Assembly: GCA_012744275.1 (NCBI GenBank)
Contig: JAAYIE010000078.1
Location: forward strand, 1 to 53,161
DNA length: 53,161 nt
Direction of reading: 5' to 3'
Origin: Desulfobulbaceae bacterium
GTDB lineage: Bacteria; Desulfobacterota; Desulfobulbia; Desulfobulbales; Desulfobulbaceae
A program made the position numbers and the translations under genes. The number at the start of each line of letters is the position of its first letter. Positions within the stretch are counted from its first letter, which is position 1. Under the pieces are notes generated by a model that had not been told where the DNA came from, made no database searches, and saw only the letters and a program-made list of their open reading frames with translations. Below are positions 1 to 53,161 of this stretch, in pieces.

Positions 1-494
1 CTCCTGGAATGGAGGTCATCAGGGTGCAAAGCGCTCGCGAAATGGCTGAATGCGTTTTTGCGCGTACTTCACAGTGCCGGGTGATTGTGAAGGCAGCGGC
101 AGTGGCGGATTTTGCGGTGGAAGATCCGGCAGAACACAAGATTAAAAAATCTGGCGAAGGGCTACAGCTGGATTTAATCAAAAATGTTGATATCCTTGCC
201 GAATTGGGCGCCCGGAAAAAGCTGAAACAGATTCTGGTCGGTTTTGCTGCGGAGAGCAGAGATCATCTGCAGGAAGGCATGCGCAAGCTGCAGGAAAAGA
301 ACCTGGATATGATTGTGGTCAACGATATTCTCGGCTCCAGTAGTGGCTTTGATGTCGATACCAACAAGGTAACCCTGATTGACCGGAATGGAAAACGTGA
401 GCTGCCGCTTTTGAGTAAGGAGGAGACGGCCGATCGTATTTGGGATGCGGTTCACACCATGCTGACTGTTACAGAAAGACAGTTACCCGGTTGA
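1..494 (+). CDS. coaBC: CoaBC, C-terminal (CoaB) part, cut by window edge
   Basis: This is the 3' end of the bifunctional phosphopantothenoylcysteine decarboxylase/phosphopantothenate-cysteine ligase of coenzyme A synthesis; only the ligase (CoaB) end is in the window. The frame is open from the left edge, so the ATG at 9 is internal: the residues before it (PG, then MEVIRV) fit the usual PPG-V stretch of CoaB. Visible CoaB features are VIVKAAAVADF (nucleotide/substrate site), the KIKK lysine motif, GFAAES, and VVNDI near the end. The stop is 7 bases before darP, so the two are probably co-transcribed. Function is confident; the missing N-terminal CoaC half is assumed from the family. Confidence 0.93.
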   Translation, partial: PGMEVIRVQSAREMAECVFARTSQCRVIVKAAAVADFAVEDPAEHKIKKSGEGLQLDLIKNVDILAELGARKKLKQILVGFAAESRDHLQEGMRKLQEKNLDMIVVNDILGSSSGFDVDTNKVTLIDRNGKRELPLLSKEETADRIWDAVHTMLTVTERQLPG

Positions 495-501
495 AATCGC
501 C

Positions 502-1053
502 ATGGAAATAAGTCGCTCGGAGCAAAAAAGACGCATGCAGCAGTTGGAACAATTGGCTGCTGCTTTAACGGATCTGCCCGGATCCATTCAAAACCAGCTG
601 CCTTGTCCGGAAGAAATTATCACCCAGGTGCGGGCTGCGGCTGCAATGAAAAGCGGGGCGCGCAAAAGGCAGATCAAGTATTTGACCAAGCTGCTGCACA
701 GCTCAGATACGCAGGAAGAGCTCTATAGCTTTATTGCTCAGCACAAGGGGAGCGCGATTGCAGCGCAAAAGGAACACCACCAGTTGGAGCTGTACCGCAA
801 TGCCCTGATTGAAGAGGCGTTGGATCGCGCCCGGGAAAACGATGAGGATAACTGGGGAGAGCAGTGGCAGAGCAGGGTGGTTGAGGAGCTGAAATCCGTT
901 ATCCCGCAGGTGGATGAGAAGGCACTACTCAAACTTGCATACCGTTTTGCCAAAACACGTAATCCCCGCCACAGCCGTGAGATATTCCGCACCCTTAGGT
1001 CTGCTTTGGAGCAGCAGAAGCGTGCAGCGCAGCCCGTTGACAGCGCTGTGTAG
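502..1053 (+). CDS. darP: DarP/YjgA-family ribosome-associated protein (DUF615)
   Basis: This 183-residue, highly charged helical protein matches the DUF615 (YjgA, DarP) family, which associates with the 50S subunit late in ribosome assembly in gammaproteobacteria. Typical signs are the N-terminal SRSEQKRRMQQLEQLA segment, the GARKRQIKYLTKLL basic helix, and a C-terminal helical half rich in Arg/Lys ending in FAKTRNPRHSREIFRTLR. The family is usually 160-185 residues, so this is full length. It starts 7 bases after coaBC and has no clear Shine-Dalgarno sequence, which suggests translational coupling. The family call is sure; the ribosomal role is carried over from E. coli. Confidence 0.85.
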   Translation: MEISRSEQKRRMQQLEQLAAALTDLPGSIQNQLPCPEEIITQVRAAAAMKSGARKRQIKYLTKLLHSSDTQEELYSFIAQHKGSAIAAQKEHHQLELYRNALIEEALDRARENDEDNWGEQWQSRVVEELKSVIPQVDEKALLKLAYRFAKTRNPRHSREIFRTLRSALEQQKRAAQPVDSAV

Positions 1054-1103
1054 CGCCGCTTTGTCATAGAGATCCAGCTTTCACAGCAGAGAAAACATGC
1101 TGA

Positions 1104-1153
1104 AGCTTTGGCGAATGTATCCCATGTACACTGCAGGGAACATTCGCCAAGCT
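1104..1153. terminator. Hairpin between convergent genes, possible two-way terminator
   Basis: Left arm 1104-1118 and right arm 1140-1153 pair over 14 positions with one bulged T; the inner 11 bp (TTGGCGAATGT with ACATTCGCCAA) is perfect. A second short CCC/GGG pairing lies in the loop. It sits exactly between the end of darP (+) and the end of the flavoprotein gene (-), where a shared terminator is expected. No run of T follows directly on either strand, so intrinsic termination is a guess from position and stem strength. Confidence 0.5.
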
Positions 1154-1176
1154 GGCAGAGGAGTCAGAGAGGGGAA

Positions 1177-2103
1177 TTATTTTCCTGTTTCTTTTTTGCG
1201 CATGGCTCTGGCATAGGTGGCCGCTTCCATACCGGCCACACAACCTTCACCAACCGCTTTTGCCATTTGATAGGGAGGGCCGGTAATATCGCCAGCCGCA
1301 TAGACGCCGGGAATATTGGTTTCCTGCTTGCGGTTGACAGTTATGTACTGCATGTGCTCAGGGTCAAGTTCTACGCCGATCAGGGTGGCGAGCTGCAAAG
1401 CGCCCTTTGAGCCCATCTCTATAAAAAGGCCATCAATGCCCAATTTTTGACCGTTTGCCAACTCAATCGACTGTACGCCCTGGAACTTCTCTCCATTAAT
1501 TTTTGTGATCTTGCTTTCAATGTGCTCCACTGAGCTTTTGGTCAGTTGGGTTAGAAGGTCTTCGCAGACCTCTAACTCATCGGCTACAAGATAGACTTTA
1601 GAGGCAATAGGCTCAAGGGTCAGAGCGCCATCCACCGCTGCACTGCGGTCACCAGTGACACACACCACCGCATTACGGAAAAAGTTCGCGTCACAGTCCA
1701 CACAGTAGCTGACGCCCTTGCCAAGAAATTCTTTTTCCCCGTCCAGGCCGAGCTTTTTTTTGGCAACACCCATGGTTAGAATCAAAGTCCTGGCCTGGAC
1801 CTCACTGCCATCTTCCAGTTTCAAGTTGAGGCGATCATTTCCCTGGCTCAGATGCAGCAGATCTCCCTCTAAAAAAGATGCCCCAAAGTTCTTGGCCTGA
1901 TTCACGCCAATCTGCAGCATATCGCTGCCTGTGGTCATGCCAGGGACAAAGGCATAGTTTTCAATGTGACCATGGTACAAAGAGGAATTCTCGATTCTCC
2001 CAAGGACAAGTACCTTGGTCTGTTTGCGGGCGGCATGGATAGCTGCCTGGATGCCGGCAGGGCCGGTGCCGACGATGACGACATCAAAAAGCTCTTGAGT
2101 CAT
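1177..2103 (-). CDS. Thioredoxin reductase-like flavoprotein with CxxC but eroded NADPH motifs
   Basis: This 309-residue class II pyridine-nucleotide-disulfide oxidoreductase homologue resembles TrxB in length and order: FAD-binding VGTGPAG (11-17), a middle domain with the redox pair CVDC (134-137), and a C-terminal FAD motif around VYAAGDI. The second dinucleotide motif, normally GGGDSA, reads VTGDRSAA (149-156), and the HRRxxxR stretch that holds the NADPH phosphate reads ADELEVCE. The electron donor may therefore not be NADPH; flavin thioredoxin reductases that use ferredoxin lack the same motifs. No thioredoxin gene lies beside it. The start at 2103 has a good GGAGAG site; a longer frame reaches 2157. 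Confidence 0.8.
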   Translation of the reverse strand: MTQELFDVVIVGTGPAGIQAAIHAARKQTKVLVLGRIENSSLYHGHIENYAFVPGMTTGSDMLQIGVNQAKNFGASFLEGDLLHLSQGNDRLNLKLEDGSEVQARTLILTMGVAKKKLGLDGEKEFLGKGVSYCVDCDANFFRNAVVCVTGDRSAAVDGALTLEPIASKVYLVADELEVCEDLLTQLTKSSVEHIESKITKINGEKFQGVQSIELANGQKLGIDGLFIEMGSKGALQLATLIGVELDPEHMQYITVNRKQETNIPGVYAAGDITGPPYQMAKAVGEGCVAGMEAATYARAMRKKETGK

Positions 2104-2335
2104 GTGCTCTCCAGTTTGTGTTAAATATCCGGTTGGGAGGAGGCAAGTTTTCGCCAATCCATCCCCTTAAAAACAGTAAAACAGGATCGACAGGCTTTGA
2201 GATTTTGTGTAGGATATGATGTTAATGTTGACGCCGTAGCAGCGGCAGGTGAAGCGGAACAATTGGCCGCATCTGGTGCATCCAGAAAAACTTATGCTAG
2301 TTTGAATCAACAATCAACGCAAAAAAGGCTGTGAC

Positions 2336-3028
2336 GTGACTCTCTCTATTTTTGAAATGATGATGAACGCCGGGATCGTGGTGAAGTTTGTCATGTTCCT
2401 GTTGCTGTTTTTTTCCGTGATGTCCTGGTCCATTGTCTTGATGAAATGGATATTATTTCGTCGTGCCAAAAATGCATCTACTGATTTTCTCGATGCCTTC
2501 TGGGACAGTAAAACATTTAACGAGGCCTACGATGCTGCCCGGGATTTTCCCTTGAGTCCAGAGGCTACCGTCTTTGTTACAGGCTATAATGAGCTGAAAA
2601 AAATCAGTAGCGCGCACAATTCTGCACAAACATCTCCTACGCTTGAAATGCAGCTTGCCACCATGGACAATCTCAAGCGTTCGGTGCGCAAGGCGCAGTT
2701 TTTGGAAAGCGATCGCATGGCAAAATTTCTTTCTTTTCTTGCTACTACCGGCAGTTCAACCCCTTTTATTGGCCTGTTCGGCACAGTTTGGGGCATCATG
2801 ACCTCCTTTAAGGATATTGGCGTGCGGGGTTCTGCATCGTTGGCCGTCGTGGCCCCCGGTATTTCCGAGGCACTGGTTGCCACTGCAGCAGGCCTTGCCG
2901 TGGCCATTCCCGCAGTTATCTTCTATAATTATTTTTCCAACAAGGTGATAGAAGTCGAATCGGATATGGAGAGTTTTAGCACTGATTTCATCAACCTGAT
3001 TGAGCGCGACATCCTCGCCAGGACGTGA
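2336..3028 (+). CDS. tolQ: TolQ, inner-membrane Tol motor subunit
   Basis: TolQ (MotA/TolQ/ExbB proton channel family) forms with TolR the proton-driven motor that energises TolA for outer-membrane constriction at division. The 230-residue protein has three hydrophobic segments: about 14-35, 133-156 and 170-195. The conserved FIGLFGTVWGIM stretch (around 145-156) and the Ala/Gly-rich third helix ISEALVATAAGLAVAIP are clear. The start is a GTG at 2336 with only a weak ribosome site; the first downstream ATGs would cut into the first helix. tolR follows after 3 bases. The alternative ExbB is disfavoured because tolA and tolB follow. Confidence 0.93.
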   Translation: MTLSIFEMMMNAGIVVKFVMFLLLFFSVMSWSIVLMKWILFRRAKNASTDFLDAFWDSKTFNEAYDAARDFPLSPEATVFVTGYNELKKISSAHNSAQTSPTLEMQLATMDNLKRSVRKAQFLESDRMAKFLSFLATTGSSTPFIGLFGTVWGIMTSFKDIGVRGSASLAVVAPGISEALVATAAGLAVAIPAVIFYNYFSNKVIEVESDMESFSTDFINLIERDILART

Positions 3029-3031
3029 TGT

Positions 3032-3463
3032 ATGGGCATGGGAAGCGTAAGTGGTAAACGCAGCAGGCGTGGTGGAGTCATGGCGGAAATTAACGTGACA
3101 CCGCTGGTTGATGTCATGCTGGTGTTGCTGATAATATTCATGGTGGCTGCGCCCATGATGTCCCAGGGGCTTGAAGTTGATCTACCGGAAGCGACCACCA
3201 GGGCGCTGCCGCAGTCCGAGACGCCTCTGGTGGTTACGATCAATAAGGATGGGGATCTGTACCTGCGCAAGGATAAAATGGCAGGCCCCTCCCTGTTTGC
3301 CCAATTAGATGGCATGGCAGTCGAGCAAAAAAAGGAACCAATTTATATTCATGCTGATAAAAATGTCCCTTACGGGGTGGTCATGTCCACGCTGAGCGTC
3401 ATTCATCGTGCAGGTTTTGAAAAGCCGAGCATGGTGACTCTGCCGGAAGAGAACAGGAAGTAA
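3032..3463 (+). CDS. tolR: TolR, inner-membrane Tol motor subunit
   Basis: TolR (ExbD/TolR family, 143 residues) is the single-pass partner of TolQ; its periplasmic part contacts the cell wall and TolA. A short basic cytosolic tail (1-17) precedes the family signature INVTPLVDVMLVLLIIFMV, with Asp27 at the site of the proton-carrying Asp of the transmembrane helix. The periplasmic domain (about 45-143) contains the IYIHADKNVPYG stretch typical of ExbD/TolR. It lies 3 bases after tolQ and 11 before tolA, in one operon. Confidence 0.93.
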   Translation: MGMGSVSGKRSRRGGVMAEINVTPLVDVMLVLLIIFMVAAPMMSQGLEVDLPEATTRALPQSETPLVVTINKDGDLYLRKDKMAGPSLFAQLDGMAVEQKKEPIYIHADKNVPYGVVMSTLSVIHRAGFEKPSMVTLPEENRK

Positions 3464-3474
3464 GGAAGGTTCCA

Positions 3475-4662
3475 TTGGTTGGCCCTCGTTTTACCGAGAA
3501 GGATTTTTTTAGCGTACAGCAGCGCGAAGATCAGCGTTGGTTCATCTGTCTAACGCTGGCGTTTTTGTTCCATGCCGGATTGGCAGGCGTAGTGCTGTTT
3601 ATGCCCACCCTGTTCGATGCTCGTATGCCAATTGAAGAGGCGGTTATAGTTAGCATTGCGCCTCCCACACCCGAGACCGCGCCCGACTTGGGGCCACCTT
3701 CTGCTGCCCCCGAACCCGCCTCGGCCCGGACCGAGGCCCAGAGAAAAGAAGCAACTCCTCCCGAACCAGCGCCACCACCGCAAAAACCTGAGCCGAAACC
3801 CGAACCAGTACCGGAAAGAACTGCGGCGCAGCCTGAGCCTGTGGCCCCTCCGTCTCCGCCTCCGCCACCACCAAAACCTGAGCCGAAACCCGAACCTCCG
3901 CCACCTGAACCGGTGGTTGCTGCGAAGGAGCCTATTTCATTAGCGCCGGTACAACGCAAGCAAAAACTTGCCCAAGATACCCGTCTGCAGGAAGAACGGG
4001 AGCGGGTGCGTCAGGAGGAGGAGAAAAAACTTGCCAGGGAACTGGAACAGCGTAAACGTCAGGCAGATGAACGTGAACTGTCGAAAAAACTTGAAGAGCA
4101 AAAACGTAATGCTGAACGCCGTTTGCAGGCACAGCGAGAACAGGAACGACGGGAGCAAGAACGTCAAAAGGCCATAGCTGATGCGCGCAGACGACAGGCC
4201 CAGGAAGACGCAAGGCGTGCGGAAGCCGAAGCAAGGCGTGCGGAAGCAGAGGCGCGCAGTGCCCGCGAGGCACTGGCCAGCACACGAGCTGAGGCCGGCC
4301 GGCAAACAGCGGCGATCCAATCAGCCACGACCCAGGCTGCGACCGGTCGACAGCAGGGAAACTCTGGTATAGAACAACAATACTGGGCACAGGTGGCTCA
4401 ACGGGTGCGCAGTTATTGGGTGTTGCCGGAAATGCGGCGTTGGGATACCGCACTTTTGGCCCGCGTGGTCATCACCATAAACAGCGATGGTCAGGTAACC
4501 CGTATTGCTTTTGATGAACGTTCCAACGATCCTTTGTTTGATCAGTTGGTTGAAAAAACCATTCGGCAGGCCTCACCCATGCCGCGTTTTCCCGCCATCA
4601 TGCAGCAGGGAACAACCCAGGTCGGGTTTAAATTCAGACCGGGTGAACTTGGCAACCTGTAG
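3475..4662 (+). CDS. tolA: TolA, periplasm-spanning Tol protein
   Basis: TolA links the TolQR motor to the outer membrane. The 395-residue protein has one transmembrane segment (about 23-45), a Pro/Glu/Lys-rich stretch (about 60-150) with two copies of PPPKPEPKPEP-like sequence, a long charged coiled coil (about 155-290) with ARRAEAE repeats, and a C-terminal TonB/TolA-type domain (about 300-395, from QYWAQVAQRVRSYW). The start is a TTG preceded by AAGGAAGG with 5-base spacing, which decides it. Repeats in the DNA at 3785-3900 and 4205-4260 follow from the protein repeats. The Pro-rich segment before the coiled coil makes it look partly TonB-like, but neighbours support TolA. Confidence 0.9.
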   Translation: MVGPRFTEKDFFSVQQREDQRWFICLTLAFLFHAGLAGVVLFMPTLFDARMPIEEAVIVSIAPPTPETAPDLGPPSAAPEPASARTEAQRKEATPPEPAPPPQKPEPKPEPVPERTAAQPEPVAPPSPPPPPPKPEPKPEPPPPEPVVAAKEPISLAPVQRKQKLAQDTRLQEERERVRQEEEKKLARELEQRKRQADERELSKKLEEQKRNAERRLQAQREQERREQERQKAIADARRRQAQEDARRAEAEARRAEAEARSAREALASTRAEAGRQTAAIQSATTQAATGRQQGNSGIEQQYWAQVAQRVRSYWVLPEMRRWDTALLARVVITINSDGQVTRIAFDERSNDPLFDQLVEKTIRQASPMPRFPAIMQQGTTQVGFKFRPGELGNL

Positions 4663-4668
4663 GGGATA

Positions 4669-6027
4669 GTGTATAAATACAGAGGATCAACTCACTCCAT
4701 GAAACTCTCATTTTCCAGGTACAGACATATGCGACGCATACAGCCGGGCGCTCTTTTTTTAGCCTTGATTCTCGCTCTAGTTTATGTGCAATCCAGTTCG
4801 GCCCAGGCTGAAACTGAGACTACCTATTTCGACATTACCGCCTCTGAAGTGCGCAAAATTATCGTGGCGGTACCTGGCTTTACCGGCTCAGCTGCTGCAC
4901 AGGGTAATGCCGGGGTAACCGCAGCCAAATTGGTGACCGATGGCTTTCAGCTCTATAGTTTTCTGAACATCATTGACTATGGCAGTTACGGTGGCCGCAA
5001 GGATGCAGACTGGCGAGCCATGGGGGCCGATTATGTAGTCATGGGTGAAGTCAACCATGATGCGGCCGGGTTGGCGGTTGGCGGACAAATTCTTGAGGTG
5101 GCAACCAACCGCACGCTGCCGGGGCGAGTATATCGGGGTGCATCGAACCAGCTTGAAGACATGGCGCTCAAGCTGTGTGATGCCCTGGTGGAGGATTTTA
5201 CTGGCGAGCCCGGGGTGGCGCGCACAAAAATGGCGTATGTATCAGACAGCACCGGCAGGAAAGAAGTCTATGTTAGTGATGTCTTGGGCCGCCATCCACG
5301 CCAAATCACCAAACACCGTGCTCTGACAGTTTCTCCCAGGTTTGCACCCGATGGCAACACACTTGCCTATACCAGTTATCATCGCGGTAATCAGGATTTA
5401 TATATCACTGATTTGCGACAGAGCGCACAAACAACATCCATATCCCGTCGTCCGGGCTTGAATCTGGCCCCTGCCTTTACGCCCGATGGCAACATGATTG
5501 TTACCCTGAGTGTCGATGGTAATCCTGATTTGTATTTGATTGACCGGCGCGGCAGAATTTTGAGCCGCCTGACCGAACGTGCGGGAATTAATGTTTCACC
5601 TTCTATCTCACCGGACGGCCGATCCATTGTCTTTTCCTCGGATCGTTCACGGGGTGGGCACCCAAAAGTATACCTGATGGATCTGGGCAGCAGGCAGGTG
5701 CGCTTGTTGCAAAACACAGTTGGTGAATGCAGCGAACCGTCCTGGTCTCCCAAGGGCGATGAAATCGCCTTTACCGGCCTGGTGGGCGGCAGTTATCAGG
5801 TATTTGTGAGCGATCGCAACGGTGGTAATGTTCGTCAGGTCTCAAGCGGAGGTGGTGATTTTGAATCACCTACCTGGGCCCCGGACGGTCGTTTGATCGC
5901 GGCTACGCGTAAGTCAGGAGGACGGTCTCAGATCTGCGTACTGAGTAAAAATGGCAAGGATGTGCGGGTGCTGCTGAATATGCGCGGCAACCTGAGTTTT
6001 CCACAGTGGTCTCCTCGCTTGCCCTGA
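4669..6027 (+). CDS. tolB: TolB, periplasmic beta-propeller of the Tol system
   Basis: TolB has an N-terminal alpha/beta domain (about 45-170) and a six-bladed WD40-like propeller (about 180-450) with repeated SPRFAPDG, APAFTPDG, SPSISPDG and PSWSPKGD motifs. In other bacteria it shuttles between Pal and TolA. A signal peptide is visible (RRIQPG, then a hydrophobic core, cleavage near SSAQA). Three starts are possible: GTG 4669 (weak GGGGA), ATG 4699 and ATG 4729; 4699 gives a normal-length signal peptide and I slightly prefer it. The gene directly follows tolA. Unusually, no pal gene comes next. Confidence 0.93.
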   Translation: MYKYRGSTHSMKLSFSRYRHMRRIQPGALFLALILALVYVQSSSAQAETETTYFDITASEVRKIIVAVPGFTGSAAAQGNAGVTAAKLVTDGFQLYSFLNIIDYGSYGGRKDADWRAMGADYVVMGEVNHDAAGLAVGGQILEVATNRTLPGRVYRGASNQLEDMALKLCDALVEDFTGEPGVARTKMAYVSDSTGRKEVYVSDVLGRHPRQITKHRALTVSPRFAPDGNTLAYTSYHRGNQDLYITDLRQSAQTTSISRRPGLNLAPAFTPDGNMIVTLSVDGNPDLYLIDRRGRILSRLTERAGINVSPSISPDGRSIVFSSDRSRGGHPKVYLMDLGSRQVRLLQNTVGECSEPSWSPKGDEIAFTGLVGGSYQVFVSDRNGGNVRQVSSGGGDFESPTWAPDGRLIAATRKSGGRSQICVLSKNGKDVRVLLNMRGNLSFPQWSPRLP

Positions 6028-6036
6028 ATGAGGATG

Positions 6037-6058
6037 AAGCACCCCTGTGCTTTTTTTT
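6037..6058 (+). terminator. Rho-independent terminator after tolB
   Basis: AAGCAC (6037-6042), loop CCCT and GTGCTT (6047-6052) form a 6-bp stem running into a string of T. It lies 10 bases after the tolB stop and separates tolQRAB from cpoB, which would then need read-through or its own promoter in 6060-6150. Confidence 0.7.
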
Positions 6059-6159
6059 AAAACACTACTAGCCTGTCGTCATATTGATGAAAAATGGCAG
6101 TTGTTTGTAATTTAGAAATGTTTGTAATGACTTAAGCAGTATTACAAGAGGACACAAGA

Positions 6160-7359
6160 ATGAAAGGCATACGTGCTGTAGTATATGCAGGTGGTGCGAT
6201 GCTGTTGCTGAGCCAGTGCACTATTCAGGATGATATATATCAATTGCAGAACCAGGTGCGGGTGGTCAACCAAAAAGTGGAGGCGCTCAAGGCTGGCGAA
6301 TTTGGGGATATGGAGCGGCGTCAGGCCAGTTCAGTCAACAAGCTGGGTCAGGTAGAAGATGAAACCCTGCGTATCCGTTCCAGTATTGAGGAAAATATCG
6401 CTCAGAATGCACAATTTCAAGCGGATGTCAACCAGACCATTAGTGGTATGCAGGCCTCGTTGAATTCCATACGCCAGGAAAACAATGCCAAGGTTGCCGA
6501 GCTTAACGAGAAAATCGCAGAGCTTGATGCAAAGATTTTGCGCATGGGGGAATCACTGGGTAAGGCGCAACAGGCCAAGGTGGCTGAAGCGGAAAAGCGT
6601 GCTGCCGATGCGGCCCGGCGCGCCGAAGAAGCTCGGCAAAAAGCGGCTGAAGCTGCCCGTTCGGCATCAGCTGCTGCGCGGAGCGGAGCGTCAGCCCGGA
6701 CCACTCCTGCACCTGCTGCAGCAACGACTAGCAGTGCTGTGCAGATAACCTCAAGTACTGGTAAAACCAGGGTGGCTGCAGAAAATGTTCGGGCCACAAG
6801 TGAGGCGGAAACCCGTACAGCTGCGCCTGCTGCTTCCGCCAGTACAGCGGCACCGAAGCCCGCAGCAACCACAAATGGAACAACAGCTACAACCAAGCCC
6901 GCGACAACCGCGACAACCGTGACCACCAAGCCAGCCCAGACAACAGCTGCCACCCCGGCGCCCGCGACACCCGCAGCGCCCGCTGCTGCCTCTTCCTCCG
7001 ATCCTTTTGCCCAGGGCTTGAGTCAATACAAGGGCAAACAGTACAAGGACGCCTACAAATCCTTCGAGCGCGCCCTGGCCGCAAATCCGAATGGTACCCA
7101 GGCTGCAGACGCTCTCTATCACATGGGAGAGAGCCTGTACAATCAAGGGGAGTACGATCTGGCTATCCTGGACTATCAGAAAGTGATATCCAACCACGGT
7201 TCAAGCTCGTTGGCATCCAAGGCCTTGCTCAAGCAAGGTATGTCCTTTGAAAAATTAACTGACAACGAAACTGCCAAAATTATCTATCGTAAACTGCTGA
7301 GCGATTACAAACAGAGTCCTGAGGCCGGCCAGGCGCAGGATCGCTTAAACAAGCTTTAA
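6160..7359 (+). CDS. cpoB: CpoB/YbgF-like Tol-associated lipoprotein with long low-complexity linker
   Basis: CpoB (YbgF) coordinates Tol with peptidoglycan synthesis during division. The 399-residue protein has a lipobox LLSQC with acylatable Cys20, so it is predicted to be a lipoprotein, unlike soluble E. coli CpoB. A coiled coil follows (about 22-150), then a roughly 140-residue Ala/Thr/Pro linker (about 155-292), then the YbgF-type TPR domain (DPFAQGLSQYKGKQYKDAY, about 293-399). E. coli CpoB is about 260 residues; the extra length is the linker. An outer-membrane lipoprotein binding the envelope could in part replace the missing Pal, but no OmpA-like domain is present. RBS AAGAGGA precedes the ATG. 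Confidence 0.85.
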   Translation: MKGIRAVVYAGGAMLLLSQCTIQDDIYQLQNQVRVVNQKVEALKAGEFGDMERRQASSVNKLGQVEDETLRIRSSIEENIAQNAQFQADVNQTISGMQASLNSIRQENNAKVAELNEKIAELDAKILRMGESLGKAQQAKVAEAEKRAADAARRAEEARQKAAEAARSASAAARSGASARTTPAPAAATTSSAVQITSSTGKTRVAAENVRATSEAETRTAAPAASASTAAPKPAATTNGTTATTKPATTATTVTTKPAQTTAATPAPATPAAPAAASSSDPFAQGLSQYKGKQYKDAYKSFERALAANPNGTQAADALYHMGESLYNQGEYDLAILDYQKVISNHGSSSLASKALLKQGMSFEKLTDNETAKIIYRKLLSDYKQSPEAGQAQDRLNKL

Positions 7360-7366
7360 ATTCGTT

Positions 7367-8119
7367 TTGAGCGACAAAAGTCGGTTAGACGCGCTGTTGG
7401 TTGCACGTGGGCTGGCGGCTGATGTGGATGAAGCGCGACGATTTATCGGCGCTGGCCTTGTGCGGGTAGATCAGCACCTTGCGGACAAGGCCGGAACCCA
7501 GATCACCGCTGCAAGCCATGTGGAAGTCAAAACTACCCGTCGCTATGTGAGCCGAGGTGGAGACAAACTCGAAACAGCCCTGCAAGCCTTTGACTTAAAT
7601 CCGGATGGTTTCATCTGTGCTGATATAGGCGCCTCCACCGGCGGCTTCACTGACTGTCTGCTGCAACACGGTGCAACCAGGATATATAGCGTGGACGTAG
7701 GCTACGGACTTTTAGCCTGGAAACTGCGCAGTGATCCGCGTGTCATCGTGCGGGAACGGATCAATGCACGCTATCTGACAAAGGAGCATATACCGGAATC
7801 GCTTAATCTGGCAGTTGTTGATGCGTCGTTTATTTCGGTCACCCTGCTGCTGCCGCCCCTCTTCCCTTTTTTCTCAGACGCTATTCGTCTGCTCGTTCTG
7901 GTTAAGCCGCAGTTCCAACTTGCTCGTGACAAGGTCGCTGAAGGCGGTGTTGTCCACAACCATCATCTTCGGCATGAAGCCGTGTCCATGGTGCGAAGTT
8001 TTGCCGAAGGACTTGGTCTGCGTTGCGCCCAACCCTTCGCTTGCCCCGTAACCGGCACCAAAGGGAATGAAGAATTTTTTTTGTATCTCACTGGGAATAT
8101 TCAAGGATTGAACTCATGA
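7367..8119 (+). CDS. tlyA: TlyA-family rRNA methyltransferase
   Basis: TlyA proteins are 2'-O-methyltransferases of 16S/23S rRNA cytidines, historically called hemolysin A. The 250-residue product has an N-terminal S4 RNA-binding domain (about 4-60: RLDALLVARGLA, RRFIGAGLVRVD, RRYVSRGGDKLE) and an FtsJ-type SAM domain with the GASTGGFTDCLL motif (about 88-99) and VVDASFISVT. The start is a TTG at 7367, 7 bases after cpoB, without a strong ribosome site. The stop overlaps the start of the next gene (ATGA). Family assignment is secure; which rRNA position it modifies is not known from sequence. Confidence 0.92.
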   Translation: MSDKSRLDALLVARGLAADVDEARRFIGAGLVRVDQHLADKAGTQITAASHVEVKTTRRYVSRGGDKLETALQAFDLNPDGFICADIGASTGGFTDCLLQHGATRIYSVDVGYGLLAWKLRSDPRVIVRERINARYLTKEHIPESLNLAVVDASFISVTLLLPPLFPFFSDAIRLLVLVKPQFQLARDKVAEGGVVHNHHLRHEAVSMVRSFAEGLGLRCAQPFACPVTGTKGNEEFFLYLTGNIQGLNS

Positions 8120-8595
8120 ATCTAATATCTTGGCACTTGGTAATGAAGCACTGCCTGCTCTTGCGCAGCTGTGTTTTGATCCTGCTGGTCGTAGGTTTCG
8201 CAGGTTTTGAAGCCGTAGAGGCTGCCGAATATATGAGCGTGGTCAGAAATGGTGTGAACCTCCGTTCTGGCCCTGGCACCCAGAACGAGGCTATTTTTCA
8301 ATTACCAACAGGCTATCCACTGCTGGTGCTGGAACGGAAAGGCGCCTGGATCAAGGTGCAGGACTATGAAGGCGATAAAGGCTGGATTCAACAGTCCCTG
8401 GTCAGCAAGAACTCCTTTGTAATTGTGCGGGTCCGCGAAGCCAAGGTGCGTAGCGGGCCCGGGGCCTCTGCGGCAGAAGTGGGTAAGGCGGCCAAAGATG
8501 TTATTCTAAGTAGAGCCGGCAGCCAAGGAGATTGGATCAAGGTGTCTCATCCGCAGTTGAAAGGCTGGATCCATAAAGATTTGCTCTGGCCCTGA
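8116..8595 (+). CDS. Secreted protein with two bacterial SH3 domains
   Basis: This 159-residue protein has a hydrophobic N-terminal segment (about 10-35, predicted signal peptide, cleavage near VEAAEY) and two SH3b repeats: about 40-100 with GVNLRSGPG, and about 103-157 with EAKVRSGPG. Both copies end in a Trp-Ile turn (KGWIQQS, KGWIHKD). Such domains usually bind peptidoglycan or peptides. There is no enzymatic domain. It overlaps tlyA by 4 bases (ATGA), so translation is coupled. An alternative start is the ATG at 8143. The role is not known beyond likely periplasmic wall contact. Confidence 0.8.
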   Translation: MNLISWHLVMKHCLLLRSCVLILLVVGFAGFEAVEAAEYMSVVRNGVNLRSGPGTQNEAIFQLPTGYPLLVLERKGAWIKVQDYEGDKGWIQQSLVSKNSFVIVRVREAKVRSGPGASAAEVGKAAKDVILSRAGSQGDWIKVSHPQLKGWIHKDLLWP

Positions 8596-8834
8596 GGCAC
8601 ACAATTTGCTGCATGCTCATGAGGCGAAGGTGGGCGGTGCATTGGTCACTACCAAATTTCTATCCCGCAGTTGCTCCGGTTTCGACTCAAAGATAGTCCT
8701 GGCAAAGGCAGGTAAGTGGGTGTAGGTGGATTCTAACGTAAAACGTGCTGGGCGCCACGCTCCTGACACGCTCCCGAAAAGAACGATTTGATATAAAGCT
8801 GTAAATTTAGCAGAATTTTATTGGAATACCATCA

Positions 8835-10517
8835 ATGACATGTCTTGCTGTCGCCGGAGCCACTGGCTCGCTTGCCTGGCAGGCTGCCCGGCGTTTTACT
8901 GCGGCCCGCACGATCCATACCTGCGCCAGTATGGCTGCCCTTTTGGAGCTGTTTACTAACGGACAGGCCGATTTTGGTTTATTTCCAGTCTACAATACGC
9001 GGGAAGGGGAACGGAAGCAGTATTTTCGTTTTTTTGATCGCATTACCTCCGGCTACTGGGTGGATAATGTGGTGCTGTATTCGCAGATTTCCCTCGGTGT
9101 TTTTACGGAAGCGCGCAACCTTGCCGATGTACGTGCCATCATTGGCACCAAGGAGACCCTCAGTCAGTGCGAGGAATACATAGACGCACACCTGGCTGCT
9201 GCTACAGAAATCAGTGTAGCCGATACCAAGGTCGCAATCGCCGAGATCCGGCAAGCCGGCAAGACGGATGTGGCAGTTATTGACAGCGAAGAAATTCTGC
9301 AAACAAGTGGGCTCCACATTTTGGAGCGGGAAATAGCACCTTACAACCGCACCCGCTATGCTGTATTCGGTCATAACTTGGCGCAACCTAGTGGTTATGA
9401 CGCCACCGTGCTCATTACCGAGCCCTTGCCAGATCGTGTAGGTCTTTTGGTGGATATCCTTGGCGAATTTTCCCGCCGTGGTATCAACATTCTTGATCTG
9501 CGTACGGAAAATGATGTGAAGACACAGAAACTCCGTATCTATCTGGAAGTTGAAGGTCATGTTACTGAAAACAACATGACTAGTGCTATTGAACACATCG
9601 AGGCCCGTGTTATTCAGCAAAAAGGGGCGCTGCGTCTTTTGGGCAGTTTCCCCCGGGTGGATATGCGCACCAAGCACATTAAAACCTTTGGGTTTATCGG
9701 CACCGGAGAGATGAGCAAATGGTTTGCCGAGCGCTTACAGGGTGAAGGTTACGAAGTACTGCTCACCGGCCGTACCAGCACACTCAGGCCCGAGGAAATG
9801 GTACCACGGGCTGACGTGGTCGTTATTTGCGTGCCCATCTCTGCCACTTCGGCCACGGTCGAACAGTACGGTCCCTTGCTTAATAAGGGTAAGGCACTGA
9901 TTTTACTTGCGGGAGAGTCAGAAGAAACCATAAAAAGTGCTCTAGCTGTTACCGACCCCGGCGTTGAGGTGATGCTGGTGCACAATCTTTGGGGCCCTAA
10001 GGCCGCTACCATGCGGGATAAAAACGCCATAATTGTGCGCACTTCCCGAAGCGGCCTGTTTTGCAGTGAATTTGAATCATTTCTATATAAACACGGCGCC
10101 GACATTTTCCATGATTCACCCAGCAAGCATGACCTGCTTATGGGGGTGGGGCAACGACTGCCCACAATCATCTCGGTCGCCCTTGCTATGACCCTGCATG
10201 AAAACAATATCACCAGCGACGATATAGCCAGTCACTGCACGCTGACTTCCCTGTACCCGATTCTGGCCATGGCCCGGGTACATTATCAAAATGCCCGTAC
10301 CTATGCTGAAATTATGGCTACTGCCGGTGACAGCCGCAAAATTGCCTGTGATTTTGCACAAAATCTGGATAAAGTCATGCAATTAGCAGATGCTTCAGCC
10401 ATTACAGAACTGGTCGAACAGATCGACACCAATGCTCGCAACCTCAGTGAGAATTTTCTTGAAGCACGGATGCGCCAGGCCAAGGCTGTGGACGAGGTGC
10501 TCAGCCGGATGCTTTGA
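8835..10517 (+). CDS. Prephenate dehydratase-like/ACT/prephenate dehydrogenase fusion, diverged
   Basis: The 560-residue protein has three parts. Residues 1-178 resemble prephenate dehydratase (GQADFGLFPVYN, DTKVAIAEI, NRTRYAVFG, where TRY replaces the catalytic TRF). Residues 190-265 form an ACT domain (DRVGLLVDILGEF) whose Phe-binding ESRP position reads LRTEN. Residues 283-560 are TyrA-like: Rossmann GFIGTGEMS (286-294), HNLWGP (383-388) and SKHDLLM with His432; the usual SHLPH reads GQRLPT. It would draw prephenate to Phe and/or Tyr, but the N-terminal half may be regulatory only. The isolated gene has a weak ribosome site at ATG 8835. The domain order is visible; activity of each half is uncertain. 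Confidence 0.78.
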   Translation: MTCLAVAGATGSLAWQAARRFTAARTIHTCASMAALLELFTNGQADFGLFPVYNTREGERKQYFRFFDRITSGYWVDNVVLYSQISLGVFTEARNLADVRAIIGTKETLSQCEEYIDAHLAAATEISVADTKVAIAEIRQAGKTDVAVIDSEEILQTSGLHILEREIAPYNRTRYAVFGHNLAQPSGYDATVLITEPLPDRVGLLVDILGEFSRRGINILDLRTENDVKTQKLRIYLEVEGHVTENNMTSAIEHIEARVIQQKGALRLLGSFPRVDMRTKHIKTFGFIGTGEMSKWFAERLQGEGYEVLLTGRTSTLRPEEMVPRADVVVICVPISATSATVEQYGPLLNKGKALILLAGESEETIKSALAVTDPGVEVMLVHNLWGPKAATMRDKNAIIVRTSRSGLFCSEFESFLYKHGADIFHDSPSKHDLLMGVGQRLPTIISVALAMTLHENNITSDDIASHCTLTSLYPILAMARVHYQNARTYAEIMATAGDSRKIACDFAQNLDKVMQLADASAITELVEQIDTNARNLSENFLEARMRQAKAVDEVLSRML

Positions 10518-10600
10518 GCCGGCCACGTTTTTTGCTCTTTTAAATAGTTATCGATGTAATTTTAATATATTTATCAACCGGGGTAGAGTGAGGAAAAATT

Positions 10601-11257
10601 ATGTTAAATGCTGTTTTGCAGTACCTTGATGAAAAGCATATCTGCCCACACTGCCAGACGGAGTTGACTCTGTGCCATGCACCTGCCATCCATGTCGGGG
10701 ATGGATTGGGCTGGGGATCGGAATATCTGTTCATTTGCCTTAACGATGATTGCTCCCTGTTTGCAAAGGGATGGGATCACATTGAGCAGCAATACGGACA
10801 CGTGGGTTCATATCGTCATATGGAGATACCTAACTCCAAAGAAAGCTACTCCATGATGGTGGGCGGGCAGGGGGCATTTACCGGTAGCATTGTGGATGTG
10901 GAAGACTTGCGCAGGCGAAACGTCCGCTATCAGGAATTGAAAAAGGCCCTGGGGCAGCTGGATGAGTGTGTCGCGAAAAAAGATTTGGGCCCTGTGCTCA
11001 CGGTATTGCTGGATGACTCCGCCAAGATTGACGACAGGAAAAGGGCGGTGGCTCTGCTAGTGCCCTTGAATGACCTGGGTTGCGTGGAACCTTTGCGCAA
11101 TCACGCCTTCAAGGACGAACACTTGAGGCATGAGGTAAATTTGGCGTTGAAGACAGTTTTACAGAAGCATTTTTTAAAGGAATGCCCATATTGCGCTGAG
11201 ATGATCAAGCTCAGGGCAACGGTTTGCAAGCATTGTCAGCGTGATCTGCCAGATTGA
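10601..11257 (+). CDS. Protein with two zinc ribbons, function unknown
   Basis: I do not recognise a named function. The 218-residue protein has a zinc-ribbon at each end: CPHC (15-18) paired with CLNDDC (about 46-51), and CPYC (about 196-199) paired with CKHC (about 210-213). The middle (about 95-190) is helical with a HEAT-like feel (RAVALLVPLNDLGCVEPLRNHAF). It has no signal peptide, so it should be cytosolic and might bind nucleic acid or protein. It stands alone between the aromatic-synthesis fusion and tRNA-His. The ATG follows GAGTGAGGAAAAATT with a fair ribosome site. Confidence 0.7.
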   Translation: MLNAVLQYLDEKHICPHCQTELTLCHAPAIHVGDGLGWGSEYLFICLNDDCSLFAKGWDHIEQQYGHVGSYRHMEIPNSKESYSMMVGGQGAFTGSIVDVEDLRRRNVRYQELKKALGQLDECVAKKDLGPVLTVLLDDSAKIDDRKRAVALLVPLNDLGCVEPLRNHAFKDEHLRHEVNLALKTVLQKHFLKECPYCAEMIKLRATVCKHCQRDLPD

Positions 11258-11306
11258 TTCTTCTTGCGGAATGCTGCAGTTGCGAGTATACATCTTGTTT
11301 CTGCGT

Positions 11307-11384
11307 GGTGAGCGTAGCTCAGCAGGTGGTAGCACCGGGTTGTGGCCTCGGAGGTCGTGGGTTCAAGTCCCATCGCTCACCCCA
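11307..11384 (+). tRNA. tRNA-His (GTG anticodon)
   Basis: The cloverleaf folds fully: acceptor GTGAGCG with CGCTCAC, D arm with AGCTCAGCAGGTGG, anticodon stem CCGGG/CTCGG around loop TTGTGGC (anticodon GTG), T arm GTGGGTTCAAGTCCCAT, and encoded CCA at 11382-11384. The base before the acceptor is G (11307), pairing with C73 (11381); this extra G-1:C73 pair is the hallmark of tRNA-His and confirms the identity. Confidence 0.97.
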
Positions 11385-11397
11385 AATTGACATTCAG

Positions 11398-11411
11398 TAC
11401 CGTTCGGTACA
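11398..11411. repeat. 14-base palindrome after tRNA-His
   Basis: GTACCG TT CGGTAC is a near-perfect palindrome between the tRNA 3' end and the terminator. It could be a processing hairpin; nothing more can be said. Confidence 0.5.
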
Positions 11412-11417
11412 GTCCAT

Positions 11418-11453
11418 AAACCCGCTTCCAGCCTAGGAAAGCGGGTTTTTTTA
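11418..11453 (+). terminator. Rho-independent terminator of tRNA-His
   Basis: AAACCCGCTT (11418-11427) pairs with AAGCGGGTTT (11439-11448) around an 11-base loop and runs into seven T. It is strong and well placed, about 35 bases after the tRNA. Confidence 0.9.
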
Positions 11454-11836
11454 TCGTCGAAGGAATCCATCGACAGTCACTGCAAAACGTGGGCATGCCT
11501 GGGATCAGCAGCTCTAAGCAAAAAAGAGTTGTCCTTATAATACATCTCACAGACGCCGCAATCCGTCAGGCCAAGCAAGGTTTGAAAACCAGCCATTTCT
11601 CGTTTGAACTTAAGAGCCATATTTTCGAATCGACCCCATGAACACCTATACTCCGCAGGATACTGGATATGTCCTGTAAAACGATGACAATTCAATTGTG
11701 AGGTTGTCTCTTCCTCAATTTTAAGACGTCAGTCTGCAACGATAAGCCAGTGCCGCATCCGCATGGAGCCTGCCTAGCCTAGCCCCGGGCGGAGGCAGGC
11801 TCATCTGCCGAAAGAGAATAAGAGAGGACACATGCC
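11454..11836. other. Gene-free stretch upstream of gnd
   Basis: About 380 bases without a recognisable gene. A 72-codon frame on the minus strand (11695-11477) has no family I know and no ribosome site. The end (11820-11830) carries the GAGAGGA ribosome site of gnd. No clear promoter could be picked out. Confidence 0.5.
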
Positions 11837-13288
11837 ATGCAAACTAAAGCACGTATTGCCATTGTCGGCCTTGCGGTTATGGGTGAAAACCTTGCCTTGA
11901 ACATCGTCGACAAGGGTTTTCCCATTGCAGTCTACAACCGGAGCAGTGCCGCTGTTGACCGCTTCATTACCGGGCGCGCCAAGGAAAAGGTTGTCATCCC
12001 CTGTTATACAGTGGCCGAGCTGACTGCTGCTCTGGAACGACCGCGCAAGATCATGCTGATGATTAAGGCCGGCGCACCGGTGGATCAGTTCATCGAACAG
12101 CTTCTTCCCTATCTGGAACCAGGCGATATCATTATTGATGGCGGCAACTCTTCCTACCACGATACTATTCGTCGGGTGAATTATCTGGAAGCAAAGGGCA
12201 TCCATTTTATTGGTACCGGAGTTTCGGGCGGTGAAGAGGGTGCGTTGAATGGGCCTTCCCTCATGCCTGGTGGTACGGTTGCGGCCTGGCCTGCACTGGA
12301 GCCGATTTTTACCGCCATTGCCGCCAAAGCGCCAGACGGCCAACCTTGTTGCGCCTGGATGGGCAGGGGTGGTGCCGGCCATTTTGTCAAAATGGTACAT
12401 AACGGTATCGAATACGGCGATATGCAGCTGATTTGCGAAATATACCACTTGATGCAAGATGTGCTGGGTATGTCGGTCGATGCCATGCACGAGGCCTTCC
12501 GTGGATGGAATAAGGGGGAGCTTGAAAGTTATCTTGTAGAAATAACAGCAAATATTATGAAATTCAAGGATGAGGATGCTTCACCGCTACTTGAGAAGAT
12601 CCTTGATACCGCCGGTCAGAAGGGCACGGGCAAGTGGACGGTACAGGCAGCACTGGATGAGGGTGAGCCACTTTCACTCATTGCTGAGTCGGTATTTGCC
12701 CGTTTTATTTCTGCACAAAAAGACCTCCGGCTGGAGGCAGCCAAGATCCTTACTATCCCCAAGACTGTATCCAGGGAAGATGAGCAGCTCCTAGTCAGTC
12801 TTGAGCAGGCGCTCTACTGCGCTAAAATCATCTCCTATGCCCAAGGTTTTTCTCTTCTGCGAAGCGCCTCTGAAAACCATGGCTGGCAGCTCGACTATGC
12901 TGCCGTTGCCAAAATCTGGCGCGGTGGCTGCATTATTCGCTCGGCATTTCTGGATGATATTGCCGGGGCCTATCAGGCTGAGCCGGAACTTGCCAGCATG
13001 CTCTTTGCCCCATATTTTGCAAACAAATTGAAAAGCGGCCAAGCGCATCTGCGCCGCACCGTGGTGTTGGCGACAGAGCACGGTATCCCCGTGCCTTGCC
13101 TATCGGCAGGGCTCAGCTATTTTGACAGTTTGCGGAGTGTCCGGTTGCCGGCTAATCTCCTGCAGGCCCAGCGCGATTATTTTGGCGCCCACACCTACGA
13201 ACGAGTGGATAAACCACGAGGTGAATTTTTCCACACTAACTGGACCGGCGCCAGCGGCAATACCACCTCCAGCAATTACAGCAGCTGA
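11837..13288 (+). CDS. gnd: 6-phosphogluconate dehydrogenase, decarboxylating
   Basis: Gnd oxidises 6-phosphogluconate to ribulose 5-phosphate and CO2 with NADP+, the last oxidative step of the pentose phosphate pathway. The 483-residue length is that of the long dimeric form. Visible motifs are the Rossmann IVGLAVMGENLALN (8-21), the family signature IIDGGNSSY (about 102-110), catalytic region GGEEGALNGPSLMPGG (residues about 134-149; Lys of the usual GEEGAR is absent but this loop varies), HNGIEYGDMQ, and the C-terminal tail YFGAHTYER and FHTNWTG. The ATG has GAGAGGA upstream. It stands alone; zwf is not in the window. Confidence 0.95.
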   Translation: MQTKARIAIVGLAVMGENLALNIVDKGFPIAVYNRSSAAVDRFITGRAKEKVVIPCYTVAELTAALERPRKIMLMIKAGAPVDQFIEQLLPYLEPGDIIIDGGNSSYHDTIRRVNYLEAKGIHFIGTGVSGGEEGALNGPSLMPGGTVAAWPALEPIFTAIAAKAPDGQPCCAWMGRGGAGHFVKMVHNGIEYGDMQLICEIYHLMQDVLGMSVDAMHEAFRGWNKGELESYLVEITANIMKFKDEDASPLLEKILDTAGQKGTGKWTVQAALDEGEPLSLIAESVFARFISAQKDLRLEAAKILTIPKTVSREDEQLLVSLEQALYCAKIISYAQGFSLLRSASENHGWQLDYAAVAKIWRGGCIIRSAFLDDIAGAYQAEPELASMLFAPYFANKLKSGQAHLRRTVVLATEHGIPVPCLSAGLSYFDSLRSVRLPANLLQAQRDYFGAHTYERVDKPRGEFFHTNWTGASGNTTSSNYSS

Positions 13289-13703
13289 TTGTATCTGTTG
13301 ACTCGTCTTCGCAGGTTCCGCGCTTGTGCCGGCACATAGAACGGTACAGATGCAGGACCTGACTTGTTTTGTATCAGAGCTATAGCCCCGATTTTAAATC
13401 AAAGTTGTTTCGTGAGGGAAAGCAAATGCGACGCAGGCGTATTGTGACACGTCTTGCATGCATATATGCCAGCGCCGACTCGCGAACACGTTGATCTGAA
13501 GCTGGAGTAAAAACGATTGTTGGCTTCGATTTCTAGATAGCGGCAAGAGTTGCCTAAACTTCAGTGAGGGCCATTTACTGCATTATGTGGTCTTTGTCCT
13601 TGCATTTTCATGTTAATGCGAATTATTATTGTTTAGGAGAGGATGCAGATATCAAAAACAGCTCCAAGATGGAATTAAAATTACAGCGCAGTAAGGAGTG
13701 AGC
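13289..13703. other. Gene-free stretch between gnd and a small ORF
   Basis: About 415 bases, AT-richer than its flanks towards 13540-13640, with stops in all frames. It probably holds the promoter of the small downstream gene (13704), but no convincing -35/-10 pair stands out. AAGGAG at 13692-13697 is that gene's ribosome site. Confidence 0.5.
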
Positions 13704-13994
13704 ATGGCACAGATAACTGTACGACAGAAGGGTATATTGGCCCAGTGTACCCGCGACTGGCCCCTTTTTTATATGAACGATTTCTCCCGTATCGGCCTTC
13801 TGGTAGATGATCTGAACCGTGCTGATGCCGTGTTGCTTGAAGCAGGGTACAGTATTGAGCCCGGAGAGTATGAAATTTACGTAGCCGCACAAGGTGATAC
13901 GTCCGCCCAGGTGCTGCAGATGGTAGCCTTGCTGCAGAACCAGAGGATGGAGGTGGAAATAGCTGATCTGATCAACTGCGTGTATCAGGGGTGA
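13704..13994 (+). CDS. Small protein of unknown function (ACT-like?)
   Basis: The 96-residue protein has no family I recognise with certainty. The alternation LFYMNDFSRIGLLVDDLNRADAVLLEAGYSI followed by YEIYVAAQGD and a closing helix (residues about 22-95) is compatible with a small ferredoxin-like or ACT-like alpha/beta fold. It has no signal peptide and no cysteine motif. The ATG at 13704 is chosen over the GTG at 13698 because AAGGAG lies 6 bases before it. It has no close neighbours on its strand. Confidence 0.65.
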   Translation: MAQITVRQKGILAQCTRDWPLFYMNDFSRIGLLVDDLNRADAVLLEAGYSIEPGEYEIYVAAQGDTSAQVLQMVALLQNQRMEVEIADLINCVYQG

Positions 13995-14164
13995 TAGAGC
14001 AGTTTTCCGCCCGGGTGGCGGAATCAATGCATCCCAAACAGGTTCAAGGACCCGTATAGCGCGACCAGCACGACCATCGAACACCTGAAACCCCCTGGAG
14101 TTGAACAAACGGGAATCATCGTCCTATGAGAATAGTTTGTCTAACATGCAGCCAGTGGTGCTTT

Positions 14165-14220
14165 TTCCCGTTCCAGATCAAAGATGCCGACACAGAGAGG
14201 ATTTTTATCTGGAACGGGAA
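14165..14220. repeat. 14-bp perfect inverted repeat
   Basis: TTCCCGTTCCAGAT (14165-14178) and ATCTGGAACGGGAA (14207-14220) are exact reverse complements separated by 28 bases. It lies between the small gene ending at 13994 (+) and the end of the YitT gene (-), so a two-way transcription stop is possible, yet neither side has a T run. Confidence 0.75.
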
Positions 14221-14247
14221 TTAGGGATTTTGCTCATGGTCTATAAT

Positions 14248-15132
14248 CTAATAAATTTTGCGCTTGCCAAAATTTGAGCCAAGTACGTTAAAGCTGTCTT
14301 CCACGATAAAGAGCGCGTCTTCATCCACACCAAAAACAATACTCTCTAATCTTTTCAACTGGATATTGTTGATGATGGTCATGATGATATACTTATCCTT
14401 CCCGCTAAAAGCTCCCTGCGCCTTGAGGAAGGTGGCGCCCTGACGCAACTCGTCTTTGAATTGATCGAAGATTTCCTGATGGAAATCAGTAATTACATAC
14501 ACCACTTTGCGCTGGTTAAAGAGAGAAAGCACCTGCTCCAGGGCAACGGAACTGATAAAGACTAGGATGATGGAAGCAATAAGTATATCCGGGTTGTAAT
14601 AGGTAGAGGCTAAACTGAAAAGGAGCACGTTGGCCACCAAAGATACCTTGCCCATGCCAATGTTGTAACGGCTGTACAGGATAACAGCGATAATATCGAG
14701 CCCGCCTGCAGAACCCAGTGAGCGCAGGGTGATACCCGAGCCAATACCGCAAATGATGCCACCGGCCACAGCTGCATAGATCTGCTGCTCGATCTGAAAA
14801 TCGAGCGGCATAAATCTGGTGATGAAGGTTACGGCCAGTACTCCGTAAAGGGTATAGTAAAAAAACCGTCTGCTGACGAAGAACCAGCCCAGAATGAACA
14901 GGGGAAGATTACAGATAAAGTACCAGAATGAAGGAGAGAAGGTGCCACTCTCATAGTAGATGAGCAGGGCAAGGCCGTAAATACCGCTGGTGATAAAGTT
15001 GTGGTGGATAACCACCCCATTGATCCCGGTCGAATACACCAGGGAACCCAAGGTGATGAGAAAGAGGTTCCAGGGGATAGAATTGACTAAACCAGCTCGA
15101 TTCATGAATGGTATAGCTGAAAAATGTTGCAC
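14248..15132 (-). CDS. YitT-family membrane protein
   Basis: The 294-residue protein has five to six hydrophobic segments in residues 15-200 (the YitT_membrane/DUF161 region, with ITSGIYGLALLIYY and LRSLGSAGGLDIIAVIL) and a C-terminal soluble DUF2179 domain (about 205-290, KVVYVITDFHQEI, GKDKYIIMTII). The combination defines the YitT family, whose transport substrate is not established. It lies 33 bases downstream of the DUF302 gene on the same strand. The start at 15132 or the ATG at 15105 are both possible. Confidence 0.88.
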   Translation of the reverse strand: MQHFSAIPFMNRAGLVNSIPWNLFLITLGSLVYSTGINGVVIHHNFITSGIYGLALLIYYESGTFSPSFWYFICNLPLFILGWFFVSRRFFYYTLYGVLAVTFITRFMPLDFQIEQQIYAAVAGGIICGIGSGITLRSLGSAGGLDIIAVILYSRYNIGMGKVSLVANVLLFSLASTYYNPDILIASIILVFISSVALEQVLSLFNQRKVVYVITDFHQEIFDQFKDELRQGATFLKAQGAFSGKDKYIIMTIINNIQLKRLESIVFGVDEDALFIVEDSFNVLGSNFGKRKIY

Positions 15133-15165
15133 AGGGAGACTTTTTTCAGGGAATGCCGCTCCCTC

Positions 15166-15591
15166 TTACGCGATTGTTTGCGCAATAAGACCCTCTATAG
15201 GGGCCAGGGCATCTGCCATCTTGAAGTCCATGCCATGTCGCCCGGTGATATACAATGCTGCATTGTAGTGCACCTTTACCTCACCAGGTATAGATTCTGT
15301 CACCAGCACTTTCAACGGTAAATCCAGCGCCACAGCGGGATGAGCCAGCATAAGCGGTGTGCCTGCCTTGGGGTTGCCGAAAAGCAGCAGGGTTGTCGGC
15401 GGCATGTCGAGGCCAACTGTTCTGGCCTCGCGGTCTTGATCTATCCGCGCAAATATCTTGATACCCCGGTTTTCTAAGGCGGCTGTCAGTCGCTGGAGCG
15501 TTTCCAGAAAGGAATACTTGCTTGTCCTGGTAATAACACCGTTGTTTGGGATGATACCTTCGGAGGTACTTGCAGGCTCTGGTACGGTCAT
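15166..15591 (-). CDS. DUF302-domain protein
   Basis: The 141-residue product consists mainly of a DUF302 domain (about 20-140): the pattern SFLETLQRLTAALENRGIKIFARIDQ, then LLLFGNPKAGTPLML and LPLKVLVTE is characteristic. DUF302 proteins form a small alpha/beta dimer of unknown role, seen in redox and sulfur settings. ATG 15591 is preferred because AGAGG stands 6 bases before it; the frame opens further to 15708, which would add a poorly conserved 39 residues. It sits between the arginase-family and YitT genes. Confidence 0.85.
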   Translation of the reverse strand: MTVPEPASTSEGIIPNNGVITRTSKYSFLETLQRLTAALENRGIKIFARIDQDREARTVGLDMPPTTLLLFGNPKAGTPLMLAHPAVALDLPLKVLVTESIPGEVKVHYNAALYITGRHGMDFKMADALAPIEGLIAQTIA

Positions 15592-15753
15592 ATGGGCCTC
15601 TGCTGAAGGGGACGAAGAGATAGAAAGTAAAAAATGCGCACCCTCCAAAATACTACATAAGGTCGTACCTGGCAACCGGAGCAAAAAAGCAGGATACGGT
15701 GAACGCATCCTGCTGGGAATGGGCAGTGGTGTAGGGGCGAAGCGTACGTTTTT

Positions 15754-16596
15754 TTAAAAGTTCTTTTGCAAAATACTGATCAAAATTTTGCACACCAGTT
15801 TGGCGGCAAGCAGTTGAGGAGCAAGCCCATCGCCTGCGGGCAGGCGCATACCAGTCAGGGAAAACCCGGTAATGATCCTTTCACGGGCAGCCATGCGGAT
15901 AAGGGCGTTCAAAGTGTACCAGTCCAGTCCTCCTGGTTCAGGCCGGCATACGGCCGGCATGACTGCAGGATCCAGCACATCCAGATGGATAGCGAGGAAT
16001 ATCTTCTCGCCGAGCATGTCAAGCGCGTCGGCTGCCGCGTTCAAGCCACTTGCATGAATATCGCGGGCAAAAACCAGGCTGTCCGGATGAATGGACCTGT
16101 GTTCCACCTTGCTCATGCTGCGGACACCCACATGAGCAACAGTGCATTTTTCTCGTACCAGCGCCATACAATTAGCGTTACCAAGTGGTTCCGCAGAGCC
16201 ATCGCCCACATGTGGATGGGCTGCAAGATGTAAAACAGATGCGGTATGCTGCCCTTCATTAGCGGCCCGTATTAGGCCAAGACTGCCCAGGTGGCACCCG
16301 CCCACCGCTGCGAGCACCTGCCCCTTTTTGAAGTAGGGCGAGCAGTGGCGGTATATCTGTTCCATGGCGCTTTTCGCATCGCCATTGGGCCGCAGGGGAT
16401 CCAAACAGTGCAGGCCCAAGTTGTTGAGATCAGTGCCGGTTTCCACATCCCACTGGGAAAGCAGCTGCGATGCCTGGACTATGGCCTCGGCTGATTTATC
16501 GGCACCGGGGCAGTCACCGGCATAGGCCATAGGCAACAGGACGGCTGCAGCCCTGGCGGCGTTGTGTTTAATATCAGGCAGATTGAGAAAATTCAT
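15754..16596 (-). CDS. Arginase/agmatinase-family protein with replaced metal ligands
   Basis: The fold signature of the ureohydrolase family is clear over about 280 residues, but the Mn-binding set is altered. Numbering from the longer frame (start 16608): GGDH reads GGCH (103-106, His kept); DAHxD reads AAHPH (129-133, Asp to Ala and Asp to His, middle His kept); DxDxxDP reads HLDVLDP (208-214, first Asp to His, second Asp kept). Three of six canonical ligands are thus changed, two of them to His. It may bind another metal, do another reaction, or be inactive. Start ATG 16596 is chosen over TTG 16608. No polyamine gene is near. Confidence 0.8.
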   Translation of the reverse strand: MNFLNLPDIKHNAARAAAVLLPMAYAGDCPGADKSAEAIVQASQLLSQWDVETGTDLNNLGLHCLDPLRPNGDAKSAMEQIYRHCSPYFKKGQVLAAVGGCHLGSLGLIRAANEGQHTASVLHLAAHPHVGDGSAEPLGNANCMALVREKCTVAHVGVRSMSKVEHRSIHPDSLVFARDIHASGLNAAADALDMLGEKIFLAIHLDVLDPAVMPAVCRPEPGGLDWYTLNALIRMAARERIITGFSLTGMRLPAGDGLAPQLLAAKLVCKILISILQKNF

Positions 16597-16682
16597 GGCA
16601 TGCGCCAAAAGTTATGCAGCAAAAGAGTACGTTCAACCCCATAGCAGCAGACAGCGCGACAGCGAGCCGCAGCTGCAGACGC

Positions 16683-16913
16683 TTAGTCATAGTCCTCGTC
16701 AAAGTCTTCTTCTTCGTCTATCTCACCATCTATATCGTCGTCTAGCAGGGTTAGACGCAACGGTTCCAGCGAACGTACGAGATACTCGGCTTCGCAATCG
16801 TTGCAGTACACAATGTCTTCTTCTTCACAATCGTGGTCGATATAAATATCTCCGCTGCACACGCTGCATTCTTCAACAAGTGCGTCATCGTCGTCTCTGT
16901 CAAAATCTACCAT
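16683..16913 (-). CDS. Small acidic zinc-ribbon protein
   Basis: The 76-residue protein has CSVC (16-19) and CNDC (37-40), a likely four-Cys zinc site, embedded in very acidic flanks (DRDDDD at the start, a Glu/Asp-rich tail DIDGEIDEEEDFDEDYD). It resembles other short CPxCG-type proteins of unknown role. It reads on the same strand as the arginase-family gene, 86 bases upstream of it. The reading frame is supported by the conserved Cys pairs; the function is unknown. Confidence 0.65.
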   Translation of the reverse strand: MVDFDRDDDDALVEECSVCSGDIYIDHDCEEEDIVYCNDCEAEYLVRSLEPLRLTLLDDDIDGEIDEEEDFDEDYD

Positions 16914-17109
16914 GCTCTTTCCTCAGTCGGCCAGGCGTATTGCCCGGAAATTGCTGTTTCAGCCGTAGCCGGCCATATAATATCGCGATGGAAATACACC
17001 CTATGCGCTCTGTCAATAAAAAAGTCAAAAAAATTAAAAACCAGGGAAAATAGCTCTAGGAAAATGAAATAAGCAGATCGATGGCCGTTATGGAAAAGCC
17101 ATGCCTGCC

Positions 17110-17208
17110 TTAGCCGCAGGATGACACGGAATACTCTCCCTGCTGCTCCAGAACTAACCGAACGGCCCGCTCCCGGATCTCTGCATTGTATCTCTTGTTG
17201 GTATTCAC
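17110..17208 (-). pseudogene. IS3-family transposase OrfA, N-terminal scrap
   Basis: Reading on the minus strand from GTG 17208, 32 codons to a stop give NTNKRYNAEIRERAVRLVL then EQQGEYSVSS. The pattern KRYxxEIRERAVRLVLE-QGEY is the start of IS3-family (IS407-like) OrfA transposases, which continue for another 55-70 residues. Here the match ends after GEY and a stop follows, so the gene is truncated. A GGAG site lies just before the GTG. No OrfB follows on this strand. Confidence 0.75.
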
Positions 17209-17243
17209 GACTCCATTCTCTCAAACTGTGGAGTACCCGTGGT

Positions 17244-17291
17244 CCACACCCTTCCTGTGTGCTGTTTTGGCCTGAATATGGAAGGGTGTGG
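17244..17291. repeat. 12-bp perfect inverted repeat beside the IS scrap
   Basis: CCACACCCTTCC (17244-17255) and GGAAGGGTGTGG (17280-17291) are exact reverse complements with a 24-base loop. It lies just upstream of the orfA scrap start (minus strand), so it may be part of the element's end or leader. Confidence 0.7.
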
Positions 17292-17391
17292 TTTGGGTGC
17301 AATGCTTAAGAAAATAGAGAATGCATCTTGGCGACAGGATCCATATACAATGCTTTTTTGTTGGGATGAAGCTTAGTTCCGTTGATGCCAT

Positions 17392-17420
17392 AAAAAATGC
17401 CCGGCCTTAACAGGCCGGGC
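17392..17420 (-). terminator. Terminator of the arylsulfate sulfotransferase gene
   Basis: GCCCGGCC (17399-17406) and GGCCGGGC (17413-17420) pair perfectly; on the minus strand the stem is followed by ATTTTTT. It lies about 90 bases after the stop of the minus-strand sulfotransferase gene. Confidence 0.88.
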
Positions 17421-17507
17421 AGTGAGCAAGTTCATACTGCTCATCCCCCAAGGGCGACTTTTACAGTCTGGCCCCTGGGATTATGGTGCAGCTACTTTGA
17501 CATCTGC

Positions 17508-19391
17508 CTAGCGGCAGCAGATAGTAACGCCTGTTTGGTATTTCTTGTCGTTAATGATCAGCTTGATTTTGAAGATGCCCTTAAGACCCTTCTTGCTGAT
17601 GTGCATCTTCACATCGCGGTCGTCCTCTTCCAGGAATGCGCCGGAGCACATGGCCAGGAAGTTGGACTTGGAGGTATTGACATAGTAGTCATGGCATTCC
17701 TTTTCATTTTCCAGAAGGAGCATAACCAGGGTGCCTTTCTCGAAGCGGCCATAGAAAACAAAACGGTCCTCATCTTCCTCAATCCGGATCTGGTGGAAGC
17801 TGCTCGGCAGTTCCAATACTTCCTCCACCTCGGGCACGGTGCCAAACTCTGCGGTTACTTCCAGTTCGCCCAGGAGCTTGCCAGCTCCAAGCTCGATGTT
17901 GGCTCCTTCATGGTAGAGCGGTAGTTTCTCTGCGCGGTAGAAGTTGCCTTCGGTCTCCAGTTCGTACAGCACTACACCGTCTTTCTCTTCAACGGTGATG
18001 GAGCGCAGCTCGTGGTTGGGGTTGTTCATGTCCAGAAACGCGCCGAGCTGATCAGAAGCCTGGCCATTCTCGCGGCCAATACCGCCGGAGTGGATCATGT
18101 AGTGACCTTCGCCGTAGTATTCCACGTTGCAGATATAGGCGGAGAAGAATTCCTGGCCGCGCTCCTTGCCGTACTGCCACACCTGCTCGATCTCCATCTT
18201 GTCGGTGTCGATGCGGTAACGTACGCCACGGGAGAAGTTTTTCTGATTCTTGATGTAGTTCTCTTTCTTCTTGGCGCGGTATTGGCCGTTATCAAAGCAC
18301 ATGACATCGCCGCTTGGGGTAATCAGGCAGGCATGCTGCTCATACTGCCAGTCGAACTTGGAAAGATCGCCCACCGGCTTGAAGAAATACTTCTTCTGCA
18401 TATCTTCTGGCCAGCCTTCCGGGTCGCCAACAATCCAGTTCAGTTTGCCGGTGTCATAGTCGATGTTGATCACTGCATCCTGGTGACGACCAGACAGGGA
18501 GATGCTGTTGGTTTTCTTGTCATACCAGACGGCGTTATTGTGGAACCAGTCATGGGCATCCTGCGAGCCCGAACCAGCCACATCCATGGGCAATATTTCG
18601 CGGTAATCCCAGGTCTTGAGGATGTTACCGGTGCTACGGTCGATCAGCACCAGCATGTCTTCCACGGTGTCGCGGCCGAAATCCTGGGTGCAGGCAAGGA
18701 TATTGCCATCTTCCATCTCAAAGTGATCGTGATGGTAGTTACCAGGCATACGGAACTCTTTGTAGATCTTGCCAAGCAGGTTGATCTCGACCATGCCGGT
18801 GGCGTTGTAGGGCATGTGGCAGAAACGGCTGGAACCGGTAACGATGTTGCCGTTCTTCATCCGCTTGATGTCGAACATGGTGTTCTCGGTGAGGATCCAG
18901 CGAATATCGCCCTTGTAGTCATAGGCAGTGGGCAGGTTCTTGCCAGCCGGGGTCAGGAACATGATGTTGTCGCCCAGGTAATCCATGGAGGCCTGGATGT
19001 TGATGCAGCGACATACATCCTCGGGCAGTTTGCCGGTGGTGATGGTCAGAATCTTGCTTTTGCCATCGGGCAGGCTGATGGTCACCTTGTTGTTGAAATC
19101 CTCATACAGACCAAGCACCGGCAGGTAGTGCTCGGTGGCAGCCGGGAAGGTATGGGTGGTGTTCTCACGTTCGTAGCGTTTGCCATGCACAGTCAGGGTC
19201 GGGGCAACCTTGTCCTTGGTCTTGAACAGCACCAGGGCGCAGAGCGGGTTGATCAGGTACGGGTTGATGACAACCTGCGGCTCGTCAAAGGTCGGCTGCT
19301 GTTTTTCAAAGGCGGCTAGAAATTGTTTTTCAGCAGCGGCCTGCTGGGTGATGAGGTGATCCTGGCTGGTAAAAGTAATTTTGTTACCCAT
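17508..19391 (-). CDS. Arylsulfate sulfotransferase (ASST), no signal peptide
   Basis: ASST moves sulfate from one phenolic sulfate ester to another phenol without PAPS. The 627-residue protein matches the family along a six-bladed propeller. The residues known from E. coli AssT are present: NYHHDHF (His220/221/223), DWFHNN (His284), SGRHQ (Arg302) and the catalytic-His region YEQHAC (His353). E. coli-type enzymes are exported; this one begins MGNKITFTSQ with no hydrophobic segment, so it looks cytosolic unless carried otherwise. AGGAGG lies 8 bases before the ATG and codon choice is strongly biased, suggesting high expression. No dsbL/dsbI pair is near. The closest neighbour genes upstream are an esterase and an aldo/keto reductase. 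Confidence 0.9.
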   Translation of the reverse strand: MGNKITFTSQDHLITQQAAAEKQFLAAFEKQQPTFDEPQVVINPYLINPLCALVLFKTKDKVAPTLTVHGKRYERENTTHTFPAATEHYLPVLGLYEDFNNKVTISLPDGKSKILTITTGKLPEDVCRCINIQASMDYLGDNIMFLTPAGKNLPTAYDYKGDIRWILTENTMFDIKRMKNGNIVTGSSRFCHMPYNATGMVEINLLGKIYKEFRMPGNYHHDHFEMEDGNILACTQDFGRDTVEDMLVLIDRSTGNILKTWDYREILPMDVAGSGSQDAHDWFHNNAVWYDKKTNSISLSGRHQDAVINIDYDTGKLNWIVGDPEGWPEDMQKKYFFKPVGDLSKFDWQYEQHACLITPSGDVMCFDNGQYRAKKKENYIKNQKNFSRGVRYRIDTDKMEIEQVWQYGKERGQEFFSAYICNVEYYGEGHYMIHSGGIGRENGQASDQLGAFLDMNNPNHELRSITVEEKDGVVLYELETEGNFYRAEKLPLYHEGANIELGAGKLLGELEVTAEFGTVPEVEEVLELPSSFHQIRIEEDEDRFVFYGRFEKGTLVMLLLENEKECHDYYVNTSKSNFLAMCSGAFLEEDDRDVKMHISKKGLKGIFKIKLIINDKKYQTGVTICCR

Positions 19392-19491
19392 GACGCTATC
19401 CTCCTAATGATGAATATGAGGGGAAATTTTCCCTTTTATGTTTCCTTCGCGGTTGGATGTAGGCTGTACCTGAAAAGCATTGTTGCTGCGC

Positions 19492-19520
19492 ACTATAGAG
19501 TAAGCGACGAGGAAGGTGAA
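19492..19520 (-). promoter_or_regulatory. Candidate sigma70 promoter of the sulfotransferase gene
   Basis: On the minus strand TTCACC (19520-19515) and TATAGT (19497-19492) are separated by exactly 17 bases, giving a leader of about 95 bases before the ATG at 19391. The -10 is good, the -35 is only four of six. Confidence 0.5.
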
Positions 19521-19659
19521 CTCGTAAAATTACGGGTTTTTTGATTATTAATAGCAGTAAAAAGGATGACGAAATAGAGTGGCGACAAAAGCGGTCAGGA
19601 AAATAACAGGGAAGGAGTAATTGCCCCGGCAAGCATGCTGGGAAAGGCAGTATCCCTGT

Positions 19660-20157
19660 TCAGATGTGCAACTGCAGCAGCCGGGGCCAGTCAAGCTCCT
19701 GAAAACTGTGGTGGAGCAGATGATCGTCGTGGACGAGTTTGATATCAAGCTGCGAAAAGCTCTGGTAGGCCAGTGGCAGCACCAGGTCCGGAGGACAGAC
19801 TGTATCCCCTTCACCTGCCAACAGGGTAACCGGCAAGTCCAGCTTTTCTGGCGGCGGCTGATAGGCTTCGAAATTTAAAGCGGGGGCCAGCAGAATAAGG
19901 GCGGCGCACTGCTGTGGATACAGCCTGGCATGGCAGGCAGCCATAAGGCCGCCATAACTGGAACCAACCAAAATGTACCGGCCAATACCCTGGGTATGAT
20001 GCGCCAATTGCGACAAACGGCTGGCAAGGGAGCCGGTGTAATCGTGGATGCACATCTGGGGAAAATGCTCTCGAAACCAGCGTGCCTTGAAACCCTGGCT
20101 GGAGGAATCGAGGCCGTGGAGAAAGAAGAGGGTAGGGGTATTCTGGGGCGTATCCAT
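19660..20157 (-). CDS. YqiA-like alpha/beta-hydrolase (esterase)
   Basis: The 165-residue protein is a small alpha/beta-hydrolase like E. coli YqiA: FFLHGLDSSSQGFKA at the oxyanion strand (about 11-25), nucleophile elbow GSSYGG (about 65-70, Ser in the middle), acid region GEGDTVCPP, and a closing HDDHLLHH for the catalytic His. It should be a cytosolic esterase of unknown substrate. Its start is 2 bases after the stop of the aldo/keto reductase gene, so they form an operon. Confidence 0.83.
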   Translation of the reverse strand: MDTPQNTPTLFFLHGLDSSSQGFKARWFREHFPQMCIHDYTGSLASRLSQLAHHTQGIGRYILVGSSYGGLMAACHARLYPQQCAALILLAPALNFEAYQPPPEKLDLPVTLLAGEGDTVCPPDLVLPLAYQSFSQLDIKLVHDDHLLHHSFQELDWPRLLQLHI

Positions 20158-20159
20158 AC

Positions 20160-21338
20160 TTATCCGTCAGCTTTGGGTTGCGACAGCAGCGCATGCGCTT
20201 GCTGCAATTGCGAGCACAGTTGTTCCTGGTTAAAGCCGTGTTTGTGGGTAAAATTTGTCCAGTCCAGTTCCAGTGCATGGGCGGCGCTGTTACCCTGCAC
20301 CCAGTGAATGTCCTGGCCAAGCCTGGCGTAGCGGCTGCGGGCATAGGTGCGCATATCCCAGCCAACAGCCAGATGATAGAGCCAGAAAATATAGGGAAGA
20401 TTAATGTAGCCGGGTGTCTCAGTGTAGGCTGGGTATGTATGCCAATGCGTGTCCGGTGTTTGCCAGCCAGTGGCATTGAGCATCATTTCCTGCCAGCGTT
20501 CGTAGATGTTCTGCACCAATTCTGGCTGGTCAATACAGCTGAGTGCCTTCACATGGGCCAGGAAGTCCTCCGGCCTGGCTGCACCTACGCTGATGGTGTG
20601 GACTTCAGGTCGCAGCAGACAGAAGAGATCGTTAAACTGCATGGGAGCTAGCGGCTGGGATAGATTCCTGAGCAGTTTAGGCGGCTCGTAGAGCATGCCA
20701 CCCTTGTCACTGGGGCTGATGATAAAAACTCCCATATCCCGTTGCCGCGCTGCCGCGAACACCGGTGTGTTCACCTGAAAGATAGCATACCAGTGCAGGT
20801 TAATATAATCAAAACCCCCATCCCCTTCATGCCGCACCGCAGCCAGCAGAATATCAGCGCTGGCATGGCCGGACAGGCCGATCCATCTGACCTTACCCTG
20901 CTGCTGCAATTCCCGGGCTGCGGCCAGGCAGCCACCTGGGCGACAGCACTGCCACAGTTCGTGGTAGGTATTGATACCGTGGCAGGCAAGCAGATCCACA
21001 TAATCAACCCCCATCCGGTTAAGGGAGTCAAGCACGTTGACCGTAAAAAGCGCAGGATCATCCTCCGGAGCCACCTTGGTTTGCAGATAGAAACTGTTGC
21101 GGTCAAGTTGTGGCAGAATTGCACCAAGCTGCCGCTCCGAGGAACCGTAGCCGCGCGCCGTTTCAATATGATTGATACCTAGACGCAAGGCTTCCTGTAC
21201 AATGGCCTGCAGCTTGTTCTGCTCAGCAGCGATAAAGTTGTGCGCCGGTGCGTCTTGCCAAGATTGCATAGAGCGCATACAGCCTGCGGAGAGGACAGAG
21301 AGCGACAGGCCGGTTTTACCAAATTTGCGGTAGAGCAT
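20160..21338 (-). CDS. Aldo/keto reductase
   Basis: The 392-residue protein is an NAD(P)H-dependent aldo/keto reductase barrel (about 1-270): YRKFGKTGLSLSVLSAG at the start, NHIETARGYGSSER carrying Tyr of the catalytic site, LQTKVAPEDDP with Lys, and the LLACHGIN strand with His. The C-terminal 110 residues form a helical extension seen in the Fe-S type family, but the ferredoxin-like Cys cluster is missing. It leads a two-gene operon with the esterase. Substrate is unknown. Confidence 0.85.
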   Translation of the reverse strand: MLYRKFGKTGLSLSVLSAGCMRSMQSWQDAPAHNFIAAEQNKLQAIVQEALRLGINHIETARGYGSSERQLGAILPQLDRNSFYLQTKVAPEDDPALFTVNVLDSLNRMGVDYVDLLACHGINTYHELWQCCRPGGCLAAARELQQQGKVRWIGLSGHASADILLAAVRHEGDGGFDYINLHWYAIFQVNTPVFAAARQRDMGVFIISPSDKGGMLYEPPKLLRNLSQPLAPMQFNDLFCLLRPEVHTISVGAARPEDFLAHVKALSCIDQPELVQNIYERWQEMMLNATGWQTPDTHWHTYPAYTETPGYINLPYIFWLYHLAVGWDMRTYARSRYARLGQDIHWVQGNSAAHALELDWTNFTHKHGFNQEQLCSQLQQAHALLSQPKADG

Positions 21339-21488
21339 GGGAGAGCTGTTTTTCGCCTACGAATGGGATGGCGATAGAGGCTGAGTTGATTGACGAAACA
21401 CTTATTTTCTTTTAATGCAGACTGACGCGGGCCGCAAGCGCAAGTCATGATTGGGTAATCTGCGGTGATATCAGCTTAAAGAAAAAAC

Positions 21489-21752
21489 ATGAATGAAGAA
21501 AACAGTTGCCGTCCGGATATAGTATACCCTTGCCCCTGGCAGTATCGGCTGATTGGCGAGGATGAGGCAGCCATGCAGGCGGCCCTGGCAGAAAGCATTG
21601 ACTTGGGACGTTGCGTGCTCAGCACAGGCAATCGCAGCAGCGGCGGTCGTTACCTGAGCCTGCAGGTGGAGCTTATCGTAATGAGCGAAGAGGAACGGCT
21701 TGATTTGTACCGCCAGTTAGCGGCACATCCGGCCATCAAAATGGTACTGTAA
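21489..21752 (+). CDS. DUF493 (YbeD) family protein
   Basis: The 87-residue protein has the DUF493/YbeD pattern: YPCPWQYRLIGEDEAAM at the start of an alpha/beta sandwich, SSGGRYLSLQVELIV in the middle strands and a closing helix RLDLYRQLAAHPAIKMVL. E. coli YbeD has been linked to lipoate regulation but the role is open. Its stop overlaps the next start by one base (TAATG), a coupled pair. The ribosome site is weak. Confidence 0.82.
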   Translation: MNEENSCRPDIVYPCPWQYRLIGEDEAAMQAALAESIDLGRCVLSTGNRSSGGRYLSLQVELIVMSEEERLDLYRQLAAHPAIKMVL

Positions 21753-22273
21753 TGGAATCGACCGACGAATTAGCAAGGGGTGTACAGGCGCGGGACAACC
21801 GAGTGCTGCCTCTGATGCGTGAGGCGGTGTTGATTGTGCGCATGGTGCTGCACCGGCAACTTCTGCACAGTCTGGAAGCCCGGCGGCCGGAATTATCCGC
21901 TGCAGCCAGGGTACAGCTCTGTGGTGCGCTGATCAACAATCTCTTTGGCACTCGACCTGAAGATGCCGGCATCGTCCAGTTCGCCCGTGAAGAGCGGCAA
22001 CTTGTGGAAGAAGAGTTGCGTGCTTTGAGTGTTCACGCTGGCCAACTCCGGCCCATACTTACCGATGCCCTGCGTATGCACACTATCTGCGATGAACAGG
22101 AGGGCATCAATTCCACGGCCTCTCTCCTCATGGCCAAGGCGCTTGGGTTGCTGGAGGAAGATCGCCCCTTGCCGCTGCCTTCCACCTTTATGCTCGCGGT
22201 ACGCAGTTTGGCCGTGGCCGAGGGTCTGGTACATCCCATTATTCAACAGGAGGACGCAGGTCAACCAGGGTAG
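21752..22273 (+). CDS. Helical protein of unknown function
   Basis: I do not recognise this 173-residue protein. It is predicted to be all helical, with no signal peptide, membrane segment or metal motif; it has a long charged stretch ARRPELSAAARVQL and a conserved-looking FGTRPEDAGIVQFA. It is coupled to the DUF493 gene by a TAATG overlap. Its last 35 bases overlap the 3' end of the lpxB-smr gene on the other strand. Good length and coupling support it as real. Confidence 0.6.
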   Translation: MESTDELARGVQARDNRVLPLMREAVLIVRMVLHRQLLHSLEARRPELSAAARVQLCGALINNLFGTRPEDAGIVQFAREERQLVEEELRALSVHAGQLRPILTDALRMHTICDEQEGINSTASLLMAKALGLLEEDRPLPLPSTFMLAVRSLAVAEGLVHPIIQQEDAGQPG

Positions 22274-23726
22274 CGCCCCATTCGCCGCCATCCGGCCCAG
22301 CCAGGCGGAATCCGGCCACTATATCCATGCGTTCGAGTTGGGCATGCACAGTGCGTCGTAACACACCCTTGCCTTTACCGTGGATGATGCGTACTTGGAG
22401 AATACCGCGCTCCTGGCAGAGCGGCAGGTAATCATTCAGCAGATTCTTCACTTCACCCGGCCGGAACTGGTGCAGATCCAAGGAGCCGTCAATGGGTAGG
22501 TCGACCTTTTCTGGGAAGAAATCATCGTCAGTTTTGTTCGTTCTGTTATGCCCATCAAGGACCTGCAGCGCCAAGTGAGCAGTGCGAACCGCGGCGCCGG
22601 ACTCGCCCAGCAGCAGGCGCAGCGCAGTAAAGCCTTCTTGCATGGTTGTGCGCTCCACCCCTTCCTCAAGCAGCGGTTTGAGTTTGGCCAACAGGTGCTG
22701 TGCTGTCACTTCATTTTGCAAAAGTTCCGGCACCAGCTCCTGCCCGGCAATAAGATTGGGCAGAGAGAAAAAGGGCAGACTGCGGATAATCAGTTTGCCC
22801 AACCAGTAGGTATGACTGGCTACCCGGTAGGCCACCACCGTGGGTATGCGTAGCAGCGCCAGTTCCAGGGTCACTGTGCCCGAGGCCGCCAGACAGGCAT
22901 CGCAGGCAGCCATCATGCTGTAGCGATCTTCCGTAATGATGCGGTAGTCAAGGTGGTTTTGATAGGCAGTTAGTCCGCTTTCTTCCAGGAGTGCCCGACT
23001 GACGGTCGATGCCTGGGGAATGAGGAAGGTGAAGCGGCGCTGCGGTTCTTCTTGACAGAGCAGGGCCGCGGTTTCCAGAAAAACTGGTAACAGGGTCGCC
23101 ACCTCTTTTTTTCTGCTGCCAGGTAGCAGGCCGATGAGCTGGCTGCCTTCCTGCAGTTGGTACTGCTGCATGAACTGGCTGCGAGCCAGGCTGGGCCGCA
23201 CACTGTCCAAAAGGGGATGGCCGACAAAAGCTGCGCGATAGCCGTGTTGTGTATAAATTGCTTCTTCAAAGGGCAGAATGACGGCTACGCAGTCTGCCAG
23301 GCGGCCAATAGTATGCACCCGTTTTTTGCGCCAGGCCCAAATTTGCGGGCTGATATAGTAGAAGATGGGGATACCGAGTTTTTTGGCCTGGCTTGCCAGA
23401 AGCAGATTAAAATCTGGATAATCAATCAGAATCAGGAGCGCTGGCCGCCTTGTGCGCATGCGATTGAGCAGTTGCCGCCGCGCCCTCAGGATATCACCCA
23501 AATGGCTGAGCACTTCCACTGCACCCACCACCGCAAGCTTAGCTGCATCATAGAGCAATTCCACCCCGGCCGCCTGGAGTTCAGGGCCACCCATGCCGCA
23601 GAAATGCAGGTCTGGCCGTATCTCGCCCATGGCCTTGACCAGTGCTGCTCCGTGCATATCCCCCGAGGCCTCACCGGCCACGATCATGATATTGTGAACT
23701 TGTTCTTGATGAGTTTCTAGCGGCAT
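22239..23726 (-). CDS. lpxB: LpxB (lipid A disaccharide synthase) fused to an Smr domain
   Basis: Residues 1-392 are LpxB, which joins UDP-diacylglucosamine and lipid X to make the lipid A disaccharide: IMIVAGEASGDMHG (13-26), YISPQIWAWRKKR (124-136), LPGSRKKEV (201-209), ASGTVTLE (281-288) and PNLIAGQELVPE (323-334). Residues about 411-490 are a full Smr domain: LDLH (416-419), IIHGKGKG (447-454), VAGFRLA and GATLVDL. A short linker joins them (393-410). Normal LpxB is about 380 residues and Smr proteins are separate, so the fusion is odd. It is in frame with no stop. The gene is 22 bases after the oxidoreductase gene in the liv operon. Confidence 0.93.
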   Translation of the reverse strand: MPLETHQEQVHNIMIVAGEASGDMHGAALVKAMGEIRPDLHFCGMGGPELQAAGVELLYDAAKLAVVGAVEVLSHLGDILRARRQLLNRMRTRRPALLILIDYPDFNLLLASQAKKLGIPIFYYISPQIWAWRKKRVHTIGRLADCVAVILPFEEAIYTQHGYRAAFVGHPLLDSVRPSLARSQFMQQYQLQEGSQLIGLLPGSRKKEVATLLPVFLETAALLCQEEPQRRFTFLIPQASTVSRALLEESGLTAYQNHLDYRIITEDRYSMMAACDACLAASGTVTLELALLRIPTVVAYRVASHTYWLGKLIIRSLPFFSLPNLIAGQELVPELLQNEVTAQHLLAKLKPLLEEGVERTTMQEGFTALRLLLGESGAAVRTAHLALQVLDGHNRTNKTDDDFFPEKVDLPIDGSLDLHQFRPGEVKNLLNDYLPLCQERGILQVRIIHGKGKGVLRRTVHAQLERMDIVAGFRLAGPDGGEWGATLVDLRPPVE

Positions 23727-23748
23727 CTATTGACGGTCGGACAATTTC

Positions 23749-24768
23749 TTACTTTGGGCAGAGCAGCTCCGACTGCCTGAGCAGGGGACTGTCCGCGCCA
23801 GATGCGCACAGGGTTTGCAGGAGCTGCCTGGTGTTTTTTTGCACTGCCGCAATAACAGCCAGGGCCATGGCCAGGGAATCCCGTCCCTGCGCACCGGTAA
23901 CCGCAGGGTTGCTGCGGCTGCGCACGCAATGCGTGAATTCCAGCAGTTCCTGTTCCAAGGCATCGGTGAGCACAACTTCCAGTTCCGTGATGATGGGCGA
24001 TTGGGTGTCTTCGTCACCGTTGGCAGGCAGTTGCATGGTGCTGCATTTTTTGCCGTGGAAATCAATGGTCAGGCATTCGCCGGGCTGGAAAAGACGCATG
24101 CGTCGCTCCACTGTTGGCGAAACGCGGCTGGCTGTAACGTTGGCGGTGCAGCCGCTCTGGAAGACAATGTGGGCGTTGGCAATATCGGTGTGGGGGGTGA
24201 GGACCGGTGCTCCGGCGGCGCTGATACTGCTGATGGGCGACTTGACGAGCGACAGGATGATATCCAGATCGTGGATCATTAGATCGATGATAACATCTAC
24301 ATCCGTTGCCCGCCTGGTAAAGACCCCAACCCGTTTAGCCTCAATGAACAGGGGCAGGGTCAGGCGTTCTTGGGCAGCGCGCATGGCTGGGTTGAAACGT
24401 TCCACCAATCCAACCTGGAGGATGCACTCTTTCTTGGCCGCCAGATTAACCAGAGCATTTGCTTCATCCAGAGTGGAGGTAATAGGTTTTTCCATCATTA
24501 CATCTACGCCGTGCTCAAGGCAGTAGCTGCCTACTTCAAAATGCGCAGTAGTAGGCGTGACAATGGATACCGCGTCCACCTGATCAACCAGTTGGCGATA
24601 ATCGGAATAGGGTGTGGTGTTGCTTTCTTTGGCCACCATTGCCGCACGTTTATTGTTGATATCGGCAACCCCGATCAGGGTAACATGGTCCATGGCCGCA
24701 TATTTCTGGGCATGAAAACGGCCCAGATGGCCCACTCCAATAACACCGACACGAATATTCTTTGTCAT
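23749..24768 (-). CDS. Gfo/Idh/MocA oxidoreductase, GnnA candidate
   Basis: The 339-residue protein has the NAD-binding Rossmann GVIGVGHLGRFH (8-19), the catalytic-lysine motif MMEKPIT (about 91-97) and the usual C-terminal alpha/beta domain. In many desulfobacterota a member of this family lies beside lpxB; GnnA of Acidithiobacillus oxidises the 3-OH of UDP-GlcNAc so that a 3-amino lipid A can be made. That role is an inference from the lpxB neighbour only. No gnnB-type transaminase adjoins, though a DegT-family gene is 18 kb away. The start is 3 bases after livF. Confidence 0.8.
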   Translation of the reverse strand: MTKNIRVGVIGVGHLGRFHAQKYAAMDHVTLIGVADINNKRAAMVAKESNTTPYSDYRQLVDQVDAVSIVTPTTAHFEVGSYCLEHGVDVMMEKPITSTLDEANALVNLAAKKECILQVGLVERFNPAMRAAQERLTLPLFIEAKRVGVFTRRATDVDVIIDLMIHDLDIILSLVKSPISSISAAGAPVLTPHTDIANAHIVFQSGCTANVTASRVSPTVERRMRLFQPGECLTIDFHGKKCSTMQLPANGDEDTQSPIITELEVVLTDALEQELLEFTHCVRSRSNPAVTGAQGRDSLAMALAVIAAVQKNTRQLLQTLCASGADSPLLRQSELLCPK

Positions 24769-24771
24769 AAT

Positions 24772-25479
24772 TTAAATGCCCAGATAAGCGCGCTGAATGT
24801 CCGGATTGGCGAGGAGCAGCTCTGCTCGGTCCTGCATGGTGATACGACCGTTTTCCAGCACATAGCCGCGATCCGCCACCTGCAGCGCCAGGTTGGCGTT
24901 TTGCTCCACCAAAAAGATAGTGGTGTGCTGTTCCTTGTTTATTTTTTTTATGATTTCAAAGATCTGCCTGGTTATAAGCGGCGCCAGCCCCATGGAAGGC
25001 TCGTCCAGCAAAAGCAGCTGGGGCCGGGCCATGAGCGCGCGGGAAATGGCCAGCATCTGCTGTTCACCGCCAGAGAGGTTACCGCCCGGCTGATTGCGGC
25101 GCTGCTTGAGGATGGGGAAAAGCTCGTAGATATAGGCACGGTCATCCTCGATGCCCTTTTTGTCGCGCCGCAAAAAAGCGCCCATATCCAGGTTTTCAGA
25201 GACGGTCAGGGCCGGGAAAATGTGCCGCCCTTCCGGTACTTGGGATATACCCATCTGTACGAGAAGGTTTGGAGCAATTCCCAGGATTTCCTGATCTTTA
25301 AACAGGATTTCACCCCGGCGAGGGACAAGAATGCCGGAAATGGCCATCAAGGTGGTACTTTTGCCTGCGCCGTTTGCACCGATTAAGGTGATGATCTCGC
25401 CTGCTTCAATTTCAAGGGAAAGATCGTACAGGGCCTGGATGTTGCCATAGTAGACATCAACCTGGCGGAGTTCAAGCAT
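24772..25479 (-). CDS. livF: LivF, branched-chain amino acid ABC transporter ATPase
   Basis: The 235-residue ATPase has Walker A GANGAGKSTT (about 34-43), signature LSGGEQQML (about 135-143), Walker B LLLLDEPSMGL (about 154-164) and the LivF-type end VLENGRITM and NPDIQRAYLGI. It overlaps livG by 8 bases. It supplies energy for uptake of leucine, isoleucine and valine or related solutes through LivHM. Confidence 0.94.
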   Translation of the reverse strand: MLELRQVDVYYGNIQALYDLSLEIEAGEIITLIGANGAGKSTTLMAISGILVPRRGEILFKDQEILGIAPNLLVQMGISQVPEGRHIFPALTVSENLDMGAFLRRDKKGIEDDRAYIYELFPILKQRRNQPGGNLSGGEQQMLAISRALMARPQLLLLDEPSMGLAPLITRQIFEIIKKINKEQHTTIFLVEQNANLALQVADRGYVLENGRITMQDRAELLLANPDIQRAYLGI

Positions 25480-26266
25480 ACTCCACCTCCTCGCCCAGGT
25501 AAGCTTTGATCACCACCGGGTTAATACGCACCTCCTCAGATGTGCCCTCGGCAATTTTGCGTCCGTAATCCACCACAAAAATGTAGTCAGAAAGGCTCAT
25601 CACTAGTTTCATGTCGTGCTCGATGAGCAATATGGACAGCCCCTCATCACGGATATTGCGGATGAGGCTGGTGAGATTTTGTGTTTCCTGGGGATTCATA
25701 CCGGCAGCGGGCTCATCCAACAGAAGCAGCAGTGGTTCTGTGGCCAGGGCCCTGGCAATTTCCAGGCGGCGTTGTGCTCCATAGGGCAGATTTCTGGCAA
25801 ATTCATCAGCCACATCGGCCAAGCCTACTTTGGCAAGAAGGGCCATGCTGATGTCCACAGTTTCCTTTTCCTCCTTCCTGGTCCCCGGGTTGCGCAGAAT
25901 CGCCCCAAAAATTTTTGCCTTGGTTCGGCAATGGCGGCCGATCATTACGTTTTCCAGTACGGTCATGCCGGGGAAGAGCCGAATGTTCTGAAAAGTGCGT
26001 GCGAGCCCTGCCTCGGTCACCTGGTTGGGTTTCAGGCCATTGAGCCTGCGGCCTGGCTGTTCTGGCGGTGACAAATGCAATTCTCCTGCGGTGGGCATGT
26101 AAATGCCGGTGAGGCAGTTGAAAAAAGTGGTTTTTCCTGCGCCATTGGGGCCGATGAGTGCAGCGATTTGTCCTGGATAGATCTGCAGGTCAAGTTTGTC
26201 TAGGGCACGGATACCACCGAATTCCATGGTCAAACCGCGGACGCTTAGAATGGGTTCTGTGCTCAT
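25472..26266 (-). CDS. livG: LivG, branched-chain amino acid ABC transporter ATPase
   Basis: The 264-residue ATPase has Walker A GPNGAGKTTFFN (about 38-49), the LivG-type insertion with LARTFQNIRLF, signature LPYGAQRRLEIARAL, Walker B LLLLDEPAAGMN and LIEHDMKLVM. The larger size and Q-loop region mark it as the LivG partner of LivF. It overlaps livM by 4 bases and livF by 8. Confidence 0.94.
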   Translation of the reverse strand: MSTEPILSVRGLTMEFGGIRALDKLDLQIYPGQIAALIGPNGAGKTTFFNCLTGIYMPTAGELHLSPPEQPGRRLNGLKPNQVTEAGLARTFQNIRLFPGMTVLENVMIGRHCRTKAKIFGAILRNPGTRKEEKETVDISMALLAKVGLADVADEFARNLPYGAQRRLEIARALATEPLLLLLDEPAAGMNPQETQNLTSLIRNIRDEGLSILLIEHDMKLVMSLSDYIFVVDYGRKIAEGTSEEVRINPVVIKAYLGEEVEYA

Positions 26267-27483
26267 GGTGCACTGTCCTTCTTGTGATAGCTGCGACGAA
26301 TATTGGCAACAATACCCTGGGGTCTGAAGACCATCATAATGACGAGGAGCGCACCAAAGGCCAGCATACGATAATCAGAAAAGGCGCGCAGGTATTCGGG
26401 CAGAAGGATCAGTATCAGTGCGCCAATAATGACGCCGACAATGGAGCCCATACCGCCCAATACCACAATGCAGAGGATCATGGCCGATTCGAGGAAGGTG
26501 AAACTGTCCGGGTTGACATAGGCGTTCTTGGCTGCAAAAAGTACGCCGGCAAGCCCGGCCCAGGTGGCGCCAAGGGCAAAGGCGGTAAGTTTGATGGTGG
26601 TTTTATCGATGCCCATAGCCTGGCAGGCGATTTCATCTTCCCGTAAAGCGAAAAGCGCCCGGCCGATTCGCGAGTTTTGCAGACGATTGATCACAAAGAT
26701 GGTGAGGAGCACCATGGCAATGGTGAGGTAGTACTGGTAATTCAGCGTTGTCGCCATGGACATTTCCATACCAAAGAAGCCCGGCCGGCTGATATTGGAA
26801 ATGCCGCCGGGACCTTGCGAGAATTCAGCCCAGTTTTTTAATACCAGGAGAATGATTTCACCAAAACCCAGGGTGACAATGGCCAGATAGTCACCACGCA
26901 GGCGCAATACCGGGAAACCCAGCAAAATACCGAACAGGGCTGCCATGATGCCGCCCAGGGGTAGGGCCACCCAAAAGCCGACGCCAAAGTGCATATTCAA
27001 AAGGGCATAGGTATAGGCCCCCACCGCATAGAAGGCCACATAGCCCAGGTTGAGCAGACCGGCCACGCCCACGACGATATTGAGGCCCAGACCGAGCACC
27101 ACATACATCAGCGCCGTGGTCATGATGTTGACCTGATAGGTGGAAAAGAGCAGGGGAAAGATGAGAAAAAACAGTGCACCCGCTGCCAGTACCGGTCGAG
27201 ATACGACCGGATTGCTGAAAAAACGCTCGGTCAGGCTGATGTGAATGACTTTTTCTTGATGGCGCTGCTGCTCACGCTTGCGATCGTGCAGGCCGCGAAA
27301 GATGCTGGTCAGCAGTGAGGCAGAACCAGCGGCTACACCCACATACAACAGATTGTGCCAGCGCCAGATCACCAGGTTTTCCGTAGTGTTCACCTTTATC
27401 ACCAGGAGGGGAAAGGTGAGAAACATGAACCAGAGAGCAGCGATCAGGGCTTTGCGGCAATCCTTCAGGGTAATTACGTCCAT
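26263..27483 (-). CDS. livM: LivM, branched-chain amino acid permease
   Basis: The 406-residue integral membrane protein has about ten hydrophobic segments and the BPD_transp_2 signature in residues 115-390 (GLGLNIVVGVAGLLNLGYVAFYAVGAY; GGMGSIVGVIIGA). An extra N-terminal pair of segments (about 10-60) with a charged loop is as in E. coli LivM (about 425 residues). It lies 23 bases downstream of livH and overlaps livG. Confidence 0.93.
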   Translation of the reverse strand: MDVITLKDCRKALIAALWFMFLTFPLLVIKVNTTENLVIWRWHNLLYVGVAAGSASLLTSIFRGLHDRKREQQRHQEKVIHISLTERFFSNPVVSRPVLAAGALFFLIFPLLFSTYQVNIMTTALMYVVLGLGLNIVVGVAGLLNLGYVAFYAVGAYTYALLNMHFGVGFWVALPLGGIMAALFGILLGFPVLRLRGDYLAIVTLGFGEIILLVLKNWAEFSQGPGGISNISRPGFFGMEMSMATTLNYQYYLTIAMVLLTIFVINRLQNSRIGRALFALREDEIACQAMGIDKTTIKLTAFALGATWAGLAGVLFAAKNAYVNPDSFTFLESAMILCIVVLGGMGSIVGVIIGALILILLPEYLRAFSDYRMLAFGALLVIMMVFRPQGIVANIRRSYHKKDSAP

Positions 27484-27506
27484 CTGCTGTAAAGGCTCCT
27501 GAACGT

Positions 27507-28409
27507 TCAGACTTTTTCGATGGTGGCCCTGCCGAGCAGGCCGGCCGGGCGGAAAATAAGAATCAGCACCAGAAGCGAGAAGGCAAACACATCTTCATAG
27601 GCGCTGGAGACATAGCCTGTGGCGAATGATTCGGTGAGTCCAAGCACAAAACTGCCCAGCACTGCTCCAGGAATAGAGCCAATACCGCCCAGTACCGCAG
27701 CGGTAAAGGCTTTGATGCCTGCGATAAAGCCAATGTAGAAATTGATCTGGCCGATGTGCGAAGCGATGAGTACCCCGCCGATTGCTGCCAGGGACGAACC
27801 GGTGATAAAGGTAACAGAGATGACGGTATCCACGTTCACGCCCACCAGAAAAGCCATGGTTCGATCTTGCGAAGTGGCGCGCATCGCCTTGCCGGTACGG
27901 GTAAATTTGATCATCAGGGTCAAAAGGATCATTACAATGGCGGTGACCAATAAGATGGCCAGATCAGTTGTCCCCACCATGGAAGTAAAGCGATTCAGAA
28001 AGGGTAAATCAGGTATCAGGGCCGGGAAGGGCAGAAAGTTGGGAGTTTGGGCCAGCATAACATAGTTTTGTAGAAAAATGGACATGCCAATGGCCGAAAT
28101 CAGGGGCGAAAGCCTGGGAGCACCCCGCAGGGGGCGATAGGCCAGTCGCTCCACGGTAAAACCATAGGCCGCCGACCAGATGATTGCCGCAACCGAGGCC
28201 AAAATCAGTATGGCTGGCAATGGCAGGCCATACATGTTGAGCACGGTGGCAATGATGAGCGCGGTGAAGGCGCCAATCATGTAAATTTCGCCGTGGGCGA
28301 AGTTGATCAGCCCGATAATGCCATAGACCATGGTGTAGCCCAAAGCTATGAGCGCATAAATAGAGCCGCGTGTAAGGCCGCTGAAAACCAGTTCCAGGAA
28401 GTATTCCAT
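27507..28409 (-). CDS. livH: LivH, branched-chain amino acid permease
   Basis: The 300-residue permease has eight hydrophobic segments and the LivH signature GLINFAHGEIYMIGAF (about 37-52) and VLGGIGSIPGAVLG near 240. Start ATG 28409 (MEYFLELVFSGLTRG) fits LivH; the frame extends to a TTG at 28475 but that would run through a terminator-like hairpin. It follows livJ after 123 bases with two hairpins between. Confidence 0.93.
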   Translation of the reverse strand: MEYFLELVFSGLTRGSIYALIALGYTMVYGIIGLINFAHGEIYMIGAFTALIIATVLNMYGLPLPAILILASVAAIIWSAAYGFTVERLAYRPLRGAPRLSPLISAIGMSIFLQNYVMLAQTPNFLPFPALIPDLPFLNRFTSMVGTTDLAILLVTAIVMILLTLMIKFTRTGKAMRATSQDRTMAFLVGVNVDTVISVTFITGSSLAAIGGVLIASHIGQINFYIGFIAGIKAFTAAVLGGIGSIPGAVLGSFVLGLTESFATGYVSSAYEDVFAFSLLVLILIFRPAGLLGRATIEKV

Positions 28410-28442
28410 GCCAGCAGGATGCGGATAGGTCGTGTGGAAAAC

Positions 28443-28466
28443 ACCGCCGCAGTTGCCTGCGGCGGT
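28443..28466 (-). terminator. Hairpin 2 between livJ and livH
   Basis: ACCGCCGCA (28443-28451) and TGCGGCGGT (28458-28466) form a 9-bp stem with a 6-base loop; on the minus strand it is followed by GTTTTCC. It looks like a partial terminator or stabilising hairpin between livJ and livH. Confidence 0.6.
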
Positions 28467-28476
28467 TTGCGTCAAA

Positions 28477-28504
28477 CAAAACCCGGTAGTAATGAAAACC
28501 GGGT
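28477..28504 (-). terminator. Hairpin 1 between livJ and livH, terminator-like
   Basis: On the minus strand ACCCGGT (28504-28498) pairs with ACCGGGT (28487-28481) and TTTGTTT follows. Partial termination here would make livJ mRNA more abundant than that of the membrane genes, as is usual for binding-protein operons. Confidence 0.65.
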
Positions 28505-28532
28505 AAGGGTAGATCTAAGGACAGGAGCAGGT

Positions 28533-29657
28533 TTATTCAGCTGTATGATAGTGGCCGTCCTTGACCACAAACATGTTAAAGCCAATGCCCACTGGGTCGC
28601 CATGTTCATCAAAGCTGATTTCGCCAAATGGAGTGTCGACCTTTTCCGACCGCAGGGCGGCAGCCACGTCTTCGGCGTCAAAGGACTTCGCTTTTTCCAG
28701 GGCATTGATGATGGCCAGGGTGGCGGCTACGCCATTATCAAAGAAAGAGCCGGGATCAGTGCCTTCTAATTTCTTGAATTTTTCACGATATTCGAGGGTA
28801 ATGGGGTTTTGGGAGGTGTCGGTGGGGCCAGTGGCGTACACGCCCTCTGCATCCTTGCCCGCCACTTTGATGAAGGCCTCGTCCTTGATGCCGTCATCGG
28901 AAACAAAGGTGGTGTTTATGCGTTTTTTGCGCATCTGGCTGACCAGCTTGGAGGCTTCAGGGTGGTAGCCGCCGAAAATAACCACATCGGCATTGGAACG
29001 CTTGATTTTCTGGATAACTGCGGAAAAGTCCACCTGTCCCACGGTAATGCCTTCAAAAAGTACAACTTCAGCTTGCTTGGACTCCTCAATGAACTGTTTG
29101 GAATAGTTAGCCAAACCAAGACCGTAGTCGCCCTTGTCGTGCAGGATAGCGACTTTTTTAGCCGCAAGCTTGTTGAGGATAAAGTCAACCATGGTGCGCG
29201 CCTGCCGGTCATCCGAGGCGATGGTACGGAAAAAGAGCTTGTATTCACCGGACTGGGTCAACTCGGGGGTGGTGGCTGAGGGTGCGATGGCAACTATTTT
29301 TGCGTCGCGGTAGATCGGTAATGCCGCCTTGGTGGGCCCGGAACAGATGTGACCAACAACAGCTTTGACCCCGTCGGAAACCAGTTTGGTGGCCAGGTTA
29401 GCTGCGGCCTCTGGTTTGCACTGGTCATCCACCAGCACCAGCTCAATGGGAGAGCCCTTGACGCCACCTTTGGCGTTCACATCTTTCACCACCAACTGCG
29501 CCCCTTTTAAGGTGGGCAGGCCATAGGAGGCCAAATCACCGCTGTGTGCACCGGCAACGCCGATTTTTATAGGAGTTGCTGCCAAGGAAGGGTGAGCGGC
29601 AGCGATTACCATCGCGACTGCGGCAATAAGGGAGAAGAGCTTTGCGGTTTTCGTCAT
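28533..29657 (-). CDS. livJ: LivJ/LivK, branched-chain amino acid binding protein
   Basis: The 374-residue periplasmic protein has a signal peptide (about 1-26, cleaved near SLAATP) and a type I two-lobe binding fold (Peripla_BP_6): IKIGVAGAHSGDLASYG at the start, VVGHICSGPTKAALP with the ligand-lobe, GDYGLGLANYSKQF, and VVIFGGYHPEASKL. The strong ribosome site GGAGGT lies before ATG 29657. As the first gene of the liv operon it captures the solute for LivHMGF. The precise ligand cannot be told from sequence. Confidence 0.93.
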   Translation of the reverse strand: MTKTAKLFSLIAAVAMVIAAAHPSLAATPIKIGVAGAHSGDLASYGLPTLKGAQLVVKDVNAKGGVKGSPIELVLVDDQCKPEAAANLATKLVSDGVKAVVGHICSGPTKAALPIYRDAKIVAIAPSATTPELTQSGEYKLFFRTIASDDRQARTMVDFILNKLAAKKVAILHDKGDYGLGLANYSKQFIEESKQAEVVLFEGITVGQVDFSAVIQKIKRSNADVVIFGGYHPEASKLVSQMRKKRINTTFVSDDGIKDEAFIKVAGKDAEGVYATGPTDTSQNPITLEYREKFKKLEGTDPGSFFDNGVAATLAIINALEKAKSFDAEDVAAALRSEKVDTPFGEISFDEHGDPVGIGFNMFVVKDGHYHTAE

Positions 29658-30275
29658 GAACAGACCTCCGGTGTTTGGTGCCAGGTTGACGGGATATCAC
29701 GTAGATTTGAACTATTCTTCATACTCTATTGGATTTTTTTTGCACTAAAAATGACCGAAGGGGCCCCTGCGATTATTCGATCTTGCGTGGAAAGAGGTAC
29801 ATGGATCGCCTTGTCAGGTCAGGATCCATCCAGTGGTCCCAACTGAGCCCAGCAAGTGCTGGTCCAGGGCTTGAAACGCCACCACCGCATTAAAGCGTTT
29901 TCTACGGACTTTGGAAAAAGTTCCGGAATGCACCTTTTTTGTACACCTGCGTCACAGTTTTTTTTCGTCGTCTTGAGCTCAATTTTGCTCTGGGAATGAA
30001 TGAGAGCATCATCGCTCAAGTAAATGGTGAAATGGTGTTCAGATGCTGGAATAGCCAGATTTAACCAGATCTGGGTGCGTTCGAAGAGGTATGACGAGGC
30101 TGTTTCTTGGTGGTGCCGAACAGAGAAAATCTGTTCGCTCCGGCAACACGAGAGTGGTAGAAAAACAGCTGGGCAGGTGGAGTTGTGGCGGCTGATTGAA
30201 ATGATCAGCAGCCTTTCACAACTGCTGTTGCCATTCAATTATTTTATCAAATCCGGCACATTGCTGCCTCACGCC
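29658..30275. other. Divergent intergenic region, livJ and MFS gene
   Basis: About 620 bases between the livJ start (-) and the MFS start (+). It must hold both promoters; I cannot pick them with confidence. Frames on either strand are open for up to 140 codons but have no family match or ribosome site. A hairpin lies at 30117-30137. A short stretch near 29865-29915 reads LKRHHRIKAF on the plus strand, faintly like IS4-type transposase ends, too short to call. Confidence 0.5.
30117..30137. repeat. 8-bp hairpin upstream of the MFS gene
   Basis: CGAACAGA (30117-30124), loop GAAAA, TCTGTTCG (30130-30137). It is a perfect stem 140 bases before the MFS start, possibly an operator or leader hairpin. 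Confidence 0.45.
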
Positions 30276-31541
30276 ATGTCGAAAAGGTCTTCCATTTTGT
30301 TGTTTCTTACCCTGGGGCTCTTTTTTGCTTCTTTGCCCTGGTATAATTTTTCGGCAGTAGCCCCTGAGCTTGCCAAAGAGTTTGGACTGAGCGCCTCCCA
30401 AATCGGCGCTATCATCTCCGCCTTTCAAATGGGCTATGTCGTTGTTGTGCTGTTCACCGGCTGGCTGTCCGACAAGATCGGGCCAAAACGGGTTATTGTG
30501 ACGGCCACCCTGCTTGCAGGTGTTTTTTCAACCCTCTTTGCCTTAATCGCCAATACTTTTAGCAGCATCCTGATTTTACGTGTGCTTTCCGGGCTGGCCA
30601 CCGGAGCTATTTATGTGCCGGGTATGGCTCTGCTCACCCAATGGTTTGCCGCTAACGAGCGGGGCAAGGCGCTCAGTCTGTTTACCGTGGCCATTCCTCT
30701 TGCCGGTGCAGCAAGTTATCTGGTAACCGGCTGGTTTGCCGCCCGCTGGGGTTGGCGCGCCGGTATTCTGGCCACCTCCCTGCCAGCCTTTATCGGCTTT
30801 TTTTGCGTTGCCCTGCTGGTGCAGGAACGCCGGCAAGCAAAAGACCCTGATGCAGACGCTGCCGCTATCAGCACGCGAATGGCAAGGGCGACAGTATTCA
30901 AGTGGAGCATGATGGTGCCGGCTGTTTTGATTACGACGGCCTACATGGGCCATATGTGGGAGTTGTACGGACACAACAGCTGGCTTGGCCCCTTTCTTCA
31001 CTCAGCCCTGCTTGCTGCTGGCGGCGATGTCACTAAAGCCGTGGCCCAGAGTGGCATGCTCGCCTCTGTTTCAATTTTTGTGGGGGTGCCTGCAACCATG
31101 CTCTGCGGTATCCTTGCAGACAAGTATGGCCGCATACGCATTATTATGCTGTCTTCAATGGCAAGTTTTGTGGGTACTTGCCTGGTCGGCTTCAGTCATG
31201 GTCGGCCGATGGGCATGGTGGTGGCAGTTTCTATGTGGATTGGCGCCTGGGTTATTGCAGATACCGCCATGTACAAGGCAGTTCTCACCGAAGTGGTACC
31301 CGAACGTTTTCTTGGCACAGCCCTTGGGCTGCAATCTGTGGCCGGCTTTGGCATGACAGCTCTGTCTCCGGCTACTTTTGGGGTTCTTCTGGAGCGTTAC
31401 AATCCCGGTCAAATTGTTGCTGACGCTGCCCTGTGGTGGCCGTCTTATCTGGCTCTGGCCCTGCCGGCTCTGCTGGCGCCTCTGGCGACCACCATGCTCA
31501 TGTTGTGGCAGAGACGGCATCCCGGCGAGGTTTGGCCTTAA
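30276..31541 (+). CDS. MFS transporter
   Basis: The 421-residue protein is a twelve-helix major facilitator: after SKRSSILLFLTLGLFFASL the loop GWLSDKIGPKRV (about 63-74) is the motif A of MFS, repeated in the second half as ADKYGRIRI. The substrate is unknown; the closest look is to the nitrate/oxalate/cyanate-type or sugar-phosphate MFS of general predictors. Start ATG 30276 gives a normal N terminus directly before the first helix; the frame extends back to 30024 with unlikely sequence. The ribosome site is weak. It converges on csaA with 5 bases between. Confidence 0.85.
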   Translation: MSKRSSILLFLTLGLFFASLPWYNFSAVAPELAKEFGLSASQIGAIISAFQMGYVVVVLFTGWLSDKIGPKRVIVTATLLAGVFSTLFALIANTFSSILILRVLSGLATGAIYVPGMALLTQWFAANERGKALSLFTVAIPLAGAASYLVTGWFAARWGWRAGILATSLPAFIGFFCVALLVQERRQAKDPDADAAAISTRMARATVFKWSMMVPAVLITTAYMGHMWELYGHNSWLGPFLHSALLAAGGDVTKAVAQSGMLASVSIFVGVPATMLCGILADKYGRIRIIMLSSMASFVGTCLVGFSHGRPMGMVVAVSMWIGAWVIADTAMYKAVLTEVVPERFLGTALGLQSVAGFGMTALSPATFGVLLERYNPGQIVADAALWWPSYLALALPALLAPLATTMLMLWQRRHPGEVWP

Positions 31542-31546
31542 TCGTT

Positions 31547-31885
31547 TTAGAAAAGCTTACTGCCGTTGGGTACTAGCCTCTCGGGCATGGCCAGCACCAC
31601 TGCCCCATCTTGGTCGGGAAAACCGGTAATCAGGCATTCGGAGCGGTGCGGGCCGATCTGCTTGGGCGGGAAGTTGAGCACGCCCAGCACCTGGCGGCCC
31701 GGCAAATCTTCTTTGTTGTACAGCGTTGTGATCTGCGCGCTTGACTTTCTCAGACCGATCTCCGGGCCGAAATCCACCACCAGGAGGTAGGCAGGTTTGC
31801 GCGCCTCGGGAAACTCCTGCGCTTCCACGATGGTGCCCACCCGCAATTCTACTTTGGCAAAATCGGCCCAGTTGATCGTTTCCAT
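31547..31885 (-). CDS. csaA: CsaA-type tRNA-binding domain protein
   Basis: The 112-residue protein is a single OB-fold tRNA-binding domain, collinear with Bacillus Csa[23 protein letters not shown] (about 11-32), [22 protein letters not shown] and the end LVPNGSKLF. CsaA has been described as a secretion-related chaperone and binds tRNA in related proteins. It follows icd after 6 bases and is probably co-transcribed with it. Confidence 0.88.
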
Positions 31886-31891
31886 ACCGTC

Positions 31892-33112
31892 TTACTTAAC
31901 CCCCAGGGCTTTTCGCAGATTTTCATCCAGCTTGGCGAGGAATTCCTCGGTGGTGAGCCATTTTTGCTCTGCACCTACCAGAATGGCCAAATCCTTGGTC
32001 ATGAAGCCGGATTCCACGGTTTCAATGCACACCTTCTCCAGTTGTTCGGCAAAGCGGATCAGGGCGCTATTGTCGTCAAACTTGCCCCGGTACCAGAGGC
32101 CGCGTGTCCAGGCAAAGATGGAGGCAATGGGGTTGGTAGAGGTCTTGTTGCCCTTCTGGTGCTCGCGATAGTGGCGGGTGACCGTGCCATGGGCAGCCTC
32201 GGCCTCGACCGTTTTGCCGTCTTCGGTGAGCAATACCGAGGTCATCAGGCCAAGGGAGCCAAAACCCTGGGCCACGGTGTCGGACTGGACATCGCCATCA
32301 TAGTTCTTGCAGGCCCAGACGAAACCACCCTCCCATTTCAGCGCGCAGGCCACCATGTCGTCAATCAGGCGGTGCTCATAGGTAAGGCCCGCCTCCTTGA
32401 AGCGCTGGGCGAATTCCTGGTCAAACACTTCCTGGAACAGATCCTTGAAACGGCCGTCGTATTTTTTCAGGATGGTGTTCTTGGTGGACAGATACACCGG
32501 CCAGCCCAGGGTGAGCGCATAGTTCATACAGGAGCGGGCAAAACCGCGGATGGAATCATCCAGGTTGTACATGCCCATGGCAATGCCGGCAGTCGGGAAG
32601 TTGAACACCTCATGGCGCACAGGCTCGCCGCCGCCCTCCGGTTCAAAGACCATGCTCAGTTTACCCGCGCCAGGCACCAGAAAATCCGTGGCCCGGTACT
32701 GGTCGCCAAAGGCATGGCGGCCAATGACAATGGGCTTGGTCCAGCCGGGCACCAGCCGGGGCACGTTCTTGCAGATAATGGGCTGGCGGAAAACCGTGCC
32801 GCCAATGATATTACGGATAGTGCCGTTGGGCGATTTCCACATCTTTTTCAGGGAAAACTCCTGAACCCTGGCCTCATCCGGGGTGATGGTGGCGCACTTC
32901 ACGCCCACCCCGTATTTCTTGATGGCCTCGGCTGCCTCGATGGTCACCTTGTCGTCGGTGGCATCGCGGTTTTCCATGCCCAGGTCATAGTATTTCAGAT
33001 CAATATCCAGGTAGGGCAGGATCAGCTTATCCTTGATGAATTGCCAGATGATGCGGGTCATCTCATCGCCATCCAGCTCCACCACCGGATTGCGTACCTT
33101 GATTTTATTCAT
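31892..33112 (-). CDS. icd: NADP-dependent isocitrate dehydrogenase, eukaryotic-like type
   Basis: This enzyme converts isocitrate to 2-oxoglutarate and CO2. The 406-residue sequence is the homodimeric, mitochondria-like subtype and not the E. coli type: [13 protein letters not shown] (11-23), [17 protein letters not shown] (about 92-108, substrate loop), [14 protein letters not shown] with metal Asp residues, and AHGTVTRHY (about 309-317, NADP-binding). It lies in a row with acnB and korDABC, so it acts in the same half of the TCA cycle. The ATG follows AAGGAGAC. Confidence 0.95.
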
Positions 33113-33145
33113 GTTGTCTCCTTGCCTTTAATGACATATTGAAAG

Positions 33146-33162
33146 GCCGGGGTTGCCCCGGC
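33146..33162 (-). terminator. Hairpin before icd, possible weak terminator
   Basis: GCCGGGG (33146-33152) and CCCCGGC (33156-33162) form a 7-bp stem with a 3-base loop; minus-strand continuation is CTTTC. It lies between the small unknown gene and icd and may terminate part of transcription or mark a processing site. Confidence 0.5.
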
Positions 33163-33216
33163 ATAAACTGAATAACGATAATTCTATACTTTTAACGGAT
33201 TTTTTTGCAGCTTCAG

Positions 33217-33531
33217 TTACCGCCAATACCTGCCTGAGGAATAGATAAAACCATTAGGATGGGCCTGCATTCGAAAAGGTTGTTCTGGTTTGGCAATAAC
33301 TTCCTGTGCCTCCTTGTCTTCCTCGAACCTGGAAAATCCATTACGTTTTAACGCAGCTTTGGCATCTGAGATTGAGCTAAAGTTAAGCTGATCAAAAATA
33401 CCTGAGGTGTCTTCAAAAAAATACACTGTACATCCTGATTCTGAAGGTTCTATGACGCCCCAGTTTTGCTGAAGGAAGTCCACTACTTTGAACCAGTAGT
33501 CAGTATTGGTGATATCCGGTACTTGTTTCAT
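33217..33531 (-). CDS. Small protein of unknown function
   Basis: The 104-residue protein begins KQVPDITNTDYWFKVVDFLQ and has no family I know; it is aromatic-rich, with ISDAKAALKRNGFSRF in the middle and no signal peptide or Cys motif. ATG 33531 is the likely start; a TTG at 33573 would overlap korC. It sits between korC and icd on their strand. Its AT-richer codons differ from the flanking enzymes, which hints at later insertion. Confidence 0.6.
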   Translation of the reverse strand: MKQVPDITNTDYWFKVVDFLQQNWGVIEPSESGCTVYFFEDTSGIFDQLNFSSISDAKAALKRNGFSRFEEDKEAQEVIAKPEQPFRMQAHPNGFIYSSGRYWR

Positions 33532-33550
33532 TGTTTGGTCCGTTAATCCA

Positions 33551-34102
33551 TCAAGATTGATACAGATTACCAACTTCCATGCCTAATTCCAAGGCCTTAA
33601 GGTTGTTGGCTTGCAGAGCCGCGGGAAATCGGCATTCCAGCACCTTAACCACGCTCTCCTTCTTCACCACCGGGTAGATACCTAAAAGCGCGCCTAAAAT
33701 CGCGATGTTGAAAACTACCGGCTTGCCAATCTCCTCCACCACCTTGTTGTAGAGGTCAAGCTCGATGTGGATGGCGTCGAATTTCTGTACGCTTTTGACA
33801 AAGCGCCTGTCTGTGATGAACAGACCACCCGGCCGGATAAGCATGCCGAAGCGGGTGTAGGCCTCCTGGGTCAGGCAGATGAGCACGCCAGTCTGGATGA
33901 TCTTGGGGATGCGGATCGGGAATTTGGAAATAATAACATCAGCCCGGGTTGCACCTCCCCGGGCAGCCGCACCGTAGGACTGCGATTGTACTGCTTCAAG
34001 CCCCTCGTGTATAACTGCAGCTTCCCCCAGAACAATGGCTGCGGTAATTAAACCCTGGCCGCCGGACCCGGTGAAAATAATCTGATGGGTGGTATTTTCC
34101 AT
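33551..34102 (-). CDS. korC: KorC, 2-oxoglutarate:ferredoxin oxidoreductase gamma subunit
   Basis: The 183-residue subunit has the gamma-domain signature FTGSGGQGLITAAIVLGEAA (about 10-29) and SQSYGAAARGGATRADVIIS (about 40-59). It forms with KorA, KorB and KorD the CoA-dependent enzyme converting 2-oxoglutarate to succinyl-CoA with reduced ferredoxin, or back. It starts 2 bases after korB. The alternative substrates of this family (2-oxoisovalerate) are less likely next to icd and acnB. Confidence 0.92.
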   Translation of the reverse strand: MENTTHQIIFTGSGGQGLITAAIVLGEAAVIHEGLEAVQSQSYGAAARGGATRADVIISKFPIRIPKIIQTGVLICLTQEAYTRFGMLIRPGGLFITDRRFVKSVQKFDAIHIELDLYNKVVEEIGKPVVFNIAILGALLGIYPVVKKESVVKVLECRFPAALQANNLKALELGMEVGNLYQS

Positions 34103-34104
34103 GC

Positions 34105-34905
34105 TCAGGCCTCCTGCGTCCGTTCAAGCAGCTTTTGATATTCATCGCAGTATTCCGGGCGCTCGATATTGACAAAAATGCCCCGTTCAATCAGGCTCGG
34201 GTCTTCCTGTTTTTTCGGCGAGCCTACGGGCACTGTGCGTTCTTTGAAGGTCTGGAGCATCTGTGGTGCATCGCCAAGTTTGTTCTTGCGGCCGAAGTAG
34301 GTGGGGCACTGGGTGAAGATCTCCACCACGGAAAAACCCTTATGCTGAATAGCAGCCTTGATCAAGTCGCTTAGCTGGTTGACATGGAAAGTGGTGGTGC
34401 GGGCGACAAAGGTAGCACCTGCTGCCTTGGCCAGTTCAACCACATCAAAGCTGTTGTCAATATTGTCGTAGGGTGCGGTCGAGGCCTTGATGCCCAGGCC
34501 AGACAGGGGCGAGAACTGGCCACCTGTCATGCCGTAGGTGCGGTTATTCATGATGAGCGCGGTCAGATTGATGTTGCGCCTGGCCGCATGGATGAAGTGG
34601 TTGCCGCCAATGGAAAGCCCGTCGCCATCGCCCATGGGTACGATCACATGCAGTTCCGGCCGGCTCAGTTTGACACCCGTGGCAAAGGCCAGGGCCCGGC
34701 CATGGATGGTGTGCAAGCTGTGGAAATCCACATAACCGGAGATGCGGGCCGAACAGCCAATGCCGGTCACCATGACCAGGTTGCGCTTGCGGATACCCAA
34801 CTCGTCCACTGCGCGGATAAGGCCGTTTAAGATGGTGCCGTGGCCGCAACCCGCGCACCACATGTGCGGAAAGAAACGTTCGCGGATAAAGTCGTGTACA
34901 GACAT
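34105..34905 (-). CDS. korB: KorB, 2-oxoglutarate:ferredoxin oxidoreductase beta subunit
   Basis: The 266-residue subunit binds thiamine diphosphate: WCAGCGHGTILNGLIRA (about 16-32), TGIGCSARISGYVDF, HGRALAFATGVKL and the Mg/ThDP motif GDGDGLSIGGNHFIHAARRN (about 92-111), with NNRTYGMTGGQ. It follows korA by 1 base. ThDP dependence ties it to the thiamine operon further on. Confidence 0.94.
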   Translation of the reverse strand: MSVHDFIRERFFPHMWCAGCGHGTILNGLIRAVDELGIRKRNLVMVTGIGCSARISGYVDFHSLHTIHGRALAFATGVKLSRPELHVIVPMGDGDGLSIGGNHFIHAARRNINLTALIMNNRTYGMTGGQFSPLSGLGIKASTAPYDNIDNSFDVVELAKAAGATFVARTTTFHVNQLSDLIKAAIQHKGFSVVEIFTQCPTYFGRKNKLGDAPQMLQTFKERTVPVGSPKKQEDPSLIERGIFVNIERPEYCDEYQKLLERTQEA

Positions 34906-34906
34906 G

Positions 34907-36058
34907 TCAGACCCCCTTTCCCTGGATGGCCCGCAGGGTTTGCCTTATATCTTTATCAGTGATGAGGCGGTTGTCGATGCGGTTGATCAGATAGACCCGC
35001 TGCGGTTTTTTTACCGCCAGCCTTACCGCCTGAACGAGCTGGCCCATATTCATTTCCACCACAGCAATTACTTCTGCATCCTTGGTATAGTCCCGCACCA
35101 GCTGTTCGGGGAAAGGCCAGATAGTTTGCAGCTCAAGTAAACCAATGCGCTGGCCGCGCAGGCACATGCGTTCCACCAGGGCCAGGGCCGAGCGGGCGGA
35201 TGAGCCATAGCTGATCAAAACGGTGCGGGCATCCTCCATGAAAAACGCCTTATGGTGGGTGAGCGAAGTGGCGGCATAGTCAATTTTTCGGACCAGATGC
35301 CGCATCAGGTCTTCCACCAGCTCTGGCTTGTCAGTGGGGAAACCCCACATGTCGTGGTACAGACCGGTGACGTTGTATCGGTGTACGCCGCCAAAGTCGC
35401 TCATGGGCAGGCGACCGTCTTCTCGGGGTAAGTAGGGGTGGTAGTTGACCCCTTCACGCTTGCTGGTGTGCAGCCGCTCAACCAAGTGTAATTCTCCGGG
35501 TTCAGGCACCACCAGTTTTTCCCGCAAATGACCGACCACCTCGTCAAAGAGCAGGATAACCGGGGTACGGTAAGTTTCGGCAATGTTGAAGGCCTCAACC
35601 GTCATGTTAAAGACATCCTGGTGGTTAGAGGCGGTGAGGGCAACAATGGCGTGGTCACCATGGGTGCCCCAGCGGGCCTGGTTGACATCGCCCTGGCTCA
35701 CATGGGTGGGGTTGCCGGTTGAGGGACCACCGCGCTGCACATTGACGATCACGCAGGGGATCTCGGCCATGATCGCATAGCCCAAGGCCTCCTGCATCAG
35801 GGAAAACCCCGGGCCGCTGGTGGCGGTCATCACCTTGTGGCCGGTAAGCGATGCGCCAATAATGGCGCACATGGAGGCGATTTCGTCTTCCATCTGAATG
35901 AATTTCTTGCCTTTGGCCGGTAGGCGTTCCGCCAGGATCTCCGCAATTTCAGTCGATGGGGTGATGGGGTAGCCTGCATAAAAATCAAGCCCTGCGTACA
36001 TGGCTGCCAGGGCGCAGGCTTCGTTGCCCTGCACGAAACGAACATTTTTTTTATTCAT
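34907..36058 (-). CDS. korA: KorA, 2-oxoglutarate:ferredoxin oxidoreductase alpha subunit
   Basis: The 383-residue alpha subunit carries the pyrimidine-binding fold: VQGNEACALAAMYAGLDFYAGYPITPS (residues about 7-33), SGPGFSLMQEALGYAIMAEIP (about 84-104) and GGPSTG. Start ATG 36058 is preferred: AGGAGG lies 9 bases upstream and it overlaps the korD stop by a few bases. The longer frame to 36097 has no support. Confidence 0.93.
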   Translation of the reverse strand: MNKKNVRFVQGNEACALAAMYAGLDFYAGYPITPSTEIAEILAERLPAKGKKFIQMEDEIASMCAIIGASLTGHKVMTATSGPGFSLMQEALGYAIMAEIPCVIVNVQRGGPSTGNPTHVSQGDVNQARWGTHGDHAIVALTASNHQDVFNMTVEAFNIAETYRTPVILLFDEVVGHLREKLVVPEPGELHLVERLHTSKREGVNYHPYLPREDGRLPMSDFGGVHRYNVTGLYHDMWGFPTDKPELVEDLMRHLVRKIDYAATSLTHHKAFFMEDARTVLISYGSSARSALALVERMCLRGQRIGLLELQTIWPFPEQLVRDYTKDAEVIAVVEMNMGQLVQAVRLAVKKPQRVYLINRIDNRLITDKDIRQTLRAIQGKGV

Positions 36059-36284
36059 GGGGCTTGGCCTCCTCATCCACCTCTTCGGTTTCCACAATTA
36101 TGGCCAGGTCCGGGCAAATTTTTTCACAAAGTTTGCAGGTGATGCATGCTTCCGGGCGCGCAGCCAATGCCTTGTCAAGCTCGTCCAGTTCCAGCACCTT
36201 TTTGGGGCAAACGCTGACACAGATGCCGCAGCCCTTGCACCAGTTCCGGTTGATTACATGTTGCTTTAGTTTTTTCTTGGCCAT
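36051..36284 (-). CDS. korD: KorD, ferredoxin-type subunit
   Basis: The 77-residue subunit has two 4Fe-4S motifs: CKGCGICVSVCP (Cys16, 19, 22, 26) and CITCKLCEKICP (Cys47, 50, 53, 57). It carries electrons from the KorAB centre to ferredoxin. Its 3' end overlaps the korA start. The acidic tail EEVDEEAKPHE is typical. Confidence 0.93.
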   Translation of the reverse strand: MAKKKLKQHVINRNWCKGCGICVSVCPKKVLELDELDKALAARPEACITCKLCEKICPDLAIIVETEEVDEEAKPHE

Positions 36285-36329
36285 GTTGTGCCGTCGCCTC
36301 CTTGCTGAGACGAAAATTGCGCAGCTCGA

Positions 36330-38816
36330 CTATGCCTGCAGTTTATCGTTGATCCACTCCATGTATTCCGCATGCGTGGGAATTTTACCCAAGAGGCCTG
36401 TAATGGCAGTGAGTTCAGAGGAGGCCAGATACACTTGGCTGCCATCACCAAGACGGTTATCAAAATTCCGGGTTGAGGTAGACATGACCACCGCTCCCGG
36501 CTTGACCCGGGCCTGATTGCCCATGCACAGGCTGCAGCCAGGAGTTTCCAGGCGGCAGCCCACCTGGCCGAAGGTGCTGAATCCGCCTTCCTCCTGCATG
36601 GCCTGCTCATCCATGCGGGTTGAGGGCGCAATCCACACCCGGCTGGCGGCATAGTTTGCCCCTTGCATCAGCCGCGCCACCCGCTGCAGATGGGACAGAT
36701 GGGTCATGCAGGAACCAATGAAGACCTCGTCAATGGCTGCACCGGCAACAGCGCTTAAGGGTTTTACATCATCCGGGTCATTGGGGCAGGCAATGAGCGG
36801 TTCGGTGATCTGATCCAGGTCAATTTCCAGCACGGCCGCATACTCCGCGCCTGCATCGCGCTCCAAAAGCGAGGGCGCGGCCAGCCATTTTTCCATGGCA
36901 GCAATACGGCGCTTGAGGGCCTCCGCATCTTCGTAGCCCTCTGCCACCAGATTTTTTAACAGCTGCATGTTATCTGCCACATTTTTCTGTACCGCTGCCA
37001 GCGGCAGGGCCATGGCGCAGGCAGCGGCGCTGCGTTCCGCCGAGGCGTCACTCAGCTCAAAGGCCTCTTCCACCCGCAAATCATCCAGGCCTTCAATTTC
37101 CAGAATCGTACCGGCAAAAATATTCTTTTTGCCCTTCTTGGCCACAGTGAGCAGGCCCTTTTGGATAGCAAAATACGGAATGGCATTGACCATGTCGCGT
37201 ACCGTGATGCCAGGTCTGCGGCTGCCAGAAAAGCGCACCAGCACCGAGGGAGGTACCTCCAGCGGCATGAATCCCAGGGCTGCGGCAAAGGCCACCAGGC
37301 CGGAGCCCGCAGGAAAGGAGACGCCCAAGGGGAAACGGGTGTGGGAATCACCGCCAGTGCCCACGGTATCTGGAATGAGCATGCGGTTCAGCCAGGGGTG
37401 GATAACGCCGTCGCCCGGTTTGAGGCTGACTCCACCCCGGTTGATGGTGGCCTCTTTCAAGGTCTGCCAGCGGAGAAGATCGCCTTTTTTCGGGTAGGCG
37501 GCAGTATGGCAGTAGGATTGCATGTAGAGATCCGTTTTAAAACGCAGGCAGGCCAGTTCCTCCAGTTCCTGAACGGTCATGGGGCCAGTGGTATCCTGGG
37601 ATCCCACGGTGGTGATTACTGGTTCACAGAGCGTGCCTGGCACCACGCCGTCCAAGCCGCAGGCGCGGCCCAGCATCTTCTGTGCCAGGGTGTATTGCTG
37701 GCCAGGTTTGGGTTGCGGGCTGGCAGCCTCGGCAAAGCAGCCTGGCTCGGGCAGGTTCAGGGCCTTGCAGGCGGCGCGGGTCAGGTTGCGGCCAATAATC
37801 AGGTTCAGGCGGCCGCCGGCCCGGTATTCATCAAGTAAGGTGGCAGGCGGGGCTTGCACCGCAATGGCTGTGCCGTCGGCCTTGCGCAGGGTAAGGCTCG
37901 GCAGTTCCAAGGTAATGCGGTCGCCGGTATTGAGCTGCTCTACCTCGCATTCCAGCGGCAGAACCCCGGCATCGCGGGCGGTGGCGTAGAAGATGGGCGC
38001 AATCACCTTGCCCAGTACCAGCCCGCCCCGGCGCTTGTTGGGGCTGCCAGGCATATCCTCGCCAATGTGCCAGGCCAGTGAGTTGATGGCGGATTTGCGC
38101 GAAGAACCGGTGCCCACCACATCTCCGGCAAAAGCGATCTTGATATTGTTCTGACGGAGCTTGCCCAAGACTTCAATTCCGTCAGGAAAGCGTTTGTAAC
38201 CGAAAAAGGTGGCATGCAGGGGGATGTCTGCGCGGGACTGGGCCTGGTTGCCAGGCGAGAAATCGTCGGTGTTGATTTCGCCGTCCACCTTGTAGACTTC
38301 CAGCTCCATCTGCCTCGGCAGTGCCTCGGACTGGGTAAACCATTCGGCCCTGGCCCAAGATTCCAGCACCTCCTTGGCGTGCGGGTTGGTACTGGCGAGT
38401 TGCTGCACCTGATCAAAGGACTCATAGATCTTGACTATGCCCTTGAGCGCGCCTGCGGCCAGGGCTGCACATTGTTTCAGACCAAGCAAGCGCAATAGAG
38501 CAGCCACATTGTAGCCGCCGCCCATGCGGCCGAGCATGGCCACAGCCTTGTCCGGGCTAAGGCTCGCGGTAGTGATTGCGCTACTGGCCACAGCCTCCAG
38601 CCATTCAGCCTTAACCTTGGCTGCGCTAGATACCCCCGGTTCAACTCGGGTGTCGAGCAATTCCAGCAGTATCGGCGTTTCCGTACGGCTGGCTGTGGTG
38701 TCCTCTGCCAAAAAAATCACCAATTCCTGTACCTGATCAGCCTGCAGGGGCAGTGGTGGAACACCCTGCGCCAATCGATCGGCCTCATCATGTCTGTATT
38801 TATCCAGCATATTCAT
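36330..38816 (-). CDS. acnB: Aconitate hydratase B
   Basis: AcnB interconverts citrate and isocitrate through an Fe-S cluster. The 828-residue protein has the AcnB order: N-terminal HEAT-like domain (about 1-160), swivel domain (about 165-370, GDVVGTGSSRKSAINS), and the large catalytic domain. The cluster cysteines lie in FIGSCMTHL and GCSLCMGNQA near the C terminus; PDTVGTGGDSHTRFPLG is the substrate loop. The 2-methylisocitrate activity of AcnB is possible but not shown. Start ATG 38816 (or 38810). korD follows after 45 bases. Confidence 0.95.
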   Translation of the reverse strand: MNMLDKYRHDEADRLAQGVPPLPLQADQVQELVIFLAEDTTASRTETPILLELLDTRVEPGVSSAAKVKAEWLEAVASSAITTASLSPDKAVAMLGRMGGGYNVAALLRLLGLKQCAALAAGALKGIVKIYESFDQVQQLASTNPHAKEVLESWARAEWFTQSEALPRQMELEVYKVDGEINTDDFSPGNQAQSRADIPLHATFFGYKRFPDGIEVLGKLRQNNIKIAFAGDVVGTGSSRKSAINSLAWHIGEDMPGSPNKRRGGLVLGKVIAPIFYATARDAGVLPLECEVEQLNTGDRITLELPSLTLRKADGTAIAVQAPPATLLDEYRAGGRLNLIIGRNLTRAACKALNLPEPGCFAEAASPQPKPGQQYTLAQKMLGRACGLDGVVPGTLCEPVITTVGSQDTTGPMTVQELEELACLRFKTDLYMQSYCHTAAYPKKGDLLRWQTLKEATINRGGVSLKPGDGVIHPWLNRMLIPDTVGTGGDSHTRFPLGVSFPAGSGLVAFAAALGFMPLEVPPSVLVRFSGSRRPGITVRDMVNAIPYFAIQKGLLTVAKKGKKNIFAGTILEIEGLDDLRVEEAFELSDASAERSAAACAMALPLAAVQKNVADNMQLLKNLVAEGYEDAEALKRRIAAMEKWLAAPSLLERDAGAEYAAVLEIDLDQITEPLIACPNDPDDVKPLSAVAGAAIDEVFIGSCMTHLSHLQRVARLMQGANYAASRVWIAPSTRMDEQAMQEEGGFSTFGQVGCRLETPGCSLCMGNQARVKPGAVVMSTSTRNFDNRLGDGSQVYLASSELTAITGLLGKIPTHAEYMEWINDKLQA

Positions 38817-39319
38817 ACGTAAAATCCTCTTGTTAAAACAAAAATTAAGGCGCAGTCTTAAAGTCGCGGACAGCAGGTTTTTTCTTCCTTCTGCTTGTAT
38901 ATTGTACAGTGCAGGCCTTACCGGTAAATTTCTCTTGAAGCAATCTTTTTTGTTTTTGTGTCAATGGTTCCCAGTCAGGGAATGGATCCCAGTGCGACGA
39001 TTCCTAATGCATTCCCTATGTGCTGGGAGTAGTCTTCTGTTCTGCTGTTATATTGGGCTTTTGACGCTATCCGGAGAAATAAGCAGGACAAAGCAAGTCA
39101 GCCCTTTCCGCGCCACTTGCTTGTTGGCCTGGGTGTTGGTGAGATCCGGGCCATGTTTTCGGTAGTGGTGGCTATTGAGGGAAATGAACGCTGGCTTCTG
39201 GCCCTTCTCTGTGGTGGCAACGGTTTGTTTTGTGCTGGTGTTTGGTCAGCTGCTCAATATCGAACTGTCTGCGGGCTCTGTCCCGCTCAGGATGCTTCTG
39301 TCACCCGGCGGGAGACAGT
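38817..39319. other. Region upstream of acnB, no gene
   Basis: About 500 bases between acnB start and an IS remnant. Frames exist on the plus strand (38830-39165) but have no family or ribosome site. The acnB promoter must lie near 38820-38900; it is not clear to me. Confidence 0.5.
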
Positions 39320-39688
39320 GGGGAAAACCTTCAGCACAGGGTGTATCCGCAGCTGCTGCGCAGCATGCAGATCAATCGGCCGGATCAGGATGGACTGCAG
39401 AGATCAGCTCCATTCCGATGCAGCGAGCTTCTTTTTGACCTGGCGTTTGTTTCATGCCCTGGAGGCTGATTTTTGTGTTGATGCCCTTGAGGAAACGCTG
39501 GAACGCTCTGGTGCTCCTTGAAATACGAGTGCGACAACCTTGTATACCTTTGCCGCTGGCAGCGGGTTCAGGCAAGGATTGTGAAACAATGGATTGATTA
39601 CCACAGCAGTAACAGACTTCATTCCTCGCTGGACAACCGTATGCTGGATGAGGCATAGTGGCAACTTCCGTTACCCCGCTATGCCTGA
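39320..39688 (+). pseudogene. IS3-family transposase OrfB, broken
   Basis: Pieces of the integrase domain appear in order but in three frames. Frame 2 from 39320: HRVYPQLLRSMQINRPDQ, matching the YPYLLR...INRPNQVW start. Frame 1: EISSIPMQR, from DITYIPMQRGF with the catalytic Asp changed. Frame 0 near 39440-39521: LTWRLFHALEADFCVDALEE, from LSWRLSN-DADFC-EALEEAL. Frame 2 again at 39587-39688: QWIDYHSSNRLHSSLDNRM then a stop, WQLPLPRYA and stop, the family end. Between ERSGAP and QWIDYH about 200 bases are missing, including the IFNTDQG region. It is clearly dead. Confidence 0.82.
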
Positions 39689-39876
39689 GACCAGGAGCTT
39701 GCTTGGCAGCATAATCATGATACGAGGCCCTTTGAACCAGCCGCCAAACTGTCGGGAAAAGAGGAGCACCTCTATATGCGATGGCAAGGTGATACCGACA
39801 CAAAGATCGCTTCCAATGTGGCACTGGAACTATGCTGTGAAGCCGGAATGTACTAACATGCTGTTAGCGTTGATAT
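39689..39876. other. Spacer between IS remnant and LysE gene
   Basis: About 190 bases. It may include the end of the insertion element and the lysE-like gene promoter. No clear signals seen. Confidence 0.4.
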
Positions 39877-40503
39877 ATGTTTGGTATACACGATTTTCCT
39901 GTTTTCTTGCTTGCAGGCATTGTCCTTAACCTGACTCCCGGGCCGGATACCTTCTACATTTTGGGTCGCAGTCTTGGCCAAGGCATGTCTGCGGGCATGG
40001 TCTCGGTATTGGGCGTAGCCTCGGGTCTCTTGGTGCATACTGTTCTGGCCGCTGTTGGCTTGTCTGCCTTTCTGGCCGCCTCAGTAACCGCCTTTACCAT
40101 CATTAAGTTAGCTGGTGCGGTGTACCTGGTATATTTGGGATGGAGCATGCTCCAGGGCAAAACCCATGCAGCAGATGCAAAGACGGGCAACAGCATGGCT
40201 GGCTTGATGGTCATCTATCGACAGGGTGTGCTGACCAACATTCTCAATCCCAAAATCGCCCTTTTTTTTCTGGCTTTTCTGCCCCAATTCATCTCACCGG
40301 CCAGTACCTTTAAGGTTGCGGCCTTTATGTTGCTCGGCCTGTGCTTTATAGCCACCAGCACGGTCTGGTGCCTGCTGCTCGCCGTATTTGCTGGTCGGAT
40401 CAGGCATTATCTGGCACCAGGAGAAAATATGGCCGTTTATGTGAACCGGGTTGCCGGTGTGCTGATTATTGGCTTGGGAGTTTATCTTGCAATAAGGCGT
40501 TAG
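39877..40503 (+). CDS. LysE/RhtB-family amino acid exporter
   Basis: The 208-residue membrane protein has six hydrophobic segments and the LysE signature LNLTPGPDTFYILGRSLGQG (about 17-36). The middle has AGAVYLVYLGWSMLQG, then GVLTNILNPKIALFFLAFLP (about 117-136), all family-typical. It exports small solutes such as amino acids, substrate not known. ATG 39877 has no strong ribosome site. Confidence 0.88.
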   Translation: MFGIHDFPVFLLAGIVLNLTPGPDTFYILGRSLGQGMSAGMVSVLGVASGLLVHTVLAAVGLSAFLAASVTAFTIIKLAGAVYLVYLGWSMLQGKTHAADAKTGNSMAGLMVIYRQGVLTNILNPKIALFFLAFLPQFISPASTFKVAAFMLLGLCFIATSTVWCLLLAVFAGRIRHYLAPGENMAVYVNRVAGVLIIGLGVYLAIRR

Positions 40504-40655
40504 CAGCTTGCTTGTGGCGGCTCCCAAAAGCAGTGCTGCCCAGCAGGCGATCCTTCTGGATTGAATGATTGATTTTTTTGAGCGCTGGGGTAAATTATGT
40601 CCTTTTACAGATAACTTATCAGTCATCAAGCACATTTTTTAAAAGGAGTACGTTT

Positions 40656-41354
40656 ATGGCGGAGCAGCGGGGTGCAGAGAGAATTCCTCAGGACTTGCCT
40701 CCTCTTTTCCAGGAAGTCGGCTTACTTGAGCAGTTTAATCTGCCGCCAAAACTGATCCGCTTCCTGCGCCGGCACCAGCGTGCCATCTGGCTGGTCATTG
40801 TCGCCATTGTGGTCATAGCCGTGGCAATTGCCGCATTTAGCGCCTACCGGGATAATCGCATGGAAAAGGCGGCAATTGCTTTGGATGTGGCCATGCAGGC
40901 CCAGGATGGCAGGCGCGAACTTTTGCAGAACGTACAGGCTGATTTCGCTGCAACGCCTTCAGCCCTGTGGGCGGAAATTGCTTTGGCCCGGCTGGATGAG
41001 CAGGAAGGTAAGATAGGTGAGGCTACTCAGCGTTACCAGACGGTTCGTGGACGACTGGTGTCGGCTTCACCACTAACCCCTCTGGTGCTGGGTAAGCTCG
41101 CAGCCCTGGAAGAACAGCAAAAAAACTGGGAGGCCTCCATGGCCTACTATCAAGAACTGGCTCAACTTGATGGTTTTGCCGCCGATGCCCACCTGGGTCT
41201 GGGCCGTATTTACGAAGCCCAGAGCAAGAAAGAAGAGGCGCTTGCCATGTACGGAAAATTTTTGGAATTGACCGCAATTACCACGGATGAAGCCGGAGCT
41301 GACCCCAGGCGACAGATGATTTTAAGTTATATCGAGCTGTTGCGGAATAAGTGA
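40656..41354 (+). CDS. Membrane-anchored TPR protein (YfgM-like)
   Basis: The 232-residue protein has a cytosolic head (1-42), one transmembrane helix (about 45-67, IWLVIVAIVVIAVAIAAF) and a periplasmic helical TPR part (about 80-232; LGRIYEAQSKKEEALAMYGKFL). This layout is that of the YfgM/tetratricopeptide_2-like family. Start ATG 40656 is set by AAAAGGAG 7 bases upstream. Its stop overlaps the start of panC by 4 bases (GTGATGG), so these are coupled. Confidence 0.82.
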   Translation: MAEQRGAERIPQDLPPLFQEVGLLEQFNLPPKLIRFLRRHQRAIWLVIVAIVVIAVAIAAFSAYRDNRMEKAAIALDVAMQAQDGRRELLQNVQADFAATPSALWAEIALARLDEQEGKIGEATQRYQTVRGRLVSASPLTPLVLGKLAALEEQQKNWEASMAYYQELAQLDGFAADAHLGLGRIYEAQSKKEEALAMYGKFLELTAITTDEAGADPRRQMILSYIELLRNK

Positions 41355-42223
41355 TGGAGATACTGCACGAACCAAAAGATATGCAGCAATGGGTGCGCGC
41401 GCAGCGCCGCACCGGTGCAACCATTGGCCTGGTGCCAACCATGGGATATTTCCATGACGGTCATCTGAGCCTGATGCGCCTGGCGCAGCAGCATGCCGAT
41501 ATTGTTGTGGTCAGTCTTTTTGTCAATCCAACCCAGTTTGGCCCCAGCGAAGACCTGGACCGCTATCCCCGAGATTTGGAACGCGACATGCTCATGCTCA
41601 GGCGAGAGCAGGTGACGGCGGTGTTTGTGCCCACCCCGGAGTTGATGTATCCGCCTGGCTTCCAAACCGAGGTGCGAGTACAGCATCTCACCACCCACCT
41701 GTGTGGCCGTACCCGACCCAATCATTTTGCCGGGGTAGCCACAGTGGTAACCAAGCTGTTCAACATTGTTCAGCCTGATGTGGCAGTGTTCGGCGAAAAA
41801 GATTACCAGCAAATTACGGTTATTCGCCGTTTAGTTGCAGACCTAAACCTGCCGGTACGCATTGTCGGGGGGCCGATTGTGCGTGAAGATGATGGCTTGG
41901 CCATGAGCTCCCGCAACGCCAATCTGGAGCCATTGCACCGGGCCTCGGCGCTGAGTCTTTCCTCTGGTCTTTCCCTGGCGCGTGAGCTGTATCGCAAGGG
42001 AGAGCGCGACGCAGCAAGCATTGCTGCTACCGTACAACGGCATATTCTTTCTTTTCCCTTTACCGCTATTGATTATGTTAGCCTAATCGACAGCCGCAGC
42101 CTTGAACCAGTACAGCAGGCAGATGCCCACACCCGGTTGGCCCTGGCCGTGCACATTGACGGCAAGGTGCGCCTGATCGACAACGGTTTGCTTTCGCCAT
42201 CCCCGCAAGACGGAAATATTTGA
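41354..42223 (+). CDS. panC: PanC, pantothenate synthetase
   Basis: PanC joins pantoate and beta-alanine with ATP to give pantothenate, the start of coenzyme A synthesis. The 289-290-residue protein has PTMGYFHDGHLSLMRLA (HIGH-like, about 29-45), LFVNPTQFGPSEDLDRYPR (about 56-74), TVVTKLFNIVQPDVAVFGEKDYQQ (about 130-153) and AMSSRNANL (about 185-193). Start ATG 41354 (or the GTG at 41351). The next gene begins just after. It is far from coaBC. Confidence 0.95.
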   Translation: MEILHEPKDMQQWVRAQRRTGATIGLVPTMGYFHDGHLSLMRLAQQHADIVVVSLFVNPTQFGPSEDLDRYPRDLERDMLMLRREQVTAVFVPTPELMYPPGFQTEVRVQHLTTHLCGRTRPNHFAGVATVVTKLFNIVQPDVAVFGEKDYQQITVIRRLVADLNLPVRIVGGPIVREDDGLAMSSRNANLEPLHRASALSLSSGLSLARELYRKGERDAASIAATVQRHILSFPFTAIDYVSLIDSRSLEPVQQADAHTRLALAVHIDGKVRLIDNGLLSPSPQDGNI

Positions 42224-42231
42224 GGTGTTTT

Positions 42232-43434
42232 ATGCCCGGATTCGAGATTTTTGGAGACGAAGAAAAACAAGAAGTACTGCAGGTGCTGGAGAGCGGCGTT
42301 CTCTTTCGCTACGGTTTTGAAGGACAACGCGGCCAGCAGTGGAAGGTGCGCCAGTTTGAGCAGGCCTTTGCCCGCTATACCGGGGCTGACCATGCCCAGG
42401 CAGTAACTTCAGGTACGGCTGCACTCAAGGTGGCCCTGGCAGCGCTTGGGGTAGGTGCAGGGGATGAGGTCATTACCCAGGGCTTTACCTTTGTCGCCAC
42501 CTGGGAGGCTATTCTCGACTGTGGCGCTGTGCCTGTTTTCACCGAGATCGATCACACCCTCAACATGGATCCGGCAGATCTGGAAAAGAAGATCAGTCCG
42601 AAAACCAGGGCCATCATTCCGGTACACATGATGGGGGCTGCTGCCCGCATCGAGGAAATTGTTGCCGTTGCCAACCGGCACGGTATTCCGGTAATTGAGG
42701 ACACGGCCCAGGCTGCGGGTGCGCGCTTGCATGGCCGTCATTTAGGTACCTTTGGCGCCGTTGGTACCTTCAGCTTTGATTCGGTCAAGACTATGACCAC
42801 CGGCGAAGGTGGCATGTGCATTACCAATGATGAGGCCCTGTGGCAGCGCATGGACCAGTACCATGACCACGGCCATGATCATTTGCCCAATCCCGGCGGC
42901 CGCGGCGGGGAAGGGCGGCCCTTTATTGGCTTCAACTACCGCATGATGGAAATTCAGGGAGCCATTGGCCTGGCGCAACTGGCCAAGCTGGACGGCATGG
43001 TCGCGGCCCAGCAGCAGAACAAGAAGGTGCTGCGGGAGGCAGCCTCTGCCATTGCGGGTGTGCAGTTCCGTGAGATGGCTGATCCGGCGGGTGACAGCGC
43101 CACCTTTTTAACTTTCATGCTGCCAGACAAGGCCAAGGCGGATACAGTGGCCGCCGTGCTGGGTGATGCCGGTGCGCCCGCCATCCGTTGGAGCGAAAAC
43201 AACTGGCACTACTACCCCCGCTGGGAACATCTGCTTGAAGGTAAAACTCCCTGTCATGACGGCTGGCCCTTTGTTGTCCAGGGCAAACGCCGCTATATCT
43301 ACGACCCGCAGGCCTTGCCCAATACCGTGGCCATTCTGGAACGGGCCCTCACCTACCAGATACCGGTGCAACTGGCACAGGAACAGCAGACCACCATCTG
43401 CTCTGCTTTTGCCCAGGCTGCCCGAGCACTTTAA
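42232..43434 (+). CDS. DegT/DnrJ aminotransferase, KdnA-like (Kdo8N)
   Basis: The 400-residue PLP-dependent sugar aminotransferase begins MPGFEIFGDEE and continues LESGVLFRYGFEGQR, which as I recall matches KdnA of Shewanella, the enzyme aminating C8 of Kdo to make Kdo8N. Further agreement: PVIEDTAQAAGA (Asp157), FSFDSVKTMTTGEGG (Lys186 for the PLP bond), DHGHDH and PFIGFNYRMMEI. KdnB, the oxidising partner, is not in the window. Start ATG 42232, with TGAGGTG upstream, 8 bases after the panC stop. A plain DegT sugar aminotransferase is the alternative. Confidence 0.85.
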   Translation: MPGFEIFGDEEKQEVLQVLESGVLFRYGFEGQRGQQWKVRQFEQAFARYTGADHAQAVTSGTAALKVALAALGVGAGDEVITQGFTFVATWEAILDCGAVPVFTEIDHTLNMDPADLEKKISPKTRAIIPVHMMGAAARIEEIVAVANRHGIPVIEDTAQAAGARLHGRHLGTFGAVGTFSFDSVKTMTTGEGGMCITNDEALWQRMDQYHDHGHDHLPNPGGRGGEGRPFIGFNYRMMEIQGAIGLAQLAKLDGMVAAQQQNKKVLREAASAIAGVQFREMADPAGDSATFLTFMLPDKAKADTVAAVLGDAGAPAIRWSENNWHYYPRWEHLLEGKTPCHDGWPFVVQGKRRYIYDPQALPNTVAILERALTYQIPVQLAQEQQTTICSAFAQAARAL

Positions 43435-43505
43435 TCTGCGCCCTTGCTGTTGCACGCGCTGATTCCTGACACGGCTGCCATAACGCGGCAGACCATACCA
43501 TTCGT

Positions 43506-44942
43506 ATGAAGGCAGTTTTTTTGCTCACCGAGGGCAAGGCCACTGTGCGCCTTGCCCTGCCGCTTTTGCTCGCCCATTTGTTACAAAGCTCCATGGGCCT
43601 GGTGGATACTATCATGGCCGGCCGTTACAGTGCAGTGGCCCTGGCCGGGGTGGGGGTAGGCAGCAGCCTTTTTTTCCCTAGTTTTGTGTTTTTATTGGGC
43701 CTGATGGTGGCCGTTACACCTTTGGTGGCCCAGGCCCATGGCGCGGGACTCCTTAGCCAGGTGCGTGGTATCGTACGGCAAGGCATGGTGCTGGGAATAC
43801 TGGTTGGTATTTTGCTTATGCTGCTCCTCAGGCAGAGCGCCTTTGTTTTAGACTGGATGGGGGTAACGCCCGACGTGGCGGAGGTAGCCGAAGCATATCT
43901 GAAGGCAGTGTCGTGGAGCATGCCCATTGTTGGCTGCTTTTATGCCCTGCGCGGCGGCAGTGATGGTCTTGCCCGCCCCCGCCTGAGCATGATAGCCGGA
44001 GCGTTTGGTCTTGCTTGTAACATTGTGTCCAACTATCTGCTCATTTATGGCCATTTTGGCCTGCCCGAACTGGGCGGTGTGGGCTGCGGCTATGCTACGA
44101 CCCTTTCTTTTTTCGTTATGGTGCTGGTGTTGTACAGGCTGCAAACGAGGGGGAAACTGCCTGCTGCGCTGAAGAACAGCAAAATCCACAGGGCATCTCC
44201 ACAAACACTACATCACAACGATGCCATTAGAGCGCAGAGTGGATTGGGCCAACTTTTTGGGCTGGGTTTACCCATAGGTCTGGCCCTTTTTGTTGAATGT
44301 TCAATCTTTTCTTTAATTGCTTTGTTCATTGCCCGTCTGGGTGCGGAGATTGTGGCAGCTCATCAGGTGGCACTCAATATCAGTTCGTACCTCTACATGC
44401 TGCCCTACAGTCTGGCATCGGCCCTGACTATCCGTGTTGGCTTTCATCTGGGCGGCCATCGTATTGCGGCCTTTCGTCAGGCGGTTATCAGTGGCCTAGT
44501 GTTGGCCACCATCAGCGCCCTGGCTACTGCTGCCTTTATTTTTATCTTTGCACCGGCCATAGCCGCTTTGTACAGTGAAGATACCAGGGTGACGACCCTG
44601 GCAGTGTCGCTCTTGTTTTTTGCCGCCATTTACCAACTGCCCGACAGCATACAAACCAACTGTGCCGGTATTCTTCGGGGTTGCAAGGACACCCGTGCTG
44701 CCATGTTCATCGTGACCCTGTCCTATTGGGGGCTGGGCCTGCCGCTTGGCTGGCTTTTGGGTATTCGTGAATTCGGCAACATTGCGCCTGGCCCGGCCGG
44801 ATTCTGGATCAGCCTTATCTGCGGGCTCACCTTGGCGGCGCTGCTGTTACTGCTGCGGGTGCGACAGGTGATGCGTTCGCTGGCTGCAACTGCAGATGCA
44901 GGCTGCCAGATGTCCCGCGGTACAATTTCAGCAGTTTTATGA
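43506..44942 (+). CDS. MATE-family multidrug exporter
   Basis: The 478-residue membrane protein has twelve hydrophobic segments in two MATE halves: LLLAHLLQSSMGLVDTIMAGRYS (residues about 21-43) in the first and GLPIGLALFVECSIFSLIALFIARLGAEIVAAHQVALN in two parts around 260-295 in the second. Such carriers exchange Na+ or H+ for cationic drugs or metabolites. The C-terminal tail beyond about 460 is short. It follows the KdnA-like gene by 71 bases, perhaps in one transcript. Confidence 0.9.
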   Translation: MKAVFLLTEGKATVRLALPLLLAHLLQSSMGLVDTIMAGRYSAVALAGVGVGSSLFFPSFVFLLGLMVAVTPLVAQAHGAGLLSQVRGIVRQGMVLGILVGILLMLLLRQSAFVLDWMGVTPDVAEVAEAYLKAVSWSMPIVGCFYALRGGSDGLARPRLSMIAGAFGLACNIVSNYLLIYGHFGLPELGGVGCGYATTLSFFVMVLVLYRLQTRGKLPAALKNSKIHRASPQTLHHNDAIRAQSGLGQLFGLGLPIGLALFVECSIFSLIALFIARLGAEIVAAHQVALNISSYLYMLPYSLASALTIRVGFHLGGHRIAAFRQAVISGLVLATISALATAAFIFIFAPAIAALYSEDTRVTTLAVSLLFFAAIYQLPDSIQTNCAGILRGCKDTRAAMFIVTLSYWGLGLPLGWLLGIREFGNIAPGPAGFWISLICGLTLAALLLLLRVRQVMRSLAATADAGCQMSRGTISAVL

Positions 44943-45072
44943 TGCCCTGCGCATGGTATTGTATTGTACCGATGTGCTATCGAGCAGCAGCTGCTACCGG
45001 AGAGCCATTGTACTGCTTGCCTTGTTTTTACGGCACTCTAGTACGATATTCTGAACGAAGAGAGGTGATAGA

Positions 45073-45813
45073 ATGAGCGCGCAAAAAAATACACAAAAAG
45101 TGGCGTTGGTAACTGGCGCTAACAAGGGTTTGGGTTTTGAGATTTGTCGGCAACTTGGTCACAATGGTTTTGTGGTTTTGCTTGGGGCACGTGATGAAAA
45201 ACGTGGGCAAGGGGCAGCAGCGGAACTGGTACAACAAGGTTTGGATGTACGTTTTCTCAAGATAGACATGGACAATCCCGCCACCTTTAACGCTGCCTGT
45301 GCGTACATCCGCCAGGAATTCGGCGGCCGTCTGGATGTGCTGGTCAATAATGCCGGTATTGCCATCGATTGGGGCTACAAGGCCGATTCGGTACCCATGG
45401 AAATGCTGCGCCAGACCTTTGAAACTAATTTCTTTGCACTCATCGATCTTACCCAGAAACTGCTGCCCTTTTTGTTGCGCAGCCCTGCCGGGCGCATTGT
45501 CAATCAGTCGAGCATACTGGGTTCCCTCAGCATGCACAGCGACCCGGACAGTGGCTTTGAGCAGTTGAAAGCCTTTGCCTATAATGCCAGCAAGAGTGCA
45601 CTTAATGCCTTTACCATTCACTTGGCTCAGGCTCTGTCCGGCACAGCAATAAAGGTGAATTCGGCCCATCCAGGCGATGTGCAGACCGATGCAAACAAAC
45701 ACGGACAAATAAGTGCGGAAGAAGGCGCAAAAACAGCAGTTGCCCTGGCCATGCTACCAGCAGATGGTGCAACCGGAGGCTATTTTTATTTGGACAAATC
45801 TCTGCCCTGGTAA
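45073..45813 (+). CDS. Short-chain dehydrogenase/reductase
   Basis: The 246-residue classical SDR has TGANKGLGFEICRQL (14-28) for the cofactor, DVLVNNAGIA (about 89-98), catalytic Ser in VNQSSILGS and YNASK (about 173-177) with Tyr and Lys. It resembles carbonyl-reductase-like SDRs. The GAGGTG-type ribosome site lies before ATG 45073. Substrate unknown. Confidence 0.9.
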   Translation: MSAQKNTQKVALVTGANKGLGFEICRQLGHNGFVVLLGARDEKRGQGAAAELVQQGLDVRFLKIDMDNPATFNAACAYIRQEFGGRLDVLVNNAGIAIDWGYKADSVPMEMLRQTFETNFFALIDLTQKLLPFLLRSPAGRIVNQSSILGSLSMHSDPDSGFEQLKAFAYNASKSALNAFTIHLAQALSGTAIKVNSAHPGDVQTDANKHGQISAEEGAKTAVALAMLPADGATGGYFYLDKSLPW

Positions 45814-46239
45814 TATCCCCCAAGCCGACTGGGGCCGATGCGATGTCATATGCCCTTGGCTTTTCTTTTTTCACCATCTTCTTCTTTATCTGTACCTCGC
45901 GGTTCTTTATTGTATTTCAGTCTGGCAGGCCAATTGCCTGCCTTTAAAGTTTAAAAAATATATTTTTATCGAAGGCGACTGCGTCTGAATATTTTTACTC
46001 AGAATTTTTTTCATAAAAGTGCCAAATCAGCCGCGGAGCCACGCTTCGCGGCTCTTTCATTATCTGCTACTCAACCGTCATTGCAATACTAGTCAACGGC
46101 TGCACTTGATTGATGCATCAAGACGTGTTATACGTTCTGCCTCCACTATGGAGAACAGCAATACGACACCGGGACTGATCATGGAGTTTGATCAGTATGT
46201 AGCCTCGGGGCGCTCAGCTACAGGTGATCTGCCCACCGG
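45814..46239. other. Intergenic region before the hydrolase gene
   Basis: About 425 bases, AT-rich around 45880-46015. A hairpin (46036-46054: GAGCCACG, CTT, CGCGGCTC with one mismatch) followed by TTT may end the SDR transcript. A 74-codon frame (46019-46243) has no family and no ribosome site; I do not call it a gene. Confidence 0.5.
46036..46057 (+). terminator. Possible terminator after the SDR gene
   Basis: GAGCCACG-CTT-CGCGGCTC with one A/C mismatch, followed by TTTC. It lies 220 bases after the stop, so its role is uncertain. Confidence 0.4.
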
Positions 46240-46794
46240 TTGACCGGCAACCGGCATATTCGGGTAGATTTCAAGATTAACCCTATCATTTGGAGTATTT
46301 GCTTTTCCAGCGCCCTGCCACGAGAGTCCTGGCCCGGCCCGGTGGCCCGACTCTTTGTACATAAAGCCGAGGAGGCGGATCAGTACGGTATGGAAACAAT
46401 GGGATTTGTCGAAGGTTTGCTTTGGCTCACCTTGAACATCTACCACGAAGCTCGCAGTGAGCCGGAAATCGGCAAACTGGCAGTTGCCCATGTGACCCTG
46501 AACAGAGCTATCGAAGAACAAAAAAGTATTGAGGAGGTTGTAACGGCCCCATATCAATTTTCCTGGACCTTTCAGAAAAACTCATACATCCCTGCCGAGC
46601 CCAATTCCCTGCAAGACAGCATGCAGGTTGCGCTCAAGGCACTGACCACAAAAGACTTTACCGGAGGTTCTACTTTTTATCACCGCACCGATGTGGATCC
46701 GAAATGGGCATCGCATAAAGCATTTATCGCCCAGTACGGTTCCCACAAATTTTATCGGCAGGCAGGCTCCTCTGCTGTGTCCATGCCGTTCTGA
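46240..46794 (+). CDS. SleB-type cell wall hydrolase
   Basis: The C-terminal 130 residues are a Hydrolase_2 (SleB) domain: LTLNIYHEARSEPEIGKLAVAHVTLNR with the catalytic Glu in YHEAR, VVTAPYQFSW, GGSTFYHR, WASHKAFI and GSHKFYRQ. The family are muralytic lytic transglycosylases. The start is open: TTG 46240 gives 184 residues, with a poorly conserved front; ATG 46390 (AGGAGG 15 bases before) gives just the domain, 134 residues. No signal peptide is visible in either, unusual for a wall hydrolase. Confidence 0.82.
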   Translation: MTGNRHIRVDFKINPIIWSICFSSALPRESWPGPVARLFVHKAEEADQYGMETMGFVEGLLWLTLNIYHEARSEPEIGKLAVAHVTLNRAIEEQKSIEEVVTAPYQFSWTFQKNSYIPAEPNSLQDSMQVALKALTTKDFTGGSTFYHRTDVDPKWASHKAFIAQYGSHKFYRQAGSSAVSMPF

Positions 46795-46833
46795 TATAGT
46801 TTCGTTTCACAAAACCCACTTTTAATAATCGCG

Positions 46834-46862
46834 TTGACAAATTTCTAACGCCAGCATATAGA
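46834..46862 (+). promoter_or_regulatory. Consensus sigma70 promoter of the thi operon
   Basis: TTGACA (46834-46839) and TATAGA (46857-46862) with exactly 17 bases between. Transcription should begin near 46869, right at the riboswitch 5' side. Confidence 0.85.
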
Positions 46863-46868
46863 GAAGCT

Positions 46869-46953
46869 ATCGCTAGGGGTGCAGTTGTCTGCTGAGAGGA
46901 GTCCTCCAACCCTATGAACCTGATCCGGGTAATACCGGCGAAGGGAAGCGGCG
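46869..46953 (+). ncRNA. TPP riboswitch (THI element)
   Basis: The conserved core is present in order: AGGGGTGC, CTGAGA, ACCC, GAACCTGATC, CGGGTAATACCGGCG and AAGGGA, closed by CGCT/AGCG. It binds thiamine diphosphate and lies 100 bases before thiS with a terminator between, so it works by transcription termination. Confidence 0.96.
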
Positions 46954-46985
46954 CTTCACAAGAAAACCCGAAACTATTTCGATTT

Positions 46986-47028
46986 TCCGCCGCTTGCCCG
47001 TAAGGACAGGCGGCTTTTTTTATTGTTT
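46986..47028 (+). terminator. Riboswitch-controlled terminator
   Basis: GCCGCTTGCC pairs with GGACAGGCGGC (46989-47014, with small bulges) and TTTTTTTATT follows. It is the off-switch formed when TPP is bound. Confidence 0.88.
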
Positions 47029-47054
47029 TTTTGGTGCTGGACACAGGAGGCACG

Positions 47055-47252
47055 ATGCACCTTATATTGAATGGCAATACGGAAGAGTGCGCCTGCACCA
47101 CGCTGGCTGAACTGATTGATCACAAAGGCCTGCACAAGGAGGCCCTGATAGTGGAATTGAACGGGGCGATCATCAAACAGGAGCAGTGGCCAGCGACAAC
47201 ACTGCAAGATGGTGACCAGTTGGAATTGCTCAACTTTGTTGGCGGAGGCTGA
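47055..47252 (+). CDS. thiS: ThiS, sulfur carrier protein
   Basis: The 65-residue ubiquitin-like protein ends in Gly-Gly (LLNFVGGG), the site that becomes a thiocarboxylate to supply sulfur for the thiazole. Start ATG 47055 ([11 protein letters not shown]) has AGGAGG 4 bases before it. thiG follows after 4 bases. Confidence 0.95.
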
Positions 47253-47256
47253 TACG

Positions 47257-48027
47257 ATGCAAGAGGATGCTTTGCAACTAGGCGACAAATACTTTACCAG
47301 CCGGCTTTTCACCGGTACCGGTAAGTTCGGCAGCCACAAACAGATACCGGCAATGCTGGATGCAAGTGGCTCACAGATGATTACTATGGCGCTGCGCCGC
47401 ATCGACAGTCATACACCAACGGAAAATATTCTGGAGTATATCCCCAGGAATGTGGTCCTGCTGCCTAACACCTCCGGCGCGCGCACAGCTGAAGAAGCGG
47501 CACGTATCGCCCGTATTGCCAGGGAAGCGGGTTGTGGTGATTTCATCAAGATTGAAATCATCACCGACATGAAATACCTGATGCCGGACAACTTTGAGAC
47601 CCTGCGTGCCACAGAAATTCTGGCCAGGGAAGGCTTTGTGGTGCTGCCCTATGTGCTGCCGGATTTACCTTTGGCCAGGCGGCTGGAATCTGCCGGAGCC
47701 GCAGCGGTGATGCCCCTGGGTGCGCCCATTGGTACCAACCGGGGCCTGGAAACAAAATCATTGATTGCCCTGCTGATCGAAAATTGCACAGTTCCCGTGG
47801 TGGTGGATGCGGGCATTGGCCGTCCTTCCCATGCGGCGGCGGCCATGGAAATGGGGGCTGATGCCGTGCTGGTCAATACCGCCATTGCCACGGCCCAGGA
47901 TCCGGCGGCCATGGGCAGGGCCTTTGCCCTGGCAGTACAGGCTGGCCGCATGGCCTATTTGGCTAAAATGGCGGAAGAATCGGCCGTGGCCCAGGCCTCG
48001 TCCCCGTTAACAGGTTTTCTTCATTAA
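47257..48027 (+). CDS. thiG: ThiG, thiazole synthase
   Basis: ThiG builds the thiazole from deoxyxylulose phosphate, dehydroglycine and ThiS thiocarboxylate. The 256-residue barrel shows [16 protein letters not shown] (11-26), [27 protein letters not shown] (with the imine-forming Lys), and [22 protein letters not shown] in the phosphate site. Start ATG 47257 follows GGCGGAGG. Usual length. Confidence 0.96.
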
Positions 48028-48036
48028 ACCTGTTTT

Positions 48037-48069
48037 ACCTGTACAGGTGTGGTGGCAAAATACCACACC
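48037..48069 (+). repeat. Overlapping hairpins between thiG and thiH
   Basis: ACCTGTACAGGT (48037-48048) is a perfect palindrome, overlapping GGTGTGGT (48046-48053)/ACCACACC (48062-48069). The two structures compete; they may tune mRNA processing or thiH translation. No T run follows. Confidence 0.6.
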
Positions 48070-48092
48070 AAGACATTGCCACAGGAGTGCAT

Positions 48093-49199
48093 ATGTCATT
48101 TTTTACCACCGTTGAGCAGTATCAAAACTTTTCCTTTACCGATTTTTTCGCTCGTACGACCGATGCCCAGGTTGAGCGGGCTCTGAGCAAAGACCAGCTT
48201 AGCACCGCTGATTTTCTTACCCTGCTCAGCCCGGCTGCAGCGGAACATCTTGAGGCCATGGCGCAAAAGGCGCACCGATTGACCGTGCAGTATTTTGGCC
48301 GCACCATCCAGCTCTTCATACCGCTCTATGTTTCCAATTTTTGCGCCAACCAGTGCGTATACTGCGGCTTTAACCGTAAAAATAATATTGTTCGCCGCAA
48401 ACTGACCCTGGAGGAAATTGAACGCGAGGCCCAAGCCATTGCGAGCAGCGGTATGCAGCACATCCTCTTTCTCACCGGCGAGGCGCAACAACTCACCCCC
48501 ATGGACTATATGCTGGACGTGGCCCGTTGCCTCAAACGCTATTTTGCCTCGGTGGCCATTGAGGTGTATCCATTGGAAGTGGAGGAATACCGGCAACTAC
48601 AGGAAGCCGGGGTAGACAGCATGACCCTGTTTCAGGAGTGCTACGATCAAGAGGTGTATCGCCGAGTGCATCAGGCCGGGAAAAAAATGGACTATCATTT
48701 CCGCCTCAATGCGCCGGAACGGGCCGCCAGGGCCGGACTGCGCTCTGTCAATATTGGTGCGCTTCTGGGTTTGGCCGAGCCGCGTAGTGAATTTTTTTTG
48801 ACCGGTCTTCATGCCCGCTACCTGGAAGATACTTTTCTTGACACTGAGGTGGCGGTTTCCCTGCCGCGTTTCAATGAGTGCGAAAGCGATTATAAACCTG
48901 ATTTTCTGGTGGATGACCGCACCTTTGTGCAATTTTTGACTGCGCTGCGTATCTTTCTGCCCAGGGTGGGGATCACGGTGTCTACCCGTGAAAATGCAGC
49001 CTTTCGCGACCGGCTCCTGCCCCTGGGTGTGACCAGATATTCTGCAGGTTCCCACACCGGGGTGGGCGGTTATGCCCGGGCCGAGGAAGAATCCACCCCG
49101 CAGTTTGAAATAACCGATAACCGCGGCGTAGCCGAGGTGGCGGCCGCCATCGGCGCCCATGGCTACCAGGCAGTGTACAAAGATTGGGACGCGATCTGA
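48093..49199 (+). CDS. thiH: ThiH, tyrosine lyase (radical SAM)
   Basis: ThiH cleaves tyrosine with SAM to make dehydroglycine for the thiazole, the anaerobic route. The 368-residue protein has the Fe-S motif CANQCVYC (Cys84, 88, 91), the BATS-type C-terminal part and VSLPRFNECESDY. Start ATG 48093 has AGGAG 5 bases before it (a GTG at 48087 is also in frame). Its stop overlaps thiF (TGATG). Confidence 0.96.
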   Translation: MSFFTTVEQYQNFSFTDFFARTTDAQVERALSKDQLSTADFLTLLSPAAAEHLEAMAQKAHRLTVQYFGRTIQLFIPLYVSNFCANQCVYCGFNRKNNIVRRKLTLEEIEREAQAIASSGMQHILFLTGEAQQLTPMDYMLDVARCLKRYFASVAIEVYPLEVEEYRQLQEAGVDSMTLFQECYDQEVYRRVHQAGKKMDYHFRLNAPERAARAGLRSVNIGALLGLAEPRSEFFLTGLHARYLEDTFLDTEVAVSLPRFNECESDYKPDFLVDDRTFVQFLTALRIFLPRVGITVSTRENAAFRDRLLPLGVTRYSAGSHTGVGGYARAEEESTPQFEITDNRGVAEVAAAIGAHGYQAVYKDWDAI

Positions 49200-49738
49200 T
49201 GCGGGTGGGTTTTGCCGGAGTTGGTGGCATTGGTTCCAACGTGGCCTGGATGCTGGTGCGCAGCGGCCTACAGGAACTGGTTCTGGTTGATTTTGACCGG
49301 GTTGAAGCAGGCAACCTGAACCGGCAGTTTTATTTTGCCGATCAAGTCGGTCAGTTCAAGGTGGAGGCACTCGCCCACAACCTGAGTCGGATCAAGCCGC
49401 AGTTGGCTATTCGTATCGAGAAGGAACGGCTGCACAGCGGTAATAGCGCCCTGCTTTTCAGCGATTGCGATGTGGTGGTAGAGGGGCTGGATGGGCGAGA
49501 GGATAAAAAAATGCTGCTGGAATCCTTGAATCACGGGCAACAGGTGATCTCGGCCTGCGGTATTGCGGGTGCAGCCTTAGACGGTATCCTGGTGCGGCGT
49601 ATTGGTCATTGCCAGGTGGTTGGCGATTTCAGCAGCGACTGCGCCCATGCCCCGCTTTTTGCCCACAAGGTCAGCGCAGTGGCCGCCCACATGGCAGCCC
49701 TTGTGATGAAGGAGGCAGGAAAACGTCATGAGCCATAA
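49199..49738 (+). CDS. thiF: ThiF family 2, ThiS adenylyltransferase
   Basis: ThiF activates the ThiS C terminus with ATP. The 179-residue protein is the short form (family 2): GFAGVGGIGSNVAW (4-17), LVDFDRVEAGNLNRQFYF with the Arg/Asn/Asp set, and ending after the Rossmann domain. The Cys-rich zinc part of E. coli ThiF is absent. Its start overlaps the thiH stop by a base and its end overlaps thiE by 11 bases. Confidence 0.92.
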   Translation: MRVGFAGVGGIGSNVAWMLVRSGLQELVLVDFDRVEAGNLNRQFYFADQVGQFKVEALAHNLSRIKPQLAIRIEKERLHSGNSALLFSDCDVVVEGLDGREDKKMLLESLNHGQQVISACGIAGAALDGILVRRIGHCQVVGDFSSDCAHAPLFAHKVSAVAAHMAALVMKEAGKRHEP

Positions 49739-50384
49739 GACACAAAATAAATCGCAGTTGCCAGACGGTGTGTATGGCATTACCGCAGAAAAATTTTCCC
49801 AGGGCCGCTCCAATATTGAGGTGGTACAGGAGATGATTGCAGGCGGAATCCGCATCATTCAGTACCGGGAAAAACGGCCGCCCAAGAGCTTTGCCGCTAT
49901 GCTTGAGGAGTGTCGTGCCATCCGTGATCTCACCCGCGAGGCCGGGGTACTTTTCATCATTAACGACTATCCTGCGCTGGCGCTTTTAGTGGATGCAGAT
50001 GGTGTGCACGTGGGACAGGATGATTTGCCGGTGGCAGCAGTGCGCGAGCTTGTTGGTCCGAACAAGATCATTGGTCTGTCTACCCATGCGCCGGAAGAGG
50101 CCAGGGCTGCCGTTGCCGCCGGTGCTGATTACATAGGCGTGGGCCCTGTTTTCAGCACGCAAACCAAGGACGATGTCTGCGACCCGGTGGGTCTTACCTA
50201 TATCGACTATGTTAAGCAACACTGCCCTATACCGTTTACTGTACTGGGCGGCATCAAGGAGCATAATCTGGCCCAGGTGATTGCCCGCGGCGCCAAATCT
50301 GCCTGCCTGGTCACCGAGATCGTGGAGGCGGATAATATTCGCAGCAAGGTGCAGCGTCTGCAGGCCATGTTCCCAAAACTTTGA
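49728..50384 (+). CDS. thiE: ThiE, thiamine phosphate synthase
   Basis: ThiE couples the thiazole phosphate and HMP diphosphate. The 218-residue TIM barrel shows IIQYREKRPPKSF (about 43-55), FIINDYPALAL, DGVHVGQDDLPV, GVGPVFSTQTKDD and VLGGIKEHNL. It overlaps thiF at the start, with AGGAGG about 12 bases before ATG 49728. thiC follows after 39 bases. Confidence 0.96.
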   Translation: MSHKTQNKSQLPDGVYGITAEKFSQGRSNIEVVQEMIAGGIRIIQYREKRPPKSFAAMLEECRAIRDLTREAGVLFIINDYPALALLVDADGVHVGQDDLPVAAVRELVGPNKIIGLSTHAPEEARAAVAAGADYIGVGPVFSTQTKDDVCDPVGLTYIDYVKQHCPIPFTVLGGIKEHNLAQVIARGAKSACLVTEIVEADNIRSKVQRLQAMFPKL

Positions 50385-50423
50385 ATTGTCCATCTTTGAT
50401 TCCCCTTTGGGAAGGAGGTTTTC

Positions 50424-51731
50424 ATGACCAGGCCCACACAAATGACCCAAATGGCTGCAGCCAGAAAAGGCAATCTTACCAAGGCAATGCAGGAGGTGCT
50501 GGCCACTGAACGCATCAGTGAAGAGGATCTGCTGGCCGGGGTTGCAAGCGGAAAAATCGCAATTCCAGCCAACCATCGGCATTTCAGCCTGATCGGCGGC
50601 GGGGTTGGCGCAGGCCTGCGCACCAAGGTGAACGTGAACCTGGGAGTATCGGAAGACTGCTGCAATGTTGAGGCCGAACTGAACAAGGTGCGGCGTGCCA
50701 TTGAACTGAAAACCGATGCTATCATGGACTTGAGCACCTTTGGCAACACCCGGCTTTTCAGACAGCGCGCTGTGGAATTGAGTCCGGTGATGATCGGCAC
50801 CGTGCCGGTCTACGATGCGGTGGCCCGCTACGGTAAGGAAGTAGGCAAAATTACAGTGGACGATTTTTTTGACGTGGTGCGGATGCACGCAGAAGACGGG
50901 GTGGATTTCATGACCATCCACGCCGGTCTCACCCAGATGGCGGTGCAGCGTTTGCGCCTAAATCCGCGTTTGACTCATGTGGTCAGTCGTGGCGGTTCGC
51001 TTTTGCTGGACTGGATGCACAGCAATGACAAGGAAAACCCGTTCTTCGAACATTTCGACCGGCTGCTTGAGCTCTGCCGCGAGTATGACGTCACCCTGAG
51101 CCTGGGTGATGGTCTGCGACCAGGCAGTTTGCACGATGCCACCGACGCGGCCCAGATTCAGGAACTGCTTATCCTAGGCGAGTTGACCAAGCGCTGTTGG
51201 GCTGCGGATGTGCAAGTGATGATCGAGGGTCCCGGCCATGTCCCCTTAAACGAGGTGGTGGCCAACATGCAGCTGGAGAAAAAGCTCTGTCACGGCGCGC
51301 CCTTTTATGTGCTGGGCCCTATTGTTACGGATGTGGCGCCCGGCTACGACCACATTACCTCGGCCATTGGCGGCGCCTTGGCGGCAGCCTCTGGCGCTGA
51401 CTTTCTCTGCTATGTTACCCCGGCGGAACACCTGCGTCTGCCCGATACCCAAGACATGAAAGATGGCATTATTGCAGCCCGCATAGCGGCCCATGCTGCA
51501 GACATAGCCAAGGGTATTCCCGGCGCTCTTGATTGGGATAACGCCATGAGCGCCGCTCGTAAAGACCTCGACTGGACGCGCATGTTTGAGCTGGCAATGG
51601 ATCCTGAAAAGGCCAGGGAGTACCGGGCCTCGTCTCAACCCATTGATGAGGAGGTCTGCACCATGTGTGGTGATCTGTGCGCAGTCAAACGCAGTCGCCG
51701 TATCCTGGAAGAGCAGGAAGCTGAATCCTGA
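50424..51731 (+). CDS. thiC: ThiC, HMP phosphate synthase (radical SAM)
   Basis: ThiC makes the pyrimidine (HMP-P) from aminoimidazole ribotide in a radical reaction. The 435-residue short form (E. coli about 630) has [12 protein letters not shown] (about 68-79), [28 protein letters not shown] and the cluster Cys CTMCGDLC near the C terminus. GGAAGGAGG precedes the ATG. It closes the thi operon and is followed by a terminator. Confidence 0.96.
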
Positions 51732-51749
51732 AAATACAATACAACCACT

Positions 51750-51782
51750 AAAAAAGGCGGCCATGTTGTGGCCGCCTTTTTT
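51750..51782. terminator. Two-way terminator after thiC
   Basis: AAAAAAGGCGGCCA, then a short loop, then TGGCCGCCTTTTTT: a long stem with A's on one side and T's on the other, so it works for both thiC (+) and the PstS-like gene (-). Confidence 0.93.
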
Positions 51783-51806
51783 GTATCAGCGATAATGAGT
51801 GCCCGG

Positions 51807-52583
51807 TTACTGCTTGATATATTCTTTTCCTTCCTTCTGAATAAAACTAATCAGCTTGCTTACCGCAGGCGATGGCACGCCCTTTGTGATCAGGGTGACA
51901 ATGCGCATACCGCCGCTGTAGCGGATGGGCTGGATGCTGTCATCCAGCAGTGCTGCCGAGCTGAAACCAATTGATCCGGGTGTTACCAGAATCTTGGCTT
52001 TGATTTCAGGGTAGCGCTCCCCTTTCAGCGCGTTGGCACTGTATTCCTTATCCTCCATAATCGCTTTTTTAAATTGTGCCATGGATCCTGGAATCTTGCT
52101 GCCGACTACTACCGTTATAGGAAGATTGGGGCCTCCTACTGCAGACCAGTTGGTGATTTCACCGGCAAAAATACTTCTTAGTTGATCCGTGTTCAGTACA
52201 GAAAGGCCAACATCCCTACTGGTAATTATTTTGGTACCCGCATCCATCATGCCTACCATTTGGGGGTACATTTCTCTACGATTGGCTGTTGTTCCTCCCT
52301 CCTCCTCCACAGAAGCAATAATTTCACTGAAACTAAGACCATAGATGGCTGCATCGACTTGGCCGGCAGTCGCTTGTTGCCAGCCCTGTGCCGGGGTGGA
52401 GGTGCTGATGTTAAGGGTGATACCGGATGACTTGGCAAAGGCATCTTTGATCGGACCCAGGATACTTTCAGTAACCGTGGCACCACTCGTTACCTTCAGG
52501 GTTTCAGCCTGTACAGGAATAGCCAGGCTGAGAAAGAGGGTAGCGACCAGGGCCAAAGAGCTCATTTTGATATTCTTGTTCAT
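51807..52583 (-). CDS. PstS-like phosphate-binding protein
   Basis: The 258-residue protein has a signal peptide (about 1-26, IPVQAET) and a PBP-like fold (about 27-258): LKVTSGATVTESILGPI, then STPAQGWQQATAGQVDAAIYG, VLNTDQLRSIFAGEITNWSAVGG, and TPGSIGFSS. NTDQLRSIFAGEITNW is the PstS signature. It could bind phosphate or another oxyanion. Start ATG 52583 follows GAAGGA; the frame extends to 52679 in unlikely sequence. No pstCAB is in the window. It is transcribed towards the thi terminator. Confidence 0.85.
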   Translation of the reverse strand: MNKNIKMSSLALVATLFLSLAIPVQAETLKVTSGATVTESILGPIKDAFAKSSGITLNISTSTPAQGWQQATAGQVDAAIYGLSFSEIIASVEEEGGTTANRREMYPQMVGMMDAGTKIITSRDVGLSVLNTDQLRSIFAGEITNWSAVGGPNLPITVVVGSKIPGSMAQFKKAIMEDKEYSANALKGERYPEIKAKILVTPGSIGFSSAALLDDSIQPIRYSGGMRIVTLITKGVPSPAVSKLISFIQKEGKEYIKQ

Positions 52584-53161
52584 GATAGTCCTTCTTTTGT
52601 GAATATAATACGTGAATAAACGCATACGCCCCGTTGGAGTGGATTTTAGACTTTCAGTACCGATGTGGCATAAAAACATGCGAAACCTGCGTTTGTGATG
52701 TTTTTGGCTAACCCAAGGAATTTTCAGGGGATACGGGACTTAAAGTCAAGAAAATATATTTTTTTGTGGCATGGAATTTACTTGTACGATGAAATGACCG
52801 TTCTCAACGGTGTTTTCTACTCCACAAGAAAGCCAAATTCCTTTATATCAGTTTGCCAGGGAGGGTTATTGCCGTATAATCTTGCCTGCCTGGTTCCCAT
52901 TGCATATACAATGCGTTCTGAAGGGTCTGGCTCTGGCAGGAGTCTCCAGGACGATCTGCACGCAGGTCTGCGGCGCATTTTTTGTCTCCTTGATAGAGTC
53001 CATCTTTGATGGCATTGGAATTGTACTGTCAATTCCCTGAATCCGTGAGCATTCATCAACGAAAGTTGTTTGCCTCTGCAATTAACATATTGAAATATCA
53101 TTATAAAAATTGCAACATACGCCTGTCCGTGCAACTCACCAGGCAGGTGCAAAGATGAAGC
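52584..53161. other. End of window, no gene recognised
   Basis: About 580 bases upstream of the PstS-like gene. It must hold that gene's promoter. A plus-strand frame (52810-53040) and two minus-strand frames (52817-53152, 52866-53081) show no family and no ribosome site. Confidence 0.45.

Follow-up and report, generated by a model that had tools for sequence, protein, structure and literature searches.

The window analyzed in this study is a 53,161-nucleotide stretch from a Desulfobulbaceae bacterium (assembly GCA_012744275.1, contig JAAYIE010000078.1; genome G000 in our survey). On its minus strand, at 22239..23726, lies a single open reading frame (ORF) that runs from ATG to TAA and encodes a 495-aa protein with two Pfam domains. 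The first is the lipid A disaccharide synthase LpxB, which occupies residues 12-396 (22539..23693, minus strand) as delimited by Pfam, NCBIfam and the predicted model: Pfam family PF02684 matched residues 13-364 at 340 bits (cutoff 22.6), NCBIfam model TIGR00215 (lpxB) reached 326.7 bits (cutoff 190.25) over positions 8-377 of its 382, and residues 378-396 form a long C-terminal helix in the predicted model. A linker of residues 397-414 (22485..22538, minus strand) leads to an Smr domain at residues 415-495 (22242..22484, minus strand), which was identified by Pfam, alignment and fold. Here PF01713 matched residues 416-491 with its full profile (1-77 of 77) at 72.5 bits (cutoff 25.7), and the motifs LDLH and HGKGKG are found at residues 416-419 and 449-454, respectively. 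Both domain scores are well beyond the curated cutoffs. In addition, the Smr part shares 87% identity with the separate smr of each of the two closest genomes (G021 and G004), so chance does not account for the domain calls. The initial annotation, which had described LpxB and a complete Smr domain in one protein, was therefore correct in both respects.

Compared with E. coli LpxB (5w8s, 5w8n and 5w8x), the fused protein contains the whole enzyme, with nearly the full profile aligned, and adds about 100 C-terminal residues made up of the linker and the Smr domain. The catalytic residues of the E. coli enzyme, which we take to be D98 and R201, would correspond to D102 and R205 by the alignment offset to 5w8s; both are present and are invariant in the four fused proteins described below. 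The fused ORF is the single LpxB match in the window genome, which also contains one LpxC, and this indirectly predicts that the fused protein carries out lipid A disaccharide synthesis. An AlphaFold2 model of the fused protein was built from 76 rows, one of 40 LpxB rows having been dropped because of an internal stop. It had a mean pLDDT of 92.6, with two confident domains and values below 50 at residues 399-406, and the linker is predicted to be disordered. The best PDB matches of the whole model were the same three E. coli LpxB structures, at an rmsd of about 20, which means that the parts lie differently in the model and in E. coli LpxB. The next fold matches were Tetrahymena respiratory complex I chains (8b6f_A0, 7tgh_T1 and 8gym_T1; TM about 0.55).

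A Gfo/Idh/MocA oxidoreductase gene (23749..24768, minus strand) lies 22 nt upstream of lpxB and is probably part of the same operon. Its best NCBIfam match was the UDP-GlcNAc 3-dehydrogenase model (217 bits, under the cutoff of 450), and lipid A or other sugars of the envelope may be the substrates of the enzyme. On the other side, a convergent 173-aa ORF (21752..22273, plus strand) and the fused gene share 35 nt at their 3' ends. This ORF has no Pfam or NCBIfam match, is present in 208 of the 257 genomes of the order that were surveyed, and is convergent to smr in several relatives. It overlaps by one base a gene of the DUF493/HP0495 family (21489..21752, plus strand). Elsewhere in the genome, a second and weaker PF01713 match was found in a 164-aa ORF (L002 1333-1827, contig C24), which by eye carries two CxxC pairs, has NLH in place of DLH, and sits between ORFs that resemble RelA/SpoT and RNase PH. 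Since that ORF has NLH, the fusion is the sole carrier of DLH among the two PF01713 matches of the genome. No PADLOC match was found that would indicate an anti-phage role.

The junction between lpxB and smr

In the two genomes closest to the window, G004 and G021 (81% and 79% LpxB identity, respectively), smr stands as a gene of its own, in a frame different from that of lpxB, and its ATG precedes the end of the lpxB stop codon by 11 or 14 nt. Relative to both, the window has a net insertion of 14 nt at 22530..22543 (minus strand), whose placement is ambiguous within about 22530-22547. The codon AAA at 22533-22535 (Lys398) occupies the position of the smr start ATG of these relatives, and the corresponding peptides read MTDDDYFPE in G004, MDDDFFPE in G021 and KTDDDFFPE in the window, so that smr has lost its start codon and is read in the frame of lpxB.

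The unfused arrangement is itself compact. Among the 24 unfused junctions examined, 19 have an smr start that precedes the end of the lpxB stop codon by 4-20 nt, and in the remaining five it comes just past that codon. Desulfogranum japonicum (L034) is an example of a small stand-alone smr beside lpxB: its Smr is homologous and the gene order is the same, but the two are distinct genes, smr having its own start and overlapping the end of lpxB. A strong Shine-Dalgarno match precedes the smr ATG in G004 (-10.6 kcal/mol); a match of this strength is lacking in G021 (-3.0) and likewise in G015, G095 and G162, and is thus not a general feature. By eye, no shared slippery sequence that would suggest programmed frameshifting in the unfused relatives was seen in the printed junctions. 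According to the available text of PMC3711429, overlapping and translationally coupled gene pairs may have fused homologues elsewhere. In G078, a second genome with the fusion, the linker contains three tandem copies of an 18-nt repeat (L061 1796-1849); no such tandem repeat is present in the window linker. Fusion in G000, and perhaps that in G078 too, seems to have come about through small insertions at the junction.

The initial annotation had also pointed to a possible sequencing error in 22490-22560 that would restore a stop. The frame does differ from that of the relatives there, the window genome is a 159-contig assembly, and its closest relatives are unfused, all of which would fit two genes joined by a sequencing or assembly artefact. 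However, the window has gained a net 14 nt here and lost the smr ATG as well, which is unlike a homopolymer slip, and the same architecture occurs in three other genomes (G078, which is a single contig, G153 and G017). A one-base slip is therefore unlikely, and we regard an artefact of any kind as highly improbable.

The same junction bears on whether Smr is still released as a product of its own, in which case the fusion would have no consequence. This could happen by internal initiation, at Met362 or, in G017 and G153, at GTG codons, or by proteolysis in the linker. The in-frame ATG of Met362 (22641..22643, minus strand), a candidate start for a 134-aa product consisting of the LpxB tail and Smr, has an anti-Shine-Dalgarno duplex energy of -7.6, slightly beyond the 5% point of the background (-7.2); GTG codons in the G153 linker have matches of -4 to -6 kcal/mol, and the predicted disorder of the linker would be compatible with cleavage. 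On the other hand, the linkers of G000 and G078 contain no in-frame ATG, GTG or TTG, and the Met362 codon is also present in the unfused G004 and G021, which makes it an ordinary LpxB residue. Production of Smr on its own is thus a rather unlikely account.

Distribution and repeated origin of the fusion

We surveyed 257 genomes of the order, 238 of which match the fused protein in either part. This Smr was found at E 1e-8 or better in 107 genomes, and only in four of them does it lie in an ORF of more than 400 aa; all four ORFs are LpxB fusions without a stop. They belong to the window genome, G017 (same genus, with the contig cut inside LpxB), G078 (same family) and G153 (another family). The count of the LpxB-Smr architecture that had been suggested as a check is hence four of 107. 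The concern that the fusion might be missing from every relative did not hold, as it is absent from the two closest genomes and from 28 named loci yet present in these other three. Conversely, the idea that the fusion is a conserved trait of the group was considered and rejected, as it occurs in four of 107 genomes and at no locus among the 28 named ones.

From the rows listed, 83 of the 107 genomes allowed lpxB and smr both to be placed, the other 24 having no LpxB row to compare. They abut in 55 of the 83, as four fusions and 51 separate abutting pairs. The LpxB alignment runs past the stop into Smr in nine genomes (eight with the Smr inside it, and G096 by 20 nt), and the two matches lie within 110 nt in 42, within 3 kb in nine and apart in 19; 'apart' means on another contig or far away, so that contig breaks may explain some of the 19, and G160 holds a cut copy beside lpxB. 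Among the matches listed for other orders of the phylum, smr abuts lpxB in none of the 72 genomes with both rows (64, one of which has smr 1.9 kb from lpxB, plus eight with the genes on different contigs). In the sister lineage of the window clade (L006/L007, genomes G018 and G013), lpxB is present and no Smr match at E 1e-8 was found in either G018 (99% complete) or G013 (74% complete). The lpxB-smr fusion is derived, and separate neighbouring genes are the usual state.

A profile of the four fused proteins was also searched against 395 genomes of the phylum, 16 of which belong to this order. It matched 372, and among the matches listed only that of the window spans both domains. Six Smr ORFs of 433-517 aa, taken from the matches listed in another Smr search, have no LpxB match in the Smr frame; LpxB is weakly matched (E 0.004) at another place in G273, and the Smr part itself is unmatched in G633, G566 and G381. 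Close Smr homologues are present in 173 of the 395, and outside the order the matches listed include ORFs of 424-474 aa in G429, G282, G379 and G318. Of these four, the one read was that of G379: its long frame runs antisense to an ORF that by eye is SelB-like, and it likely has a stand-alone start near Smr. Separately, two LpxB matches in other orders lie in long open frames (G381:C4:109152-110306, 732 aa; G345:C5:318143-319288, 786 aa), which are possibly further LpxB fusions or merely open flanking frames.

An LpxB tree of 57 rows, representing 55 or so of the 238 matching genomes plus D. japonicum, was used to follow the fused label. Four changes were required (bootstrap 4-4), at least three of which are forced by supported branches. 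Every fused genome forms an isolated tip, and the window clusters with the unfused G004 and G021 (99/97). Shuffling the labels gave values as low in 500 of 500 cases; the control is uninformative for so rare a label, since four lone labels can hardly need fewer changes. For the tree, 'adjacent_separate' denotes an Smr match downstream in the fetched stretch and includes G073 (1.3 kb), G014 (400 nt), G007 (205 nt) and G160, which has the cut copy beside lpxB and its Smr row on another contig; G001, with Smr 2.9 kb away, was scored as none. The four linkers have no evident similarity by eye. Apparently, LpxB and Smr were joined in the three other species through separate events.

As a control pair we used the DUF493 gene and the 173-aa ORF, which are fused in none of 20 loci (18 different genomes, window included, with L059 and L033 repeating G004 and G021), a sample too small to tell from four of 55; 21 loci were looked at, and L117 is without the ORF. 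The matches listed for the 173-aa ORF include long open frames in G018, G012, G010, G022 and G005, all five of which are out of frame with DUF493, and further ones in G054, G055, G056, G097, G206, G210 and G216. Four fusions per 55 abutting pairs could exceed chance, and repeated fusion could instead mean that the two products gain from being joined. Such coupling would imply that the fusion was selected, either because Smr has a use at the inner membrane surface, for example in clearing collided ribosomes on membrane-protein mRNAs, or because an RNA-binding Smr tunes the level or activity of LpxB. The abutting of lpxB and smr in this order but not in others, the repeated origin of the fusion and the unfused control loci are all in line with such a benefit. 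However, each fused genome stands alone on the tree, no Smr match was found in G018, a sister genome that is nearly complete, Smr is apart from lpxB in the 19 genomes noted above (subject to contig breaks and the G160 cut copy), and the linkers, predicted to be disordered in the window protein, are not evidently similar by eye. We thus hold functional coupling to be possible, although doubtful. The narrower proposal of the initial annotation, that lipid A synthesis senses RNA, is not supported by these data: the domains are ordinarily separate neighbours, the fused tips are isolated, the linker is predicted to be disordered and G018 is without an Smr match.

The Smr domain and the meaning of the fusion

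LDLH and HGKGxG were invariant in all 37 aligned rows, window included, which are a chosen subset of the 107 genomes. The pN/pS values of Smr were 0.11 (G000 vs G004), 0.13 (G000 vs G021), 0.35 (G078 vs G095), 0.35 (G153 vs G146) and 0.42 (G017 vs G012), those of LpxB for the same pairs were 0.22, 0.22, 0.41, 0.41 and 0.42, and three unfused pairs gave 0.23, 0.28 and 0.16 for Smr; all are rough, because several pairs are almost saturated at synonymous sites and the comparisons also cover time before the fusions. The Smr model (mean pLDDT 90.7) matched the Thermus MutS2 Smr 2zqe (TM 0.86, E 3.1e-5), YdaL 3qd7 (TM 0.84, E 2.1e-4), SmrB on the E. coli disome 7qgr (TM 0.83, E 0.025) and the MutS2 chains on the B. 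subtilis disome (TM 0.74-0.75).

In the available text of PMC10897456, E. coli SmrB cleaves mRNA between collided ribosomes with DLH residues sharing in catalysis, the Smr domain of B. subtilis MutS2 binds collisions without cutting, proteins of MutS2 architecture seldom carry DLH, and three bacterial architectures are distinguished (SmrB type, MutS2 type and KOW-Smr). The fused Smr shares the DLH and HGxG motifs and the fold of the E. coli collision endonuclease SmrB (7qgr), with LpxB and a short linker in place of the N-terminal extension of SmrB. The hook of SmrB binds uS2; what precedes the fused Smr is a short low-confidence linker and not a recognised SmrB hook, and the SmrB equivalog NF003432 scored 19.1 bits, below its cutoff of 128. 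The MutS2 Smr domains (2zqe and 4och; 8qpp and 8r55 on the disome) are the closest solved structures by sequence and among the closest by fold. In contrast with MutS2, the fused protein has neither the MutS2 ATPase nor a KOW domain, Pfam recognizing LpxB and Smr only; it carries DLH, unlike most proteins of that architecture, and scored 47.6 bits against the MutS2 equivalog TIGR01069 (cutoff 400). The Smr part was also under the cutoff of the SmrA equivalog of NCBIfam. By analogy, the fused Smr is probably a collision-type RNA nuclease or binder. SmrB-like action is argued by analogy, since there is no KOW domain (Pfam), and LpxB and a short linker rather than a recognised SmrB hook precede the domain.

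Our preferred explanation, to which we give a probability of about 0.62, is a recurrent and mostly incidental fusion of the overlapping lpxB/smr pair, after which Smr goes on as a separate protein would. In relatives, lpxB is followed by a separate abutting smr, often beginning inside the last lpxB codons. In the window lineage, the net insertion of 14 nt at the smr start removed the ATG and brought smr into the lpxB frame. LpxB would keep working at the membrane surface, and Smr, on its flexible tether, would keep the job of the separate protein, most likely an SmrB-like one of binding collided ribosomes and cleaving their mRNA. The joining itself would bring little or no new function, with translational coupling exchanged for a fixed 1:1 ratio. 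It is conceivable, though something of a long shot, that LpxB instead carries an Smr nuclease of the collision type to the cytoplasmic side of the inner membrane, where it would survey envelope and membrane-protein mRNAs or let lipid A output track translation; if so, the lpxB-smr neighbourhood of this order would represent an earlier version of that link.

Each of the two families, LpxB and Smr, is known, and as far as our searches go the architecture that joins them is new. No mention of the pairing was found in the open-licence PMC literature searched. In the available text of the 2011 review (PMC3200294), Smr domains fall into MutS2, eukaryote-type and stand-alone families, and LpxB is not mentioned. 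LpxB-Smr thus adds a pairing that is not among the three bacterial Smr architectures given in the available text of PMC10897456, and provides a clean case in which one abutting gene pair was fused several times and the intermediate states can still be seen. Should the joining prove to matter, it could help to show whether collision nucleases can be positioned at the membrane; otherwise, it would serve as a warning against inferring function from domain fusion.
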